Position numbers and translations under genes: made by a program. Source: Cohaesibacter intestini (GTDB taxonomy: Bacteria; Pseudomonadota; Alphaproteobacteria; Rhizobiales; Cohaesibacteraceae). Taken from it: a stretch of 64,000 nucleotides of DNA. The stretch is from contig NZ_QODK01000004.1 of the NCBI RefSeq assembly GCF_003324485.1, forward strand, positions 124,001 through 188,000. The letters run 5' to 3'. This document shows, piece after piece, positions 1 through 64,000 of this stretch (the stretch's first letter is position 1; every line of letters starts with the position of its first letter). The notes under the pieces are model-generated. The model ran no database searches. It was not told where the DNA came from and saw only the letters and a list, made by a program, of their open reading frames with translations.

Positions 1-572
1 GAGAAGCGGCTCACGGCATGCTGATCCTCAGCCCCCGCGCCGTTGAGCGTCTGGAAAGCTACACGCCCGCATGGCCTTTGCCAAAAATCTTCCGCCTGAC
101 CAAAGGCGGCAAGCTGATCGAAGGTATCTTCAAGGGCGAGACCATCAACACCCCTTCGATGCTCTGCGTTGAGGATTATCTCGATGCCCTGAAATGGGGC
201 AAGGATCTGGGTGGTCTGTCGGGCCTGATCGCACGGGCCGACAAGAATCTTGCCGTGCTGGAAGCCTGGGTTGCCAAGACCCCTTGGGTTGACTTCCTTG
301 CCAAGGACGAGGCCATTCGCTCCAACACGTCCGTTTGCCTGACGATCGTTGATGAGGCGGTTCAGGCGCTCGAAGCGGATGCTCAGGCGAAATTTGCCAA
401 GGCACTTGTTGCGCGTCTCGATGCTGAAGGCGCTGCCTTCGATATCGGAGCCTATCGCGATGCCCCATCCGGGCTGCGCATCTGGGCTGGTGCCACCATC
501 GAGGCAAGTGATCTGGATATGCTGACCGCTTGGCTCGATTGGGCCTTTGCTGAAGAAAAGGCGGCTCTGTAA
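1..572 (+). CDS. serC: Phosphoserine aminotransferase, C-terminal part (gene starts before the window)
   Basis: This PLP enzyme converts 3-phosphohydroxypyruvate and glutamate into phosphoserine, the second step of serine synthesis. The frame is open from base 3 and reads [18 protein letters not shown], then [12 protein letters not shown] and [16 protein letters not shown], as in the alphaproteobacterial SerC subfamily. The internal ATG at base 18 is therefore not the start. About 190 C-terminal residues are present, and the PLP-lysine region lies mostly upstream of the window. It is followed 105 bp later by serA, the preceding enzyme of the same pathway, which supports the call and suggests co-expression. 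Confidence 0.93.
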
Positions 573-677
573 TCAGAGCCCCCTCCAATTCCCTGAATTC
601 AATTTGATTTCCTGTGACAGACGCACCGGTTTCGCTGTTGCGCGTGCGCTGTCCGCAAAGAGCATGAGGAGCATCCC

Positions 678-2264
678 ATGGCTAAGGTTCTGATTTCTGA
701 CAAACTGTCTCCAACCGCCGTTCAGGTCTTCAAGGACAAAGGCGTTGAAGTCGACTATCTGCCCGATCTGGGCAAAGACAAGGACAAGCTGATTGAAATT
801 ATCGGTCAGTATGACGGGCTGGCGATCCGGTCTGCCACCAAGGCGACCGAAAAAGTCATTGCTGCCGCAGACAATCTCAAGGTCATCGGTCGCGCTGGTA
901 TCGGCGTTGACAATGTGGACATCGAGAAAGCCACCCAGCGCGGCATCATCGTGATGAATACCCCGTTCGGCAACTCCATCACCACGGCCGAGCATGCCAT
1001 TGCCATGATGTTTGCCGTGGCTCGCCAGATCCCGGCGGCTGATGCGTCGACGCAGGCTGGCAAATGGGAAAAATCCAAATTCATGGGGGTCGAAATCACC
1101 GGCAAGACCCTTGGCATCATTGGCTGCGGCAATATCGGTGGAATCGTGGCGACCCGCGGCGTTGGCCTGAAAATGAAGGTCATCGCTTTCGACCCCTTCC
1201 TGTCGCCAGAGCGTGCAATGGATCTGGGGGTTGAGAAGGTCGAACTGGAAGACCTGTTCAAGCGCGCTGACTTCATCTCGCTGCACACCCCTCTGACTGA
1301 AAAGACACGCAATGTTGTCTCCGCAGAAGCCATTGCTTCCATGAAAGACGGCGTGCGCATCATCAACTGCGCCCGTGGTGGTCTTGTTGACGAAGGTGCT
1401 CTGGCGGAAGCCATCAAAAGCGGCAAGGTTGCTGGTGCGGCCTTTGACGTCTTCACTGAAGAGCCGGCCAAGGAAAATGTGCTGTTCGGTCTGCCGAACG
1501 TGGTCTGCACGCCGCATCTGGGGGCTTCTACCTCGGAAGCGCAGGAAAATGTGGCCATTCAGGTGGCTGAGCAGATGGCTGATTATCTGGTCAATGGCGC
1601 TGTTTCCAATGCACTCAACATGCCATCCATCACTGCTGAGGAAGCGCCTCGCCTGACGCCATTCGTCAAACTGGCTGACCAGCTTGGTTCCTTTGCCGGT
1701 CAGTTGACCGAGACCAGCCTGCAGGGCATTCGCATCGAATATGAAGGCGATGTGGCCGAGATGAACACCCGTGCGCTAACGTCCGTGGTTCTCTCTGGCG
1801 TGTTGAAGCCGCTGCTGCAGACCGTCAATATGGTCTCTGCTCCGGCTGTTGCCAAAGAGCGTGGCATTCACATTGAGGAAACCCGTCGCGAGCAGCAGGG
1901 CGCCTATGAGAATTACATCCGCGTCACACTGATTACCGAACGTCAGGAACGCAGCGTTGCTGGCACCGTGTTTGGCGATGCCAAGCCGCGCATCATCCAG
2001 ATCAAGGGCATCAATATGGAAGCCGAGCTGGGCGAGAATATGCTCTACATCACCAACAAGGATAAGCCGGGCTTTATTGGTCGTTTGGGGACGTTGCTTG
2101 GCACCCATGGCCTCAATATTGCGACCTTCAATCTGGGCCGCAAGGAAGCCGGTCAGGACGCCATCGCGCTGATTGAGATTGATGGCAAGATCTCTGATGA
2201 AGTGATCGCGGAAATTGCGGCATTGGAAGGTGTCGTTCAGACCAAGGCTCTGCATTTCGCCTGA
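678..2264 (+). CDS. serA: D-3-phosphoglycerate dehydrogenase
   Basis: This enzyme oxidises 3-phosphoglycerate to 3-phosphohydroxypyruvate with NAD, the first committed step of serine synthesis. The 528-residue length is that of the long SerA form. It has an N-terminal 2-hydroxyacid dehydrogenase core with the Rossmann motif GIIGCGNIGG (about 149-158), the substrate-binding INCARGG, and the catalytic-His block CTPHLGAST (about 277-285). An intervening ASB domain follows. A C-terminal ACT domain (KDKPGFIGRLGTLLGTHG, about 460-480) is expected to bind serine. The start has a GAGGAG ribosome site at 665-670. It lies just after serC and is closed by a terminator at 2313. Confidence 0.97.
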   Translation: MAKVLISDKLSPTAVQVFKDKGVEVDYLPDLGKDKDKLIEIIGQYDGLAIRSATKATEKVIAAADNLKVIGRAGIGVDNVDIEKATQRGIIVMNTPFGNSITTAEHAIAMMFAVARQIPAADASTQAGKWEKSKFMGVEITGKTLGIIGCGNIGGIVATRGVGLKMKVIAFDPFLSPERAMDLGVEKVELEDLFKRADFISLHTPLTEKTRNVVSAEAIASMKDGVRIINCARGGLVDEGALAEAIKSGKVAGAAFDVFTEEPAKENVLFGLPNVVCTPHLGASTSEAQENVAIQVAEQMADYLVNGAVSNALNMPSITAEEAPRLTPFVKLADQLGSFAGQLTETSLQGIRIEYEGDVAEMNTRALTSVVLSGVLKPLLQTVNMVSAPAVAKERGIHIEETRREQQGAYENYIRVTLITERQERSVAGTVFGDAKPRIIQIKGINMEAELGENMLYITNKDKPGFIGRLGTLLGTHGLNIATFNLGRKEAGQDAIALIEIDGKISDEVIAEIAALEGVVQTKALHFA

Positions 2265-2312
2265 GGTCTTGCCCTCAGGGGCGCCGAGAATCGCCTGAAT
2301 GATCCAAATTTG

Positions 2313-2345
2313 AAAACCCGCTCCGGTGTTCTGGGGCGGGTTTTT
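2313..2345 (+). terminator. Rho-independent terminator after serA
   Basis: The stem AAAACCCGCTCC pairs with GGGGCGGGTTTT around an 8-nt loop and runs into a T5 tract, 49 bp after the serA stop. It is a GC-rich hairpin with a U tail, so it probably ends the serC-serA transcript and isolates purA. Confidence 0.85.
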
Positions 2346-2441
2346 GCGTTGTTGGTGGCAGATCCTGTGCCCAAAGCGCGGATCAACCACGGGATGTTGC
2401 GGGATTTTTGCAGATTTCACTGAATCGAGAAGGCTCAGCGC

Positions 2442-2470
2442 TTGGTTTCATGGGCACTTCCCTCTATAGA
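2442..2470 (+). promoter_or_regulatory. Candidate sigma-70 promoter for purA
   Basis: TTGGTT (2442-2447) and TATAGA (2465-2470) are separated by exactly 17 bp. They lie about 210 bp before the purA start and after the serA terminator. This is a prediction from spacing and consensus only. The leader between 2471 and 2680 shows no riboswitch or small gene that I can recognise. Confidence 0.4.
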
Positions 2471-2680
2471 ATTGTCTGTAACGGAAAGATGTGCCGCCCG
2501 GTAGCCTAATCAAGGTTTGGTGGTGCAACAGGCGGACGCCCGGAAGGGCTATTTCTTTGAAGGGACGCGGTTGAAGCGATCTGACGCTCAGTTTTGCTGT
2601 TGTTGCTCGACCCCAGCGTGGTCGAAATCCGAACCGTACCCGTCCCCTTCTCAACCATCAGATTAAAGGAGCTCGCATCG

Positions 2681-3976
2681 ATGGCAAATGTTGTGGTCGT
2701 CGGGTCGCAGTGGGGCGACGAGGGTAAAGGCAAGATCGTGGACTGGCTGTCGGAACGGGCAGACATCGTCGTCCGGTTTCAGGGCGGTCACAATGCCGGG
2801 CATACGCTTGTCATTGATGGGGTCAGCTACAAGCTGAGCCTGTTGCCATCGGGCGTCGTGCGTGAAGGCACGCTCAGCGTGATCGGCAACGGCGTGGTGA
2901 TTGATCCGCATGCGCTTGTTGCCGAGATTGCCCGCCTTGGAGAACAGGGCGTCAAGGTATCCCGCGACAATCTGCGGATTGCCGAGAATGCCTCCCTGAT
3001 CCTGTCGCTGCACCGCGAGTTGGATGCGATGCGCGAAGAAGCCGCTGCTGCCGGTACCAAGATCGGCACCACCAAGCGCGGCATTGGCCCAGCTTATGAG
3101 GACAAGGTCGGCCGTCGTGCGATTCGCGTGCTGGATCTGGCCAATATCGAGACCCTGCCTGCCAAGATCGACCGTCTGCTGGCTCATCACAATCCGCTGC
3201 GTCGCGGTTTGGGCGTGCCTGAAATCAAGGCCGAGGACCTGTATGAAGAGCTGACCAGCGTGGCTGATCAGGTGCTGCCTTTCGTGGACCAGAGCTGGCG
3301 CCTGCTGGACAAGGCCAAGCGCGATGGAAAGCGGATCCTGTTTGAAGGCGCGCAAGGGGCTCTGCTCGATGTGGATCATGGCACCTATCCGTTCGTGACC
3401 TCGTCCCACACCTCTGCCGGTCAGGCTGCTGCCGGGTCGGGCATTGGGCCATCGGCACTGAATTATGTGCTTGGCATCACCAAAGCCTATACCACCCGCG
3501 TCGGTGAAGGGCCTTTCCCAACTGAGCTGCATGACGAAGTCGGTCAGTTCCTTGGCGAAAAGGGCAAGGAATTTGGCGTTGTCACCGGGCGCAAGCGCCG
3601 CTGTGGTTGGTTTGATGCGGTTCTGGTGCGTCAGACAGTTTGCACGTCTGGCATCACCGGCATCGCGCTGACCAAGCTTGATGTGCTTGATGGCCTCAAA
3701 GAAATCAAGATCTGCGTCGGCTATATGCTGGACGGCGAGCGGATCGACTATCTGCCAGCCTCGCAAGGTGCGCAGGCGCGCGTTGAGCCGATCTATGAGA
3801 CCCTTGAAGGCTGGACTGGCTCGACTGCCGGTGCCCGGACATGGAACGACCTGCCAGCGCAGGCCGTCAAATATGTCCGCCACGTTGAAGAGTTGATCGG
3901 TGCGCCGGTTGCAATTCTCTCGACCAGCCCGGAACGAGACGATACCATTCTTGTTCAGGATCCGTATCAGGACTAA
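2681..3976 (+). CDS. purA: Adenylosuccinate synthetase
   Basis: This enzyme makes adenylosuccinate from IMP and aspartate with GTP, the first step from IMP to AMP. The start is placed at ATG 2681 ([18 protein letters not shown]), because the family begins right before the P-loop [11 protein letters not shown]. An AAAGGA ribosome site lies at 2665-2670. The frame is open upstream to 2594, but those residues are not family-like. The protein is 431 residues, the normal length. Further signatures are [14 protein letters not shown] (about 127-140) and the [11 protein letters not shown] motif near 304. It is probably transcribed from its own promoter. Confidence 0.97.
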
Positions 3977-3999
3977 GATGGGGTTCCAAATGGCTTTTT

Positions 4000-4029
4000 C
4001 GGATCGATTCTCATACTGGAGTCGATCCG
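4000..4029 (+). repeat. Hairpin in the short gap between purA and the next gene
   Basis: CGGATCGA (4000-4007) and TCGATCCG (4022-4029) form a perfect 8-bp inverted repeat with a 14-nt loop. It lies in the 79-bp gap after purA. There is no T tract, so it is not a classic terminator. It could shape the start region or the stability of the downstream message. Confidence 0.45.
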
Positions 4030-4055
4030 GAATGGCTCATTAAGTGGATTGGAAG

Positions 4056-5822
4056 ATGGCGGACTATTTTACGATTTTGAAGCGTGCTGTGGATGCCGCC
4101 CCGGATGCCGGGCGCGAGCAGCGTCAGGCAATTTATGACAAGGCTCGCAAGGCGCTGTTGGCGCAGCTTCAGAATATGGACCCGCCATTGGCTGCGTCTG
4201 ATATTTCCAAACAACGCATGGCTTTGGAAGAAGCCGTGCGGGCGGTCGAGCGTGAGCTGGATCTTGAAAAACAGGCGCGCGATGCCAAGGAAACTGCTGG
4301 AGATGAGGCCGCAGAGGCTCCGTCTGCACCGCAGGTTTCTGTGACGCCATCGGATATATCGACACAGGCATCAGAGGCTGCTGGCAAATCTCAAGAGGGT
4401 GAAAAACCTGCCTCGAAGGCCGTGGCTGTTGCTAAGGATCCGGGCAAAGGGCCTGCCGTGTCTGTGCCTGCCGTGACTGTGTCTGACAGCAATGATGAAG
4501 CAAATGACGAGGACCAGACCTCTGATCCGGTTGTCAAGCGGGCCGGGCCTGATGTGCTCAAGCATGCGGTACGGGACGCCAATGCGCTCGGGGCTGCCAC
4601 CAATGCGGCTGTGAAGTCCGCACAGGACGCTGCTGATGCGGTAGGCGATGGGCGCGACGAGAAGAAGAAGTCTGAAAAACCGGCAAAAAAAGCCAGTCAG
4701 GACCGTATTGAGCCGACCATGGCTGTTCCGGTTGCCCGTCCCGGTGCTCCATCAAAGCCCGACAGTAAGACGGCCATCAAAGGTGAGGTGAAACGGGACC
4801 CACTCGACAAACCTCTCCCGATCGCCAAGAGCGATGACTTCAAGGATGGTCTTGAAGACGAGAGTGAGAGCGGTTCGCGGTTTGGTGTGATGGTTGGTGG
4901 TGTTTTGCTCGCCGGTCTGTTGGGCGGTAGTGGCTACCTTCTATACCAGAATCGTGACGCCTTTATGGGTGATCAGGGCGGTGCGGAACAGGTTGTTTCA
5001 AAGCCACCGTCTCAGCGTGAACCGGATCAGGGCAGCGCAGCCAAGCCTGCAGATGAGGCGGAAATTCCGGCTAAATCTGTCCGGACGGTTGATATCACTG
5101 CGCCGTCGCAGACGGAAGCACCGCAGAATGACAACCAGTCAACCCCGTCGCAACCTGAGGACCAGAGTGAGCCTGCGACACCGTCTCAGGATCAGAGCGA
5201 GACACCTGCGGTTCCTGATGCCATTCCTTCAAGTGACGAGCAGGTGACGGGTGCCAGCAATGATGATGCGACCAGTGCGCCCGGACAAGAGATGGTGGTT
5301 GCCCAACGCTCTATTCTCTATGAAGAAGAAGGCCCGAATGGCGAGCCGGGTTCGGCAAATGCCGGAGAGGTTGTCTGGGAGCTTGATGGCAAGGGCGACA
5401 ATGCCGAAATTCTGATTTCCGCAACCATCCCCAACCAGAATGTAACCTTCTCGATCAAAATGGCCAAGAATCAGGATGCTGAATTGCCTGCTTCTCATCT
5501 GATCGAGATTTCAGCCGAGCGTCCAACCCCGGACGAAGCGCGCGCCATTGTCAAAATACCGGGACTGATCCTCAAGCCGACCGAACAAAGCCGAGGCGAA
5601 GGTATGGTTGGTGCGGCGATCAAGATCGCTGACGATTTGCACTGGATTGCCCTGACCGCCGGGGAAAAGGAAGAACGCTATAATCTCGAGCTTCTGACCC
5701 TGCGCAGCTGGATCGATATTCCGATCCAGTATAATTCGGGCGTGCGGGCCATTCTGACCCTTGAGAAAGGGGCTGCAGGGGAGCGTGTGATCGCGGATGC
5801 CATCAAGGCTTGGGGTGAATAA
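4056..5822 (+). CDS. Conserved single-pass membrane protein of the 'MADYYPLIARAV' family, function unknown
   Basis: The 588-residue protein begins MADYFTILKRAVDAAP, closely like a family of rhizobial hypothetical proteins. For this reason I start at ATG 4056 rather than the in-frame GTG at 4044. The N-terminal part (about 1-70) is helical and charged. A long low-complexity linker rich in Ala, Lys, Asp and Ser runs to about 270. One transmembrane helix (FGVMVGGVLLAGLLGG, about 276-297) follows. A Pro/Gln/Ser/Glu-rich spacer leads to a C-terminal folded domain (about 420-588) with LPASHLIEI, EQSRGEGMVGAAIKIA and WIDIPIQYNSGVRAIL. The C-terminal domain probably sits in the periplasm. It follows purA directly and is closed by a terminator. 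I know no assigned function. Confidence 0.8.
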   Translation: MADYFTILKRAVDAAPDAGREQRQAIYDKARKALLAQLQNMDPPLAASDISKQRMALEEAVRAVERELDLEKQARDAKETAGDEAAEAPSAPQVSVTPSDISTQASEAAGKSQEGEKPASKAVAVAKDPGKGPAVSVPAVTVSDSNDEANDEDQTSDPVVKRAGPDVLKHAVRDANALGAATNAAVKSAQDAADAVGDGRDEKKKSEKPAKKASQDRIEPTMAVPVARPGAPSKPDSKTAIKGEVKRDPLDKPLPIAKSDDFKDGLEDESESGSRFGVMVGGVLLAGLLGGSGYLLYQNRDAFMGDQGGAEQVVSKPPSQREPDQGSAAKPADEAEIPAKSVRTVDITAPSQTEAPQNDNQSTPSQPEDQSEPATPSQDQSETPAVPDAIPSSDEQVTGASNDDATSAPGQEMVVAQRSILYEEEGPNGEPGSANAGEVVWELDGKGDNAEILISATIPNQNVTFSIKMAKNQDAELPASHLIEISAERPTPDEARAIVKIPGLILKPTEQSRGEGMVGAAIKIADDLHWIALTAGEKEERYNLELLTLRSWIDIPIQYNSGVRAILTLEKGAAGERVIADAIKAWGE

Positions 5823-5893
5823 AGACGGTTCGGTAGATCGTGCAGGATGGCACGCTTGAATGAGCCATGTCTCAGCGCAATTATCTCAAAGAG

Positions 5894-5930
5894 AAAGCCG
5901 GTGGCGGATGCCAACCGGCTTTTGTTTTGG
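5894..5930 (+). terminator. Rho-independent terminator after the membrane-protein gene
   Basis: AAAGCCGGT (5894-5902) pairs with ACCGGCTTT (5914-5922) around an 11-nt loop and is followed by a T-rich run. It lies 70 bp after the stop. The minus-strand TetR gene ends at 5990 from the other side, so the element may serve both directions. Confidence 0.75.
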
Positions 5931-5989
5931 TGTGATCAAGCAGCATATGTCGATCTGGATCAACCAGTGGGCCGTTGGGTGGAGCGGTT

Positions 5990-6625
5990 TCAGTGCCGAT
6001 AGCCTGTGACAGGCCCTGTTGATACGGCGGATGGCATGCAGACCGGTATGTGGGCTTCAAGATTGGCGCGGATCAATTTGGTAACCCATTGTGTGTCGAC
6101 GCCTTTTCTGGCCATCACGCGAATGGCAAGCAATGTGCCCATCAGGCACAGACCGGCGGTTTCCGCATCCACTGACGGGGCAATGGAGCCATCCTCGATG
6201 CCGCGTGTGACGGTGCTGATCAGGGTACGCTGTGTTCTCTCCATGCCATGGTCGACCAGCCCCTTCATGGCTGTATCCGTGGCGCATTGTTCGGTCGCGG
6301 TGTTGACCAGCAAGCAGCCCGCAGTCGACTGGTTCTCCAGAGTCACGCAGAGCACATTGTTGAAATAGGCAAGCAATGCCTCGCGTCCATTGGACCCGCC
6401 TTCCAGAAAGGACAAGCTGTGCGTTTGCTTGTTGTCGATATAATAGGAGAGGACGGATTTGAAGAGATCTTCCTTGGTCCCGAAGGCATTGTAGATGCTG
6501 GCTTTGGCCAATCCCGTTGCTTCGACCAGGTCTCGCATGGATGTGCCTTTATAACCTTGTCGCCAGAATAGCCGTGTGGCCCTTTCCAGTACGTCTTGAT
6601 CATCAAACGAACGTGCGCGACCCAT
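5990..6625 (-). CDS. TetR/AcrR-family transcriptional regulator
   Basis: The 211-residue protein has an N-terminal TetR helix-turn-helix. It runs from DVLERATRLFWRQGYKGTS into LVEATGLAKASIYNAFGTKEDLF (about 11-55). The larger C-terminal half is the ligand and dimer domain, and it carries no motif that names the ligand. The ATG is preceded by AGGAGG about 11 nt upstream. The gene is alone between a terminator and rpoH, with no obvious adjacent target such as a divergent pump or reductase. It may regulate itself or distant genes. Confidence 0.88.
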   Translation of the reverse strand: MGRARSFDDQDVLERATRLFWRQGYKGTSMRDLVEATGLAKASIYNAFGTKEDLFKSVLSYYIDNKQTHSLSFLEGGSNGREALLAYFNNVLCVTLENQSTAGCLLVNTATEQCATDTAMKGLVDHGMERTQRTLISTVTRGIEDGSIAPSVDAETAGLCLMGTLLAIRVMARKGVDTQWVTKLIRANLEAHIPVCMPSAVSTGPVTGYRH

Positions 6626-6783
6626 TGGGTGATCTGCCTCCTGAATGCGAAAAATTTAGTAGACGACTTTATGCGAAATATTTTTGCGCGACAAGCTGGT
6701 CACATCTTTGTGATCAGCCTCGCGCTATTGTGGTTTTCGCCGAATTCGGGGGTGTCGCAGCGTCGTCTTGCAAGAGAAAAACG

Positions 6784-7686
6784 TTATTGATCAACCGCAC
6801 TGTCAGCCAGCGCCTTGGCTGCGGCTGCCTGTACTTCCTTCTGGACCTTTTCGAAAGCACGAACCTCGATCTGACGAATGCGTTCGCGGCTGACGTCAAA
6901 TTCCTCGGACAATTCTTCGAGCGTGATCGGTTTCTCTTCAAGGCGGCGAGCCTCGAAAATGCGTCGCTCGCGATCATTGAGGATGTCCAGAGCATCGGTG
7001 AGCAGGGACATGCGATGGTTATGTTCTTCTTTGTCGGCCAGAACGGATTCCTGACTTTCGGAATCGTCCACAAGCCAATCCTGCCATTGGCCGCTTTCGC
7101 CATCGGCCTTCAAAGGCGCGTTCAGCGAGGCGTCGCCCGACAGGCGGCGGTTCATGGAGATGACTTCTTCGTTGGAGACACCCAGTTTCTCGGCGATGTA
7201 ATCGACCTGATCCGGTTTCAGATCGCCATCTTCGAGCGCCTGAATCTGCCCCTTCACCTTGCGCAGGTTGAAAAAGAGCCGTTTCTGGTTGGCAGTGGTG
7301 CCCATTTTGACCAGCGACCAAGAGCGCAGGATATATTCCTGAATGGAGGCCCGGATCCACCACATGGCATAGGTGGCAAGGCGGAAGCCTTTTTCGGCGT
7401 CAAAGCGTTTGACGGCCTGCATCAGGCCGACATTGCCTTCTGAGACGACTTCGCTGACCGGCAGGCCATAGCCGCGGTAACCCATAGCGATTTTGGCGAC
7501 AAGGCGCAGATGGCTTGTTACCAGTTTGTGGGCGGCGTTTTTGTCGTCATAGTCCGCATAGCGCTTGGCCAGCATATATTCTTCTTGCGGCTCCAGCATG
7601 GGAAAGCGACGGATTTCGTTCAAATAGCGGCTCAGGCCACCTTCAGAATTTGAGACGACAGGGATGTTGCCAGATTCTTTTGCCAT
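6784..7686 (-). CDS. rpoH: RNA polymerase sigma factor RpoH (sigma-32)
   Basis: This heat-shock sigma factor directs transcription of chaperone and protease genes. The start is MAKESGN at 7686 with AGAGGAA upstream; the frame is open further to 7713 without a better start. The 300-residue protein has region 2 (HKLVTSHLRLVAKIA, GNVGLMQAVKRFD, TYAMWWIRASIQEYILRSW). It also has the RpoH box NQKRLFFNLRK that separates RpoH from other sigma-70 proteins, and region 4 ending FDVSRERIRQIEVRAFEKV. Alphaproteobacteria often have two rpoH copies; only this one lies here. The neighbour rluD, transcribed in the same direction, ends 121 bp upstream. Confidence 0.96.
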   Translation of the reverse strand: MAKESGNIPVVSNSEGGLSRYLNEIRRFPMLEPQEEYMLAKRYADYDDKNAAHKLVTSHLRLVAKIAMGYRGYGLPVSEVVSEGNVGLMQAVKRFDAEKGFRLATYAMWWIRASIQEYILRSWSLVKMGTTANQKRLFFNLRKVKGQIQALEDGDLKPDQVDYIAEKLGVSNEEVISMNRRLSGDASLNAPLKADGESGQWQDWLVDDSESQESVLADKEEHNHRMSLLTDALDILNDRERRIFEARRLEEKPITLEELSEEFDVSRERIRQIEVRAFEKVQKEVQAAAAKALADSAVDQ

Positions 7687-7807
7687 TTGATTCTTATTCC
7701 TCTTGTCCCCCAAGTGGCAGGACAGTATCGTGCAGCCGGGACGGCCTGCATTCTGGTTTAATATAGGTCAAAATTGGACAACAACAGGGCCAGAACAGAA
7801 AAAAGTT

Positions 7808-8830
7808 CTACATTTTTTGCAGTGCTTTCATCACATTCTTCAGATCGTTAGGCATTTCGCTTCGAAATTCCAGCACTTCGCCCGAGACCGGATGCGCAAA
7901 GCCAAGCAGACCCGCATGCAGCGCCTGTCGCTTGCGTTTCTCGATGTGACGCGCGAGGGTTTCGGGCAATTTGTTGAGTTTTGACTTGAAGCCTTGTCCA
8001 TATTCCTGATCGCCGATCAGCGGATGGCCAATATGGGCCATATGAACGCGGATCTGATGGGTGCGGCCAGTCTCGAGGCGGCATTCGACCCGTGAGGCAA
8101 CGATTTCGCCGCCAGAGCCAAATTCTTCCTGCAATTGATAATGGGTGATGGCCTGACGCCCACCTTCACGCAGCACCTTCTGCTTGAGGCGATTGTGTTG
8201 GGAGCGACCAATCTGGGTGTCGATGGTGCCCTTGCGGTTGCTCAGCTGGCCCCAGACGAGGGCCTGATAGGCGCGCACCAATGGCCCGGTGCGTCCATGG
8301 TCGGCAAATTGCTCGGACAGGCCCTTATGGGCAGCATCGCTCTTGGCAACCACCAACAGGCCTGAGGTTTCCTTGTCCAGCCGATGAACAATGCCCGGAC
8401 GGCGGACGCCGCCAATGCCCGACAGGCTGTCGCCACAATGATGGATGAGGGCGTTGACGAGCGTACCGGTCCAGTTTCCGGCCGCCGGATGAACGACAAG
8501 ACCGGTCTGTTTGTTGATGACAATCAGGTGGTCATCCTCAAACACCACATCCAGCGGGATGTCTTCCCCCTGCGGTGTGGGGTCTTCGGGCGGGGGCAAA
8601 GTGACCTTGATGCAATCCCCCGCATTGACCCTGTGGTTGGGCTCCTCTATCGTCCGCTCTGGTTGATCGGGCTGGGCGAGGCTGACCTTGCCTTCCTTGA
8701 TCAGGCTTTTGAAGCGGGAGCGGGAAAAACGGCCATCCTTGGCGGCGATAATCGCATCAAGGCGTTTGCCACTTTCATGCTCTTCGACTTCGAAGGTCAG
8801 GATTTCATCTACTAGGCTAGAGTCACTCAT
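7808..8830 (-). CDS. rluD: Ribosomal large subunit pseudouridine synthase, RluD type
   Basis: This RluA-family enzyme isomerises specific uridines of 23S rRNA to pseudouridine. It has an N-terminal S4-like RNA-binding domain (RLDAIIAAKDGRFSRSRF, about 23-40). The catalytic block is GIVHRLDKETSGLLVVAK (about 147-164), whose Asp is the catalytic residue. GRTHQIRVHMAHIGHPLIGD (about 255-274) follows. At 340 residues it has the usual length. Its start codon overlaps that of the divergent gene at 8829 by two bases, so each gene's ribosome site lies inside the other gene. The exact rRNA target (RluC versus RluD specificity) is inferred from overall likeness. Confidence 0.93.
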   Translation of the reverse strand: MSDSSLVDEILTFEVEEHESGKRLDAIIAAKDGRFSRSRFKSLIKEGKVSLAQPDQPERTIEEPNHRVNAGDCIKVTLPPPEDPTPQGEDIPLDVVFEDDHLIVINKQTGLVVHPAAGNWTGTLVNALIHHCGDSLSGIGGVRRPGIVHRLDKETSGLLVVAKSDAAHKGLSEQFADHGRTGPLVRAYQALVWGQLSNRKGTIDTQIGRSQHNRLKQKVLREGGRQAITHYQLQEEFGSGGEIVASRVECRLETGRTHQIRVHMAHIGHPLIGDQEYGQGFKSKLNKLPETLARHIEKRKRQALHAGLLGFAHPVSGEVLEFRSEMPNDLKNVMKALQKM

Positions 8831-9203
8831 GGTTCAACAATCTTCCGACCAACAACCAAACGGCGATGATCCCTTTCAGAGCCCGGAAATGCTGGAACTG
8901 CAGCGTAAGATGCGCCGCATTGCTCTTCGGTCCATATTGGTGATGGTTGTCGGTATTTCGTCCATTATTGGCATTCTTATCTACAAGAGCGTGACCAAGA
9001 AGGAAAGTGCCTCTGAGGCTGCCGCGCCTGTGGGGGCGGTTACGCACAGCCTGAATGCAGGTGAAAGCATCCGCGAGATGCGGATCGAAAATGGCACTGT
9101 CTACTTGCTGGTGGATGGCAAGGGCATGACCTCTGTGCTCGAAATCAGCAAAAAGAACGGGAGCATTTCCCGCCGCATCGAGTTTATTCCACAGGTAGAA
9201 TGA
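8829..9203 (+). CDS. Small single-pass membrane protein next to rluD (DUF6476-like)
   Basis: The 124-residue protein has a charged N-terminus (LELQRKMRRIALRS), one transmembrane helix (ILVMVVGISSIIGILIYK, about 38-55) and a roughly 70-residue C-terminal domain, probably periplasmic. I start at ATG 8829 (MVQQSSDQQ), although the frame is open from 8688 antisense to rluD. A gene of this size and shape divergent from rluD is recurrent in alphaproteobacteria and is annotated DUF6476 there. That assignment rests on remembered context and weak sequence likeness. Function unknown. Confidence 0.7.
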   Translation: MVQQSSDQQPNGDDPFQSPEMLELQRKMRRIALRSILVMVVGISSIIGILIYKSVTKKESASEAAAPVGAVTHSLNAGESIREMRIENGTVYLLVDGKGMTSVLEISKKNGSISRRIEFIPQVE

Positions 9204-9278
9204 ATATTCACAGTTTCGTCAAAAACCACTCTTGCGCTTTGCGACAAAGCCTCATATAAACCGCCTCACCGATAGCGA

Positions 9279-9353
9279 GCGCCCTTCGTCTAGCGGTTAG
9301 GACGCCGCCCTTTCACGGCGGTAACACGGGTTCGAGTCCCGTAGGGCGTGCCA
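9279..9353 (+). tRNA. tRNA-Glu (anticodon UUC)
   Basis: The 75-nt cloverleaf has acceptor arm GCGCCCT paired with AGGGCGT (a G-U pair at the tip). The anticodon stem is CCGCC/GGCGG with loop CTTTCAC and anticodon TTC at 9312-9314. The T arm is ACGGG-TTCGAGT-CCCGT, and CCA is encoded at 9351-9353. The sequence matches bacterial tRNA-Glu closely. It is followed by a terminator and by an integrase remnant, so its 3' end is a plausible integration site. Confidence 0.97.
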
Positions 9354-9362
9354 CTTTCGACT

Positions 9363-9399
9363 AAAAGGCCCCGCAATTCAATGAGTTGCGGGGCCTTTT
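9363..9399 (+). terminator. Terminator after tRNA-Glu
   Basis: AAAAGGCCCCGCAA (9363-9376) pairs perfectly with TTGCGGGGCCTTTT (9386-9399) around a 9-nt loop. The strong 14-bp stem with T tails on both strands can terminate in both directions. The reading frames of the integrase remnant run into it from the minus strand. Confidence 0.9.
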
Positions 9400-9597
9400 G
9401 TTTGACTGGGCAGCGAGGCTCGCTGCCATTTCAGCCGCGCCATCGCATTCCCCGCCATCTTTTTCCTGTTCGCTGCTATTCCATATTTGCGCTTGTTGCG
9501 GTGTTTTGTGGCCGAGGAAAGCCATAACCTCAAACACTGTTCCCCCAGCCTCTGCCAGCTTTTGTCTGTCGAATAGGAACGGCTTAAGATTTGCCCC
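9378..9597 (-). pseudogene. Remnant of a tyrosine recombinase (phage-type integrase), C-terminal end, frameshifted
   Basis: On the minus strand one frame (from about 9597) reads KLAEAGGTVFEVMAFLGHKTPQ. This is the usual integrase stretch with the conserved LGHK (9505-9516). A different frame then reads YGIAANRKKMAGNAMARL to a stop at 9378. It matches the region that follows the active-site Tyr in family members, usually RYTKAANRKRLADxAM, and its Tyr codon is at 9483-9485. The two halves sit in adjacent frames, so a frameshift near 9485-9500 has broken the gene. The N-terminal catalytic part is absent, and upstream sequence is degenerate. The 3' end faces tRNA-Glu, the common layout of a tRNA-integrated element. 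Confidence 0.7.
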
Positions 9598-9861
9598 TCA
9601 AGGGGCTGCAATTCTTGGGATAGTTGAAGATACTTACCCAAGTCATTCCACTCAATTCATCTGCAAAACAGAGCCTATAAGTTTGACATTCAAACACTCA
9701 AGTTCAGCGGCGATCCTGCTTCAAGAGAGCGACATCTTGCTTGATCGAAAAATGCAATCAATGTACTATCACTGATATGTTAGTCATGCAGTCAACGAGT
9801 TGTCAAAATCCGAATGTGATTGCAACACGCATTGACTTCAGGTGATGAAGTGGAAGTTAAA
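9400..9861. other. Intergenic region between tRNA-Glu and the DHDPS-like gene
   Basis: Apart from the integrase remnant (to 9597) I see no gene here. The plus-strand open frame 9386-9775 overlaps the remnant antisense and has no family-like sequence. The right part (9640-9860) is more AT-rich and carries the dyad TATCACTGATA at 9767-9777, probably part of the promoter of the next gene. Confidence 0.6.
9767..9777. promoter_or_regulatory. Candidate GntR operator upstream of the DHDPS-like gene
   Basis: TATCACTGATA is a perfect 5-bp dyad around one central base, 85 bp before ATG 9862. The identical 11-mer occurs at 14980-14990 before the TRAP operon, and a 10/11 copy at 15160-15170. Binding by the GntR protein encoded at 11026 is an inference. 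Confidence 0.5.
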
Positions 9862-10770
9862 ATGACCAATCAGCCTCTCCGCGGCATCTTCGCAGCGGTT
9901 CTGACCCCAATTTTGGAAAATGGCACCCTTGACCTAGCCAGCCTGTCAGCTCACGCAAAGGGTCTTCTTGAACGCGGATGCCATGGTGTCAGCTTGTTCG
10001 GGACAACCGGAGAAGGCCCCGGCTTTACGACGGAAGAACGCATGCAGGGTCTGGAAGCTGCATTGAGCGCAGGCATCTCTGCCGACAAGATCTTGCCTGC
10101 CACAGGCTGTGTGGCCTTGCCCGACACCATCAAGCTGACGAAACATGCTCTGGAACACGGATGCAACAATATTCTTCTGATGCCGCCGTTCTTCTTCAAG
10201 TCTTTGACTGATGATCAGGTTTTCGCCTTTTTCTCCAAAGTCATCACAGAAGTGAACGACTCTGCCTTACAAGTCTATCTCTACAATTTCCCGGCCGTTA
10301 CAGGGGTCCTGATTTCGCCGAATGTCATTGCCCGCCTGGTTGAAGCTTTCCCGACCACGATTGCTGGCGTCAAAGACAGCTCCGGGGAGTGGGACTATAT
10401 GATGGAAATTCGCAACCGCTGTCCCGACATCGCGGTATTTACGGGTTGGGAAGCGTTGGTTCCAAAATTGCTGGCTGCGGGAGGTGCTGGGAACATTTCT
10501 GGTGTGGCCAACGTGGCTCCCGAGCTGTTGCGGGATTTGTTTGACAGAGTGCCTGCTGCAACAGACGATAAAGTATTGAACGGTGTTGAACATATTGTCG
10601 CGGCGGTCACCAGCTCACCGGTTACACCAGCCTTGAAAGCCATTCTTGCTGATCAAACACAACAAGCGGAGTGGGAAGCCATACGTGTCCCGAACCTGCC
10701 GATTGATGATGAAGAGAAGAAAAAGCTGTTGTCCGCATTCGCACATGGCAAATCGATGGCGGGCTTCTGA
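9862..10770 (+). CDS. Dihydrodipicolinate synthase / N-acetylneuraminate lyase family aldolase
   Basis: The 302-residue TIM-barrel class I aldolase forms or cleaves a C-C bond involving pyruvate through a Schiff base. The start is MTNQPLRG at 9862 with GGAAG 5 nt upstream; an upstream ATG at 9820 has no such site. Visible features are GTTGEGPGFT near residue 47 (substrate carboxylate loop), YLYNFPAVTG with the catalytic Tyr, and AGVKDSSGEW with the Schiff-base Lys (about 168). Lysine synthesis is unlikely to be its job. It sits next to a GntR regulator and a TRAP importer, which suggests cleavage of an imported 2-keto-3-deoxy acid. The substrate is not determined. Confidence 0.85.
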   Translation: MTNQPLRGIFAAVLTPILENGTLDLASLSAHAKGLLERGCHGVSLFGTTGEGPGFTTEERMQGLEAALSAGISADKILPATGCVALPDTIKLTKHALEHGCNNILLMPPFFFKSLTDDQVFAFFSKVITEVNDSALQVYLYNFPAVTGVLISPNVIARLVEAFPTTIAGVKDSSGEWDYMMEIRNRCPDIAVFTGWEALVPKLLAAGGAGNISGVANVAPELLRDLFDRVPAATDDKVLNGVEHIVAAVTSSPVTPALKAILADQTQQAEWEAIRVPNLPIDDEEKKKLLSAFAHGKSMAGF

Positions 10771-10836
10771 AGGCCCTGCCTTGGTTTATGGTGTTTGATC
10801 TTTTCGATCCACCAACAGAATGTCTCTCAAGTTCAT

Positions 10837-10866
10837 CCCCTCGGCTGATTGCGGCCGAGGGGTTTT
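10837..10866 (+). terminator. Terminator after the DHDPS-like gene
   Basis: CCCCTCGGC (10837-10845) pairs with GCCGAGGGG (10854-10862) around an 8-nt loop, followed by TTTT. This is a standard intrinsic terminator 66 bp after the stop, so the downstream GntR gene needs its own promoter. Confidence 0.85.
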
Positions 10867-10929
10867 CATATCAAGGGGCTTCAAATGGACGGAAGGAATA
10901 CACAGTTGGCGAAGTGATTGACGAGATCC

Positions 10930-10959
10930 TATCGCGTGATTAATCTTTGATAGAATCAA
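10930..10959. promoter_or_regulatory. Dyad cluster upstream of the GntR gene
   Basis: The region contains GATTAATC (10938-10945, palindrome) and TTGAT-AGA-ATCAA (10947-10959, perfect dyad), about 70-95 bp before ATG 11026. The 13-mer TTAATCTTTGATA (10940-10952) recurs exactly at 15147-15159. This is probably an autoregulatory operator, by inference. Confidence 0.45.
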
Positions 10960-11025
10960 GTCTGCAGCAATTGCCGTTTTCACGAGATCAAGTCAGTGCA
11001 CCGGCACAGAAGGTCATTAGCAGCG

Positions 11026-11676
11026 ATGAAGCTTAGCGACAGTGCGTATGTGAAGTTCAAGCATCACCTTTTCACAGGTGACCTGCGTCCGGGTCAGTTT
11101 ATCTCGCAAAGAGAGTTGGTGAAACTGACCGGTATCCCTCTTGGACCTGTGCGCGAAACCCTCCAGCGTCTTGAAGTTGAAGGCCTCGTGCATATCGTAC
11201 CCCAACGTGGCATCCAGATTGTCGAAGCAAGTTTGCGCTTCATTCGTGACACGTATCAATTGCGCATGTTGATCGAAAAAGAAGCCGCAGCGAAATTTGC
11301 AGAAAATGCCAGCGATGCACAAATCGAAGCCCTTGAAGCCAAGCACAAGGATATCATTGCGCGCTTTGAACAGGAGGGACCGAGCGATGCCCTGCTGCAG
11401 GAAGCGCAAGGCGTTGATTGGAATCTGCATGACACTATTGTTGAGGCTCTTGGCAATTCGATCGTCAACAATCTTCACAAGCTCAACAATGATCGCATAA
11501 AACTCATCCGCCTCGCCCATGGCAATCTGACCTTGATCACACCTGGAACCTTCCTACAGGCGATGAAAGAGCATATGGCTGTCATTGAGGCGTTGAAAAA
11601 ACATGATGCCAGTGCGTCTGTGGCAGCCATCGAGCGACATTTGACTACAGCTCTGCACCGTGCGCTGGGATTGTAA
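11026..11676 (+). CDS. GntR-family transcriptional regulator (FCD type)
   Basis: The 216-residue protein has an N-terminal winged helix (GQFISQRELVKLTGIPLGPVRETLQRLEVEGL, about 24-56) and an all-helical FCD ligand domain (RDTYQLRMLIEKEAA, then WNLHDTIVEALGN). I choose ATG 11026 with AGAAGGT at 11008-11014; the GTG at 10996 is a longer alternative. It lies between the DHDPS-like gene and the TRAP operon, and similar dyads precede all three units. It is the likely local repressor, and the ligand is presumably the imported acid or its breakdown product. Confidence 0.9.
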   Translation: MKLSDSAYVKFKHHLFTGDLRPGQFISQRELVKLTGIPLGPVRETLQRLEVEGLVHIVPQRGIQIVEASLRFIRDTYQLRMLIEKEAAAKFAENASDAQIEALEAKHKDIIARFEQEGPSDALLQEAQGVDWNLHDTIVEALGNSIVNNLHKLNNDRIKLIRLAHGNLTLITPGTFLQAMKEHMAVIEALKKHDASASVAAIERHLTTALHRALGL

Positions 11677-11706
11677 GAGACAGAGTTGAGGCAACTCTGT
11701 CTCTTA
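11674..11706 (+). terminator. Long perfect hairpin at the 3' end of the GntR gene
   Basis: TAAGAGACAGAGTT (11674-11687) and AACTCTGTCTCTTA (11693-11706) form a perfect 14-bp stem with a 5-nt loop. The stem begins at the TAA stop codon itself. There is no T tract on the plus strand. It lies between convergent genes, so it may act as a two-way transcript-end or stability element. Confidence 0.6.
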
Positions 11707-11847
11707 AGACGATGGGTTGGCAGGCAATTGTCCGCAATTGCATGTGACAGTGCCTTCCGACCGTCCTCCTGATGCAGCGTTCTCGCAAATCACTGGATCT
11801 TGTGTTGTGAAAACACCATCCGTTGCGGTCTGGCGTCGGCGACGCGA

Positions 11848-13137
11848 TCAATAGCCAAGCATGCGCGGAAGCCAGAGCACGATATTCGGCTCAAGGATCA
11901 TCACCAATAGCGACAGCAGCAGAATTGCGATGAATATCCAGATCTCGCGGATGATCTCGGCGAGTTCAATGCCTGTCAGTGAATTGATGACAAAGAGCAG
12001 AACCCCATATGGCGGCGTGATCAGGCCAATCATCATATTGACGACAACAACAACACCGAAATGCACCAGATCAATACCCATGGCCTTCAGAGAAGGCAGG
12101 ACGATTGGCACAAGCACCAACATCATCGTCGTGGCATCGAGGAAGCAGCCAAAGGCGAGGAACAACAAGCTGACAAGCAGCAGGAAGATTGTTGGCGACA
12201 ATTCGAATCCGGACAACCAACTGGCAATCGCATTGGGGATCTGTTCTGTCGCAACGATATAGTTGAACAGGAAAGCACCTGCGATGATCAAGGCGATCAC
12301 GGCGCTGGAACGCACCGTTTCAATCAGAATCACAAACAGCTTGCGCAAGCCCAGCACACGATAGACGAAACCGGCCAGCAACAGGGCATAGAGCGCCGCC
12401 ACGGCAGCAGCTTCCGTTGGCGTGAAGGCACCTCCATAAATGCCTCCAAGGAGAATACCCGGCATCAATAGAGGTGGAATGCCGCGACCAATCACAACGA
12501 GTGCATCTGCCGCACTGCGGGCGGGTTCCATCGGGAAATTCCGACGTTTGGCAATGATCCAAACGGTTACCATGAGCGCACCTGTCATCAACAGGCCAGG
12601 CCCCACACCACCTAGGAACAGAGCTCCGACAGATTGGTCAGAGACAAGCGCGTAGAGCACCATCGGGATAGAGGGCGGAATGATCGGGCCAATGGTTGCG
12701 GACGCGCCCGTGATGGCTGCGGCAAATCCCGGAGGATAGCGATCATTCTTGCGCATCATATCGATCAACACCTTGCCAACGCCCGCAGCGTCGGCAATGG
12801 CGCTGCCGCTCATGCCGGAGAAGATCAGACTGGTGAAGATGTTCACATGCGCGAGGCCACCGCGGAAACGTCCGACCACGACCAGTGAAAAGTCGAGCAA
12901 GCGCTCGCTAATCGTCCCGGCATTCATCACATTGGCGGCAAAGATGAACAGCGGCACAGCAAGCATCACGAAGGATGAGAAGAACCCATTCATGATCAAG
13001 TCAGCCGTCAAGCCGACATCCTGACCCGAGATCAGAAGATATAGAATGCCACTGGCAATCATGGCCGGACCGATGGCAGCTCCCATGGCGCAAATGACCA
13101 CAAAGAAAACCAACATGATCAGAAGAGCGATACTCAT
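11848..13137 (-). CDS. TRAP transporter large permease (DctM family)
   Basis: The 429-residue integral membrane protein forms the sodium-driven channel subunit of a TRAP importer. About 12 hydrophobic helices are visible. The family motifs GMSGSAIADAAGVGKVLIDMM (about 110-130, given in part) and TTMMLVLVPIVLPSLKAMGID (about 347-367, in part) are present, and PPYGVLLFVIN occurs near the end. It is the last gene of a P-Q-M operon on the minus strand, 115 bp after the small permease. The cargo is probably an organic or sugar acid, judging from the adjacent aldolase. Confidence 0.94.
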   Translation of the reverse strand: MSIALLIMLVFFVVICAMGAAIGPAMIASGILYLLISGQDVGLTADLIMNGFFSSFVMLAVPLFIFAANVMNAGTISERLLDFSLVVVGRFRGGLAHVNIFTSLIFSGMSGSAIADAAGVGKVLIDMMRKNDRYPPGFAAAITGASATIGPIIPPSIPMVLYALVSDQSVGALFLGGVGPGLLMTGALMVTVWIIAKRRNFPMEPARSAADALVVIGRGIPPLLMPGILLGGIYGGAFTPTEAAAVAALYALLLAGFVYRVLGLRKLFVILIETVRSSAVIALIIAGAFLFNYIVATEQIPNAIASWLSGFELSPTIFLLLVSLLFLAFGCFLDATTMMLVLVPIVLPSLKAMGIDLVHFGVVVVVNMMIGLITPPYGVLLFVINSLTGIELAEIIREIWIFIAILLLSLLVMILEPNIVLWLPRMLGY

Positions 13138-13252
13138 ATTTTTATCCGCTGTTTATCCGCGTGAAAAGATGCAAGGCCGACTCAGGAGATTGGTCTGCAC
13201 GCTTGCAATCATAGAAACACTGGCATGCAGTGCTGTGTAAGGGAGAGGCGCG

Positions 13253-13735
13253 TCAGAGCTCATCCTGCCAATCAGGGCGCATCAGACGTATGGTGCGTAA
13301 AATGCCCCGAACAACGAGCGCGGCCATGAAGACGACGAAGACTGCAAAGACATAGTCGAACCGGATTTCCATGACTGAGGTCACATCAATTTTCATGAAA
13401 GTGACGAAATCGACGTTGGCTGGCAGTCCAAGCAGGAACACCATCGCGATGGAAAGTGTCGTGACAATCGTTAGAAGGCGCCGGACCTTGAGGCTGGCCA
13501 TGGAATAGAGTAAGTCAAAGCGCACCTGATCTGACGGACGCACCAGCAAACCACCGGACCAGAAAGCAAACCAGAGAAATGCAATCAGGCACAATTCTGT
13601 CGTCCAGCCGAGGGGATCATTCAGCACATAGCGCGTAAAGACTTGCAAAAGGAAAGTGATGAACATCACGAGAAACCAGAAGACGCCAACAAATTCGGCA
13701 ACCAGTTTGAAGCTTTTGAGAAGTTTTTGCACCAT
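13253..13735 (-). CDS. TRAP transporter small permease (DctQ family)
   Basis: This 160-residue membrane protein has four predicted helices and typical DctQ landmarks (VFTRYVLNDPLGWTTELCLIAF near residue 34, given only in part, and FWSGGLLV). I start at ATG 13735 because GGAGGA lies directly upstream; the frame is open to 13768 without a comparable site. It joins the large permease to form the membrane part of the importer. A strong hairpin separates it from the binding-protein gene. Confidence 0.93.
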   Translation of the reverse strand: MVQKLLKSFKLVAEFVGVFWFLVMFITFLLQVFTRYVLNDPLGWTTELCLIAFLWFAFWSGGLLVRPSDQVRFDLLYSMASLKVRRLLTIVTTLSIAMVFLLGLPANVDFVTFMKIDVTSVMEIRFDYVFAVFVVFMAALVVRGILRTIRLMRPDWQDEL

Positions 13736-13794
13736 CGTTCCTCCAGCTTTGCCTGCCCTGTCAATCATACTTGTGTGAAATGAAGGCGGGCATA

Positions 13795-13827
13795 AAGATT
13801 GAGCGGCGAAAAAAGCCGCTCAATCTT
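13795..13827 (-). promoter_or_regulatory. Hairpin between TRAP binding-protein and permease genes
   Basis: AAGATTGAGCGGC (13795-13807) pairs perfectly with GCCGCTCAATCTT (13815-13827) over a 7-nt loop, 6 bp beyond the binding-protein stop. It is likely to protect the upstream mRNA or cause partial termination, so that binding protein exceeds permease. The same layout recurs at 28419, 38681, 43975 and 51580. Confidence 0.75.
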
Positions 13828-13833
13828 GTTCTG

Positions 13834-14850
13834 TTACATACCCGCTTTGTTGATGCGGTCAAGCAGACCTTCAGGCCATGTCTTGGAGAACTCGCTCTCC
13901 AGATACATTTTCTGAACATGGGTACGGAAGGCATCACGATCCGGCTCGGAAATCGTCATGCCTTTGGATTTGAAGAACTCAACCAGCCCGGCTTCGTCAC
14001 GCAGACGGTTCTTGTTGTTGAACTCTGCAGCAAGACGCGCAGCATCGGTGAAAACCTGTTGCTGTTCAGCGTTCAACTTGTCCCAGGTTTTGTTGGCGAT
14101 GGAGAGGAAAACACCATCCACCAGGTGACCGGTCATAACGATCTGTTTGGTGACTTCGTAGAATTTTGCCTTCTGGTTGGTTGGAAGCGGGTTGTCCTGA
14201 CCGTCGATGGTGCCGGTTTTCAGAGACAGATAAACTTCGTTGAAGGCCAGTGGGGTTGGTGCGGCACCAAGAGCGGAGCCGAGGAACTGCCAGGCTTTGG
14301 AACCAGGCATGCGCAACTTGACGCCTTTCAGATCCGCAGGAACCTTCACGTCACGCTCGTCGCGCAGGTTCAACTGACGGGTGCCAAGATAGCCAACAGC
14401 AAGAATATGCGCACCCATTTTGTCGGATACGGCCTTGAAATATTCCTTACCGACATCGCCATAGAAGACGGCTTTTTGATGCTCTGGATCACGGATCAGA
14501 TAGCCGGCGGTAAAGATTGAATATTGCGGCAGCTGTTTGGCGATGTCCTGAGCAGAAATCATGGCCATATCAAGATTGCCGCGCATCATTTGCGCAGGCT
14601 CGGTCCCTTGCTTGAACAGCGTCGCATTGAGGAACACTTGAATATCGAACTGATCCGGAAGTGCGCGCTCGACATACTCTTTGAAGATGTAGAGCTGTTC
14701 GGCATGCCAATCGCCCGGAACCGCCGGAGACGAAATGCGTACAGTCATCTTTTCGGCTGCAGCTGGTTCAGCGATCATCGCTGCAGGCGCAAAAGCCAGC
14801 GCAAGCGCGGCACCCAATAGGCCACGTCTGCAAAGTTTGGAAAAGTTCAT
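13834..14850 (-). CDS. TRAP transporter substrate-binding protein (DctP family)
   Basis: The 338-residue periplasmic protein has an N-terminal signal peptide (CRRGLLGAALALAFAPAAMI, cleavage near AAAEK about residue 32). The DctP fold shows in QLNLRDERDVKVPADLKGVKLR, the carboxylate-binding Arg region LRMPGSKAWQFLGSALGA, and TGTIDGQDNPLPTNQ. A GTAGGAGG ribosome site precedes the ATG. It is the first gene of the P-Q-M operon. Two TATCACTGAT-type dyads lie 130 and 310 bp upstream. The ligand is probably a carboxylate. Confidence 0.94.
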   Translation of the reverse strand: MNFSKLCRRGLLGAALALAFAPAAMIAEPAAAEKMTVRISSPAVPGDWHAEQLYIFKEYVERALPDQFDIQVFLNATLFKQGTEPAQMMRGNLDMAMISAQDIAKQLPQYSIFTAGYLIRDPEHQKAVFYGDVGKEYFKAVSDKMGAHILAVGYLGTRQLNLRDERDVKVPADLKGVKLRMPGSKAWQFLGSALGAAPTPLAFNEVYLSLKTGTIDGQDNPLPTNQKAKFYEVTKQIVMTGHLVDGVFLSIANKTWDKLNAEQQQVFTDAARLAAEFNNKNRLRDEAGLVEFFKSKGMTISEPDRDAFRTHVQKMYLESEFSKTWPEGLLDRINKAGM

Positions 14851-14979
14851 TATTTCCTCCTACGAACTAAAGCAAACCAGAATTGCTCATACCCGCCCTC
14901 CCAGGATGGCATTGCGGGTCGTTATTGGGCAATAGTGCCATCAACCGAAACGCGTTTCAAGGTAAAATCATCATTAGAA

Positions 14980-14990
14980 TATCACTGATA
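14980..14990. promoter_or_regulatory. Candidate GntR operator upstream of the TRAP operon
   Basis: TATCACTGATA is identical to 9767-9777 and lies 130 bp before the TRAP binding-protein start. The exact repeat of an 11-bp dyad before two units flanking a GntR gene is the evidence. Confidence 0.5.
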
Positions 14991-15146
14991 AATCATATAT
15001 TGGCTCAAATGTGTCGCGATCAACAGGCAAATGGCGTCGTTATATGAATTGATCAAGGAGACCGAAGAGGGGTGACCCAATAAAAACCTGAGGGAGAATC
15101 AGCCAGAAATCGCATCCACAACCTTGAGTGAGAATGAAATTTCTTC

Positions 15147-15172
15147 TTAATCTTTGATATATCACTGATTAA
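15147..15172. promoter_or_regulatory. Composite dyad site related to the GntR-gene promoter
   Basis: The outer arms TTAATC (15147-15152) and GATTAA (15167-15172) flank the perfect palindrome TGATATATCA (15155-15164). The first 13 bases equal those at 10940-10952, and the second half contains TATCACTGATT. It therefore joins both operator variants of this locus. Confidence 0.45.
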
Positions 15173-15461
15173 ATTTGCGGGCTTCCCTTGATAGGTGAAC
15201 ACCGAGCCAAATTTGTTGCAGCTGTCGAAAGACGTGTGTGCGTCGCTATTGTTTGGCGGACAGATGCCCTGTGGAGTGACCGAATGCTGGCTTCTGAAAT
15301 TTCAAGACTAACGACCGAATGGTAGCTAGGAGTGTTGCTCTTGTTTCTGGATGACGCTTGAGACAGCCGAGCCAAGCACCACAAAATCACTTGCGCTCTA
15401 ACGAAGCATCAAAGTCGATCATATGGTTGACGTTCATCTTTTGAAGTCATACCTAGCTGAA

Positions 15462-15503
15462 TGAGGACGACCTCACCAAACTGGTTTCATTCGGGACGGC
15501 CCG
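15462..15503 (+). ncRNA. Guanidine-II (mini-ykkC) riboswitch
   Basis: Two short hairpins have ACGR loops: TGAGG-ACGA-CCTCA (15462-15475) and CGGG-ACGG-CCCG (15492-15503), with a 16-nt linker. This is the defining pattern of the guanidine-II class, in which guanidinium binding makes the two ACGR loops kiss and exposes the ribosome site. AGAGGGA follows at 15508-15514, and ATG 15521 of a SugE/Gdx-type exporter comes next, the expected target. The pattern and its position are seen directly. The mechanism is known for the class and has not been tested here. Confidence 0.88.
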
Positions 15504-15520
15504 TCATAGAGGGATTATCC

Positions 15521-15841
15521 ATGGCGTGGGTTTATCTGATTGTTGCCGGAGTTCTGGAGACTGTTTGGGCTTTCACGATGAAGAAGTCTGAAGGCTTTTC
15601 TGTCTTCATCCCAACCGCGATTACGATCATAACAATGATCGCCAGTTTCGGACTGTTGTCTATCGCAATGAAAACACTTCCACTTGGAACAGCCTATATG
15701 ATTTGGACGGGCATCGGCGCTGTCGGTGCGTTTGTCGTCGGTGTCGTCGTTCTGGGAGAGCCCCTCACGCCTGCACGCGTTGTTGCTGCGCTTCTGATTG
15801 TCAGCGGCATCCTTGTGATGAAGCTGGCTAGCTCGGCCTGA
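15521..15841 (+). CDS. gdx: Guanidinium exporter of the SMR family (SugE/Gdx)
   Basis: The 106-residue, four-helix small multidrug resistance protein functions as an antiparallel dimer, exchanging a cation for protons across the inner membrane. The start is MAWVYLIVAGVLETVW at 15521. The conserved Glu of this helix (about residue 13) is the ion-coupling residue, and GTAYMIWTGIGAVGAF (about 57-72) is the SugE-type rather than the EmrE-type version. The riboswitch immediately upstream argues that the natural substrate is guanidinium. The longer open frame from 15461 runs through the riboswitch and is not the real start. Confidence 0.94.
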   Translation: MAWVYLIVAGVLETVWAFTMKKSEGFSVFIPTAITIITMIASFGLLSIAMKTLPLGTAYMIWTGIGAVGAFVVGVVVLGEPLTPARVVAALLIVSGILVMKLASSA

Positions 15842-16433
15842 AGCCGATCGAAGAAAATGCGCATTCGCTGTCAGTATATGCTTGCGCGGTTTCTGTGGGG
15901 TTTTATGTCCCTGATCTGCATTGACGCAAACTCGGTCCTTGCCGCCTCTGTGTGTGGTCCCGGAAAACTTACCCGTGGGGTAGGGTGTATCCTGAACCGT
16001 TGAGGGGATGCGAGAATGGCCAAGTGCTGCAAATCCGCCCGCAACGTGGGGCCACTTCAGAGCGGTTCCGTGGCAGCTCCATGTCTGTGGCACTAGAGCT
16101 CAACACTTGGAGAACCAAGGTCGGCATGCCAATTTTGAAAAAGCTTCTGTCTTGCCCAGAAGTGTGAATGAATTGCGTTGCAGCATTCCTCTGCATTCAT
16201 CTCAACTTCAGAGTCTTGTATTGAATATTTCAGCTCTTTCCCGGTTGCACTTGAAGGTTCCTCATAGACAATGTTCAGGTCATGCCGTGCCGCCATCTTG
16301 GGCTTGGACTAAAACTGTAAAGAAAACACGGACGGATTTTGCCTTTTTATTTTGTTCACTTTTATGCTCGCGGATTCTCCAACCCAAACCAATAGCTTAA
16401 GCAGTTGGTTTTTGCGTGTTCTTGTGAAGTCAA
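15842..16433. other. Gene-poor region between gdx and the DUF2478 gene
   Basis: I find no convincing gene. Short open frames on both strands (for example 15857-16003 plus and 16093-16296 minus) lack ribosome sites and recognisable motifs. Composition shifts and several broken frames give the impression of decayed mobile DNA. No transposase motif or paired terminal repeats can be shown. Confidence 0.45.
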
Positions 16434-16946
16434 TCAGCTGTTCTGGGGAAGCTTTAATGCGTCGCCCCACTTGAACAGATGCTCGCGATCCGTTGGCAGC
16501 TCAACAGCTTCATCACCGCAAAAGGTCAGAAAATCCGCCAGATTGAGGTCATTAACACCGACCAGCACGGGAATGTCCTGCATGACAGCCTGTGCGATCA
16601 CGTCACGAAAGCCGCGTCCCTGGGCTTCCTGTTTGCCGAATTTGTTGAGGATCAGCAGATCGGCCTGATCGAGGCGGGCCGTGGTTTGCATCACAGCCTC
16701 TTCCAGCGCCGATGGATCGAGGTGGCAGCCCCGCGAATTTGGTCCGAGATCTTGCGAAATCCGGATGATGTCACCATCGGGCAGAATGCGCACATCCATA
16801 TCGCATTTGTGGCTTTTGGGGCGCGGGGTGTTGGTCTGGATGGTGCCAACAACGCGAAACCCTTGCGCCAGCAGGTGATGGGCGAAAAGATCAAACAGCT
16901 CATTGGTGCCGCCGCGTTGCAGGCTGCGAATATAGGCGATGGTCAT
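16434..16946 (-). CDS. DUF2478 family NTPase-like protein at the end of the nap operon
   Basis: The 170-residue protein is recognised as DUF2478, a family linked to molybdenum enzymes and transport. It reads MTIAYIRSLQRGGTNELFDLFAHHL, given only in part: the start strand, then a short loop where a P-loop would sit. VVGTIQTNTP and the Walker-B-like DQADLLILNKFGKQEAQG (about 93-110) follow. It ends with a sugar-nucleotide-like motif VLVGVNDLNL. It follows napC by 107 bp in the same direction, which suggests a role in molybdenum or cofactor supply to NapA. The biochemical function is not known. Confidence 0.78.
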   Translation of the reverse strand: MTIAYIRSLQRGGTNELFDLFAHHLLAQGFRVVGTIQTNTPRPKSHKCDMDVRILPDGDIIRISQDLGPNSRGCHLDPSALEEAVMQTTARLDQADLLILNKFGKQEAQGRGFRDVIAQAVMQDIPVLVGVNDLNLADFLTFCGDEAVELPTDREHLFKWGDALKLPQNS

Positions 16947-17053
16947 CGAAGGGGGATCTCTTGGGCGAATGCTGGGGCGGGAAGGGCGGTCAGGCGGATC
17001 CGGTGCGCAGAGTGGGTTCCCCAGCGCCCCGGCATTGGTTGATCGGCTTCAAA

Positions 17054-17773
17054 TCACTTCTTCATGGCAGCCTTGGCGTCTTCGATGTCGCGCTTCTGTG
17101 GCTCGATGTCGCCATTCTTGACCATTTCAGCAACAAGCTTGCGATAGGCGTCGAGATAGTCGGGCGGCAGATCATGGGCGATGCCCTGATGGCAATCGAT
17201 GCAGGTCATGCCGTCATCAAGCGCCTTCTGGTGGTTATCGGCTGCCCGATTTTCCTGCATGGTGAAGTCCATGAAATCAAAGGCGTGACAGTTTCGGCAT
17301 TCTTGACTGTCATTCTTCTTCATGCGTGCCCATTCATGGGTGGCCAGATTGATGCGCTCCGCCTTGAACTTCTCCTCTGTCCAGATAGAGCGCGTGATGA
17401 AGTGGCCATAGAGCTCCTTGGAGGCCTGAATCTTGCGGATCATCTTTGCTCCCCATTCCTTGGGAACGTGGCAGTCCGGGCAGGTGGCACGGACGCCGGA
17501 GCGGTTATTCTGGTGGATGGTGCCCTGATATTCGGCATAAACATTGTCTTCCATCTCATGGCAAGAGATGCAGAAGCTCTCGGTGTTGGAGAGTTCCAGT
17601 GCCCAGTGAAAGCCCCCCCAGAACAGAATCCCGACAATGAAGCCGCCAATGGTCAAAAAGCCAAGTGAATAGGAGACCGAGGGTTTGGAGACGAACCGCC
17701 AGAGGCGTTTGAGGAAGCCCGCTTTCCCGGCCTGGTTATCTTGGGCATGGTTATCTTGATCAGCCATGTTCAA
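17054..17773 (-). CDS. napC: Periplasmic nitrate reductase: membrane tetrahaem cytochrome c NapC
   Basis: This quinol dehydrogenase of the NapC/NirT family passes electrons from the quinone pool to NapB-NapA. It has an N-terminal membrane anchor ([20 protein letters not shown], about 37-56) and then four haem-binding CxxCH motifs in order: [27 protein letters not shown] and [10 protein letters not shown]. The haem domain faces the periplasm. At 239 residues it is slightly longer than the E. coli protein, with a charged, Asn/Gln-rich N-terminus. It is the last nap gene proper, after napB. Confidence 0.96.
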
Positions 17774-17793
17774 TGTTCCTTACAAGCGGTGCG

Positions 17794-18237
17794 TCAGTTG
17801 GATTTCCCGAAGGTATTTTCAACCAGTTCTGGGGCATTGGCCTGTGGCACATGGCATTGGTTGCAGAACCAGCGGGTGCCGGCGATGGTGTCCAGCTGGT
17901 TGCCTTCCCGGTCCAGATAATGGGTCATGGACAGGGTTGGGGCGCCACGGTCGCCGGCGTTGGTCCAGTCGTGGCAGGACAGGCACTCATTGGCCGCCAG
18001 ATCAATCTGATATTGGGCGATGGTATGCGGGATCAGCGGTGGCTGCTGGCGATAGTTGCGAACAAATCGGTTTTCATCTTGATGGAAGACCTGTTCCGCT
18101 GGCGGTTGCTCGTCCAGCGCTGCACCGCGCAAGCTTTCCACCTTGCCTGGTTTGTTCATCTGCTGTGCAATGGAAAAGCTGCCCAGTGCGAGCGAAATAG
18201 ACACTGTAAGAATGCCGATAAGGCTATGTTGTTTCAT
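17794..18237 (-). CDS. napB: Periplasmic nitrate reductase small subunit, dihaem cytochrome c NapB
   Basis: The 147-residue protein has a Sec signal peptide (IGILTVSISLALGSFSIAQQ) and two CxxCH haem sites, CLSCHDW (about 91-97) and CNQCHVP (about 131-137). It forms the NapAB complex and feeds electrons to the molybdenum subunit in the periplasm. It lies between napH and napC with short gaps, as in E. coli napFDAGHBC. Confidence 0.95.
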   Translation of the reverse strand: MKQHSLIGILTVSISLALGSFSIAQQMNKPGKVESLRGAALDEQPPAEQVFHQDENRFVRNYRQQPPLIPHTIAQYQIDLAANECLSCHDWTNAGDRGAPTLSMTHYLDREGNQLDTIAGTRWFCNQCHVPQANAPELVENTFGKSN

Positions 18238-18258
18238 TTCTCTTCCTCCTTCGCCTGG

Positions 18259-19179
18259 TTAGGCAGCTTCTGTCGCCTTATGCGCAAGTTTGGATTTTCC
18301 TGAGGTCCGCCCCGGGCTGGGGCGTTGGTCAAATCGATGGGTAAACTGGAAAACAGACACCGAACAGACGTCGATGCAGCGCCCGCAATTGGTGCAATCG
18401 CGGGATAGGATGATGGGTGTGTCTTCGCTTCTGCCACGCAGGGCGGGCGTGATGACATGCATTTCCGGGCAAACCGCGAAACAATCCATACAATCGTCGC
18501 AGGCGGCGCGGTCGGTGGCGGACACGCGTAGCAGGGCCTTGCTGCCAAGCAAGCCGTAAAAGGCCCCGACTGGACACAGATGACTGCACCAGCCCCGCCG
18601 GGCCAGCAGGACATCGAACAGGAAAATGCCAATCACGAAGGTCCATGCAAAGCCAAGCCCGAAGACCAGTCCACGATGGAGCATGGTGATGGGGTTGACG
18701 AGTTCGAAGGCCAGCGTTCCGGTCATGGCCGAGGCAATGAGGATCGCGGTCAGCATGAAATAGCGCGTGTTGGCCTTTGGCTGCCAGCCTTTGGGCAAGC
18801 CCAGCCGGTCATGCAGCCAATGGGATGCGTCGGTCACAATATTGATCGGGCATACCCAGCTGCAATAGACGCGCCCGCCAATCAGTGCATAGGTCACAGC
18901 CACGATCAGCGCCCCGACAAGGGCGGTTTGTTCCGGCCAATGGCCAGCCAGTGCGGACTGCAGAAGCATCAAGGGGTCAGCCAATGGCAGGATGTCGAGC
19001 GTCATCGATGCAGCAAGGTTGCCCTTGACCCACCAGATACCAAACCATGGACCGATCAGGAACAGGGCTAGGAAAAGCAACTGGGTGGTGCGACGCAGAA
19101 GCAGATATTTGTGGGCGGCAAGCCAGCCCTTCAATTCGATGGCTTCGGATCCGACCGGGCTTTGGGTTTTTGCGCTCAT
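18259..19179 (-). CDS. napH: Quinol dehydrogenase membrane component NapH
   Basis: The 306-residue protein has about four transmembrane helices and cytoplasm-facing iron-sulfur motifs. CSWVCPIN and [10 protein letters not shown] mark the NapH/NosR/CcoG family. Two [4Fe-4S] sets, [13 protein letters not shown] and [12 protein letters not shown], lie near residues 218-265. With NapG it forms a second route from quinol to NapAB. Its start overlaps the napG stop by 4 bases (ATGA), indicating translational coupling. Confidence 0.95.
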
Positions 19180-20006
19180 TGCCCCTTACTCCCCTGTGGC
19201 AAGGAGAAGGTCGGCTTGAATTCCTGTTCAAAGCCGCCGGGCGCCTTGAGATTGTCGGTTCCCGGACCGGGCAGTCGATCTGGCAGATCGATCAGTTCAT
19301 CGACGATTTTCTCGCGATTTTCCCAGCCAAGACGATAATGCTCGGCCGGTTCCACCCGTGCCAGTCTGGTCGGCAGCACCCGGATTGCGGATTCTCCGGG
19401 TAGGACGCAGGATTTCTCGCATTTGCCACAGCCGGTGCATTTGTCAGCATGAACCGTGGGCATGAAGATCGCATGATGGCCGGAGCGGGCATTGTGGGAT
19501 TGTTCGAGCGTGATGGCTTCATCAATCAGCGGGCAAACGCGATAGCAGACATCGCAACGCAATCCCAAGGCGTTGAGGCAATGCTCCTCATCAATCAGTA
19601 CGGCAACGCCCATATCCGCGTCATCAATCACGTCGAGAGCCGGATCCAGTGCTCCGGTCGGGCAGGCCACCACACAGGGAATGTCATCGCACATCTCGCA
19701 AGGAATGGTCCTTGCCGTGAAAAAGGGCGTGCCCGTTGCTGCTGCATCGCGGCCAAGCTCGGCCAGTGTCAGCGTGTCATACGGGCAGTCACGAACACAG
19801 AGACCACACCGGACGCAAGCGGCAAGGAACGCCTCTTCCGCCAGAGCGCCGGGCGGTCGGATGGCTGTGGCGGGCAAAGCTTGGGCTTCTTTTGCCAACC
19901 AGGCCAGTCCCATGCCCGCCAGCGCACAGCCTGCCGAGCCGCGGGCCACTTCGGTCAGGAAGCGACGGCGGTCCGGGTTGGCAGGTTTTTTCGCGTTGGT
20001 GGACAT
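19176..20006 (-). CDS. napG: Ferredoxin-type protein NapG
   Basis: The 276-residue periplasmic iron-sulfur protein partners NapH. A Tat signal begins [12 protein letters not shown] (about 12-23). Four Cys clusters follow: [35 protein letters not shown] and [12 protein letters not shown], each for a [4Fe-4S] centre. The presence of napGH distinguishes this operon from the napEFDABC form seen in many alphaproteobacteria. Confidence 0.95.
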
Positions 20007-20044
20007 GGTGTTTCTCTTAGGTCAAAAGATCTGGCGTCAACGGA

Positions 20045-22546
20045 TCAGGCGCGTTCGACTTTGCAGGCGCATTTCTTGAAGTCTGTTTCCTTGGAAATCG
20101 GGCAGGTTGCATCCAGCGTCAGCTTGTTGACCAGCTGGCCTTCATCGAACCAAGGGAAGAAGACAAGACCGCGCGGCATCTTGTTGCGACCACGGGTTTC
20201 CAGACGGCTGTTCACTTCGCCGCGGCGGGTTGTGATGGTGATCTCCTGTCCGCGCCGCAAGCCCCGCTCCTTGGCATCTTCGGGATGCATGAAGACAACC
20301 GCACTCGGGAAGGAGCGATGCAGCTCTGGCACGCGCCGGGTCATGGAACCTGAATGCCAGTGCTCGAGCACGCGGCCCGTTACCAGCCAGAGGTTATAAT
20401 CCTCATCCGGTTCCTCGGCGGCTGGCTCAAACGGAGCGAAAATGATGTTCGCCTTGCCATCGGGCTTGCCGTAGAATTTGACCCCTTCGCCTTCTTTCAC
20501 ATAAGGGTCATAGCCTTCGCGGAAACGGTAGAGCGTCTCTTTGCCATCAACCACCGGCCAGCGCAGACCGCGGGCCTTGTGATAGGTGTCAAATGGTGCC
20601 AGATCGTGGGCCTTGCCGCGACCAAAGGCGGCATATTCCTCGAACAGGCCTTTCTGGACATAGAAACCGAAATACTCGCTTTCGTCATTGTCGAACCCTT
20701 CCGCGGTTTCAGTCAGCGGATATTTGTCGACCTGTCCGTTGGTAAACAAAATCTCATACAGGGTCTTGCCCTTGTAATCGGGGTTGGCATCGAGAATCTC
20801 GGCAGGCCAGACTTCTTCAGCGGTGAAGCGCTTGGAAAACTCAATCACCTGCCAGACGTCGGAGCGCGCCTCGCCGGGAGCCTTGACCTGCTGGCGCCAG
20901 AATTGGGTGCGGCGCTCGGCATTGCCATAGGCCCCTTCCTTCTCGACCCACATGGCGGTTGGCAGAATCAGGTCGGCGGCCAAGGCGGTAACTGTCGGAT
21001 AAGGGTCCGAGACGACAATGAAATTGTCCGGATTGCGATAGCCGGGATAGCCTTCCTCATTCATGTTGGGCGCGGCCTGTATATTGTTGGTGCATTGCAC
21101 CCAATAGGCGTTGATCTTGCCGTCTTTCAGCAGGCGATGCTGAAGCACGGCATGAGCGCCGACCTTGCCATTCAGCAGGCCTTTTGGCAGCTTCCATTTT
21201 TCTTCTGAATAGGTGCGGTGCTTTTCATTGGCCACCACAAGATCAGCAGGCAAACGGTGGGCAAAGGTGCCGACTTCACGCGCCGTGCCACAGGCAGAAG
21301 GCTGGCCGGTCAGGGAGAAAGGCGAGTTGCCGGGCTCGGCGATTTTTCCGACCAGAAGATGGACGTTATACATCAGGGAATTGACCCAAGAGCCACGGGT
21401 ATGCTGGTTGAAGCCCATCGTCCAGAGCGACATCACCTTGCGGTTCGGATCAGCATATTGCTGGGCCAGCCGTTCCAGCTTGGCAGCCGGCACACCGGAC
21501 AGTTCTGCCGCTTTCTCCAAGGTATATTTGGAGACATATTCCTTGTATTCCTCGAACGAGATCTTCTCGAGTTTGCCGTGCTTGCCTTCGTGAGCCGGGT
21601 TGGTAGCGGCCTGTTCCAAGGCATGCTCGGGGCGCAGGCCATAGCCGATGTCAGTGTTGGTCTTGGTGAAGTTGACGTTGGCGTTGACGAAGTCCCAGTT
21701 CACCGCATTATTCTGGATGATATAGTTGGCGATGTAATTGAGGATCGCCAGATCCGTCTGCGGCACAAAGATCATGCCATTGTCGGCCAACTCGAAAGAG
21801 CGATGTTCGAAGGTGGACAGCACATGCACCTCGGCACCCGGCTTGGTCAGGCGGGTGTCGGTGAGGCGTGACCAGAGAATGGGATGCATCTCGGCCATGT
21901 TGGATCCCCAGAGCACGAAGGTGTCTGCATGCTCAAGGTCGTCATAGCAGCCCATTGGCTCATCGATGCCGAAGGTGCGGATGAAGCCAGCGACGGCGGA
22001 CGCCATGCAGTGACGGGCGTTGGGGTCGATATTGTTGGAACGGAAGCCGCCTTTCATCAATTTCGATGCGGCATAGCCCTCCCAGACGGTCCACTGGCCA
22101 GAGCCGAACATGCCCACACCATCCGGGCCCTTGTCTTTCAGGGCTGCTTTCCATTTCTCGGCCATGATATCAAAGGCTTCATCCCACGAAACCGGGGTGA
22201 ATTCACCATTCTTGTCATAGACGCCGTTGCTCTTGCGCAGCATCGGGGTGGTCAGGCGGTCCTTGCCATACATGATCTTGGACAGGAAGTAGCCTTTGAT
22301 GCAGTTCAGGCCCCGGTTGACCGGTGCGTCCGGGTCCCCTTGCGTGGCGACCACGCGGCCCTCTTTGGTGCCGACCAAAACCGAGCAGCCGGTGCCACAG
22401 AAGCGGCAGACCGCTTTGTCCCAGCGGATGTCCGGACGGCCAATCTGGGCGCTTGCGGCCTGTGGCAAAGCGATGCCTGCGGCTGACGCAGTCGCGGTGG
22501 CAGCAGTTGCTTTCAGAAGATTACGACGGGTGGTGTCAAGTGTCAT
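20045..22546 (-). CDS. napA: Periplasmic nitrate reductase catalytic subunit NapA
   Basis: The 833-residue molybdoenzyme reduces nitrate to nitrite in the periplasm. The Tat signal is [17 protein letters not shown], with cleavage likely after about residue 33. The [4Fe-4S] site is [12 protein letters not shown] plus [11 protein letters not shown]. The Cys that ligates molybdenum lies in [12 protein letters not shown] (about residue 181), and the bis-MGD binding segments [14 protein letters not shown] and [19 protein letters not shown] are present. The length equals the E. coli family norm. napD, its Tat-signal chaperone, lies 12 bp upstream. Confidence 0.97.
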
Positions 22547-22558
22547 GTCTGTGCCTCC

Positions 22559-22822
22559 TCAGAGTGCAGAAGCCGCAGCCTCTTGCGGGCCGAGCGGTTC
22601 GAAATGGTGATAGGTGAGAGTGATGGTCAGCACGCCTGGAATTTGGTGCATGGCCATGATCGTGTCCGAGGCCTTCTGGTCCCCGATGTCTTCGACCGTG
22701 ACGACGAGGCGTCCGTCTTCATGGGCATGGACCTCACATCCAGCCATAGCCTCGATTGCGCCGATCACCCGATCGGCCTCAGCGGGCATGACATGGACGA
22801 GGCATCCGCAAATGTTAAACAT
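22559..22822 (-). CDS. napD: NapA-maturation chaperone NapD
   Basis: The 87-residue cytoplasmic protein is expected to bind the NapA Tat signal and delay export until cofactor insertion. It begins MFNICGCLVHVMPAEADRV (the family has ISSLVV.. then P..), with a ferredoxin-like fold and GRLVVTVED. It is 3 bp from napF and 12 bp from napA in one operon. The assignment uses both sequence and position. Confidence 0.92.
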   Translation of the reverse strand: MFNICGCLVHVMPAEADRVIGAIEAMAGCEVHAHEDGRLVVTVEDIGDQKASDTIMAMHQIPGVLTITLTYHHFEPLGPQEAAASAL

Positions 22823-22825
22823 GGA

Positions 22826-23311
22826 CTATCCTCGCTGGCTTGGTTGTTCGTAGAATTGAATGGACTGGGATGGGCACGGGGCAGCGCATTCGCCGCAGCC
22901 GGTGCACCTGTCGGGATCGATGGTCGGGACGGACCGTCCTCTGGTCATGAGATGAAAGTGGATGGCCTGATGATCGCAATGATCCTCACAGGTGCGGCAC
23001 ATGATGCCATTGAAGGAAAGGCAGCTGGCATTCACCTTGGCGCGGATTGCCCAACTGGTTGCGGGCAAGATCGCTTGCGGCTCGCACGCCTCGGCGCATT
23101 CCCCACAGAACAGGCAGGCACCATTGCTCAGGTCGACTTTGGGTAATCCCTCTGGATCACGGCCGATGATCCCGGTCGGACAGGCCGTGAGGCATGCATC
23201 GCATCGCGTGCAAAGCTCGGCAAATTGCTCCACCGCTCCGGGTGGTCGCAACGATATTGCGGCCTTGAGCTTTCCGCGAAAGAAAGCTCTTTTGCTGATT
23301 TGGTCCTGCAT
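22826..23311 (-). CDS. napF: Ferredoxin-type protein NapF
   Basis: The 161-residue cytoplasmic iron-sulfur protein is the first gene of the nap operon. It has [4Fe-4S] motifs CTRCDACLTACPTG, CLFCGECAEACEP and CTGCGECAAPCPSQ, plus an additional CRTCEDHCDHQA. The N-terminus ISKRAFFRGK is typical of NapF. I start at ATG 23311 (MQDQISKR), which has GGGAGGA at 23321-23327, rather than at the upstream start at 23353. NapF is thought to help mature NapA. Confidence 0.93.
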   Translation of the reverse strand: MQDQISKRAFFRGKLKAAISLRPPGAVEQFAELCTRCDACLTACPTGIIGRDPEGLPKVDLSNGACLFCGECAEACEPQAILPATSWAIRAKVNASCLSFNGIMCRTCEDHCDHQAIHFHLMTRGRSVPTIDPDRCTGCGECAAPCPSQSIQFYEQPSQRG

Positions 23312-23983
23312 ACGGGCCGGTCCTCCCGTTGCGAGCCATACCACCAGCCCCAACTGCGAAAATTGATTTTTGTTAATGTGAGCTAATCAAAAATCCTCTT
23401 GGCTCTGGTTATTTCCGAATTACATTGAAAAATCAGACCTCTATGATCTCTAGTAAAATAGTATAAGAGGTGCAACTTTTGCTGAAATTATGGGCAGATT
23501 GGGCGATCTGATTTTTTCAGTTATTTCGTACAAAAATAGGGCGTAACCTATTTCGGCGGGTTGCAAGTTGCGTTCACCTGCATTTTTCAAAAGGCGGTCA
23601 CGGCTGACAGACAACGGTCAAAAATTCTGATTGTTGCGATAAGCGCTAACAATTTATCCATTGATTTCGATTTTTTGATCGATGATTTCCAAATTTTCAA
23701 AGCGCGTTGCGGGATGCGTTTTTCCAGCTTCAAGCTTTCTTTGCCTGTTGCACTGAAGATCATGCTTCAGTCTGTGAAATCTGTCTGGCAAATCCTGCGC
23801 ATAGCCTTTTACTGGTGATCAAAAGTTAATCATCTGAAATTTAGAAATGATGAAAAAAGAGGCATATTTTTCATCATGTCCATTAAGGGATCTGGCTGGA
23901 GTATAAAGGGTGTTTTAAGTGGTTTTGCTGGGGCATGCTTGGGACCCTGCTGATGGGCTGGTGTCGTCCAACACCCGCGCCAG
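23312..23983. other. AT-rich intergenic region upstream of the nap operon
   Basis: This 670-bp region is markedly more AT-rich than its surroundings. It presumably holds the nap promoter, since napF starts at 23311. A weak FNR-like dyad TTGAT-TTTT-GTTAA lies at 23363-23376 (the left arm is consensus, the right arm only 3 of 5). ACTGAAG-ATCATG-CTTCAGT (23752-23771) is a perfect 7-bp hairpin. The plus frame 23561-23818 (85 codons) has no recognisable features, and I do not call it a gene. Confidence 0.55.
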
Positions 23984-25180
23984 TTATTGTCCTTGGCAGA
24001 AATGCTTCAACCATATTCTGGTGCGCTCATCGTCGCGTTCATCGTAAGCCTTGATGGCCTGCCAAATGTCTTGATCGGTGCTGTCGTCTTCCCCCCGTGC
24101 AATTTTGGTCATTTGCATGGTGTACCAGGCCGTTACGCCCCCGTCAGGGGTGGCGGTAAATCGCGGAAAGCTTGGTTCGGGCATTCTGTTGGCTTGCCAA
24201 TGTTTGGGAAGCGACGGGTCCAGAACCAATGCCCGCGCAAGGCCGACGAGGTCAGTCGCGCCGCTGGCAACGGCCTGTTCTGCCTGATGGTGCGTTTTAA
24301 AGCCGCCGGTCGCCATCAGTGGCTTTGTTGTCATCGTTCGAGCCCGTTTGGCAAAATCGAGAAAATAGGGTCCCTTGCCAGCGCCATCGGACGCCGCTTT
24401 GGCGCCCGGGAAATAGGTGCCGCCAGAAATGTCAATCAGATCAATCGAGGTCTTGTCCAGTGCGGCAATGACCTCAAGCGCCTCTTGCTCTGACAGGCCG
24501 CCCTCGAGTTGGTCGCTGGAATTGAGTTTGAGGCCGACGGGAAAGCGGCTGCCAACTGTGCTGCGAACTGCCTCGATGCTTTCCACAAGCAGGCGCATGC
24601 GGTTGGCGACGGAGCCGCCATATGCGTCGCGGCGGTTGTTAAAGAGAGGTGACAGGAACTGGCTGAGCAGAAAGCCATGAGCTGCATGGATCTGCACTCC
24701 TCCGAAGCCAGTTTGTTTGGCGAGTTCAGCCGTTCTGGCAAAGTCTTCAGGGATTTGGCAAATGTCAGCTTTTGACAATTCTGCGCATTGCAAACCCGGC
24801 AGATCAAGTGCACTTGGCCCTCTGGGGGTGCTGGTCGGGGCATAGGCGAGGGCGCCTGCATGGCCGAGTTGAAGCCAAAGCTGTGTGCCGTGTGCGCCGC
24901 CAGCCTTGGCCAAATCCCTGAAGGGCTCAAGATCCGCCTTGTCATTGAGCACCAGATTGCCCGGCTTTTCTACGAAACCGGGATGACCCTGTACCTCGCC
25001 AATGATGGAGAGGGCCGCACCGCCCTCCGCCCATTTTTGATACAGGCTGATCTGGTCCTTGGTTGGGTGGCCGGTGCCGTCGCCCAGAGAGTCCGACATT
25101 GCCGATTTGGCAATGCGATTCTTCAATGTGACGCCGCAGGGCAGCAGGAAGGGCTCGAACAGGGGCAGTTTCTGAGACAT
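23984..25180 (-). CDS. NADH:flavin oxidoreductase of the Old Yellow Enzyme family
   Basis: The 398-residue FMN-dependent TIM-barrel enzyme reduces activated C=C bonds or related substrates with NAD(P)H. The start is MSQKLPLFEPF at 25180; the upstream start at 25234 is less family-like. Signatures are LKNRIAKSAMSDSLGDG (about 19-35), the substrate-binding HAAHGFLLSQFLSP (His pair, about 165-178), and GGSVANRMRL. The protein lacks the C-terminal FeS/FAD extension of 2,4-dienoyl-CoA reductases. It stands alone in front of the iron-ADH gene in the same direction, 200 bp apart. The substrate is unknown. Confidence 0.93.
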   Translation of the reverse strand: MSQKLPLFEPFLLPCGVTLKNRIAKSAMSDSLGDGTGHPTKDQISLYQKWAEGGAALSIIGEVQGHPGFVEKPGNLVLNDKADLEPFRDLAKAGGAHGTQLWLQLGHAGALAYAPTSTPRGPSALDLPGLQCAELSKADICQIPEDFARTAELAKQTGFGGVQIHAAHGFLLSQFLSPLFNNRRDAYGGSVANRMRLLVESIEAVRSTVGSRFPVGLKLNSSDQLEGGLSEQEALEVIAALDKTSIDLIDISGGTYFPGAKAASDGAGKGPYFLDFAKRARTMTTKPLMATGGFKTHHQAEQAVASGATDLVGLARALVLDPSLPKHWQANRMPEPSFPRFTATPDGGVTAWYTMQMTKIARGEDDSTDQDIWQAIKAYDERDDERTRIWLKHFCQGQ

Positions 25181-25382
25181 CGGCGTTCCAGCAGTTGAGG
25201 TTTTTACACACGCTTTTGTCGCTGACGATGTCATGGCAAGTCAAGCCGAGGGAGTGACAGTGGAGGGGCTCGCAGCTTCTTGTTGGGCCGATGAAACGCA
25301 TCAACCCGACGGCTTCGACTGTCTTTGTCGCTTCCTTCGGGTTGATGAAGATTGGCTTTGAACAGGATTGAAGCTGTTCTGA

Positions 25383-26501
25383 CTACAGGGCAGCGCGATA
25401 CAGGCCTTCAATGTCTTCTTGCGACAAATCAGCCGGATTCCAGTCGAGCAGGCGCCGAATGGCATGGGCTTCCTTTGCCATCAAAGGCAGATCGGCCTCG
25501 TCCACGCCGTAGGCACTCAGGGCCATGTCCAGGCCGAGATCCTCGCAGAAGGCTTTGGCTTTTTTACAAATTTCCGCTGGCTCTGATGCCGAAAAGCCTA
25601 GGGCCTCGCAGATGAACGCGGTTTTTTGTGGCGCAACGGGCGCGTTGGCGGCCAAGGTATGCGGGAAAATCAGGGCATTGGCGATGCCGTGGGGAAGTTT
25701 GTGTCTGGTTCCCAACGGATAAGCGACCGCGTGGCCGGACGTGGTGTTGACGGGCCCAAGGCAGATGCCGCCATAAAAGGCAGCGAGTGCCATGCCTGTG
25801 CGGGCCTCTTTGTCATTGCCATCCTTAACCGCACGTTTGAGAAATTTGCCAACCAGCTGAATGCCTTGGAGGGCAAAACCGTCGATGATCGGGTGCGAGC
25901 GTTTGGACGTGAAAGCCTCAACGCAATGGGCCATGGCATCAACGCCAGTGGCTGCGGTCACAGGGGCTGGCACAGTGACGGTCATCAGCGGGTCCACCAA
26001 GGCAACATCAGCCAGCATATGCACGCTTTCCGTTGCGACTTTGCTCATGGTGGCAAGGTCGGTGACCAATGCGCGGGTGCCGACTTCGGATCCAGTGCCC
26101 GCTGTGGTCGGGATCTGGACGAGACCAACCTTGCGAGCGGGAGCGCGATGGGGGCCGGAAATGTCGGCAAATGCGACCTCGTCGGAAACCATGACAGCCA
26201 CCAGCTTGGCGATATCCATGGCAGAGCCGCCACCAAAGCCGATGACCAGATCGCAGCCCTTGGCTGCTGCAACGGCGGCGTCGAGATTCTCGATGCTAGG
26301 TTCAGGCACAACGTCGGTGAAACATGTGGGGTTGGTCAGGCCCAGCAGATCAATACGGTCTTTGTTGGCGGCATCAGCAATGATGAAAGGTGCCTTGAAG
26401 CCTTTGTCGGCGGTCCAGGATGCCAGTGATTTGACAGCACCGTCTCCGAAGCGAACAACTGGGGGAATTTGTAATTCGATCAGCGATGTCAGTTCCAGCA
26501 T
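25383..26501 (-). CDS. Iron-containing alcohol dehydrogenase (group III)
   Basis: The 372-residue NAD(P)-dependent enzyme has the dinucleotide motif GFGGGSAMDIAK (about 88-99), IPTTAGTGSEV (about 130-140) and the metal-ligand stretches GVDAMAHCVEAF and GHAVAYPLGTRHKLPHG. The Asp and His residues that hold Fe(II) are all present. A GAGGAGGAAG ribosome site precedes the ATG. The gene is divergent from the TctB-TctC-TctA operon with a shared 406-bp control region. It may therefore act on an aldehyde or hydroxyacid intermediate of that pathway, which is an inference. Confidence 0.93.
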   Translation of the reverse strand: MLELTSLIELQIPPVVRFGDGAVKSLASWTADKGFKAPFIIADAANKDRIDLLGLTNPTCFTDVVPEPSIENLDAAVAAAKGCDLVIGFGGGSAMDIAKLVAVMVSDEVAFADISGPHRAPARKVGLVQIPTTAGTGSEVGTRALVTDLATMSKVATESVHMLADVALVDPLMTVTVPAPVTAATGVDAMAHCVEAFTSKRSHPIIDGFALQGIQLVGKFLKRAVKDGNDKEARTGMALAAFYGGICLGPVNTTSGHAVAYPLGTRHKLPHGIANALIFPHTLAANAPVAPQKTAFICEALGFSASEPAEICKKAKAFCEDLGLDMALSAYGVDEADLPLMAKEAHAIRRLLDWNPADLSQEDIEGLYRAAL

Positions 26502-26907
26502 TTCTTCCTCCTCAAACTGAAATCCAGCAAATCAAGGGTCTTTGTTGCCAGTTTCAAGCGCAAATATGTTGGCATCAATAGACGGCTAGAATTACAATTT
26601 GTCAAATTATTTTACATGTTGGCGGGCAACTTATTTTTGGGCATGGTGGTGCTGGTGGTGTGGTTGGTTGGATGTGAGTTATTATAAAATGTATACATTT
26701 CAAATGGATAGGATAATTATGCCAATTGTTTGGTAATTAATTTCCACATTGAGTTCGCACGGGGAGCTGTGTGTCTTGTCAAAAAAGTGGACATTTTTGT
26801 TGACAAATTATCAAATAGTTCTCATTGTGCTGATGAAAGCATGGATTTTTCTGGAAGTGTAAGCTGTTTTCTGCTTGAGATTCTGGAGAAACTGTCGGGA
26901 GGAATGA
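26502..26907. other. Divergent control region, iron-ADH / Tct operon
   Basis: This AT-rich region has no gene. It contains the 14-bp palindrome described at 26687. A possible promoter for the Tct operon is TTGACA (26800-26805), 17 bp, CATTGT (26823-26828), of which only the -35 box is good. Confidence 0.55.
26687..26700. promoter_or_regulatory. Palindromic operator candidate, GntR type
   Basis: AAATGTATACATTT is a perfect 14-bp palindrome in the divergent region. Its core TGTATACA fits operators of FCD-type GntR regulators in general. The GntR encoded at 31945, at the far end of this locus, is the likeliest binder, by inference. Confidence 0.45.
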
Positions 26908-27378
26908 ATGGCGTCTGTATCTGAGCGCAAAAGCGATCTGGTTATCGCGTTGGGTCTGCTGGTGTTTTGCGCCGTTGCGGCTCTCTTTACGCCCGATATC
27001 AAGAATGGCATGTCGAGCTCCGCTGCCGGGCCGCGGATGATTCCGTGGATGATGATTGGTGGCGTTGCGGTGTTGTCCTGCATTCTCGTCTTGCGCTCGA
27101 CGCTTGCCTATAAGCGCGATCAGCAAGCAGACGAGGTGCGTGTTGAAGTCCCTGTCGGGCGATCCCTTCTGATCTTTGCAGCCTTCATACTGCTTCTTGT
27201 TGCCTATGCGGCCTCTTTCTTTCCCATCGGTTATATTCCGGCGACTCTTGTGACCTTCGTCGCCGGACTCTGGCTGATGGGTGAGCGGCGTTGGATCGTG
27301 CTGACGCTGTTTCCGATCATCATGACAAGCATTGTCTATCTTGGCTTTACCGAGTTGCTCTCGGTTTGGCTCCCTTAA
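26908..27378 (+). CDS. Tripartite tricarboxylate transporter small membrane protein (TctB family)
   Basis: The 156-residue protein has four hydrophobic helices (LVIALGLLVFCAVAALF; MIPWMMIGGVAVLSCILVL; LLIFAAFILLLVAYAASFF; MTSIVYLGFTELLSVWL). It carries the TctB-typical GPRMIPWMM after helix 1. GGGAGGA lies 4 nt before the ATG. It is the first gene of a TctB-TctC-TctA operon that imports a carboxylate with a cation gradient. The TTT family handles citrate and many other organic acids; the cargo here is probably a sugar acid. Confidence 0.9.
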   Translation: MASVSERKSDLVIALGLLVFCAVAALFTPDIKNGMSSSAAGPRMIPWMMIGGVAVLSCILVLRSTLAYKRDQQADEVRVEVPVGRSLLIFAAFILLLVAYAASFFPIGYIPATLVTFVAGLWLMGERRWIVLTLFPIIMTSIVYLGFTELLSVWLP

Positions 27379-27418
27379 ACCGGCCTGACCCTTTTTCTGA
27401 TCCATGGGAGGACATGAA

Positions 27419-28390
27419 ATGAAAACTTCAACTTCAACTTCAACTTTGGCCCTTGCTGCCGCCGCCATCATGATGACTGGTATGGCCTCGGCTGCTGATT
27501 TCCCGGCTCGCCCTATTCAGGTTGTTGTGCCTTACTCTGCAGGCGGTTCGACCGATCTGTCCTTGCGCGTCTTTGCAGATGTGTTTGAGAAAAAATTCGA
27601 AGGCAAACAATTTGTGGTGCGCAATCAGCCGGGCGGTGGCGGGGCCATCGGTACGTCAGCTGCGGTTCATGGTCGCCCGGACGGCTATACTGTAGGCGCT
27701 GCAGCGCAAGGCCCAATCGCCATCAAGCCGCATATTGGCGGCACCGATTATGAAGTCGACAATTTCGCCTTTGTTGGTCTGTTTGCTCGCTCTCTGCAGG
27801 TGCTGGTTGCCTGTAAAGATGCGCCTTTCTCCGACTATGATGCCTTCATCGAATATGCCAAATCGAAAAAGCCTCAGGTTGGCAATTCCGGCGCTGGTGG
27901 TGCCAACCAGATTTCGGCTGAAGCTTTTGCGGCGGCGGCTGGCATTAAGATCGAGTCCATCCCGTTTGAAGGCTCTTCAAAGGCGCGTACCGCTTGTATC
28001 GGTGGTCACATCGATGCCATGGTTGCTTCCCCTGCTGAAGCCAAAGCAGCCTCCGAAGCCGGCCAGATGGTTCCGCTCTTCGTGATGGAAGACAAACGCA
28101 TTGATCTGTTCCCGGACACCCCGACTGCGGTCGAAAAAGGGGTCGACTTCACATGGTCTTCGTGGAAAGGTCTGATCGCTCCGAAAAATACCCCGGCTGA
28201 TCAGCTGGCCTGGCTGCGCGAAGCAACCAAAGCTGTTGCGACCGATCCTGCCTTTGTTCAGAAAATGACCGATATGGGCGAGTTCGTCACTTACGAAGAC
28301 GCTGAAACCTTCGAAAAACGCGTTCGCAAAGACAGCGACGTCTCTCGCAAAGTTCTTGAAGAGCTGGGCATGTTGGGCATGAACAAATAA
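27419..28390 (+). CDS. Tripartite tricarboxylate transporter binding protein (TctC family)
   Basis: The 323-residue periplasmic receptor has a signal peptide (TLALAAAAIMMTGMASA), preceded by three Ser-Thr pairs encoded by a 6-bp tandem repeat near 27423-27445. The family hallmarks are FPARPIQVVVPYSAGGSTD (about 28-46) and VVRNQPGGGGAIGT. I start at 27419 (GGGAGGA at 27407-27413) rather than at the ATG 15 bp upstream, which lies before the ribosome site. A hairpin follows the stop. Confidence 0.94.
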   Translation: MKTSTSTSTLALAAAAIMMTGMASAADFPARPIQVVVPYSAGGSTDLSLRVFADVFEKKFEGKQFVVRNQPGGGGAIGTSAAVHGRPDGYTVGAAAQGPIAIKPHIGGTDYEVDNFAFVGLFARSLQVLVACKDAPFSDYDAFIEYAKSKKPQVGNSGAGGANQISAEAFAAAAGIKIESIPFEGSSKARTACIGGHIDAMVASPAEAKAASEAGQMVPLFVMEDKRIDLFPDTPTAVEKGVDFTWSSWKGLIAPKNTPADQLAWLREATKAVATDPAFVQKMTDMGEFVTYEDAETFEKRVRKDSDVSRKVLEELGMLGMNK

Positions 28391-28418
28391 GCCTTCGTCT
28401 ATCCCTTCCAAGCTTGAT

Positions 28419-28440
28419 GGAGCGCGGGTTTCTGCGCTCC
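28419..28440 (+). promoter_or_regulatory. Hairpin between the TctC and TctA genes
   Basis: GGAGCGC (28419-28425) and GCGCTCC (28434-28440) form a perfect 7-bp GC-rich stem with an 8-nt loop, 28 bp after the binding-protein stop. It is likely an mRNA stabiliser or partial terminator that favours binding protein over permease. Confidence 0.65.
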
Positions 28441-28511
28441 GTCTCATCGACTAAACACTGCGTCGCGCCGCGCCTCTGACTGGCCTCGCCGCGTTTGCCT
28501 GAAAGTTGATC

Positions 28512-29984
28512 ATGGATACGCTCTCCTATCTTACCCCTCTGTTCCAATTTGATGTCCTCTGGACCATTGCCATGGGCACCCTCGGTGGCCTTGTCATTGG
28601 TGCCTTGCCGGGCTTGACGGCCACAATGGGTGTGGCTTTGCTCATTCCTCTGACCTTCAGTATGACCCCGGTGATGGGACTCAATATGCTGATCGGCATC
28701 TATATCGGCGGCATTTATGGCGGCTGCGTCTCATCGATCCTGCTGCGCACGCCGGGCACGCCAGCCTCTGCTGCCACGGTTCTGGATGGCTATCCGATGG
28801 CCCAGAAAGGGCAGGCAGGCAAGGCGCTCGGCATGGCAACCATTGCCTCGACCGTTGGCGGCCTGTTTGCAGCGGTGGTGTTGGCGACCTTGGCGCCGCA
28901 ATTGGCCAGCGTTGCGCTGGAATTCGGCGCGCCCGAATATTTCGCCCTTGCTCTCTTCGGTCTGACCATCATTGCCTCGCTGTCCGGTGATCTGCTCAAA
29001 GGGGCCATTTCCGGCCTGCTTGGCATTCTGATTGCCTGCGTCGGGGCAGATCCGATTTCCGGCGTCATGCGCTATACCTTCGGCGTCAATGGCTTTGCCT
29101 CTGGCTTCGCCTTTACGCCCGCTTTGATTGGTTTGTTCGCGCTGTCCGAAGTGTTCACCCAGCTTGAGCGCCTGCATCTCTCCGAGACACCCATTTCCCA
29201 TGTGGCCAACCGCTGGCCAAGCATGAAGGAAATGAAGGAAAGTGCCTCGGCCCTGCTGCGCGGCTCGATCATTGGCACTTTCATCGGCATCGTGCCGGGC
29301 ACCGGCTCGGGCACGGCTTCGTGGATTTCCTACAATGAAGCCCGCCGCTCGTCCAAAACGCCAGAAAAGTTCGGCACCGGCTATGCCCCCGGCGTGGCGG
29401 CAACCGAAAGCGCCAACAATGCGGTCTGCGCGTCTGCGCTCATCCCCCTGCTGGCCCTTGGCGTGCCTGGTGATGTGGTCACAGCGGTTCTGATGGGTGG
29501 TCTGATGATCCAAGGCCTTGCGCCCGGTCCTATGCTGTTCCAAACCAACCCGGATGTGGTGGTTGGCATCTTTGGCGGCACCTTCATCGCCACCATCTTC
29601 ATGTTCATCTTTGGCATGGCGCTGATCCCGCTCTTCTCCAAAATCCTGATGGTGCCGCGCCGGATGTTGACCATTTCCATCGTCATCTTCTGCTTCATCG
29701 GCTCCTTCTCGATCAACCTCAATCCGATCGACCTCTACACAATGGTCGGCTTCGGGGTGCTGGGCTGGGGCATGCAGAAATTCGGCTTCAGTCAGGCAGC
29801 GCTCTGTATCGCTCTGATCCTTGGTCCGATGATGGAAAGCAATCTGCGCCGTGGTCTGTTGCAGACCGGTGACGATGTGATTGCCTTTGTCTCTGGTCCC
29901 ATCACGCTTCTCTTCCTTGGTCTGACAGTGCTCTCACTGCTCTGGCCTCTCATCTCCCGGGCCCGCTCCAAATCCAATGCCTGA
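28512..29984 (+). CDS. Tripartite tricarboxylate transporter large permease (TctA family)
   Basis: The 490-residue protein has about 11-12 transmembrane helices. The TctA motifs GALPGLTATMGVALLIPLTF (about 30-49) and the second, related half GIVPGTGSGTASWISYNEA (about 256-274) are clear, as is LLALGVPGDVVTAVLMGGLM. I start at ATG 28512 (MDTLSYL); a TTG two codons upstream is also possible. It is followed 32 bp later by the lyase gene, so transport and catabolism are probably one transcript. Confidence 0.94.
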   Translation: MDTLSYLTPLFQFDVLWTIAMGTLGGLVIGALPGLTATMGVALLIPLTFSMTPVMGLNMLIGIYIGGIYGGCVSSILLRTPGTPASAATVLDGYPMAQKGQAGKALGMATIASTVGGLFAAVVLATLAPQLASVALEFGAPEYFALALFGLTIIASLSGDLLKGAISGLLGILIACVGADPISGVMRYTFGVNGFASGFAFTPALIGLFALSEVFTQLERLHLSETPISHVANRWPSMKEMKESASALLRGSIIGTFIGIVPGTGSGTASWISYNEARRSSKTPEKFGTGYAPGVAATESANNAVCASALIPLLALGVPGDVVTAVLMGGLMIQGLAPGPMLFQTNPDVVVGIFGGTFIATIFMFIFGMALIPLFSKILMVPRRMLTISIVIFCFIGSFSINLNPIDLYTMVGFGVLGWGMQKFGFSQAALCIALILGPMMESNLRRGLLQTGDDVIAFVSGPITLLFLGLTVLSLLWPLISRARSKSNA

Positions 29985-30016
29985 GCCATGACCCCGATTG
30001 AAAAGGACAAATCCCC

Positions 30017-30898
30017 ATGACAAAAGATGCCTATGTTGCTCTTGTCACCTGTTTCAATGATGATGAAAGCATCAATTATGATGCCACCCGCGCGCAGGTG
30101 CGTCGCCAAATTGAAGCTGGCAACAACATTCTCTGCGCTGGCACCAATGGTGATTTCTCTGCCCTGACCTTTGATGAAAAGGTCAAGCTGACTGCCGAAG
30201 TGGTTGATGAAGTCAAAGGCCGCTGCAAGGTTATCGTCAATGCGGGTATGCCGGCAACCTACGAGACCGTCCAGCTGGCCAAGCAGTTCGATGCCATTGG
30301 CGTGGATGGCATCGCGGTCATCACGCCTTTCTTCATTGCCTGCACGCAGGATGGCCTGATCCGTCACTACCAGACCGTCGCCGACAGCGTAGAGACCCCA
30401 ATCTATCTCTATGACATTCCGGCCCGCACTCAGAATCATATCGAGCCGGAAACCGCTCGCATCCTGTCCGCACACCCCAATATTGCTGGCATCAAGGATA
30501 GCGGTGGCCAGCAGGAAACGCTGGAAGCCTATATGCAGGTCGGCAAAGACGTGGAGGGCTTTGCGGTCTATTCCGGTCCGGATCATCTGGTTCACTGGGC
30601 TTTGCAAAATGGTGCAGCCGGGGCGATTTCTGGCCTTGGCAACGTGATGCCGCATGTGCTGGCGAAAATCATCTCCAGCTTCAATGCGGGCGATGAGGCA
30701 GCGGCCGCCGCCGCTCAGGAAATCTATGGCAACTTCCGCAAGGATCTTTATGGCCTTGGCTTCCCGCCAGCCATGGTCAAGCGCGCCCTCTGGGTGATGG
30801 ATCCGTCCGTCGGTGCTTCGCGCCAGCCAGCCCTTCTGCCCAACGATGAGCAGGATAAGCAGGTTGCAGCCATCCTCAAAAAATACGAGCTGATCTAA
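30017..30898 (+). CDS. DHDPS/NAL family aldolase, second copy, in the sugar-acid operon
   Basis: The 293-residue class I aldolase has GTNGDFSALTFDEK (about 43-56, in the place of the GTTGE loop), PIYLYDIPARTQNH with the catalytic Tyr, and IAGIKDSGGQQ with the Schiff-base Lys (about 162). Its first stop base is shared with the next gene (TAATG), so the two are translationally coupled. It probably splits, or dehydrates and decarboxylates, a 2-keto-3-deoxy-type acid derived from the imported substrate. It is only distantly like the family member at 9862. Confidence 0.88.
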   Translation: MTKDAYVALVTCFNDDESINYDATRAQVRRQIEAGNNILCAGTNGDFSALTFDEKVKLTAEVVDEVKGRCKVIVNAGMPATYETVQLAKQFDAIGVDGIAVITPFFIACTQDGLIRHYQTVADSVETPIYLYDIPARTQNHIEPETARILSAHPNIAGIKDSGGQQETLEAYMQVGKDVEGFAVYSGPDHLVHWALQNGAAGAISGLGNVMPHVLAKIISSFNAGDEAAAAAAQEIYGNFRKDLYGLGFPPAMVKRALWVMDPSVGASRQPALLPNDEQDKQVAAILKKYELI

Positions 30899-31857
30899 TG
30901 GTCAAGATTGTTACAACCTCTCCCGGCTTTGGCAAACATGGCCGGGTGCCCGATCTCATTGCCGAGCATGGCTGGGATCTGGTGCGCTGTGACGACACGT
31001 CCAAGCATGATGGCGGCGTGTCGGAGCAAATTGCCGATGCCGACATTTTGGTGGTCGGCCTGGTGCCTGTCAGTGCTGACAGTCTTGTGGGTGCTGACAA
31101 GCTGAAAGCCGTCATCAAGCATGGGGTTGGGGTCGATAATATCGACATCCCGGCCTGCACGGCCGCGAAGTTGCCCGTCTGCAACACGCCTGCGGCGAAC
31201 GCAGATGCGGTTGCAGAGTTGGCGATGGGCTTCATGTATGCGATGGCCCGCTTCATCCCGCAGGGCCATGTGAGTGTCACCTCCGGCGGCTGGAATCGTC
31301 GCGTTGGCACCCAGCTCGGCGGTAAGGTGCTTGGTATTGTTGGCTTGGGCAATATCGGCAAGCGGCTGGCCAAACTCGCCATTGGCGTTGGCCTCAAGGT
31401 GGTCGCGACCGACCCTTATGCCGACATGGCTTTTGCTGCCGAGCATGACATTGCCATCCTGTCGCTGGATGAGTTGCTGGCGCAGTCCGACTTTGTCTCG
31501 CTGCATGTCTTTGGCGGCAAAGACAATGCTGCCCTGATCAATGCTGATGCCATCGGCAAAATGAAAGAAGGGGCCAAGCTGATCAATCTGGCGCGCGGGG
31601 AAGTGGTCGATCTCGATGCGCTTCACAACGGGTTGGAAAATGGCCAATTGGGCGGCGTCGCCATCGACGCCTATGTCAGTGAGCCACCGGATGTCAGCCA
31701 TCCAATCTTCGCCCATGCCAACGCAATTTTCACGCCCCATTCGGGCGCTGATACCAAGGAAGCGGTTGAAAATGTCGGCCTGATGGTCGTCGAGGATATC
31801 GCGACAATCCTTGAAGGGGGCATGCCGCAGCGCTGCCTCAATGCCAAGGAGCTTTAG
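30898..31857 (+). CDS. D-2-hydroxyacid dehydrogenase (phosphoglycerate dehydrogenase-like)
   Basis: The 319-residue NAD(P)-dependent enzyme interconverts a 2-hydroxyacid and a 2-oxoacid. The Rossmann motif is GIVGLGNIGKRL (about 145-156). The substrate-binding Arg is in LINLARGEVVD (about 228-238), and the catalytic His is in FTPHSGADT (about 278-286). It lacks the ASB and ACT domains of SerA, so it is catabolic rather than a serine enzyme. The ATG overlaps the aldolase stop by one base. Its substrate is probably a product or precursor of the aldolase reaction. Confidence 0.92.
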   Translation: MVKIVTTSPGFGKHGRVPDLIAEHGWDLVRCDDTSKHDGGVSEQIADADILVVGLVPVSADSLVGADKLKAVIKHGVGVDNIDIPACTAAKLPVCNTPAANADAVAELAMGFMYAMARFIPQGHVSVTSGGWNRRVGTQLGGKVLGIVGLGNIGKRLAKLAIGVGLKVVATDPYADMAFAAEHDIAILSLDELLAQSDFVSLHVFGGKDNAALINADAIGKMKEGAKLINLARGEVVDLDALHNGLENGQLGGVAIDAYVSEPPDVSHPIFAHANAIFTPHSGADTKEAVENVGLMVVEDIATILEGGMPQRCLNAKEL

Positions 31858-31944
31858 GTCCCCCTTAAGTCCCCCGCAGAATGCTCGCCTTGATTTGTGT
31901 ATCATACAAGGCGGGCAAGCGGCTTTCGGCAGAGCGCAAATCGC

Positions 31945-32685
31945 TTATAGCGCCAGATCCAACAGGCGCCCTTCAAACAGGCGGTCACGGGAATGCTCGA
32001 TATGTGTTGTCATTAGCGCATGCGCCAAATCTGCATCTTTTTTCCGGATCGCATCGCATATGCCGACATGTTCCTCGAACACCCGTTCAAGGCTGGCGCT
32101 GGCGCTGGAATCATCCATCAAGGACTGGCCATGCATTTTCATGCCCACATGAATATGCTCACGCAATGCACCCATTGAGGCTTCGAAATAGTGATTGTTG
32201 CAGGCTTTGGCGATCGCAATATGGAAGGCGTAATCCGCATCTTCCTTATGCGTGAGATTGTGGGTCGCCTGATCCATCAGCTCAAGGGCTGCTTCAATTT
32301 CGCCCAAGGCATCACCGTTGCGGCGCAGCGAGGCATAATAGGCCGCTTGTGGCTCCAACGATAGACGGAATTCATAGCAGCGTTGAATGTCGGCTATTGT
32401 CTCCACCTTGGCGTAGCCCAGCGTCTTGTTGTGCTGCACCTTGACGAAGCTGCCTGCACCTTGCCTTGAATAGATCAGGCCCTTGTCGCGCAGTCTATCC
32501 ATGGCGGAGCGCAAGACTGGTCGTGAGACGCCGAATTCCTCGGCCATCACTGCCTCGGTCGGAAGCTTCTGGTTTTCTTGATAATCGCCGTTGGAAATTC
32601 GGGTAAAGAGCAAATTATAGACGCGCTCAGACAAGGAGCTCTTGCCTTTGCCTTTGCCGGAGGAAGTATCTTCAGTGAAGCTCAT
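31945..32685 (-). CDS. GntR-family transcriptional regulator (FadR/FCD type)
   Basis: The 246-residue protein has a winged helix (NQKLPTEAVMAEEFGVSRPVLRSAMDRLRDKGL, about 38-70, with a GAGSFVKV wing) and an FCD effector domain whose metal-binding His residues appear in HIAIAKACNNH and TTHIEHSRDR. I start at 32685 (MSFTEDTS); the open frame to 32820 is antisense overlap. It ends against the Tct-operon genes and starts near the DUF1537 gene. It is therefore the probable repressor of the whole sugar-acid locus. Confidence 0.92.
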   Translation of the reverse strand: MSFTEDTSSGKGKGKSSLSERVYNLLFTRISNGDYQENQKLPTEAVMAEEFGVSRPVLRSAMDRLRDKGLIYSRQGAGSFVKVQHNKTLGYAKVETIADIQRCYEFRLSLEPQAAYYASLRRNGDALGEIEAALELMDQATHNLTHKEDADYAFHIAIAKACNNHYFEASMGALREHIHVGMKMHGQSLMDDSSASASLERVFEEHVGICDAIRKKDADLAHALMTTHIEHSRDRLFEGRLLDLAL

Positions 32686-32701
32686 CGACCTGTATCTCAG
32701 T

Positions 32702-33838
32702 TCATGCTTGCGGTGGTTCTGATTGGCGTGCAAACAAATTTGCCAACAAGTCAGGATCACCAAAGCCACCTGACTTTGTAATAAGCCAAAATCGGCGACT
32801 GTCAAATAGCGCCTCTGCAACTGGGACGCCGGGGTAAAGCTCGCCGGTGAGTTTCAACAGGCGAACCGACAGGGTTTGCAATAGATCCTGTGCCGTCTGG
32901 CCACCGCAAGCAATTAGATTATCATATTGATGTCGTTTGAAAATTTCTGAAGCAACGGCTGTGAATTTGGCTCCAACCCTGATGCTGTCCTGCGGGTTTG
33001 GGCCTGCCGTTAGCTGCAGTAGGAGGGATGTGTCCTTTTCCGTGATTTTTTCGCTGATGTCGCCATCCGGGACCGCCACATGGCGCACGGCAGCAAGTTG
33101 GCGGGCGCTCAAGGAATCAATCTGGCGCAGGGTAATGGGGTCGCGGGATCCAATTGCGGCAAGCATGGTCCCGGCCAGTGGCTTGAAAGTCTGTTTTGTT
33201 GACGGTTTGGCAGGAATGTCGTCGGTCTGGTGGGGCGCCGGAGTCTGGACCAGAGTCTGGACCAGTGTTTGGGCCAGAGCTTGTGCCATGCCTTTTGCGC
33301 CGACAAACAAGGCTTGTCCCGGTGCGGTTTGTAGAATGGTGTTAAAGTCGGTTTGATTTGCAATATCTGGTACATGAACGGGTTGCGAAAGATCGCTGCA
33401 GCGTTCGGCAATATTGATTGGTGTTTCAATACCCGATCCGGTCAGGATGCCAGCTTGATGCAATCGCCCCATGGCCGGAATTGCCGGGGCCAGGATGACC
33501 TGCTTTTGCTGGGGGCCGATCAAGCCGTTGATCTCGGCGGCGATGTTGCCCTTGAGGCGGGAGTCCACTTTCTTGAACAGATAGTGATCTTCAAGATGGT
33601 CCAGCTTCTGGCGTAACCTGTCATGGATCTGTTGGGCTTGGGCCGCGGCAATCTCACGGCTGGCGGTGTTGATCACCAGACAGGTCGGGGCCTGCGCGAG
33701 CGCTTCGTCCAGATGGTCAGGGCTTGTTGCTACATAGGTAGCCAGGCCGTGCTTGGCAAACTCCACGCCAGAATCCAACGCGCCAGTGAGGTCATCTGCA
33801 ATGGTGACGACGAGAGGGTGCGACGCCGGATTTGACAT
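32702..33838 (-). CDS. Four-carbon acid sugar kinase family protein (DUF1537)
   Basis: The 378-residue ATP-dependent kinase is of the OtnK/DtnK family, which phosphorylates D-threonate, D-erythronate or 3-oxo-tetronates. Visible features are the N-terminal TIADDLTGALDSGVEFA (about 12-28, the acid-binding DDLTGA), YLFKKVDSRLKGNI, and the C-terminal nucleotide domain with LIACGGQTAQDLLQTL and LITKSGGFGDPDLL. Start 33838 has GGAAG upstream. An Ala/Val-Gln-Thr-Leu repeat in the middle comes from four 12-bp units (33241-33288). The divergent neighbour is a PdxA2-type gene, the known partner in 4-phosphothreonate or phosphoerythronate breakdown. Confidence 0.92.
   Translation of the reverse strand: MSNPASHPLVVTIADDLTGALDSGVEFAKHGLATYVATSPDHLDEALAQAPTCLVINTASREIAAAQAQQIHDRLRQKLDHLEDHYLFKKVDSRLKGNIAAEINGLIGPQQKQVILAPAIPAMGRLHQAGILTGSGIETPINIAERCSDLSQPVHVPDIANQTDFNTILQTAPGQALFVGAKGMAQALAQTLVQTLVQTPAPHQTDDIPAKPSTKQTFKPLAGTMLAAIGSRDPITLRQIDSLSARQLAAVRHVAVPDGDISEKITEKDTSLLLQLTAGPNPQDSIRVGAKFTAVASEIFKRHQYDNLIACGGQTAQDLLQTLSVRLLKLTGELYPGVPVAEALFDSRRFWLITKSGGFGDPDLLANLFARQSEPPQA
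33241..33288 (-). repeat. Four tandem 12-bp units inside the DUF1537 gene
   Basis: Two exact copies of GAGTCTGGACCA are followed by two diverged units (GTGTTTGGGCCA, GAGCTTGTGCCA). They encode a QALAQTLVQTLVQT-like linker in the kinase. The array is in frame, so copy-number change would only alter linker length. Confidence 0.8.
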
Positions 33839-33904
33839 GCCGAGTTCTTCCTGATGGGTGGCGGGTTGGTGTGCCACAGGGTCGAAGGTGCGAGAATATT
33901 TGTT

Positions 33905-33921
33905 ACATATTGATGATATGT
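33905..33921. promoter_or_regulatory. Operator candidate between the kinase and PdxA2-type genes (site 1)
   Basis: ACATAT-TGATG-ATATGT is a perfect 6-bp dyad in the AT-rich divergent promoter. It shares the 9-mer TTACATATT with site 2 at 34008. Binding by the local GntR protein is inferred. Confidence 0.45.
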
Positions 33922-34007
33922 GAAATGTTCGCAAAAATCACTTATAAATCAATACTTTGATCTTGTTATCCCGCTTGATTTAAATAAGAAAGCAAAATAT
34001 TTGCTTA

Positions 34008-34023
34008 CATATTTACAAATATG
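34008..34023. promoter_or_regulatory. Operator candidate between the kinase and PdxA2-type genes (site 2)
   Basis: CATATTT-AC-AAATATG is a perfect 7-bp dyad 39 bp before the PdxA2-type ATG. A position this close to the start suits a repressor. Confidence 0.45.
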
Positions 34024-34061
34024 GTGTAAATTGTTTTCACTGTCAATGCTGGAGTCTATCG

Positions 34062-35063
34062 ATGAGTGCCTTTCCAATGCCGCTATCCAAACTGGCCATC
34101 ACCATGGGCGACCCTTCGGGCGTCGGACCGGAAGTCATCCTGAAAGCCTTTCACGACCTACCTGCAGAAAAGCGGGCGCGCCTGTTGGTGATCGGGGATA
34201 TGGCTGTTTTGAAACGCGCGGCTGCGGCTTGCGATTTCGAGCCTCGTTTTCATCCCTATGGGACCGATCCGGAAGAGGCGGGCGAGAGCCTTGAGGTCTA
34301 TGATATCCCGCTTGAAGGACTGCCGGACCGGTTTGGCGTGCTCAGTGATCTTTGTGGTGAGGCTTGCTATCAATATATCGCCAAGGGTGTGGAATTGGCG
34401 CAGTCCGGGGCAATCAAGGGCATTGTCACCGCGCCGATCAACAAGGCTGCGCTCAATGCCGCCGGTCACCATTTTGATGGTCATACCGGCATGCTGGCGC
34501 ATCTGACCCAGTCGAAGTCTTCCTTTATGCTACTTGCGGATCCCAAGCTGAAGGTCATTCATGCCTCCACCCATGTGTCGCTGCGTGATGCCATCGAACG
34601 GGCGACGCCGGAGCGGATTCTGGCGACCATTGAAGCGGGTGATCGCCATCTCAAGCGGCTTGGCTACGACAAGCCGAAGATCGGTGTTGCCGGTCTCAAT
34701 CCCCATTGTGGCGAGGGTGGCCTGTTTGGCGATGAGGATGATCGCAACATCCGTCCGGGCATTGAGATGGCACAGGCCAAGGGTATCGATGTGGTTGGGC
34801 CCATTCCTGCGGACACCGCCTATTACCGCGCAGCTCAGGGCGAGTTTGATCTGATGGTTGCGCAATATCACGATCAGGGTCATATCCCGATCAAGCTGAT
34901 CGCCTTTGATAGTGCGGTCAATGTCTCGCTTGGACTGCCAATCGACCGGGTTTCGGTCGATCATGGTACGGCCTTTGACATTGCGGGCAAGGGCCTTGCC
35001 AAGCATGAAAATATGATTTGCGCCATCACGTATGGCTTGCGTTTGGCGGATGCTCCCGCCTGA
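34062..35063 (+). CDS. pdxA2: PdxA family dehydrogenase, PdxA2 type (4-phosphothreonate/erythronate dehydrogenase)
   Basis: The 333-residue metal-dependent NAD enzyme of the PdxA fold has ITMGDPSGVGPEV at the N-terminus (about 13-25). VTAPINKAAL and the metal-ligand His regions GHTGMLAHLT, AQYHDQGHIPIKL and VSVDHGTAFDIAGKG are present. Classical PdxA makes vitamin B6. PdxA2 paralogues oxidise and decarboxylate 4-phospho-D-threonate or erythronate to DHAP. The divergent DUF1537 kinase, the GntR regulator and the acid importer all point to the catabolic PdxA2 role. The start has GGAG 7 nt upstream. Confidence 0.88.
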   Translation: MSAFPMPLSKLAITMGDPSGVGPEVILKAFHDLPAEKRARLLVIGDMAVLKRAAAACDFEPRFHPYGTDPEEAGESLEVYDIPLEGLPDRFGVLSDLCGEACYQYIAKGVELAQSGAIKGIVTAPINKAALNAAGHHFDGHTGMLAHLTQSKSSFMLLADPKLKVIHASTHVSLRDAIERATPERILATIEAGDRHLKRLGYDKPKIGVAGLNPHCGEGGLFGDEDDRNIRPGIEMAQAKGIDVVGPIPADTAYYRAAQGEFDLMVAQYHDQGHIPIKLIAFDSAVNVSLGLPIDRVSVDHGTAFDIAGKGLAKHENMICAITYGLRLADAPA

Positions 35064-35094
35064 TTGACGCAATGAGAGTTCTTCCTCCCAACTT

Positions 35095-35126
35095 CCGCCG
35101 CGAACTTTGGCTCGCGGCGGTTTTTT
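35095..35126 (+). terminator. Terminator after the PdxA2-type gene
   Basis: CCGCCGCGA (35095-35103) pairs with TCGCGGCGG (35112-35120) over an 8-nt loop, followed by six T. This strong intrinsic terminator separates the sugar-acid locus from the convergent hexuronate genes. Confidence 0.92.
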
Positions 35127-35166
35127 GTTTTTGGGGAGCAACAGGATTGGCGGCTTCTGCTTGCCT

Positions 35167-36630
35167 TTATCCAAGCGCGGCAATCGCTGCCTTGACGCCC
35201 TGTTGCCGGATCGCTTCATAGGCGTCGATCAGGCTGGACTTCAATGCTGCATTGTCCGCCAGCTTTTGGGGGAAGATGCCGGTCTTCTGCATCAGATCGC
35301 TGATAATTGCTTCGACTCCGTCTCCATTGGCAAGGATCTTGAGCTTGTCGGCCATCGGGTCTGATACCTCGATTGGCTGACCGTTCAGATCGGTGCCGCT
35401 GACATAGAGCATCCAGCCTGCCACGAGCATTGCCAGTCGTGGGAAGGGGGTGCCGTGATCGAGATGGTGGGCGATGGATTCAAGCGCGCGCTGAGGCAGT
35501 TTCTGGCTACCATCCATGGCGATCTGCCAGGTCCGGTGTCGGATCGACGGGTTGCAATAACGAGCGATCAGGATATCCGCATAATCTTCCAGATTGACGT
35601 CACCCGGAGCCTCGAGTGTTGGTGCCTGTTCCAGCACCATTAGATCACGGGCGGCTTTTTTGAAGACCGGATCTCCCATCGTGTCCGCGATGGTCTCATG
35701 GCCTGCCAGATAACCCAGATAGGCGAGGAAAGAGTGGGAGCCGTTGAGCATCCGCAGCTTCATATTCTCAAAGGGTAGCACATCCTTGGTGAAGGTTGCG
35801 CCCGCCTTGTCCCAATCCGGGCGACCAGAGACGAAATCGTCCTCGATGACCCATTGGCGGAATGGCTCGCACAAAATGCCAGCCGGATCTTCATAGCCCA
35901 GTACATCTGCGAGCATGCTGTGGCTTTCCGGTGTCATGGCAGGCACGATCCGGTCGACCATGGTGGAGGGGAAGCGGGCTTCGGCTTCAATCCATGTCGC
36001 CAGATCCGCATCAATGGCGGCGGCGAAGTCAAGCACGGCACGTTTTACCATGTGACCATTGGACGGGAGATTGTCACAGGACAGGATGGTGAAAGGCTTT
36101 TTGCCTGCCTTGCGGCGGCAGGCAAGACCGGCAGTCAGAACGCCGATTACGGTTTTGGGATTTTCAGAGTCGGCCAGATCGGCCTTGACCATGGCATTGT
36201 CGACATCCAGACCGCCGTCGGAAGCCAGCGTATAGCCTTTTTCCGTCACGGTGATCGAGACGATCTCGATCGGGTCTTCGCTAATGGCCTCGATGATGGC
36301 TTCGGGGCCGCAATCGGCCATGTGGCGATGATCGATGACAGATCCGATGACCCGGGCTTTGCGGTTGTCTGCGCCATTCTCAACGACGCTATAGAGATAG
36401 TCGCGGCTCTTCAGGGCATTGAGTGGTGCGGTCGGTCCCATCAGTTCGATTTCCCGATAGGCCCAGTTGGTGGCGCCCATCCCGATCAACTGGTCGGTAT
36501 AGACGGCCTGATGGGCGCGATGGAAGGCGCCGAAGCCGATATGACACATGCGAACGGCCAAGGAAGACCGGTCGTAGTCTGGCAATGCAACATCAGGATT
36601 TGGATTTTGGGGGAAGGGGAGGCTTGTCAT
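35167..36630 (-). CDS. uxuB: Mannitol dehydrogenase family oxidoreductase, probable fructuronate reductase (D-mannonate oxidoreductase)
   Basis: The 487-residue long-chain NAD enzyme has the N-terminal MCHIGFGAFHRAHQAVY (about 28-44) and the catalytic NGSHSFLAYLGYLAG (about 297-311) of the MDH/UxuB family. E. coli UxuB has nearly the same length. In this locus (UxuA, TRAP importer, UxuR-like operator) reduction of fructuronate to mannonate is the likely reaction. I start at ATG 36630 (MTSLPFPQ). No strong ribosome site is visible there, and a GTG at 36693 would add 21 residues after a run of about nine A/T. The start is therefore the weakest point. Confidence 0.86.
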   Translation of the reverse strand: MTSLPFPQNPNPDVALPDYDRSSLAVRMCHIGFGAFHRAHQAVYTDQLIGMGATNWAYREIELMGPTAPLNALKSRDYLYSVVENGADNRKARVIGSVIDHRHMADCGPEAIIEAISEDPIEIVSITVTEKGYTLASDGGLDVDNAMVKADLADSENPKTVIGVLTAGLACRRKAGKKPFTILSCDNLPSNGHMVKRAVLDFAAAIDADLATWIEAEARFPSTMVDRIVPAMTPESHSMLADVLGYEDPAGILCEPFRQWVIEDDFVSGRPDWDKAGATFTKDVLPFENMKLRMLNGSHSFLAYLGYLAGHETIADTMGDPVFKKAARDLMVLEQAPTLEAPGDVNLEDYADILIARYCNPSIRHRTWQIAMDGSQKLPQRALESIAHHLDHGTPFPRLAMLVAGWMLYVSGTDLNGQPIEVSDPMADKLKILANGDGVEAIISDLMQKTGIFPQKLADNAALKSSLIDAYEAIRQQGVKAAIAALG

Positions 36631-36744
36631 GGGGTGAGGCTCGCAAAAAAAAAGGGGGCGAGGAGCCAACTCGTTTGTGATGCCTGTAGACACATCAAAC
36701 GGGAAATCTGCTCCTCACCTTAAGGGAGGGTTCTCAATGGGGCT

Positions 36745-38025
36745 CTAGCCAAAGGCCCAATTGGGTAGGAAAAGCACGATTTCTGGAACGAACAGCAGCA
36801 GCAGGACCAGACACAGGATTGCCAGCAAGAAGGGCAGGCTTTCCTTGACATATTCATCAATTGGCGTGTCGAGCAGACTGCAGACCGTGAACATGGCCAC
36901 CCCGACGGGCGGTGTCATGGAGCCAAGCGTGACGATGGTCATCATCAGAATGCCGAAATGGACCGGATCGACCCCGGCACTCTTGATCACCGGCACGAAG
37001 ATCGGGGTCAACAACAGCACAAGAATGGTGCTCTCGAAGAACAGGCCCGAGATCAGCAGAAAGATCAGAATGACACCAACGATTAGATGCGGCTCGGAAA
37101 TCGAGCTGAGCAGGAAGCCAGCAACCGACTGAGGCACCTGCATGAAGATGATGGCAAAGCCGATCATGCCACTCATCAGAATGATCAACATGATCATGCC
37201 AATGTCGCTGAGTGCATGGCCAAAGGCCCGTTTGGCGGCCTCAAAGGTCATGATGCCATGGGCGAAACGGCCGATAGCAATGGCATAAACCACCGCGAAG
37301 GCCCCGACTTCGGACGGGGTGAAAATGCCTCCGCGGATGGAAATGATCAGCAGAACCGGAAAGAGCAGGGCCCATTTGGCGTCCCATGCTGCCACGCCGA
37401 CGTCGCGCGCGGTGGGTTTCTCCGCGGCATCGATGACATAGTTGCGTTTCTTGGCGATCAGAAAGGCAGCAACCATCAGGAACAACATCATCAAGAGGCC
37501 GGGAACCACGCCTGCAAGGAACAGGCGACCAATGGAGACCTGCCCGACATAGCCATACAGGATAAGTCCGATGGATGGCGGGATGGTTGCGGTGATCAGC
37601 GAACTGAGTGCGATCACGGAGGCCGTGTATCCCTTGGTGTAGCGGTTGGCGAGCATCTGAGGCCCAAGAATACGGGCCTCCATGGCTGCATCGGCCACCG
37701 CCGAGCCGGACACACCGCCCATCAGTGTGGAGAGAAAGATCGACACCAAAGCCAGGCCACCGGACATCCAGCCAAGGGCGACCTTGGAAAAGCGGAACAA
37801 CCGTTCGGTGATGTCACTCTCATTCATCAGGTGACCCGCCAGCACGAAGAAAGGCACCGCGAGAAGAGGGAAGCTCTGGGATACCGTGGCGATTTTCTGA
37901 ACACCAATGGATACAGGCATCACATCGGAGGTGAGGAAGAAGACAAAGCCGGAAATGCCAATGGCGAAAGCCACCGGAGCGCCGAGGATCATCAACAGAA
38001 AGAAGATAAATGCAATCAAGGCCAT
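36745..38025 (-). CDS. TRAP transporter large permease (DctM family), hexuronate locus
   Basis: The 426-residue membrane protein has about 12 helices. Landmarks are MGGVSGSAVADAAMEARILG (about 103-122), SSLITATIPPSIGLILYGYV and ESTILVLLLTPIFVPVIKSAG. It is separated from the small permease by only 3 bp. It is part of a P-Q-M operon with uxuB downstream, and the substrate is probably glucuronate or galacturonate, by context. Confidence 0.94.
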   Translation of the reverse strand: MALIAFIFFLLMILGAPVAFAIGISGFVFFLTSDVMPVSIGVQKIATVSQSFPLLAVPFFVLAGHLMNESDITERLFRFSKVALGWMSGGLALVSIFLSTLMGGVSGSAVADAAMEARILGPQMLANRYTKGYTASVIALSSLITATIPPSIGLILYGYVGQVSIGRLFLAGVVPGLLMMLFLMVAAFLIAKKRNYVIDAAEKPTARDVGVAAWDAKWALLFPVLLIISIRGGIFTPSEVGAFAVVYAIAIGRFAHGIMTFEAAKRAFGHALSDIGMIMLIILMSGMIGFAIIFMQVPQSVAGFLLSSISEPHLIVGVILIFLLISGLFFESTILVLLLTPIFVPVIKSAGVDPVHFGILMMTIVTLGSMTPPVGVAMFTVCSLLDTPIDEYVKESLPFLLAILCLVLLLLFVPEIVLFLPNWAFG

Positions 38026-38028
38026 GAC

Positions 38029-38559
38029 TCAGAGCTCCGTTGATGTCTTGTCTGTCGCAGCGTCTTGGGCGGAAGATTTGCGAATGAAGATAAGCTGCTG
38101 ATTTTCAGGCCCCGATCGCCAGGAGATGATCAGATTGGACAGGATTGAAATGGAGAGCAGGATCGAGCCAACGGGGACGGCAATGGTCACCCAGGCATAG
38201 GAAAGGCCGGAATCCCCGAAAATCCGCTGCCAGTTGAGCATGGTCAGGCGATATCCCTCTTTGGCCAACAGCAGCAAAAAGCCGATAAAGACCAGAGCCA
38301 ACGCCGTTTCAATCAGCCTGCGTGGACCAAACGGGAAGAGGCGGACCAGATAGTCAACACCCAGATGAACACGCTCGCGCATGGCACGCGTCGCACCAAT
38401 AAAACACAGCCAAATGAACAGCAATTGGGCCAGATCCACCGACCAGATCAACGGATGGCCGAAAAAGCGCATGACTGCCGCGATGAAGACCAGCACCGTG
38501 ATGATGGCCAACAGGATTGCTCCCACGGCAAATTCTATTTTTCCCAGAAAACCCGGCAT
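38029..38559 (-). CDS. TRAP transporter small permease (DctQ family), hexuronate locus
   Basis: The 176-residue, four-helix membrane protein contains VMRFFGHPLIWSVDLAQLLFIW (about 29-50, quoted only for orientation) and ERVHLGVDYLV, typical of DctQ. GAGG precedes the ATG. It follows a strong hairpin after the binding-protein gene. Confidence 0.92.
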   Translation of the reverse strand: MPGFLGKIEFAVGAILLAIITVLVFIAAVMRFFGHPLIWSVDLAQLLFIWLCFIGATRAMRERVHLGVDYLVRLFPFGPRRLIETALALVFIGFLLLLAKEGYRLTMLNWQRIFGDSGLSYAWVTIAVPVGSILLSISILSNLIISWRSGPENQQLIFIRKSSAQDAATDKTSTEL

Positions 38560-38680
38560 GACTGCCTCGCCTTTCTACGGGATCGGTGTCTTTGCTGATT
38601 TGGCACGCAATCCCGGATGGTGTTTTGAACGCGCTCCCTATGGCCACGTTATCGGGCTCGACAGGATGGCGATACTCTAA

Positions 38681-38707
38681 CCGCCGCGAAGGAAAACTTC
38701 GCGGCGG
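38681..38707 (-). promoter_or_regulatory. Hairpin between TRAP binding-protein and permease genes, hexuronate locus
   Basis: CCGCCGCGAAG (38681-38691) pairs perfectly with CTTCGCGGCGG (38697-38707) over a 5-nt loop, 26 bp beyond the binding-protein stop. No U tract is seen on the minus strand, so stabilisation or partial attenuation is likelier than full termination. Confidence 0.75.
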
Positions 38708-38732
38708 CCGCTGGTTCAAGTCTGCGGGAGGA

Positions 38733-39713
38733 TTATTTTGACGCCATGGCGCGAAGCGTGTCACGCAGGTCGCCATAACCCAGATCGTCATAAACCTTGG
38801 CAGTGGCGTCCTTGAATGGGGTCACGTCGACAGCGCGGACGGAGATGCCCTTGGCTGTGAGGGCTTCTTCGATGCCAGCAAGGGCATCCTGGGTGCCATA
38901 AGAGGCGATATCACCTGCCTTCAAGGCTTCGTCGCGCAGGATTTTCTGCAGATCTGCTGGCAGGCTGTCATACCAGTCAGCCGAGGTGACCATGCCGGTG
39001 ATCAGGTTGATATGGCCGGTTTTGGTGACGTGGGTGATGACTTCGTCGAGTTTCGCGCCGACGATGGCCGGGAACTGGGCTTCTGCGCCATCGATCACGT
39101 TGGCGGAAAGAGCAGAATAGACTTCACCCCAAGGCATCGGGGTTGGCGTTGCGCCCATGGCAGCAATGGTGCCGGTCCAGACAGGGGCACCTGGCGTGCG
39201 CATGCGGATGCCGTTGAGGTCCGCTGGTACATTGACTTCCTTGTTGGTCAGCAGGTGGCGTTCGCCCTGCCACCAGTTGAAGCTGAGAATCTGATGGCCG
39301 GAATTGTCATGCAGTTTCTTGACCCATTCTTCAAACAAGTCAGAGGTGACGACCTTGCGGATGCCATCATAGCCGGATGCGAGGAAAGGCGCGCCAAGCA
39401 CGCCGAGTTCTTTCTGGAAGACCGCAAGACGGCCGCCATCAACAATCACGGCAACAGGAGCGCCAGCACGGGCCTGTTCGAGCACGTCTTCATCAGGACC
39501 CAACTGGGAGTTCGGGAAGAGTTTGACTTCCAGACGACCCTCAGAGGCTTCCTTCATGTTGCTCTGGAAGGCTTCCAGACCTTTGTAGAGAGGATCAGAC
39601 GTGGCAAGCGCCGTATTGATGCTCAGCGTGTAATCTGCAGCCATGGCTGTCGAGCCAAGCAAGCTGGCCATTGCACCTGCGAGAATGAGTGTACCAAGTG
39701 TTTTCTGTTTCAT
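38733..39713 (-). CDS. TRAP transporter substrate-binding protein (DctP family), hexuronate locus
   Basis: The 326-residue periplasmic receptor has a signal peptide (TLGTLILAGAMASLLGSTAMA). DctP motifs include VKLFPNSQLGPDEDVLEQ, NVPADLNGIRMRTPGAPVW (the Arg of RMRTP binds the ligand carboxylate) and ANVIDGAEAQFP. Start 39713 has GGGAGGG upstream; the longer frame to 39887 is antisense overlap with the regulator. It is the first gene of the importer operon, 34 bp after the GntR gene. Confidence 0.94.
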   Translation of the reverse strand: MKQKTLGTLILAGAMASLLGSTAMAADYTLSINTALATSDPLYKGLEAFQSNMKEASEGRLEVKLFPNSQLGPDEDVLEQARAGAPVAVIVDGGRLAVFQKELGVLGAPFLASGYDGIRKVVTSDLFEEWVKKLHDNSGHQILSFNWWQGERHLLTNKEVNVPADLNGIRMRTPGAPVWTGTIAAMGATPTPMPWGEVYSALSANVIDGAEAQFPAIVGAKLDEVITHVTKTGHINLITGMVTSADWYDSLPADLQKILRDEALKAGDIASYGTQDALAGIEEALTAKGISVRAVDVTPFKDATAKVYDDLGYGDLRDTLRAMASK

Positions 39714-39747
39714 CAGGTTTCCCTCCCTGTTGATTGGTAATCGGGGG

Positions 39748-40452
39748 TCAGTTGCCCCCAGGCTCAAATAGTTCAGGCTTTTGTTGCGCAATTGTTGGTA
39801 GATCATTGATGATCCGCCGTAGGTGAGTGCGCATGGCCTGCTCTGCAGTTGCGCTATCACGATCGGCAATAGCGACCGTGATTGCACGATGTTGCTCGAC
39901 CAGCTTTGCTATATTTTGCTGGCCAAGACTGAGATATCGAACACGATCCATCTGTGCCTTCTGGCTTTGAATAACGGCCCAGGCTCCAGCCTTTTTGGCG
40001 GCTTCGGCGAGGGTTTGATGGAACAGTTCATCGAGTTCGATGAAGGCGTCAGGATCACCTTGTTCGACTGCCTTTTGTTGTTGGGCAATCTGTCGACCAA
40101 GCGTGCGGTCGAGGCTGGCTTCATGCTCTTGAGCAACAAGTTTGACGATGTCAGCTTCAATCGCTTCACGCACGAAGCGCGCATCCATCACAGCATTGAT
40201 GGAGATCTTGCGCACAAAGGATCCGCGGTTTGGCAAGACATTCAAGAGGCCGTCATTGGCAAGCTTGATGAAGGCCTCGCGAACAGGTTGTCTGGAGACG
40301 GCAAATCCGGTTGCCAGTTCGGCTTCCGACATACGGCTCCCCGGTGACAGTTGATTGCAGATAATCCGCTGTCGCAGAATCTGATGGATCTGCGGTGCCA
40401 CGGGCAAGCGCAGGTCAATCTCTGTCTGTTCGAGCATATCCATCGATGTCAT
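39748..40452 (-). CDS. GntR-family regulator (FCD type), probable hexuronate regulator
   Basis: The 234-residue protein has a winged helix (GSRMSEAELATGFAVSRQPVREAFIKLANDGLL, about 38-70, with NRGSFVRKI wing) and an FCD domain. ATG 40452 has GGAGGA 5 nt upstream, better than the upstream TTG. It lies between the importer operon, which it precedes in the same direction, and the divergent uxuA. The region before it carries a GGTATACC palindrome like the known UxuR/ExuR operator, so it probably represses uxuA, uxuB and the importer until a hexuronate product binds. Confidence 0.92.
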   Translation of the reverse strand: MTSMDMLEQTEIDLRLPVAPQIHQILRQRIICNQLSPGSRMSEAELATGFAVSRQPVREAFIKLANDGLLNVLPNRGSFVRKISINAVMDARFVREAIEADIVKLVAQEHEASLDRTLGRQIAQQQKAVEQGDPDAFIELDELFHQTLAEAAKKAGAWAVIQSQKAQMDRVRYLSLGQQNIAKLVEQHRAITVAIADRDSATAEQAMRTHLRRIINDLPTIAQQKPELFEPGGN

Positions 40453-40470
40453 TAGGTCCTCCAATTGCTA

Positions 40471-40496
40471 ACCACCATACCGGTATACCACCATAC
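40471..40496. promoter_or_regulatory. UxuR-like operator with overlapping palindromes and a 10-bp direct repeat
   Basis: ATACCGGTAT (40477-40486) and GGTATACC (40482-40489) are overlapping palindromes, and the 10-mer ACCACCATAC occurs at 40471-40480 and again at 40487-40496. The canonical enterobacterial UxuR/ExuR core is TGGTATACCA, and here CGGTATACCA is present. It lies just upstream of the GntR start and 170 bp before uxuA. Confidence 0.6.
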
Positions 40497-40667
40497 TTGT
40501 CAACCGGCGTTGGCTGTGTTACGAATCTTGTATTCATTCGAAGCCCGGCTTGGCTCCTTTTTGCATCTCTGCCTTTCTAGCCCGTTTCGAATGCACTTGC
40601 CCCCTCAAAAAGCTTGAAAGGAATTTTGACTTTTGAGGGTGCCAACAAGAAAGAGCAGGAGGCATAA

Positions 40668-41867
40668 ATGCGTCAGACGTGGCGTTGGTTTGGTCCGCAG
40701 GACCGAGTAATGATCGAGGATATGCTGCAGGCAGGCGTAGAGGGCGTTGTCAGCGCGTTACACCACGTCCCGACCGGCGATGTCTGGACACCCGAGGAAA
40801 TCGCCAGGCGCCAGCAATTGATCGCCCGTTGCTCGGATGGCTCGGCCTCCGGTCTTGCTTGGGACGTGGTGGAAAGCCTGCCGGTTTCCGAGGATATCAA
40901 GAAGCAGAAAGGCGACTGGCGCACCCATATTGCCAATTACAAGCAGAGCATGAAGCATCTGGCTGACGCCGGCATCGAGATCATCTGCTACAATTTTATG
41001 CCGGTGCTGGATTGGACGCGAACAAATCTGGCCTACCGCTTGCCAACCGGTGCGACATGCATGCGGTTTGACTTCATCGATTTCGCGGCGTTTGATCTGT
41101 TTATTCTGGAGCGCAAAGGTGCGAAGGACGATTTTCCCGAAGACGTGATCGAAGCAGCGAAAGAGCGGTTTGCCAAGCTGGACGATGCGGCAAAGATCGA
41201 ATTGGCCGAATCCATTATCTTTGGCTTGCCCGGCGATGCAGAAGCCCCGTCGATGGAAAAGGTCCGGGCCAATCTGGCTGAATATGACGGGATCTCGGAA
41301 GAGCGACTGCGCTCCAACTTTGTCGACTTTCTTGAAGAAATCGCGCCACTTGCCCAGAGCCTTGGCATGCGGTTTGGATGTCATCCGGACGATCCGCCTT
41401 TTGGCTTGTTGGGGTTGCCTCGGGTCATGTCGAAGGAAGCGGATTACAAATATCTGATGGATGCGGTCGATATTCCCGCCAACGGTATCACGCTATGCTC
41501 CGGGTCTCTGGGCGCGCGGCCGGATAATGATCTGCCGGGCATGATGGAACGCCTAGGCGACAGGGTGCATTTCTTACATCTGCGCAATGTGGTGCTGGAA
41601 AGCAGTGATATCAAAGGTTCCTTCTATGAGGCCGAGCATCTGGGGGGGCATGTGGATATGGTTGCCTTGATGAAGGCTGCTCTGGCCGAGGAAGAAAGAC
41701 GGCGGGCGCAGGGGCGCAAGGACTGGTCCATTCCGTTCCGTCCAGATCACGGGCTCGATATTCTCGATGATCTCAAGCGTCAGGCCCAGCCGGGCTATCC
41801 GGCGATCGGTCGCTTGAAAGGCCTTGCCGAGTTGCGTGGCATCATGGTTGCGCTGGAGCATGGCTGA
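40668..41867 (+). CDS. uxuA: Mannonate dehydratase
   Basis: This enzyme dehydrates D-mannonate to 2-keto-3-deoxygluconate, the last step specific to glucuronate breakdown. The 399-residue TIM-barrel matches UxuA from the first residues (MRQTWRWFGPQDRV, then GVEGVVSALHHVPTGDVW). It continues through GIEIICYNFMPVLDWTRT, MRFGCHPDDPPFGLLGLPRV, FLHLRNV and IPFRPDHGLDILDD, with the His and Cys metal ligands present. The AGGAGG ribosome site is strong. A kdgK/kdgA pair for the next steps is not in the window. Confidence 0.96.
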   Translation: MRQTWRWFGPQDRVMIEDMLQAGVEGVVSALHHVPTGDVWTPEEIARRQQLIARCSDGSASGLAWDVVESLPVSEDIKKQKGDWRTHIANYKQSMKHLADAGIEIICYNFMPVLDWTRTNLAYRLPTGATCMRFDFIDFAAFDLFILERKGAKDDFPEDVIEAAKERFAKLDDAAKIELAESIIFGLPGDAEAPSMEKVRANLAEYDGISEERLRSNFVDFLEEIAPLAQSLGMRFGCHPDDPPFGLLGLPRVMSKEADYKYLMDAVDIPANGITLCSGSLGARPDNDLPGMMERLGDRVHFLHLRNVVLESSDIKGSFYEAEHLGGHVDMVALMKAALAEEERRRAQGRKDWSIPFRPDHGLDILDDLKRQAQPGYPAIGRLKGLAELRGIMVALEHG

Positions 41868-41909
41868 CCCACAGGACATTCTTTGCTGTCGCTTGGGCAA
41901 ATGATTGAA

Positions 41910-41946
41910 AAACCCCGCACCCTTCATGATAAAGGGTGCGGGGTTT
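41910..41946 (+). terminator. Bidirectional terminator between uxuA and choV
   Basis: AAACCCCGCACCCTT (41910-41924) pairs perfectly with AAGGGTGCGGGGTTT (41932-41946) around a 7-nt loop. A and T tails on both sides serve the convergent genes uxuA (plus) and choV (minus). Confidence 0.92.
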
Positions 41947-42004
41947 ATTGGTTGTCAAGGGCATGTCTGATCCCGCCATCCGCATCTGATGGGAGGTCGG
42001 GGCG

Positions 42005-43042
42005 TTACCCTTCGTCGCCCAGATGACCGGCTAGGAATCTCAACACCTTGGTTGCCGTCAGCTCACCAACGATGTTGCCATGTTTGACGACACCGATCGG
42101 GTTGTCATTGTTTGCCAGTATGTCCAGCATGTCGGCCAGCAGGGTTTCTGCCGGGACGGTTTCTTCGTAGCTTTCGGCTTGCGGTTTCTTCATGGCGTCA
42201 CTGGCACGCAAAATGGCGAGCGGATTCATGTGCGCGACGAAGTCCGACACATAATTATCGGCCGGTCTTGAGAAGATCTCGCGCGGCGTCCCGATCTGGG
42301 CGATGTGTCCGCCTTCCAGAATGGCGATGCGGTTGCCCAGTTTGAAGGCTTCGTCGAGATCGTGACTGACGAACAGAATGGTGCGCTTGAGAGTTTCTTG
42401 CAGGTCGAGCAATTCATCCTGCAGTCTGTTGCGGATCAGGGGGTCGAGCGCCGAAAAAGGCTCATCCATCAGCAGAATAGGCGCGTCGGTGGCAAAGGCG
42501 CGGGCAAGGCCAACGCGCTGTTGCATCCCGCCGGACAATTCGGCGACCTGACTGTCGGCCCAGTCTTCAAGTCCGACCAGCGCCAGTTGCTCGATTGCCT
42601 TTTCTCGGCGCTGTTTCTTCGGAATGCCGGACAGTTCCAGCCCCAGTGCGACATTTTCCACCACGCTCCGCCATGGCAGCAGGCCGAATTGTTGGAATAC
42701 CATCGCAATTCGGTTGCTACGGATATGACGCAGTTCCCTTGGCGAAGCTGCGGTGACATTGATGATGGAGCCTCCGTCATCCACATGCACCGCACCGCGC
42801 ACCACAGGATTCAATCCGTTCACTGCGCGCAGTAAGGTCGATTTGCCCGAGCCGGACAGGCCCATCAGGACAAAAATTTCACCCTGATGAACCTCAAAGG
42901 AGCAATCATGGACGCCCATGACCTGATCGGTCTGTTCCTGAATACTGTTGCGATCCAAGCCTTCGTCCATCAAGGGCAGGGCCTGCTCGGGATGGTCGCC
43001 AAACACGATCGACACATTGTCGAATTTTATTGCGGGCGTCAT
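42005..43042 (-). CDS. choV: Choline ABC transporter ATP-binding protein
   Basis: The 345-residue ATPase of the ProV/OpuAA type energises choline or betaine uptake. It has Walker A GLSGSGKST (about 60-68), the Q-loop FQQFGLLPW, signature LSGGMQQRVGLARA, Walker B ILLMDEPFSALD and a C-terminal CBS-like segment (NDNPIGVVKHGNIVGELT). The N-terminal extension (DNVSIVFGDHPEQALPLMDEG) is typical of choline-type ATPases. Its ATG overlaps the choW stop (ATGA). Confidence 0.93.
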   Translation of the reverse strand: MTPAIKFDNVSIVFGDHPEQALPLMDEGLDRNSIQEQTDQVMGVHDCSFEVHQGEIFVLMGLSGSGKSTLLRAVNGLNPVVRGAVHVDDGGSIINVTAASPRELRHIRSNRIAMVFQQFGLLPWRSVVENVALGLELSGIPKKQRREKAIEQLALVGLEDWADSQVAELSGGMQQRVGLARAFATDAPILLMDEPFSALDPLIRNRLQDELLDLQETLKRTILFVSHDLDEAFKLGNRIAILEGGHIAQIGTPREIFSRPADNYVSDFVAHMNPLAILRASDAMKKPQAESYEETVPAETLLADMLDILANNDNPIGVVKHGNIVGELTATKVLRFLAGHLGDEG

Positions 43043-43875
43043 TGGTCACTTTTCCTATGCAGCATGCGATCGAGAATGATGGCGACAACAACGATGATGA
43101 AGCCGCTTTCAAAGCCAAGGCTGGTATTGACCTGATTGAGGGCGCGGACCACCGGTACGCCCAGTCCGTCTGCACCGACCAGCGCAGCAATAACGACCAT
43201 GGAGAGGGCGAGCATGATGGTCTGGTTGAGGCCCGCCATGATCTGCGGCATGGCATGGGGAATTTCGGCCTTGAACAGGACATCCCGGTTCGAGCCACCA
43301 AAGGCGCGCACGGCCTCGACCAGACTGTCCGGGGTTGAGGAAATACCCAGTTGGGTCAGGCGAATGGGGGCGGGCAGGACGAAGACCACCGTCGAGATCA
43401 GGCCGGGCACCATGCCGATGCCGAAAAAGACAATCGCCGGGATCAGATAGACGAAGGTCGGCAAGGTCTGCATCAAGTCAAGAATGGGGCGCAGGATGGC
43501 GTAGAAATGCGGTCTGTGGGCGGCCATGATGCCAATGGGAACGCCGATGGCCATGCAGACGCTGCACGATGTTAGGACAAGGGTCAGACTCTCGGTCGTT
43601 TCCTGCCAGTATCCCTGATTGAGGATGAAGAGAAAGCCAAGACCGACCAACAGGCAGGTCTTCCAGTTGCGTTGGAAAAGCCATGTCAGAGCGACAAAAA
43701 TGGCTATCACGATAAGGGGGTGGGGGGCGTTCAGCAGCCAGAGGATGGTGTCAATGATGGTTTCGAGGAAGATAGAAAGGAGATCTAGTCCCTCTTCGGC
43801 ATGGGTGCGCACCCATTCAAAGATTGCGCTCGCGACATCGCCGACGGGTATTTTATGCTCATAGAGCCAGTCCAC
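43039..43875 (-). CDS. choW: Choline ABC transporter permease
   Basis: The 278-residue permease of the ProW type has six or so membrane helices and the ATPase-contact EAA loop (LVEAVRAFGGSNRDVLFKAEIPHAMPQI, in part). I start at GTG 43875 (MDWLYEHKIPVGD), because choW proteins open this way and GAAGGA lies upstream. The frame is open to 43986, but that stretch crosses the hairpin after choX. Confidence 0.9.
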   Translation of the reverse strand: MDWLYEHKIPVGDVASAIFEWVRTHAEEGLDLLSIFLETIIDTILWLLNAPHPLIVIAIFVALTWLFQRNWKTCLLVGLGFLFILNQGYWQETTESLTLVLTSCSVCMAIGVPIGIMAAHRPHFYAILRPILDLMQTLPTFVYLIPAIVFFGIGMVPGLISTVVFVLPAPIRLTQLGISSTPDSLVEAVRAFGGSNRDVLFKAEIPHAMPQIMAGLNQTIMLALSMVVIAALVGADGLGVPVVRALNQVNTSLGFESGFIIVVVAIILDRMLHRKSDQ

Positions 43876-43974
43876 AATAGGGGTTCCTTCTTTCAGCGGG
43901 AGGATTGATTGACTGCAATGATGCGATTTCTTGCTGTGGCAAGTGCGCTGTTGCAGATCTCCGGCCGGATATGA

Positions 43975-43999
43975 CAAGCCCCGCACGAAGCGGGGCTTG
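43975..43999 (-). promoter_or_regulatory. Hairpin between choX and choW
   Basis: CAAGCCCCGC (43975-43984) pairs perfectly with GCGGGGCTTG (43990-43999) over a 5-nt loop, 14 bp beyond the choX stop. It probably raises the amount of binding-protein message relative to permease and ATPase. Confidence 0.75.
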
Positions 44000-44013
44000 G
44001 TGATGATTTCGTA

Positions 44014-44934
44014 TCAGAGGCCCAGAGCCGATTTGACGGCGGGCAGGGCTTCCTTGCCATCGATGGTCTTAACACCATCCAACCAGCCATCGAGAACGGC
44101 TGGATTGGCTTTGAGCCATTTTGCTGCCGCGTCTTCGGCTTTTTCGCCATCATTGAGGATTGCACCCATGATCTCGTTTTCCATGGCAAGGGAGAATTCC
44201 AGATTGGTCAGCAGTTTACCAACATTGGGGCATTCCGCAACATAGCCTGCGCGGACGTTGGTATAGACGGTCGCGCCACCAAAACTCGGGCCAAAATAGT
44301 CGTCGCCACCAGACAGGTAGGTGAGATCGAAGTTGGCATTCATCGGATGCGGTTCCCAGCCCAGAAAGACAATCGGCTTGTCGCGTTTGCTCAGACGGCC
44401 AACCTGGCTGAGCATGCCCTGCTCGGAGCTTTCACGCACCTTGAAATCCTTGAGGCCAAAGGCATCTTTTTCGATCATGTCCATGATCAGGCGGTTGCCG
44501 TCATTGCCCGGCTCGATGCCGTAGATGGCACCCTTCAGTTCATCGGAGAATTTGGCGATGGAGGCAAAATCCGTGATGCCAAGCTTTGCGCCTGCCGCAT
44601 TGGTCGCGAGGGTGTATTTCGCGCCTTCAAGGTTGGCACGAACGGTCTCAACCGTTCCCTTCTCGCGGTAGGGCTTGATGTCGGCTTCCATGGTCGGCAT
44701 CCAGTTGCCGAGGAAAATATCAACGTCTCCCTCCTGCAAAGAAACATAGGTCACTGGCACCGACAGGACGCGGGTGTCGGTCTTGTAACCCATCGCATTG
44801 AGAACCGTAGACGTGGCTGCAGTGGTTGCCGTGATGTCCGTCCAACCAACATCTGAGAATGTCACTGTGGAACAATCGGCAAAAGCTGAAGCAGTGGAAA
44901 GGGCAAAGATGGAGGCGGCGACAGCCAGTTTCAT
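44014..44934 (-). CDS. choX: Choline-binding periplasmic protein
   Basis: The 306-residue OpuAC-type receptor has a signal peptide (LAVAASIFALSTASAFA, cleavage before DCSTV). ChoX-like landmarks are VTFSDVGWTDITATTAATS (about 24-42), FLGNWMPTMEADIKPY (Trp of the aromatic box), GIEPGNDGNRLIMDMI and FLGWEPHPMNANFDL. The start at ATG 44934 follows family length; a TTG at 44952 is also in frame. It is divergent from betI, and the 106-bp gap between them should hold the shared operator. Confidence 0.93.
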   Translation of the reverse strand: MKLAVAASIFALSTASAFADCSTVTFSDVGWTDITATTAATSTVLNAMGYKTDTRVLSVPVTYVSLQEGDVDIFLGNWMPTMEADIKPYREKGTVETVRANLEGAKYTLATNAAGAKLGITDFASIAKFSDELKGAIYGIEPGNDGNRLIMDMIEKDAFGLKDFKVRESSEQGMLSQVGRLSKRDKPIVFLGWEPHPMNANFDLTYLSGGDDYFGPSFGGATVYTNVRAGYVAECPNVGKLLTNLEFSLAMENEIMGAILNDGEKAEDAAAKWLKANPAVLDGWLDGVKTIDGKEALPAVKSALGL

Positions 44935-45040
44935 GGAAGGTCTCGCTTTCAATTGTGTGGATGGTGACTATTGATAGTTATTGATTGACTGGTTAATAAA
45001 TAACAGGCTAGAAGAAATTTGCAACCCACTTTGCAGGATA
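44935..45040. promoter_or_regulatory. Divergent choX / betI promoter with a candidate BetI-type operator
   Basis: This AT-rich gap contains GTTATT (44977-44982) and AATAAC (44999-45004) as inverted arms. Between them lies a repeated ATTGAT/TTGATTGAC element. BetI operators are AT-rich dyads in the bet divergent region, and the position is right. The exact site is inferred. Confidence 0.45.
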
Positions 45041-45709
45041 ATGGCATTGGCGAGAAAAAGCGAACAGGAACGACGGGCAGAGCTGATTGCTGCGACCATA
45101 CGAGAGGTCGCCGCCGTTGGGTCGCTGGATGTGACCACCAGTCAGATTGCCAAAAGCGCAGGTGTGTCATCAGGTCTGGCTTTTCATTATTTCAAGGACA
45201 AAAACAGCCTGTTTCTGGCGGCCATGGCGCACATTCTGATGCGCTATGGTCAGGATGTGCGACGGGGACTGGCTGAAGCCCGCACGCCGCAAGAGCGCCT
45301 TGCGTCCATTGCGCGGGCCAGTTTCAACAATCGCAATTTTACCAAGGAAGCCATTCATGCCTGGCTGATCTTTTATTCGCTGGCTTTGCGATCCCCTGCC
45401 GCGCGGCGGTTGCTCTATATCTATCAAAGGCGGCTGCACAGCAATCTGGTTTACAATTTGCGCCCCCTGATCGGCGAGACTGCACCGGATGTCGCCCGAC
45501 GCATTGGCGGTCTGATTGACGGTCTCTATTTGCGCTATGCGCTGGATACGTCATCAGACGACAATCAGGCGGCGTCTGAGCATGTCTTGCGGGCCATCGC
45601 GGCCGAATGCACCGAGATTCACGAAAATGAGGAAATATCCATCGATGAGGCCGACCCAAGCCCGATGGCTCCCATTGCCAACCCCCCGTTGGTCGGGGGA
45701 CAGGAGTAG
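45041..45709 (+). CDS. betI: TetR-type repressor BetI of choline-betaine genes
   Basis: The 222-residue regulator has an N-terminal helix-turn-helix (TIREVAAVGSLDVTTSQIAKSAGVSSGLAFHYFKDKNSLF, about 20-60, given for position). The BetI C-terminal part has FTKEAIHAWLIFYSLA and YQRRLHSNLVYNLRPLI. ATG 45041 (MALARKSEQER) fits the family start, with AGGA just upstream. A roughly 25-residue acidic and Pro-rich tail is longer than usual. It sits 6 bp before betB and should derepress the operon when choline is present. Confidence 0.92.
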   Translation: MALARKSEQERRAELIAATIREVAAVGSLDVTTSQIAKSAGVSSGLAFHYFKDKNSLFLAAMAHILMRYGQDVRRGLAEARTPQERLASIARASFNNRNFTKEAIHAWLIFYSLALRSPAARRLLYIYQRRLHSNLVYNLRPLIGETAPDVARRIGGLIDGLYLRYALDTSSDDNQAASEHVLRAIAAECTEIHENEEISIDEADPSPMAPIANPPLVGGQE

Positions 45710-45715
45710 ACTTAT

Positions 45716-47176
45716 ATGACATTGGCTTATCAGCCCAGAGCCAGCCACTTTGTGGATGGGCAATATTGTGAAGACTCCACCGGAGCTGCCATCGAGGTGG
45801 TCTATCCGGCCACCGGCGAGACCATTGCGCAGGTTCACAGCGCCACCACCGCGATTGTCGAACAGGCCATTGTTGCCGCTGAGGCCGCTCAGAAAATGTG
45901 GGCAAAACTGTCCGGCACAGAGCGGGGCCGGGTTCTGACCCGTGCCGCACAGATCCTGCGTGAGCGCAATCGCGAGTTGTCGGAAATCGAGACCCATGAC
46001 ACGGGCAAGCCTTTGTCGGAGACCCTTGTTGCCGATGCAGCGTCCGGTGCGGATGCGCTTGAATATTTCGGTGGCCTCGCAGGCACGTTGACCGGCGAGC
46101 ATATTCCGGTTGCCGGGGGTGACTTTGTCTATACGCGCCGCGAAGCGCTTGGGGTCTGTGTCGGGATCGGTGCCTGGAACTATCCGATTCAGATTGCCTG
46201 CTGGAAGGCCGCACCGGCTTTGGCCTGCGGCAACGCGATGATCTTCAAGCCGTCCGAAGTCACCCCGCTGTCTGCCTTGAAGTTGGCCGAGATCCTGATC
46301 GAGGCCGGTGCCCCTGCTGGCCTGTTCAATGTGGTGCAAGGCTATGGGGATGTCGGCGCGGCCTTGGTGGCAGATCCGCGCATTGCCAAGGTGTCGCTGA
46401 CCGGATCTGTGCCCACGGGGCAGAAGGTCTATGCCAGCGCGGCTTCGGGGCTCAAACATGCCACGATGGAGCTGGGCGGCAAATCGCCGCTGATCATTTT
46501 CGATGATGCCAATCTGGACAATGCGGTGTCCGCTGCGATCAATGGCAATTTCTATTCGACCGGTCAGATTTGTTCCAATTCGACCCGTGTCTTCGTGCAC
46601 GAGTCCATCAAGGATGTGTTTCTGGCTCGCCTGTCCAAACGGATGGAATTGGCCATCATCGGCGATCCGATGGATGAGGCAACCACCATTGGGCCGATGG
46701 TCTCCGAGCGTCAACGCGCGATCACTCTGGGCTATATCGACAAAGGCCTTGAAGAAGGTGCAACCTTGGTCGCCGGTGGCAAGGCCATTGACGGGGCCGG
46801 TTATTATATCGAGCCGACGGTGTTCGCTGACGTGACCGATGAGATGACCATCGCGCGGGAAGAAATTTTCGGACCCGTCATGTCTGTTCTGTCCTTCCGG
46901 GATGAACAGGAGGTTGTCGATCGGGCGAATGCGACCGCATTCGGTCTGGCAGCAGGCGTCTTTACCAGTGATTTGACCCGGGCTCACCGCGTTGTCGAGC
47001 GGTTTGAAGCCGGGACTTGTTACATCAACACTTTTAATCTGACCCCGGTCGAGGCGCCGTTTGGTGGCGTCAAGATGTCGGGTGTCGGGCGTGAAAATTC
47101 CAAGGCCGCGATTGAGCATTATAGCCAGTTGAAGTCGGTTTATGTCTGTCTTGGTGATACGGAGGCTCCCTTTTGA
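45716..47176 (+). CDS. betB: Betaine aldehyde dehydrogenase
   Basis: This NAD-dependent enzyme oxidises betaine aldehyde to glycine betaine. The 486-residue ALDH fold has [21 protein letters not shown] (about 143-163, in part). The catalytic Glu is in MELGGKSPL, the catalytic Cys is in [14 protein letters not shown] (about 282), and the C-terminal block is [14 protein letters not shown]. The N-terminal [15 protein letters not shown] is BetB-like. Its stop overlaps the betA start (TGATG). Confidence 0.96.
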
Positions 47177-48831
47177 TGCGCGCGGATTATGTAATTATTG
47201 GGTCCGGTTCTGCCGGTAGTGCGACGGCCTATCGGCTTGCCGAAGCAGGCAAATCGGTGATCGTCATCGAACAGGGTGGCACGGATATTGGTCCCTTTAT
47301 CCAGATGCCGGCTGCTCTGTCCTATCCCATGAACATGCCCATTTACGATTGGGGCTTCAAAAGCGAGCCTGAGCCCCATCTGGGTGGCCGGTCGCTTGTG
47401 ACGCCTCGGGGCAAAATCATTGGTGGCACATCGTCGATCAACGGCATGGTTTATGTGCGCGGTCATGCCTGTGATTATGACGATTGGAACGAGAATGGCG
47501 CGTCTGGTTGGTCCTATGCGGATGTGCTGCCCTATTTCAAACGCATGGAGCAATGGCATTCCGGTGGCCATGGGGGGGATGCCGACTGGCGTGGCAAGGA
47601 CGGCCCGCTGCATGTTTCGCGGGGGCCGCGCGACAATCCGCTGGTTTCCGCCTTTGAAGAAGCCGGTCGTCAGGCTGGCTATCAAATGACCGCGGATTAC
47701 AATGGCGAGAAGCAGGAGGGCTTTGGCCCGCTTGAGGCCAATATCTGGAAAGGCACCCGTTGGTCTTGCGTCAAGGCCTATCTCAAGCCTGCGCTTCAAG
47801 GTGGTAAATGCGAGCTGGTCAAGGCTTTTGCCCAGAAAATCGTGATTGAGGATGGCAAGGCGACGGGCGTCGAAGTCCACCGGCGCGGCCAGACCGAAGT
47901 GATCCATGCCAATTGCGAGGTTATCGTCGCTGCATCCTCCATCAACTCGCCCAAGCTGTTGATGCTGTCCGGCATTGGCCCTGCGGCGGAGCTGGCGGCG
48001 CATGATATCGACATCGTTGCGGACCGGCCCGGTGTTGGCAAGAATCTTCAGGATCATCTGGAGCTTTATATCCAGCAGGCCTGTATCCAGCCGATCACCC
48101 TGTTCAAATACTGGAACCTGATTGGCAAGGCGCTGATCGGTGCGCAATGGCTGTTCACCAAAACCGGACTGGGCGCGTCGAACCAGTTTGAAAGCGGGGC
48201 TTTTGTCCGCACGGCCGCCGGGGTGAAATATCCCGACATTCAATTCCACTTCCTGCCCATCGCTGTGCGCTATGACGGGCAGGTGGCTGCCGAAGGCCAT
48301 GGTTTTCAGGCGCATGTCGGGCCGATGCGGTCAAAATCCCGCGGCGAAGTCACCTTGCGCTCCGCTGACCCGCGACAGGATCCGAAAATTCTGTTCAACT
48401 ACATGTCGCATGAAGAGGATTGGCGCGATTTCCGCACCTGCATTGAGTTGACCCGCGAACTGTTCGGGCAGGAGGCCTTTGCACCCTATCGCGGCAAGGA
48501 AATCCAGCCCGGTGCAGAGGTCACGTCTGAAGAGGCGCTCAATGACTTTATCCGTGAGCATGTAGAGAGTGCCTTCCATCCTTGCGGTACCTGCAAGATG
48601 GGAGCGAAAGACGATCCGATGGCGGTTGTCGACCCGGATCTCAAGGTCATTGGCGTTGAGGGACTTCGCGTCGCTGACAGCTCCATCTTCCCGCAAATCA
48701 CCAATGGCAATCTCAACGCCCCATCCATCATGGTCGGCGAGAAGGCGGCCGATCATATCCTTGGCCAGATGTTGCCGCGCGATGAAAGCCAAGCCTGGAT
48801 TCATCCAGATTGGCAGACCAGCCAGCGATAG
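47176..48831 (+). CDS. betA: Choline dehydrogenase
   Basis: This FAD enzyme of the GMC family oxidises choline to betaine aldehyde. The 551-residue protein has the dinucleotide motif [21 protein letters not shown] (about 5-25, in part) and the GMC signature [21 protein letters not shown]. The active-site His region is [14 protein letters not shown] (about 465-478), and the second GMC His/Asn region is [19 protein letters not shown] start at ATG 47176, which shares a base with the betB stop. The enzyme is probably associated with the inner membrane, as in E. coli. Confidence 0.96.
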
Positions 48832-48844
48832 TTCCACGCCCTTT

Positions 48845-48877
48845 CCCAAGGCGCAAAAAACACAGACGCGCCTTGGG
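48845..48877 (+). terminator. Hairpin after betA, probable transcript end
   Basis: CCCAAGGCGC (48845-48854) and GCGCCTTGGG (48868-48877) form a perfect 10-bp stem, 14 bp after the betA stop. The loop is A-rich, and there is no clear T tract. Confidence 0.6.
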
Positions 48878-49017
48878 ACCTTGCCGGCCAGTCAGGCAGA
48901 AAGATGGTTCATCTTTTCACTGGACAGGCGCGATCAACAAGATCGCGGTGGTTTCTCCGCCTTCTCCTCCTTCATTTCGGGGCGTCTATAGCCCGATTAC
49001 CCTTCGGCCTGATGGTT

Positions 49018-49038
49018 TTTTGACACTTGGTGTCAAAA
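49018..49038. promoter_or_regulatory. Perfect 9-bp palindrome, operator-like
   Basis: The arms TTTTGACAC (49018-49026) and GTGTCAAAA (49030-49038) are separated by TTG. The low GC content and lack of a T tail make a protein-binding site more likely than a terminator. It lies 627 bp before the AraC-family gene and 187 bp after betA, with no gene obviously attached. Confidence 0.5.
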
Positions 49039-49664
49039 GGTTGGCATTAGATGGGATGATACTTTCCATGATTGTCAGTGGGGACCATGGGCTCGTTCAG
49101 GCTCGAACTTGTGTCGACGAAAGACATCCGCTGCATCGGATAGAGGAGCTCATATCCCTATTGTGATGGGGCCCAACCCATTGAGGTGGATCACTTGTCC
49201 GCCATGTTTTTCAAGCACGTTTGGTTTTGAACAGCTATTTCCAAATTCAGCTGCGACATAATATCCTCAATGCAACGAAAAATTGGATAAGATGCATCTT
49301 GGAATGTTAAAATAGTATCGAACGCATGTCGGAAACTGCGTACGGTAAATTTGCATATCAAAGAGCGCCCAAGCTCTTTTCTGGGCAGGGTTTAACCTCA
49401 GCCTCGGTCTGATTTGGCCAAAATCTCCCGTTTTTGACGACAGTTTCTGATTTCCAATGGTTAATTATTCTTGAAAAGTTCATGTTTTATAATGGCTTGC
49501 GCGGATCGCCTATGCCAATATTCACATTGGCTGGTCAAAAAAGTATTATATAAAACTCCGTAGTGATGTGGAGTTATTGGAAATATCTGACCTATACTCG
49601 CTTACAAGACGACGATCGTTTGCACCCTTGGGAGGGGGTGGATTGGCGTTAATGGGAGGATAGG

Positions 49665-50549
49665 ATGCAGCCAGATCTTGAGTTGGTGCATATTCGAAAA
49701 GGTGAGTCTTTTGCCGCCTGGCAGCACGGATATCCATTCCGCACTGTCCGCTGGCATTATCACCCGGAATATGAAATTCATCTCGTTGTTTCGACGTCCG
49801 GCAAATATTATGTCGGCGATCATATCGGCCAGTTCAAGCCGGGCCAGCTCGTCATGACCGGTCCCTATCTGCCGCAAAACTGGATCAGCGAGATTCCCGA
49901 AGGCAGCTTTCACCATCGCCGCAGTCAGGTCATCCAGTTCTCCGAACCCTTCATCGAAGATGCCATGGATGCCATTCCTGAAATGGCCTCTTTCCGTCCG
50001 ATGCTTGAGCGGAGCCAACGTGGCCTTCTGTTCGACAACGAGACCGGCAATTCGATCGAACCTGTGCTCAGTCAACTGGTGGATGCAACGGGGATCAAGC
50101 GGATTGCCCTGTTTTGCGAGATCGTCGACACACTGCTTCGGGCGCCGGAGCCGCAAGTTCTTGCCAGCCTCAACTTCCAGCTGGAAATGGGCGGCGCTGA
50201 TGATACGGGCATCAATCGGGCGATCCATTTCCTGCGGGAAAATCTGACCAAGCCGATCACCGAAGCGGATCTTGCGGACCTGACCGGGCAGAGCCAAAGC
50301 TCCTTCTCGCGGTCCTTCAAGCGCCATACGGGCATGACGCTGGTTCGCTACAAGAACCAGCTCAGGATCGATCTGGCCTGTCACATGCTGCTGTCGGACG
50401 TCGACGCTCGCATCGCTGACATTTGTTACGATGTCGGCTTTGCCAACCTGTCCAACTTCAACCGACACTTCCAAAAGCTCAAGGGGATGTCCCCGTCGGA
50501 ATTCCGAACCTCTTTTGCGGCGAATAATGTGGTCCGTATGACAGGGTAG
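49665..50549 (+). CDS. AraC-family transcriptional regulator of the pentitol locus
   Basis: The 294-residue protein has an N-terminal cupin-like sensor (VRWHYHPEYEIHLVV, FKPGQLVMTGPYLPQNW). The C-terminal double helix-turn-helix (about 190-285) shows ITEADLADLTGQSQSSFSRSFKRHTG and IADICYDVGFANLSNFNRHFQKLKGMSPSEFR, quoted here as two landmarks. ATG 49665 has GGGAGGA 4 nt upstream. It is 97 bp upstream of the importer operon in the same direction and probably activates it in response to a pentitol. Confidence 0.92.
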   Translation: MQPDLELVHIRKGESFAAWQHGYPFRTVRWHYHPEYEIHLVVSTSGKYYVGDHIGQFKPGQLVMTGPYLPQNWISEIPEGSFHHRRSQVIQFSEPFIEDAMDAIPEMASFRPMLERSQRGLLFDNETGNSIEPVLSQLVDATGIKRIALFCEIVDTLLRAPEPQVLASLNFQLEMGGADDTGINRAIHFLRENLTKPITEADLADLTGQSQSSFSRSFKRHTGMTLVRYKNQLRIDLACHMLLSDVDARIADICYDVGFANLSNFNRHFQKLKGMSPSEFRTSFAANNVVRMTG

Positions 50550-50645
50550 GTTTTTTAAAAACGCTTTTGATTTCAACCATGTCGCAGAATAACACTCTGC
50601 GCAAACGGGTAAGTATTGCCCACTTCACAAACGGGAGGAACCCAG

Positions 50646-51563
50646 ATGAAGAAACTGCTTAAAACCGTATCGGTGGCCGCGCTTGGCCTGATGGCTTCGA
50701 CCATGATGTCTGCTGCCGCTGACGGCAAATTGAAAATCGGCATGACATTTCAGGAAATGAACAACCCTTATTTCGTTTCCATGCATGAAGCGCTGAAAGA
50801 AGCTGCGGCTTCGCTGAATGCTGATCTGGTTGTCACCGATGCGGGTCATGATGTTGCCAAACAGCTTTCCGATGTGGAAGACATGTTGCAGCAGGATATT
50901 GATATCCTCCTTTTGAACCCGACCGACAGCGCCGGCATCGAAGCCGCTGTGACCATGGCCAAGGAAGCGGGTGCCATCGTCGTGGCAGTGGATGCCAACG
51001 CCAATGGTCCGGTTGACACCTTCGTTGGGTCCAAAAACCGCGATGCTGGCTACATGTCCTGCAAATATATGGCGGAGGCTCTGGGTGGCAAAGGGGAAGT
51101 GGCCATTCTGGATGGTATCCCGGTGGTGCCGATCCTGCAACGCGTCGAAGGCTGCAAAGCTGCTCTGGGTGAATTTGCCGATATCAAACTGGTCGATACA
51201 CAGAATGGCCGCCAGGACCGTTCGGTTGCCCTTGGTGTTGTCGAAAACATGATCCAGTCCCATCCGAAACTGGCAGGGATCTTTTCCGTTAATGACGGTG
51301 GTGCCATGGGTGCGCTGGCTGCCATTCAGGGATCGGGTCGCGACATCAAGCTGACCTCGGTTGACGGTGCGCCTGAAGCCATTGACGCCATCAACAATGG
51401 CACGCCATTCATCGAAACCACCGCTCAGTTCCCACGCGATCAGATCCGCGTCGGTTTGGGCATGGCTTTGGCCCAGCTCTGGGGTGCTCGCGTTGTGCCG
51501 TCTGAAGTGCCGATCGACGTTCGTGTGATCGACGCCAAGAATGCCAAAGGCTTCAGCTGGTAA
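50646..51563 (+). CDS. Sugar/polyol ABC transporter periplasmic binding protein (RbsB family)
   Basis: The 305-residue type I binding protein has a signal peptide ([19 protein letters not shown]). Pentose-binder landmarks are [16 protein letters not shown] (about 32-47), [20 protein letters not shown] and [15 protein letters not shown]. The start at 50646 has GGGAGGA upstream; the frame to 50616 precedes this site. With the ATPase and permease it forms a CUT2-type importer. Ribitol, or another pentitol or pentulose, is the likely cargo, judging from the downstream enzymes. Confidence 0.92.
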
Positions 51564-51579
51564 TCTGGACCTCCCAAGA

Positions 51580-51609
51580 CCACTCCCGCCGCTTCTTTGG
51601 TGGGGGTGG
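51580..51609 (+). promoter_or_regulatory. Hairpin between binding-protein and ATPase genes of the pentitol importer
   Basis: CCACTCCCGCC (51580-51590) pairs with GGTGGGGGTGG (51599-51609) with two G-U pairs over an 8-nt loop, 17 bp after the stop. It matches the layout of the other importer operons in this window. Confidence 0.6.
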
Positions 51610-51639
51610 TTCTCTCACTCCAACCTATTGGACTGTCCT

Positions 51640-53142
51640 ATGCTGCAAATGAACGGGATCAAGAAACGCTTCGGCTCTATCGAAGTCTTGCATGGCGTTG
51701 ATCTTGAGGTGCGCGCGGGGGAAGTGCATGCGCTTCTGGGCGAGAATGGTGCTGGCAAATCGACTTTGATGAAAGTCCTGTGTGGTATTATCAAGGAGAG
51801 CGAAGGCACCATCAGGATCAATGATGAGCTTCACTCCTTTGCCAATTATGACGCGGCCATTGCGGCTGGCGTCGGCATCGTGTTTCAGGAATTCAGTCTC
51901 ATTCCTTATCTGACGGCCATCGAAAATATGTTTCTGGCCAGAGAGATGACCACTCGGCTCGGGCTTCTGGATCGCAAGGCCATGCGCAATCGGGCGCGCG
52001 AAATCCTCGCTCGGCTTGATGTGGACCTGCCGCTCAATGTGCCGGTGGCCAATCTGTCGGTTGCCGAACAGCAATTTGTCGAAATCGCTAAGGCCTTGTC
52101 GCTGGAAGCGCGGATCTTGGTGCTGGATGAACCAACCGCAACGCTGACGCCGTCTGAGGTGGAGCATCTGTTTAAGGTGATCCGCGAATTGCGCCGGGAT
52201 GGGGTGGCGATTGTCTTCATTTCCCATCACATGGAAGAAATTTTCGAGATTTGCGACCGCATCACCGTATTGCGCGACGGGCATTATATTGCCACCCATG
52301 ACGTTGCCGATGTGGATGTGGACCGTTTGGTGGAGCTGATGGTCGGTCGGCGGATCGAGCAGAGCTTCCCGCCGAAACCAGAGATCGACATGAGCGGCGA
52401 GCCGGTGCTGGATGTGAGTGAACTGCAATTGTCAAAAGCAAGCCCGGTGTCCTCCTTCCAATTGCATCAAGGCGAAATTCTCGGCTTTGCCGGTTTGGTC
52501 GGGTCCGGGCGCACCGAGACTGCCTTGGCGATGATCGGGGCGCATCCGTCCGTCACCTGCAATGTCAAGCATAATGGCAAGGAAGTGCGCTTTTCCGAGC
52601 CTGCTGATGCGCTGGCCCATGGCATCGGGCTGTTGCCCGAAAGCCGTAAGGAACAGGGGCTGGTGACCAGCTTCTCGATCCTGCGCAATGTCTCGATCAA
52701 CAATTACGGCAAATATCGCAAGAATGGGGTCTTTATCGACCTCAAAAAGGAAGTGCTGTGCACCAAAGAGGTGATGGCACAGGTGCGGGTCAAGGCCAAT
52801 GGCCCCAGCGATCCGCTCGATACCCTTTCGGGGGGCAACCAGCAAAAGGTGGTGGTGGCCCGCTGGCTGAACCACACCATGAATGTCCTCATTTTTGATG
52901 AACCCACCCGCGGCATTGATGTCGGGGCAAAGGCTGAAATCTATCAGCTGATGCGCGACCTGACCGAGCAAGGGTGTTCCATCATCATGATTTCCTCGGA
53001 GCTGCCGGAAATTCTCGGCATGTCCGACCGGGTCTGTGTCTTTCGTGACGGCGGCATTGTCGACACGGTCGAAGGCGCCAACATCAACTCGGAAAAAATC
53101 ATGACGCTCGCAACGACCGGGAGACAAGACAATGTCGCATAA
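51640..53142 (+). CDS. Sugar/polyol ABC transporter ATPase with two nucleotide-binding domains (RbsA family)
   Basis: The 500-residue protein has two ABC domains. The first has Walker [10 protein letters not shown] (about 36-44), signature [15 protein letters not shown] and Walker [15 protein letters not shown]. The second has a degenerate P-loop GLVGSGRTE (about 287-295), signature [15 protein letters not shown] and [13 protein letters not shown]. This asymmetric design is normal for CUT2 importers. The start is [12 protein letters not shown] at 51640; the 33 upstream residues of the open frame overlap the hairpin. The 3' end overlaps the permease start by 11 bases. Confidence 0.94.
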
Positions 53143-54121
53143 TGAAATTATCAGCGAGGCCGGGAAGGCACCAGGCATGAACCAGAGTTTCAATTTCCGT
53201 GACTATCTGCATTCGCCGCTGGTCCTGCCGTTGGCCGGTTTGATCGTGGTGTCCATCATGATGGGTATTGCGAGTGAGAATTTCTTCAGCATTTCCAACA
53301 TTTTCAATGTGCTCCGGCAGGTGTCGATCATTGGCATTCTGGCGGTTGGCATGACCTTTGTCATTCTCACCGGCGGGATTGACCTCTCGGTCGGTGCCGT
53401 GATGGCCCTGTCTGGGACGATTTGTGCCGGGTTGATTGTCCATGGCGACATGTCTGGGGGCATTGGGCTTTTGGGCGGCACAGCGGTCGGGATCGGCTTT
53501 GGCCTGATTAACGGGGCGATGGTGGCGTGGGGGCGCATGCCCGCGATCATTGTGACGCTCGCGACGATGGGCATCGCCCGAGGTCTGGGGCTGATCTATT
53601 CGGGTGGCTATCCGATCAGCGGGTTGCCAAGTTGGATTTCGTGGTTCGGCATTGGCAGGATTGGCGATATTCCGGTGCCGGTGATCCTGATGGTGGTGAT
53701 CTATTTCTGCGCCTGGGTGCTGTTGCAGCGTACGCCGTTCGGTCGCCATGTCTATTCGATTGGTGGGAATGAGACGGCTGCTCGTCTGTCGGGCGTCAAG
53801 ACCCAATGGATCAAGCTGGCCATCTATACCATTTCCGGCTTCACCTCGTCGCTGGCGGCGATCGTGCTGACTGGTCGGCTGATGAGTGGTCAGCCCAATG
53901 CCGGGGTCGGCTTTGAGCTTGATGCCATCGCGGCTGTGGTGCTGGGCGGCACGTCGATTGCCGGGGGGCGTGGTCTGATCCTTGGCACCCTGATCGGCGC
54001 AATCCTGTTGGGAATCCTCAATAATGGTCTCAATCTGATGGGCATCAATCCGTATCTGCAAGATGTCATCAAGGGCTGCATCATTCTGCTGGCCATCTAT
54101 ATCGGTCGCGAATGGCGCTGA
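53132..54121 (+). CDS. Sugar/polyol ABC transporter permease (RbsC family)
   Basis: The 329-residue protein has about eight to ten membrane helices. Family landmarks are [20 protein letters not shown] (about 72-91), [16 protein letters not shown] and [21 protein letters not shown]. It overlaps the ATPase stop by 11 bases, which shows translational coupling. It closes the transport part of the operon and is followed by a hairpin at 54138. Confidence 0.94.
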
Positions 54122-54137
54122 TGGTCCCAGGCTTAAA

Positions 54138-54165
54138 GGCGTCTCGAGGTCTGACTTGAGACGCC
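54138..54165 (+). terminator. Hairpin after the pentitol permease gene
   Basis: GGCGTCTC (54138-54145) and GAGACGCC (54158-54165) form a perfect 8-bp stem 17 bp after the stop. There is no T tract, so termination may be partial. A second small hairpin, CACTTG-CAACGA-CAAGTG, lies near 54199-54216. The enzyme genes begin 180 bp downstream. Confidence 0.55.
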
Positions 54166-54346
54166 GATGACTGACTGAGCAACAGAAATTTCAAAACCCA
54201 CTTGCAACGACAAGTGACCTTTCGGTGAGGGCTCTCTCCGGGAGACGGGGGAAGTCGCGCTTTTTTCAGGCTGATTGGCCAGATGTCTGAGCTGTTCTTG
54301 CCCCACGAACTGCGCGGGTGGGACGCGGAAAGATGAGAGGTTCAAA

Positions 54347-55084
54347 ATGGATTTCAAGGGAAAATCGGTGGTGATCACCGGCGCCAGCAAGGGCATTGGC
54401 TATGCCACCGCCTGCTTGCTGGCGAAACGCGGGGCCAAGATTGTCGGCATCGCCCGCTCAGAGGATGGGTTGGCCAAACTGGCAGCGGAAACAGGCGCGC
54501 GCACCATCGCGGCGGATTTCAGCAAGGCAAGCGATGTGCGCCGGGCCATGCAGGAGGCAATGGGCGGTGAGGCCCCTTGCGATTATCTGGTCAATTGTGC
54601 CGGTACCAACATTCTTGAAAGCGTCCTCGACATGACAGACGAGGGCTGCGAGGCGGTGCTGAATCTTAATTTGCGGGCCGCGCTGATTGCAGCGCAGGAG
54701 TTCGCCAAGGCACGGGTGGCCGCAGGCGGTGGCGGGGTGATCGCCAATATCACCAGCATTGCCGGGCATCGGGGCTTTGAGGCCCATGTCTGCTACGCCG
54801 CCTCGAAAGCCGGGCTCGAAGGCGCGACGCGGGTGATGGCCAAGGAGCTTGGGCCCCATGGCATCCGCGTGGTGGCCGTCGCCCCGACCATCACCTTGAC
54901 CGATCTGGCGATCGAGGCCTGGAGCGATCCGGTCAACAGCCAGCCAATGATGGTGCGTCATCCAATCAACCGCTTTGCCGAGCCTGAAGATGTTGCACGC
55001 AGCATCGCGATGGTCTTGAGCGATGACGCCGCGATGGTGACAGGGTCTGTCCTGTCTGTCGATGGCGGGTTTCTGGCGGTCTGA
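54347..55084 (+). CDS. Short-chain dehydrogenase similar to L-xylulose reductase (DCXR)
   Basis: The 245-residue classical SDR has the cofactor motif TGASKGIGYATA (about 12-23), NCAGTN (about 84-89) and the active site S-Y-x-x-x-K in TSIAGHRGF and CYAASKAGLEGATRVMAKEL. The C-terminal region (EAWSDPVNSQPMMVRHPINRFAEPEDVA, near 198-225) resembles the DCXR pattern WSDP..A..M..RIPLG+FAE. This suggests interconversion of a pentulose and a pentitol such as L-xylulose and xylitol. Start 54347 has GAGAGG upstream. The precise polyol is not shown by sequence. Confidence 0.85.
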   Translation: MDFKGKSVVITGASKGIGYATACLLAKRGAKIVGIARSEDGLAKLAAETGARTIAADFSKASDVRRAMQEAMGGEAPCDYLVNCAGTNILESVLDMTDEGCEAVLNLNLRAALIAAQEFAKARVAAGGGGVIANITSIAGHRGFEAHVCYAASKAGLEGATRVMAKELGPHGIRVVAVAPTITLTDLAIEAWSDPVNSQPMMVRHPINRFAEPEDVARSIAMVLSDDAAMVTGSVLSVDGGFLAV

Positions 55085-55125
55085 CACATCAACTTCACGA
55101 TTTCATCCAAGTAAGGAGCAAGACA

Positions 55126-55857
55126 ATGGCAGTGTCCATGGAAGGCAAAATCGCAGCAATCACCGGTGCCGCTTCTGGTATCGGTTTGGCATCAACCAAG
55201 GCCCTTCTCGATGCAGGGGCGACCGTGGTCATGGTCGACCGCGATGCAGAGGCCCTTGCACGGCTGACCGCCGAGCTGGGCGACAAGGCGATTGCTCAAG
55301 TGACCGATCTGCTTGATCGGGATAGCTGTGCGAACATGGTTCCGGAAATCCTTGAAAAAGTTGACCATGTCGACATCCTCTATTGCAATGCAGGGATTTA
55401 TATCGGCGGGGACCTGATCGACACCGATACGGATTCCATCGACCGGATGCTCAATCTCAACGTCAATGCGGTGATGAAGAATGTCCGCGATATGGCGCCA
55501 CACATGATTGAGCGTGGGGTTGGCGACATCATGGTCACCTGCTCGATTGCCGGTCACTTCCCCACGCATTGGGAGCCGGTTTATGCGGGATCGAAATGGG
55601 CGATCACCTGCTTTGTCCAGACCATGCGTCGGCAGATGATCCCGCATGGCATCCGCGTCTCGCAGGTGTCTCCGGGTCCGGTCATTTCCGCTCTGTTGGC
55701 CGACTGGCCCGAAGAAAATCTGCGCAAAGCCAAGGAATCCGGCAGCCTGATCGAGGCAACGGAAGTGGCCGATGCGGTGATGTATATCCTGACCCGCGAC
55801 CGCAATGTCACCATTCGCGACATGCTGGTTCTGCCAACCAACTTTGATCGTCTCTGA
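55126..55857 (+). CDS. Ribitol 2-dehydrogenase-like short-chain dehydrogenase
   Basis: The 243-residue SDR is close to Klebsiella ribitol dehydrogenase in several diagnostic stretches: ITGAASGIGLASTKALLDAG, CNAGIYIGGDL, IAGHFPTHWEPVYAGSKWA (Tyr-Lys of the active site) and SPGPVISALLADWPEENL. The C-terminal RDRNVTIRDMLVLPTNFD is also shared. It would oxidise ribitol to D-ribulose with NAD. The next gene is a ribulokinase, which completes a two-step route to D-ribulose 5-phosphate. Confidence 0.88.
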   Translation: MAVSMEGKIAAITGAASGIGLASTKALLDAGATVVMVDRDAEALARLTAELGDKAIAQVTDLLDRDSCANMVPEILEKVDHVDILYCNAGIYIGGDLIDTDTDSIDRMLNLNVNAVMKNVRDMAPHMIERGVGDIMVTCSIAGHFPTHWEPVYAGSKWAITCFVQTMRRQMIPHGIRVSQVSPGPVISALLADWPEENLRKAKESGSLIEATEVADAVMYILTRDRNVTIRDMLVLPTNFDRL

Positions 55858-56045
55858 GGCCTCTCAGAGTTTTGGGGGGCAACCCCCAAGGGCAAGGCAG
55901 GCGCGGGGCCGGGTGGCTCCAACGGATCTGATCAACCGCCACCCAGTCGGTCTGGTCAGAGACGGCCCCCGATGCTTTGCCCGACTTGAGAGGCGGCGTG
56001 CTGGTGCCGCCTCTTATCTCCAATTGCTTTTAAAGGATCCGCATC
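55858..56045. other. Gap with two hairpins between the ribitol dehydrogenase and ribulokinase genes
   Basis: CTCTGAG-GCCT-CTCAGAG (55852-55869) spans the stop codon of the preceding gene and is followed by TTTT. GAGGCGGC (55990-55997) and GCCGCCTC (56006-56013) form a second stem 33 bp before the kinase start. These may tune relative expression within the operon. No gene is seen. Confidence 0.5.
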
Positions 56046-57674
56046 ATGGCAACTTGTTTCATGGGTATTGACGTCGGTACGGGCAGCGCACGCGCCGGGA
56101 TTTTTGATCAAGCTGGCCGCATGCTCGGCACGGCCAAATGCGACATCACGGTTTTTCATGAGCCGGGCTCGCGGGTGGAGCAGTCTTCTAGCGAGATCTG
56201 GCAGGCTGTTGCCACTGCCAGTAAGGGCGCCTTGGTGCAAGCCGGAATTGATCCGGCCGATGTGGTTGGTGTCGGCTTTGATGCGACCTGCTCGCTGGTG
56301 GTCTTGGGCGAGGGGGGCACGCCTTTGCCGATTGGTGATGATGCCAACGGGGATCGTGACATCATCGTCTGGATGGATCATCGCTCGATTGAACAGGCTG
56401 AGCGGATCAACAAAATGGGCCACAGGGTTCTGGATTATGTCGGCGGCATCATCTCACCGGAAATGGAAACGCCCAAATTGCTTTGGCTGAAGGAACACAA
56501 GCCTGAAATTTTCGCCAAGGCATGGCGCTTCTTTGATTTGACGGATTTTCTCACTTGGCGGGCGACGGGCAGCGACGCGCGCTCCATTTGCACCGTGACC
56601 TGCAAATGGACCTATATGGGCCATGAAGCCAGCTGGGACGCGGATTATTTCACCAAGATCGGCCTTGGTGTGTTGGCCGAAGAAGGGTTCGAGCGGATCG
56701 GCACGCAGGTGGTTGATGCCGGGACGCCGCTTGGCACAGGCCTGACGGCGGAGGCTGCGGCGGACCTTGGTCTGGTGGCCGGAACCGCTGTCGGGGCTGG
56801 TCTGATTGACGCCCATGCGGGTGGCATTGGCACGGTGGGGGCTACGGGCGCGGGCAAACCGCAGGACAATCTGGGTTATGTCTTTGGCACCAGCTCCTGC
56901 ACCATGACCTCGACCGACGAGCCGGTCTTTGTGCCCGGTGTCTGGGGGCCTTATTTCTCGGCCATGGTGCCGGGGCTGTGGCTGAATGAAGGGGGGCAGT
57001 CGGCGGCGGGCGCTGCCATTGCCCAATTGCTGACCTATCATCCGGCTGCTTTTGAAGCGGGTGCATTGGCCAAGGCAGAGGGATGCGCGCTGCCCGATTG
57101 GTTGGCGGCCCGTGCTGTGGCCATGGCCGGGGCTGACAAGGCCAGGGCCGATAAGACGGTGGCTTCCTTGGCGGACGGGATGCATGTGGTGCCGGAATTT
57201 ATCGGCAACCGCGCCCCTTATGGCGACCCACACACCCGCGCGGTGATTGCGGGCCTTGGCATGGAAGCCGATATCGACAATCTGGTGGCGCTCTATGTGG
57301 CAGGTGTCTGCAGCCTTGGTTATGGCTTGCGACAGATCATCGAAGCGCAGGCGGAAGCGGGCGCCAAGATCCAGTCGATCGTCATCAGTGGCGGCGCGGG
57401 GCGCAGTGACCTTGTGCGGCAATTGCTGGCGGACGCGACCGGGGTTCGGGTGGCAGCCCCCGCAACGGAAGAGCCGGTCCTACTTGGCTCGGCCATTCTG
57501 GGCGCGGTGGCTGGCGGTGCCTTTGGCACGGTGGCCGATGCCATGGCCGCGATGTCGTCGATTGCGGCGGATTATCCACCCGCCGATGGGGCGGCACGGA
57601 CCTATCACGACACACGCTATGATCTGTTCAAGCGGTTTCAAAATCTGGCCCGTGAGGCCGCCGTGCGGTCGTGA
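56046..57674 (+). CDS. FGGY-family pentulose kinase, probable D-ribulokinase
   Basis: The 542-residue kinase has the N-terminal phosphate motif GIDVGTGSARAGIFD (about 7-21) and VGVGFDATCSLVVL. WMDHRSIEQAERIN is a landmark of the ribulokinase subgroup. The C-terminal FGGY domain has GTSSCTMT, GGQSAAGAAIAQLL, EFIGNRAPYGDP and VISGGAGRSDLVRQLLAD. Phosphorylation of D-ribulose to D-ribulose 5-phosphate would follow the ribitol dehydrogenase. The length and motif order match the eukaryote-like FGGY ribulose kinase type rather than E. coli AraB. Confidence 0.92.
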   Translation: MATCFMGIDVGTGSARAGIFDQAGRMLGTAKCDITVFHEPGSRVEQSSSEIWQAVATASKGALVQAGIDPADVVGVGFDATCSLVVLGEGGTPLPIGDDANGDRDIIVWMDHRSIEQAERINKMGHRVLDYVGGIISPEMETPKLLWLKEHKPEIFAKAWRFFDLTDFLTWRATGSDARSICTVTCKWTYMGHEASWDADYFTKIGLGVLAEEGFERIGTQVVDAGTPLGTGLTAEAAADLGLVAGTAVGAGLIDAHAGGIGTVGATGAGKPQDNLGYVFGTSSCTMTSTDEPVFVPGVWGPYFSAMVPGLWLNEGGQSAAGAAIAQLLTYHPAAFEAGALAKAEGCALPDWLAARAVAMAGADKARADKTVASLADGMHVVPEFIGNRAPYGDPHTRAVIAGLGMEADIDNLVALYVAGVCSLGYGLRQIIEAQAEAGAKIQSIVISGGAGRSDLVRQLLADATGVRVAAPATEEPVLLGSAILGAVAGGAFGTVADAMAAMSSIAADYPPADGAARTYHDTRYDLFKRFQNLAREAAVRS

Positions 57675-57704
57675 CTGGCTGGTGGAGGAACAGGAGCAAA
57701 GGTC

Positions 57705-58568
57705 ATGGGCAACTGGTCACAAGCCACCCAGTTTGATCAATCGACGGCAATAGAAGAGATTGTCTTCTTCGCCAATCGTCTGCTTGAGGGCTCACGACCG
57801 GTACGGTTGCTGGTGGGGGAGGATGGCTTTGGCCGCTCGATGTTGCTCGACCTTGCTCGCCATACGGTTTGCGCCAAACAGGCCGCGGTTCTGACTGTGT
57901 CAGTTGTGCCGCAAGACGGCTATGGCTGGGGTCTCGACCCTGATTTTGCCACCGGTTTGGCGCAAGGCGGGCAACAAGGGCTCAAAGCCATGGCAGCGTT
58001 GTTGGATCGCTTCTTTGCTGGGGTGAGGGCGCAAGCCAATCGCCACAGGGGTGATGAGCATGCCATAATCCGAAAACGGCTGGAGGTCTTGCGGCCGTTG
58101 ACTGGTGGACGCCATTTGTCTCACCGCCTTCTCTCCTACTGGCAGGCATATGGGGAAGGCGATCAAAGGCAAATGGCGCTCGCCTTGTCACAGCTTGGTC
58201 AGCCGGTGGCGGGGATCAGTCCAATTGATCAGCTGAGTTTGATGTCTGTCCTTTGTCAATTAAGCGGTGTCGCCGGAGTGCTGATCATTCTGCGTGGAGA
58301 GGATGATGCGTCGCTGATGCAGGCCTTTGATGCGGTTTCCAATTTTGCGCAGCCGGGCTGTCCGTCGGAACTTTTCCTGCAAAGGATGGGCTTTCTGGTG
58401 GTGGCCAATCCCGCCGCTTTGCATCGAAGGGAAAGTCAGGCCTTGATGGACATTAGCCCTCATGCCATGCGGTCGGCGATAGAGCAAGGAGGCCGTCTGG
58501 TCACCCAGATCCATCGCCTGTCCATCAATGTGCCAAGGCTCTGTGTTGAGGACTATTTGCGGGCCTGA
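57705..58568 (+). CDS. Uncharacterised P-loop-like protein, possibly a degenerate DUF2791 (BrxC/BrxD-type) domain
   Basis: The 287-residue protein has a good ribosome site and starts 30 bp after the kinase stop, so it belongs to the pentitol operon. I do not recognise a functional family with certainty. Residues 34-45 read RLLVGEDGFGRS, placed like a Walker A loop (GxxGxGKS) but with Arg instead of the essential Lys. VLIILRGEDD (about 192-201) sits where a Walker B would be. The order of LRPLTGG (129-135), a helical 'YWQAYGEGDQ' segment and SVLCQLSGVAGVLIIL resembles DUF2791 ATPase domains. The protein is shorter and lacks intact catalytic residues. It may be a non-hydrolysing regulatory or scaffold protein, or a decaying gene. 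Confidence 0.6.
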   Translation: MGNWSQATQFDQSTAIEEIVFFANRLLEGSRPVRLLVGEDGFGRSMLLDLARHTVCAKQAAVLTVSVVPQDGYGWGLDPDFATGLAQGGQQGLKAMAALLDRFFAGVRAQANRHRGDEHAIIRKRLEVLRPLTGGRHLSHRLLSYWQAYGEGDQRQMALALSQLGQPVAGISPIDQLSLMSVLCQLSGVAGVLIILRGEDDASLMQAFDAVSNFAQPGCPSELFLQRMGFLVVANPAALHRRESQALMDISPHAMRSAIEQGGRLVTQIHRLSINVPRLCVEDYLRA

Positions 58569-58694
58569 CGGGCTTTATAAAAAGCGTGAGATCATCAGGC
58601 GAATTATGGCCTGCTGATCAGTGGTATGGTCGATGTCGGGAAGAGGTCTGGATGGTGAGCAGGCCGCTTGTGCCGGAGCGGCCCGTCAGCAATC

Positions 58695-60005
58695 CTAGCG
58701 CTTGGGTGCGCGGCGTGTGACAGTGTCCGGGCGGCCGGGCAGGGCAAGTTTGGGCAAATCGCGGGGCTTTTGGGAAATGACCTTGCCCTTGGCGATGACC
58801 GTCAGCCGGGTGGCGCGCAGGCGGATGGCGTCGATCGGGTCATTGGCGTCGAGAAGGACGAGGCTCGCCTTCTTGCCCACCGCGAGGCCATAATCCTCAA
58901 GGCCCATAATCGCGGCGCTGTCGATGGTCACCATGTCGAAGCATTTGCGCATGTCTGCCGGGCTGGTCATTTGCGCCACATGCAGGCCCATGAAGGCGAC
59001 GTCGAGCATGTCGGCGGTGCCGAGCGAATACCAAGGGTCAAGCACGCAATCCTGACCAAAGCCGACGCGGATGCCGTGCGCCAGCATTTCCGGCACGCGG
59101 GTCTGGCCGCGGCGCTTGGGATAGGTGTCGTGGCGACCTTGCAGGACAATGTTGATCAGCGGATTGGGGATGGCGGAGACTTCGGCCTCGGCGATCAGCG
59201 GCAGCAATTTCGAGACATAATAATTGTCCATCGAATGCATTGAGGTCAGGTGCGAGCCAGCGACCCGACCTTGCAGGCCCAAACGCTGGGTTTCATAGGC
59301 CAGCTGCTCAATATGGCGTGACAGCGGATCGTCACTTTCATCGCAATGCATGTCGACCATCAGGCCGCGCTTGGCAGCCACTTCACAGAGCTCGGTTACC
59401 GAACGGCGGCCATCTTCCATGGTGCGCTCAAAATGCGGGATGCCACCGACAATGTCGACGCCCAGATCGAGCGCCCGCAAGGTGCAGTCCTTGGCGGTGG
59501 GGGAGCGGAAATAGCCATCCTGTGGGAAGGCGACCAGCTGCAGATCGATATAGTCTTTGACCTTGTCGCGGACGGACAAAAGGGCGCGGACGCCTTTCAG
59601 CCCGTCTTCGTCGGACGTGTCGACATGGGTGCGGATGGCCAGCAGGCCCATGGATGCCGCCCAGTCGCAATAGGCGAGCGCCCTCGTTTCGATGTCTTCT
59701 TCGGTCTGGATCGGCTTGAGCTCGCCCCACAGATTGATGCCTTCAAGCAGGGTGCCGGAGGCATTGATGCGCGGGGTGCCATAGGACAGGGTGGCGTCCA
59801 TATGGAAATGCGGGTCGACAAGGGGCGGGGCAACAAGAATGCCCGACGCGTCGATGATCTCGCCCGCTTCGGCCGTGATGTTGGGCTCGATGGCGGCGAT
59901 TTTGCCGTCTTTGATGGCGATGTCGGCAATGGAGCCGTCTTTTATAGAGCCGTCCTCTCGGACTTTGCTGGGCAGTGTGCCGCCCTTGACGATGAGATCA
60001 AACAT
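58695..60005 (-). CDS. codA: Cytosine deaminase-like amidohydrolase
   Basis: The 436-residue TIM-barrel metalloenzyme has the metal-binding HxH in PLVDPHFHMDAT (about 62-73), the third His in MVDMHCDESDDPLSRH and the catalytic Asp in GFGQDCVLDPWYSLGTADM. The last of these aligns with GHDDVFDPWYPLG of E. coli CodA. GLHVAQMT is also shared. It would deaminate cytosine, or a related pyrimidine or creatinine-like ring, to uracil and ammonia. Its ATG overlaps the permease stop (TAATG), so it is coupled to a nucleobase/nucleoside-type importer. That partner supports the call. Confidence 0.88.
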   Translation of the reverse strand: MFDLIVKGGTLPSKVREDGSIKDGSIADIAIKDGKIAAIEPNITAEAGEIIDASGILVAPPLVDPHFHMDATLSYGTPRINASGTLLEGINLWGELKPIQTEEDIETRALAYCDWAASMGLLAIRTHVDTSDEDGLKGVRALLSVRDKVKDYIDLQLVAFPQDGYFRSPTAKDCTLRALDLGVDIVGGIPHFERTMEDGRRSVTELCEVAAKRGLMVDMHCDESDDPLSRHIEQLAYETQRLGLQGRVAGSHLTSMHSMDNYYVSKLLPLIAEAEVSAIPNPLINIVLQGRHDTYPKRRGQTRVPEMLAHGIRVGFGQDCVLDPWYSLGTADMLDVAFMGLHVAQMTSPADMRKCFDMVTIDSAAIMGLEDYGLAVGKKASLVLLDANDPIDAIRLRATRLTVIAKGKVISQKPRDLPKLALPGRPDTVTRRAPKR

Positions 60006-60949
60006 TATCGTTCCCCCTTGAGATATGGGATCATCAGTGCCTTTGGATAGGTGGCACGACGGGCCATGATGATCAAGGCAAGAATGGACAGAAGATAGGG
60101 CATCATCAGGAACAGCTGATAGGGCAGAACGCCGCCGGTTACCTGCTGCAGGCGGATCTGATAGGCATCAAAGGCGGCAAAGAGAATAGCCCCCAACAGG
60201 GCCTTGCCCGGACGCCAAGAGCCAAACACCACCAGCGCGATGCAGACCCAGCCACGGCCATTGACCATCTCAAAGAAGAAGGAGTTGAAGGCCGACATGG
60301 TGAGGAAAGCGCCGCCAACGGCCATCATGGCGCTGCCGCACATGACCGCGCCCATGCGGATGGCGACGACAGAAATGCCCTGCGCTTCGACGGATTCTGG
60401 ATTTTCGCCGACCGCACGGACCGCAAGGCCGAGCGGGGTGCGATAGAGAATATAGGCCACGAGCGCCACGCAGACGAAGCTGAGATAGGTGAGCGGTGTC
60501 TGGGCAAATAAGGCTTCGCCAATCACCGGCAGAGACGACAGGCCCGGAATGGCATAGGGCTCGAAGGCTTCGATTTTCGGTGGCGAGGTGACCTTGGGCA
60601 GCACCAGTCGGTAGGTATAATAGGTGAGCGAGGTGGCAAGCAGGGTGATGCCGATGCCCGTCACATGCTGGGACAGGGCAAGGGGCACGGTCAAAAGTCC
60701 ATGCAGCGCCCCGATGGCGAGGCCAACAGTGGCAGCAACAAAGACGCCAAGCCAGAGATCGCCGCCGAGATAGACGGTGACCCAGCCAGCAAAGGCCCCG
60801 GCGGTCATGATGCCTTCGATGCCAAGATTGAGAATGCCCGCCCGTTCGCAGACCAATTCGCCCATGGTGGCGAAAATCAGCGGCGAAGCGATGCGGATGA
60901 CGGCGACCCAGAAAGAGCTGGTCAGCAGGATGTCTAAAGCCTCAAGCAT
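60005..60949 (-). CDS. Nucleoside-type ABC transporter permease 2 (YufQ/NupQ family)
   Basis: The 314-residue membrane protein has about eight helices. Landmarks are PLIFATMGELVCERAGILNLGIEGIM (about 23-48, quoted in part), TPLTYLSF, TPLGLAVRAVGENPESVEAQGI (in part) and GRGWVCIALVVFGSWRPGKAL. It pairs with the permease at 60953 to form the channel. It is separated from it by 3 bp and overlaps the deaminase start by one base. Confidence 0.92.
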   Translation of the reverse strand: MLEALDILLTSSFWVAVIRIASPLIFATMGELVCERAGILNLGIEGIMTAGAFAGWVTVYLGGDLWLGVFVAATVGLAIGALHGLLTVPLALSQHVTGIGITLLATSLTYYTYRLVLPKVTSPPKIEAFEPYAIPGLSSLPVIGEALFAQTPLTYLSFVCVALVAYILYRTPLGLAVRAVGENPESVEAQGISVVAIRMGAVMCGSAMMAVGGAFLTMSAFNSFFFEMVNGRGWVCIALVVFGSWRPGKALLGAILFAAFDAYQIRLQQVTGGVLPYQLFLMMPYLLSILALIIMARRATYPKALMIPYLKGER

Positions 60950-60952
60950 GGT

Positions 60953-62002
60953 CTATCTCCAGCGGATCCGGAAGCGGGTCAACATAATGGCCGTGACCAT
61001 GGTCAAAAGGGCGGTTGCGACCATCACATCGGCAATATAGCTCGGCACGCCTGCGGTGCGGCTCATGGCATCGGCCCCGACAAAGATGCCGGAGACGAAA
61101 ATGGCCGACAAGATGACCCCAAGCGGGTTGAGCATGGCCAGCATGGCGACGACGATGCCGGTATAGCCATAGCCCGGCGACAGGTCGAGGCTGAGGCTGC
61201 CTTTGAGGCCCGCAACTTCGGAAAAGCCAGCCAGTGCGGCGATGCCGCCGGACAGAAGGGCGGTTTTCATCAGCACGCCATTGACGCTGATGCCCGCAAA
61301 GCCCGACGCATTTGGATTGTGGCCGACGGCGCGCATTTCAAAGCCGAGGGTGGTTTTCTTCATGATCACCCAGAGGAAGATCGCCGCGCCAACCGCGATG
61401 ACAAAGCCATAATGCAGGCGCTTGCCTTTGACCACACGGGACAGGGTGGCGGCATCGTCAACCGCTTCGGATTGTGGCCAGCCGAGACCCATCGGGTCTT
61501 TGAGGGGACCTTCGAGCAGCATCGACACAAATAGCAGGATGACAAAATTGAGCAAAAGCGTGGTGACGACTTCATCGACGCCAAAGCGGATTTTGAGGAA
61601 AGCCGGTCCCAGCAGCATCACTGCGCCAGCCAGCATGGAGGCGGCCATGATGGCGGGGATCAGCAAATAAGAGGGAAGCGGTAACGCGCCGGTGCCCATC
61701 AGGATGGTGACCACGGCGCCGATATAAAGCTGGGCTTCAGCGCCGATATTCCACAGCTTGGCGCGGAAGGCGACGGCGACCGCAAGGCCGGTGAAGATCA
61801 GCGGGGTGGCGCGGGTCAGGGTTTCGAAAAAGGCAAATTGCGAGCCAGCCGCGCCTTTGGCCACCAGATAGAAGACCGAGAAGGGCGACGCACCTGCCAT
61901 CAAGACGAGGATGGAGGAAAAAATCAGGGTCGCGAGGATCGCGCCAACCGGATAGAGGATGGAGGCAGCGAGCGATTTGGTGTCTTTGGGTTCCAGTCTC
62001 AT
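60953..62002 (-). CDS. Nucleoside-type ABC transporter permease 1 (YufP/NupP family)
   Basis: The 349-residue permease has about nine helices. Landmarks are GLAVAVAFRAKLWNIGAEAQ (about 72-91), FGVDEVVTTLLLNFV, TTLGFEMRAVGHNPNASGFAGI (in part) and GYGYTGIVVAMLAMLNPLGV. Its ATG overlaps the stop of the ATPase gene (ATGA). Confidence 0.92.
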   Translation of the reverse strand: MRLEPKDTKSLAASILYPVGAILATLIFSSILVLMAGASPFSVFYLVAKGAAGSQFAFFETLTRATPLIFTGLAVAVAFRAKLWNIGAEAQLYIGAVVTILMGTGALPLPSYLLIPAIMAASMLAGAVMLLGPAFLKIRFGVDEVVTTLLLNFVILLFVSMLLEGPLKDPMGLGWPQSEAVDDAATLSRVVKGKRLHYGFVIAVGAAIFLWVIMKKTTLGFEMRAVGHNPNASGFAGISVNGVLMKTALLSGGIAALAGFSEVAGLKGSLSLDLSPGYGYTGIVVAMLAMLNPLGVILSAIFVSGIFVGADAMSRTAGVPSYIADVMVATALLTMVTAIMLTRFRIRWR

Positions 62003-63540
62003 GCATCGGCCCCCTTCTTGTGGCCAGCCATCAAAATGCCGAGCTCTTTGATGCTGCGTTCGCCGCGCGCCGATGGGGCGGACAATTTGCCCTGACTGAT
62101 GACAACGATCTTGTCGGACAGCAGGCGGATTTCGTCGAGATCCTCGGAAATCAGCAGAATAGCCGCGCCGTTGCTGCGAGCTTCGAGTAGCTTTTGGTGG
62201 ACATAATTGACCGCGCCGACATCAAGGCCACGGGTCGGCTGGGCGGCGACGATCAATTTGGGGTGGCTGTCGAGCGCCCGGGCGAGAATGAGCTTTTGCA
62301 TATTGCCGCCGGATAGCAGCCGGATGGGGGCGTCCGGTGACGGGCATTTGACATCATAATCGGCGATGGCCTGCTCGGTGAAGGCGCGGGCCTTGGCTTT
62401 GTTCATCCAGCCCAAACGGGAATAGGGGGCGTCGCGGTAATTTTCCAAAATGGTATTTTCGAGGATCGACATGTCGCCGATGGTGCCGGTGCTGTGGCGA
62501 TCTTCGGGGATGCGGCCAATGCCTGCGGCCAGTGCCTTTTGTGGCGACCAGTCTTCGATATAGGAACCGCAAAAGAGCATGTCGCCGCTTTCGGGCGCCA
62601 GCATGCCGGACAGCAAGGCCGACATGGCAACCTGCCCATTGCCGGAGACGCCTGCAAGGCCGGTGATTTCGCCTTCATGCAGGGTGAGGGTGATGTCATC
62701 AAGGCGGGTGGCGGTGCCGATTTGCGGGGTGGTGACCGCCATCAATTCAAGCACCGGCGCGCCGGGTTCCTTGCTTTCGACGACGGGCAGCGGGATTTCT
62801 TCGCCGACCATCAATTCGGCCAGCTCGTGGCGGTCGGTCTCAGTGGTGACGCGCTCGCCGGACAATTTGCCGGAGCGCAGGACCAGCACGCGGTCGCTGA
62901 TTTGCATCACTTCGTTCAATTTGTGGGAGATGAAGACCACGGACAGGCCGTCACGGATCAGATGGCGCAGGGTTTCGAACAGCGCGTCTGTTTCCAGCGG
63001 GGTGAGCACTGCGGTCGGCTCATCAAGGATTAGAATGCGGGCATTGCGATAGAGCGCCTTGAGGATTTCGACCCGCTGGCGTTCGCCAACCGTCAGATCG
63101 GAAATCATCGCATCCGGGTCGACCGTCAGGCCGAAATTGTCCGACAGCTCTAGAATGCGCTTGCGGGCCGCCTTGCGATCAAAGCGCAAAGACCAAAGGC
63201 TCTGGGTGCCAAGGGCGATATTGTCGAGGACAGAAAGATTGTCGGTCAGGGTGAAATGCTGGTGCACCATGCCGATGCCTGCCTCCAGCGCGGCTGACGG
63301 ATCACCGGGCGTCAGGGGTGTGCCAAAGGCTTCGACATGGCCCTCATCGGCGACATAATGGCCGAAAAGGATATTCATCAGGGTGGTTTTGCCCGCGCCA
63401 TTCTCGCCCAATAGGGCAATGACCTCGCCCTTCCGCAAGTCAAAGCTGACGGAATCGTTGGCGATCAGGGGGCCGAAGCGTTTGGTGATCGCATCGAGGC
63501 GGAGAACAATCTCCGCCTCTTGCATCTTGTCTTTTGTCAT
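61999..63540 (-). CDS. Nucleoside-type ABC transporter ATPase (YufO/NupO family)
   Basis: The 513-residue protein has two ABC domains: Walker A GENGAGKTT (about 46-54), signature LTVGERQRVEILKAL and Walker B RILILDEPTAVLTP. The second half has GVSGNGQVAMSALLSG, LSGGNMQKLILARAL and LIVAAQPTRGLDVGAV, with the usual replaced catalytic residues. It starts on the last base of the binding-protein stop (TAATG). Confidence 0.93.
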   Translation of the reverse strand: MTKDKMQEAEIVLRLDAITKRFGPLIANDSVSFDLRKGEVIALLGENGAGKTTLMNILFGHYVADEGHVEAFGTPLTPGDPSAALEAGIGMVHQHFTLTDNLSVLDNIALGTQSLWSLRFDRKAARKRILELSDNFGLTVDPDAMISDLTVGERQRVEILKALYRNARILILDEPTAVLTPLETDALFETLRHLIRDGLSVVFISHKLNEVMQISDRVLVLRSGKLSGERVTTETDRHELAELMVGEEIPLPVVESKEPGAPVLELMAVTTPQIGTATRLDDITLTLHEGEITGLAGVSGNGQVAMSALLSGMLAPESGDMLFCGSYIEDWSPQKALAAGIGRIPEDRHSTGTIGDMSILENTILENYRDAPYSRLGWMNKAKARAFTEQAIADYDVKCPSPDAPIRLLSGGNMQKLILARALDSHPKLIVAAQPTRGLDVGAVNYVHQKLLEARSNGAAILLISEDLDEIRLLSDKIVVISQGKLSAPSARGERSIKELGILMAGHKKGADA

Positions 63541-64000
63541 TAGCTTGATTTTGGCTCGGTGTCGTTGATTTCGACCACGAAGGATCCGTCCTTGATGGCG
63601 GCTTCCTTCTCGGCGACCAGCTTGAGGGCCGCTTCAGGGATTTTGCCTTCAAAGGTGCCGAATGGAGCAAGCGAGCAGCCGCCTTCTTTCATGAAGGAAT
63701 AGATGCCGTAATTTTCGGCCTTGAAGTTGCCAGCTTTCAGCTGAGCGATGGCATGGTCGAGGGTTGGCTCGAAATGCCACAGGGCAGAGGCCACCACGGT
63801 CTCTGGATAATCGGCCTGGGTGTCGATGACGTTGCCAACGGCCAGCAAGCCTTTTTCCTTGGCGGCATCGGACACACCAAAGCGCTCGGCATAAAGCAAG
63901 TCAGCGCCAGCTTCGATCTGGGCGAAGGCGGTTTCCTTGGCTTTCGGAGGATCGAACCAAGAGCCGATGAAGGCGACCTGGAAGGTGATGTCCGGAGCGA
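63540..64000 (-). CDS. BMP-family ABC transporter binding protein, C-terminal part (gene continues past the window)
   Basis: About 153 C-terminal residues of a basic-membrane-protein (Med/BmpA/NupN) receptor are present. FIGSWFDPPKAKETAFAQIEAGAD (quoted in part) contains the typical SW.D..K..E.A. block, and ADLLYAERFGVSDAAKEKG, ETVVASALWHF and GTFEGKIPEAALKLV follow. The lipid-attached N-terminus lies outside the window. It is the first gene of an operon binding protein - ATPase - permease - permease - deaminase. In contrast to the other importers here, no hairpin follows it, because its stop overlaps the ATPase start. Confidence 0.9.
   Translation of the reverse strand, partial: APDITFQVAFIGSWFDPPKAKETAFAQIEAGADLLYAERFGVSDAAKEKGLLAVGNVIDTQADYPETVVASALWHFEPTLDHAIAQLKAGNFKAENYGIYSFMKEGGCSLAPFGTFEGKIPEAALKLVAEKEAAIKDGSFVVEINDTEPKSS

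Follow-up and report, generated by a model that had tools for sequence, protein, structure and literature searches.

The gene and its operon

What does a degenerate relative of anti-phage ATPases do at the end of an operon for sugar alcohols? This question is raised by the open reading frame at 57705-58568 (+) of the window, i.e., the whole stretch of 64,000 nucleotides analysed here. The frame starts with ATG and runs over 287 codons (287 aa) without an internal stop: it is a real gene. The earlier note had it following a kinase gene by 30 bp, with a good ribosome site. Both points are borne out by the sequence: the gap of 30 bp lies between the kinase stop at 57674 and the ATG, and a purine-rich, ribosome-site-like stretch, GGAGGAACAGGAG, can be read at 57684-57696, 8 bp upstream of the ATG. 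Orthologues are present in two other genomes of the genus, G006 and G016. The features referred to below are the following.

49665-50546, +, AraC-type regulator (its G006 counterpart, with 80% identity, matches HTH_18 and HTH_AraC)
50616-51563, +, probable ABC substrate-binding protein (87% identity to its G006 counterpart; name based on appearance and position)
51643-53142, +, ABC transporter ATPase (family match)
53132-54121, +, ABC permease (BPD_transp_2; family match)
54344-55084, +, short-chain dehydrogenase 1 (NF005465, score over the cut-off)
55126-55857, +, short-chain dehydrogenase 2 (family match)
56046-57674, +, FGGY pentulose kinase (TIGR01315; family match)
57684-57696, +, ribosome-binding-site-like stretch (read from the sequence)
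57705-58568, +, degenerate SngB/BrxD-like protein of family PF10923 (287 aa), encoded last in the operon (Pfam, PADLOC and profile-profile comparison)
57705-57884, +, residues 1-60, the best-conserved block between the G006 and G016 orthologues (75% identity, pN 0.13)
57816-57839, +, remodelled Walker A loop GEDGFGRS at residues 38-45 (R in place of K, F42 in place of a small residue)
58275-58307, +, Walker B strand remnant, residues 191-201, with no aligned Asp-Glu pair

These genes likely form one operon, in the order AraC-type regulator, ABC binding protein, ATPase, permease, two dehydrogenases, kinase and, last, the 287-aa gene. The intergenic gaps range from -11 to 222 bp, and the 287-aa gene is presumably co-transcribed with the others. 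The kinase scores 677.8 bits against the NCBIfam model TIGR01315 (cut-off 408.7), and because of this kinase family, the operon is of the pentitol/pentulose type. That much of its earlier description as a ribitol catabolic operon stands; ribitol itself as the substrate is a reasonable guess.

In G006, the ATG of the orthologue overlaps the stop codon of a preceding gene for a HAD-type phosphatase. Such a gene lies between the kinase and the short gene in both G006 (L017:8642-9367) and G016 (L018:7983-8678). The phosphatase is absent at 57675-57704 of the window, and tblastn (E up to 10) found no trace of it at 57000-59500. Downstream, an imperfect 13-nt inverted repeat at 58608-58665 (85% complementary, 32 nt apart) sits between the 287-aa gene and a convergent cytosine-deaminase-like gene; it is no clear terminator. 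A scan for promoters and terminators returned seven promoter-like sites, with 3.4 expected, and eight terminator-like sites, with 8.1 expected, which gives nothing to build on.

Family identity

The protein had been likened, by its overall order, to the DUF2791 ATPase domains of BrxC and BrxD, and three scores agree with this. A Pfam search (E up to 1) returned a single family, PF10923 BrxC_BrxD, which we take to be the former DUF2791: the match of the window protein reaches 23.6 bits against a gathering cut-off of 22.2, with an E-value of 2.8e-5 over residues 25-162. In PADLOC, the protein matches SngB of the Shango defence system (PDLC03959; E 4.1e-7). Both matches are weak for the window copy; the G006 and G016 orthologues score 52.3 and 49.2 bits for PF10923, and their E-values for SngB are 2.6e-15 and 3.2e-12. 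Finally, hhalign of a profile of the three orthologues against one made from the cores of 20 full-length relatives gave a probability of 99.6 (E 1.3e-23; 292 columns), and the family relation is therefore well beyond chance.

An NCBIfam scan of the 287-aa protein gave no match, and a search of the PDB sequences with it gave nothing meaningful (best E 0.34). Among plasmids, tblastn retrieved 639 records, all below 60% identity and with less than 80% of the query covered; of the 30 matches listed, most are annotated as 'ATP-binding protein'. Scans of genome contigs for close relatives, run with two queries, yielded no confirmed match. Defence-finder profiles can label such operon proteins SngB.

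Loss of the ATPase motifs

The long relatives used for comparison are 25 full-length proteins from the searches of the order and the class; the phylum search added six long matches, which stand outside the alignment. The loop G-x-Y-G-[AS]-G-K-[TS] and the D-E pair are intact in 25/25 of them, the pair of two relatives having missed the strict pattern and being seen in the alignment. Not one of the three operon forms keeps the Walker lysine or an aligned Asp-Glu. In the window protein, the two features reported by the earlier note are both visible: the Walker-A-like loop GEDGFGRS, residues 38-45, with Arg in the place of the Walker lysine, and a putative Walker B strand, GVLIILRGED (residues 191-200), with no clean Asp-Glu after it. 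The arginine, however, is not conserved among the orthologues, whose loops read GEDGFGRS, GEAAFGMS and GEPGFGIS: the place of the lysine is taken by R, M or I. At the position of the D-E pair, two operon forms have G-E, and nothing is aligned in the window copy.

Common to all three operon forms is a new residue before the last glycine of the loop, Phe42, where each of the 25 long relatives has Ser or Ala. It belongs to a set of 14 columns in which the operon forms share a residue found in none of 21 long rows; the set includes F21, F22 and F42, and one of its columns is merely the start Met. One guess is that the Phe residues fill the empty pocket. The window copy keeps 26 of the 84 columns invariant in the 21 long rows (16 more are gaps), and the other two copies keep 19 and 17. 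All three proteins start past the N-terminal tail of the family and stop short of its C-terminal helical part.

Given the replaced Walker lysine, the new Phe in the loop and the missing Asp-Glu, binding of ATP by the operon proteins appears doubtful from their sequences. The same changes speak against the idea that the protein binds a nucleotide without hydrolysing it and works as a ligand-gated switch. Such binding without hydrolysis, put forward in the earlier note, is improbable and finds no support in the window protein, even if glycines 38 and 43 and Ser 45 of the loop are kept in 3/3 forms and the strand-loop-helix layout is kept in the predicted models.

Predicted structure

The AlphaFold2 model of the window protein has a pLDDT of 74.1 and a pTM of 0.71, with a pLDDT under 50 at residues 235-287. 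As this model is weak after residue 235, that of the G006 orthologue was preferred (pLDDT 79.5, pTM 0.80), in which five strands of at least three residues are predicted, with a short helix after the last. The predicted order is a helix, strand 1, a loop and helix, strand 2, a long helical insert, three strands and the short last helix. The top Foldseek match is RdrA, the defence AAA+ ring of RADAR (probability 1.00, E 7.9e-3), with a TM-score of at most 0.41; BrxC-containing entries rank 12th and 35th, and ORC 15th. All E-values are above 1e-3, and because unrelated folds are mixed in (UvrD, among the best ranks, and macro domains), the matches support the AAA+ class of the modelled protein rather than prove it.

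Selection and divergence

The protein changes much faster than its neighbours. The G006 and G016 copies are 44% identical to each other, against 74-95% for the other proteins of the operon, and the window copy is 31-32% identical to these two, against 75-87% for the neighbours. Judged by its sequence, such a protein (31-44% identity across the three species, with kinases that are 76-90% identical) is unusual for a metabolic scaffold. The divergence is unevenly spread: identity between G006 and G016 is 75% over the first 60 residues (pN 0.13) and 36-37% over the rest. In the window copy, the first 60 residues are 38-40% identical to those of G006 and G016.

The dS of the operon neighbours (0.75-2.0) is near saturation, which makes dN/dS rough, and simulations were used for that reason. 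For G006 and G016, the observed pN/pS is 0.514, compared to a plain neutral mean of 0.905, and 0/200 simulations were as low; 30 realigned neutral runs had a mean of 0.919 and a minimum of 0.715. For the pairs including the window copy, the values of 0.694 and 0.729 were reached by 0/200 and 1/200 plain neutral runs, but they are marginal against the 30 realigned runs, with minima of 0.694 and 0.725. After simulated drift of 0.4 substitutions per site, 0, 2 and 3 of 500 copies were without a stop.

Could the gene simply be under relaxed selection, on its way out? The low identity next to that of the neighbours, the loss of the Walker motifs and the pN/pS of the window copy at the edge of the realigned simulations would fit. 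On the other side stand frames that are open in all three species over distances where simulated drift brings stops, the G006-G016 pN/pS with no neutral run as low, and the window copy itself, which keeps the most family-invariant residues (26/84, vs. 19 and 17). Relaxed selection is hence quite improbable, and decay, which the earlier note had allowed for, is unlikely as a general explanation, with weaker evidence in the case of the window copy. Since the frames have stayed open over such distances and the first 60 residues are conserved between G006 and G016, the gene reads as no simple wreck. Constraint on the window copy, which follows mostly from its open frame and kept family residues, is less certain than on the G006 and G016 copies.

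A tree of 28 proteins fully supports the separation of the three operon forms from the 25 long proteins. Because its branches, at 1 to 10 changes per column, are saturated, no source lineage is stated for the operon forms.

Distribution in the genus and beyond

Eighteen genomes of the genus, including that of the window (G000), were searched, and seven of them contain PF10923 matches. The short operon form occurs in G000, G006 and G016. A full-length protein of 446 aa is found in G003, G011, G012, G015 and G016, between a long protein and a helicase, as in Shango; the SngA, SngB and SngC families were tested on the G012 set only, where TerB and DEAD/helicase domains were found too. The SngA of G012 (L019:6188-9571, -) has 1127 aa, with a signal-like N-terminus, PG_binding_1 at residues 49-100 and then TerB domains; the PADLOC SngA profile covers its residues 406-1125 only. 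A kinase more than 75% identical to that of the window exists in three of the 18 genomes (the window's included), and in 3/3 of these genomes with an orthologous operon, the short gene is present and stands at its end.

More widely, a kinase search of 297 genomes of the order gave 42 matches, two of which are the operon itself; 20 of the other 40 were fetched with their flanks. None of these 20 loci, with kinases 58-67% identical to the window's, holds a family member (ORFs of at least 110 aa, E up to 10), and in a draw of 347 genomes of the class, no further kinase fell below an E-value of 1e-200. Apart from the operon form, profile searches in overlapping sets of genomes (order, 397; class, 385; phylum, 388) found only long frames of 435-698 codons; they scored the first few candidates per genome (4-6), so misses are possible. 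In these kinase loci and profile searches, the operon form, with only three copies found, was seen in this genus alone.

Defence partners in the genomes

Neither G000 nor G006 has a second PF10923 protein, and all that matches SngA in them is a peptidoglycan-binding stretch. A close SngC is missing too: at E up to 1e-20, the only match is a helicase with 34-35% identity elsewhere in the genome. For lack of these partners, the protein does not need Shango in the two genomes, and the short gene is unlikely to be a Shango or BREX subunit there. G016 carries Shango elsewhere in its genome, and an interplay of its operon protein with that system is possible. PglZ (PF08665) is absent from G000, G006 and G016; one of the 18 genus genomes matches. 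The PglZ-domain match of G011 lies in an 842-codon frame (L116, G011:C1:3640456-3640986), possibly in a BREX-type locus.

These searches bear on a further explanation, in which the protein senses phage infection as an inactive STAND-like protein, the role proposed for BrxB of BREX, and is merely housed in and expressed with a metabolic operon. Its homology with a defence ATPase and the defence protein RdrA as first fold match are in line with this, as are its rapid evolution and its loss of the Walker motifs and helical bundle, all traits given for iSTAND proteins in PMC12839542. However, the three genomes gave no PglZ match, searches of G000 and G006 revealed neither SngA nor a close SngC, and the gene is surrounded by pentitol and transport genes. 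Between G006 and G016, moreover, the N-terminal block shows an enzyme-like rate of change. A sensor is therefore rather unlikely, though the strongest of the rival readings.

A proposed domesticated pseudo-ATPase

The same place in three related bacteria suggests a defence protein reused for another job. The favoured reading, with a probability of about 0.5, is a domesticated pseudo-AAA+ protein acting by protein contact in the pentitol pathway; two genomes yielded no defence partner, and gene and operon stay together, which is why this pathway is preferred. Homology, losses, co-location in 3/3 genomes, the open frame and the strong constraint on the first 60 residues between G006 and G016 are established. 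The protein would bind no ATP, act by contact and serve pentitol metabolism; it is only its position that links the gene to pentitols. The earlier picture of a nucleotide-binding member of the fold in a polyol operon is thereby kept in one half: the protein is a degenerate relative of the BrxC/BrxD/SngB ATPases and a fixed part of the operon (3/3), and continued nucleotide binding is the unsupported half.

The ancestor would have been an AAA+ ATPase of the SngB/BrxD type from anti-phage systems, captured, probably once, at the end of the pentitol operon in the ancestor of the three species. It would have become a pseudo-ATPase by losing the tail at the N-terminus, the lysine of Walker A, the aspartate of Walker B and the helical part at the C-terminus, together with most of the conserved segment of the family after the fourth core strand. 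Its remodelled N-terminal block (helix, first strand, lysine-less loop and next helix) may dock on a partner from the same operon, most likely to act as a scaffold or modulator of the pentitol enzymes or of the operon's regulator.

Where exchange between defence and housekeeping is discussed, the proposed direction is mostly towards defence. An orthologous, inactive and selected member of a defence ATPase family inside a catabolic operon, with no Shango or BREX partner found in two of three genomes, would, if true, be an exaptation of the SngB/BrxD fold from defence to metabolism. On this tentative reading, a sugar-alcohol operon took in an anti-phage ATPase that was then stripped of its ATPase, and the protein would now regulate or scaffold carbon catabolism, its dead P-loop region being reused as binding surface. 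Growth on pentitols is a scorable trait, so that the role is directly testable. No PF10923 protein in a sugar operon was found among the open-access literature matches listed, which is no proof of absence.

Comparison with known systems

SngB of Shango is homologous to the operon protein over the AAA+ core. Full-length SngB relatives measure about 430-500 aa and have both Walker motifs (25/25), whereas the operon protein has 287 aa and 0/3 forms keep the motifs; the N-terminal tail and C-terminal helical part of SngB are both missing from the operon forms. In the genus, SngB is flanked by SngA and SngC (by family tests in G012, with the same layout in four more genomes), and not, like the operon protein, among pentitol and transport genes. 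BrxD and BrxC of BREX belong to the same Pfam family as the operon protein, and BrxD is a weak second PADLOC match of the G016 orthologue (E 3.1e-4). Both are ATPases of BREX loci, in contrast to the operon protein, whose three genomes have no PglZ match.

A likeness in manner of loss is offered by the iSTAND proteins of BREX (BrxB) and MoxR-vWA systems, which have lost the Walker motifs and the C-terminal helical bundle and change rapidly (PMC12839542). The operon forms are likewise without Walker motifs and helical bundle and fast changing. As to a STAND/ORC-like core, the G006 model has five strands, and the Foldseek matches to RdrA, ORC and BrxC have E above 1e-3 and low TM-scores. iSTAND proteins, however, sit in defence systems with an effector, and the operon protein lies outside any defence locus; BrxB also differs in having a cap-like sheet. 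None of the PADLOC matches of the operon protein and its orthologues is named BrxB, for which the library may hold no model. According to PMC13326643, BrxB contacts the AAA+ domain of BrxC and forms a bridge from BrxC to PglZ, and it is by analogy with this BrxB that the operon protein is proposed to act through protein contact.
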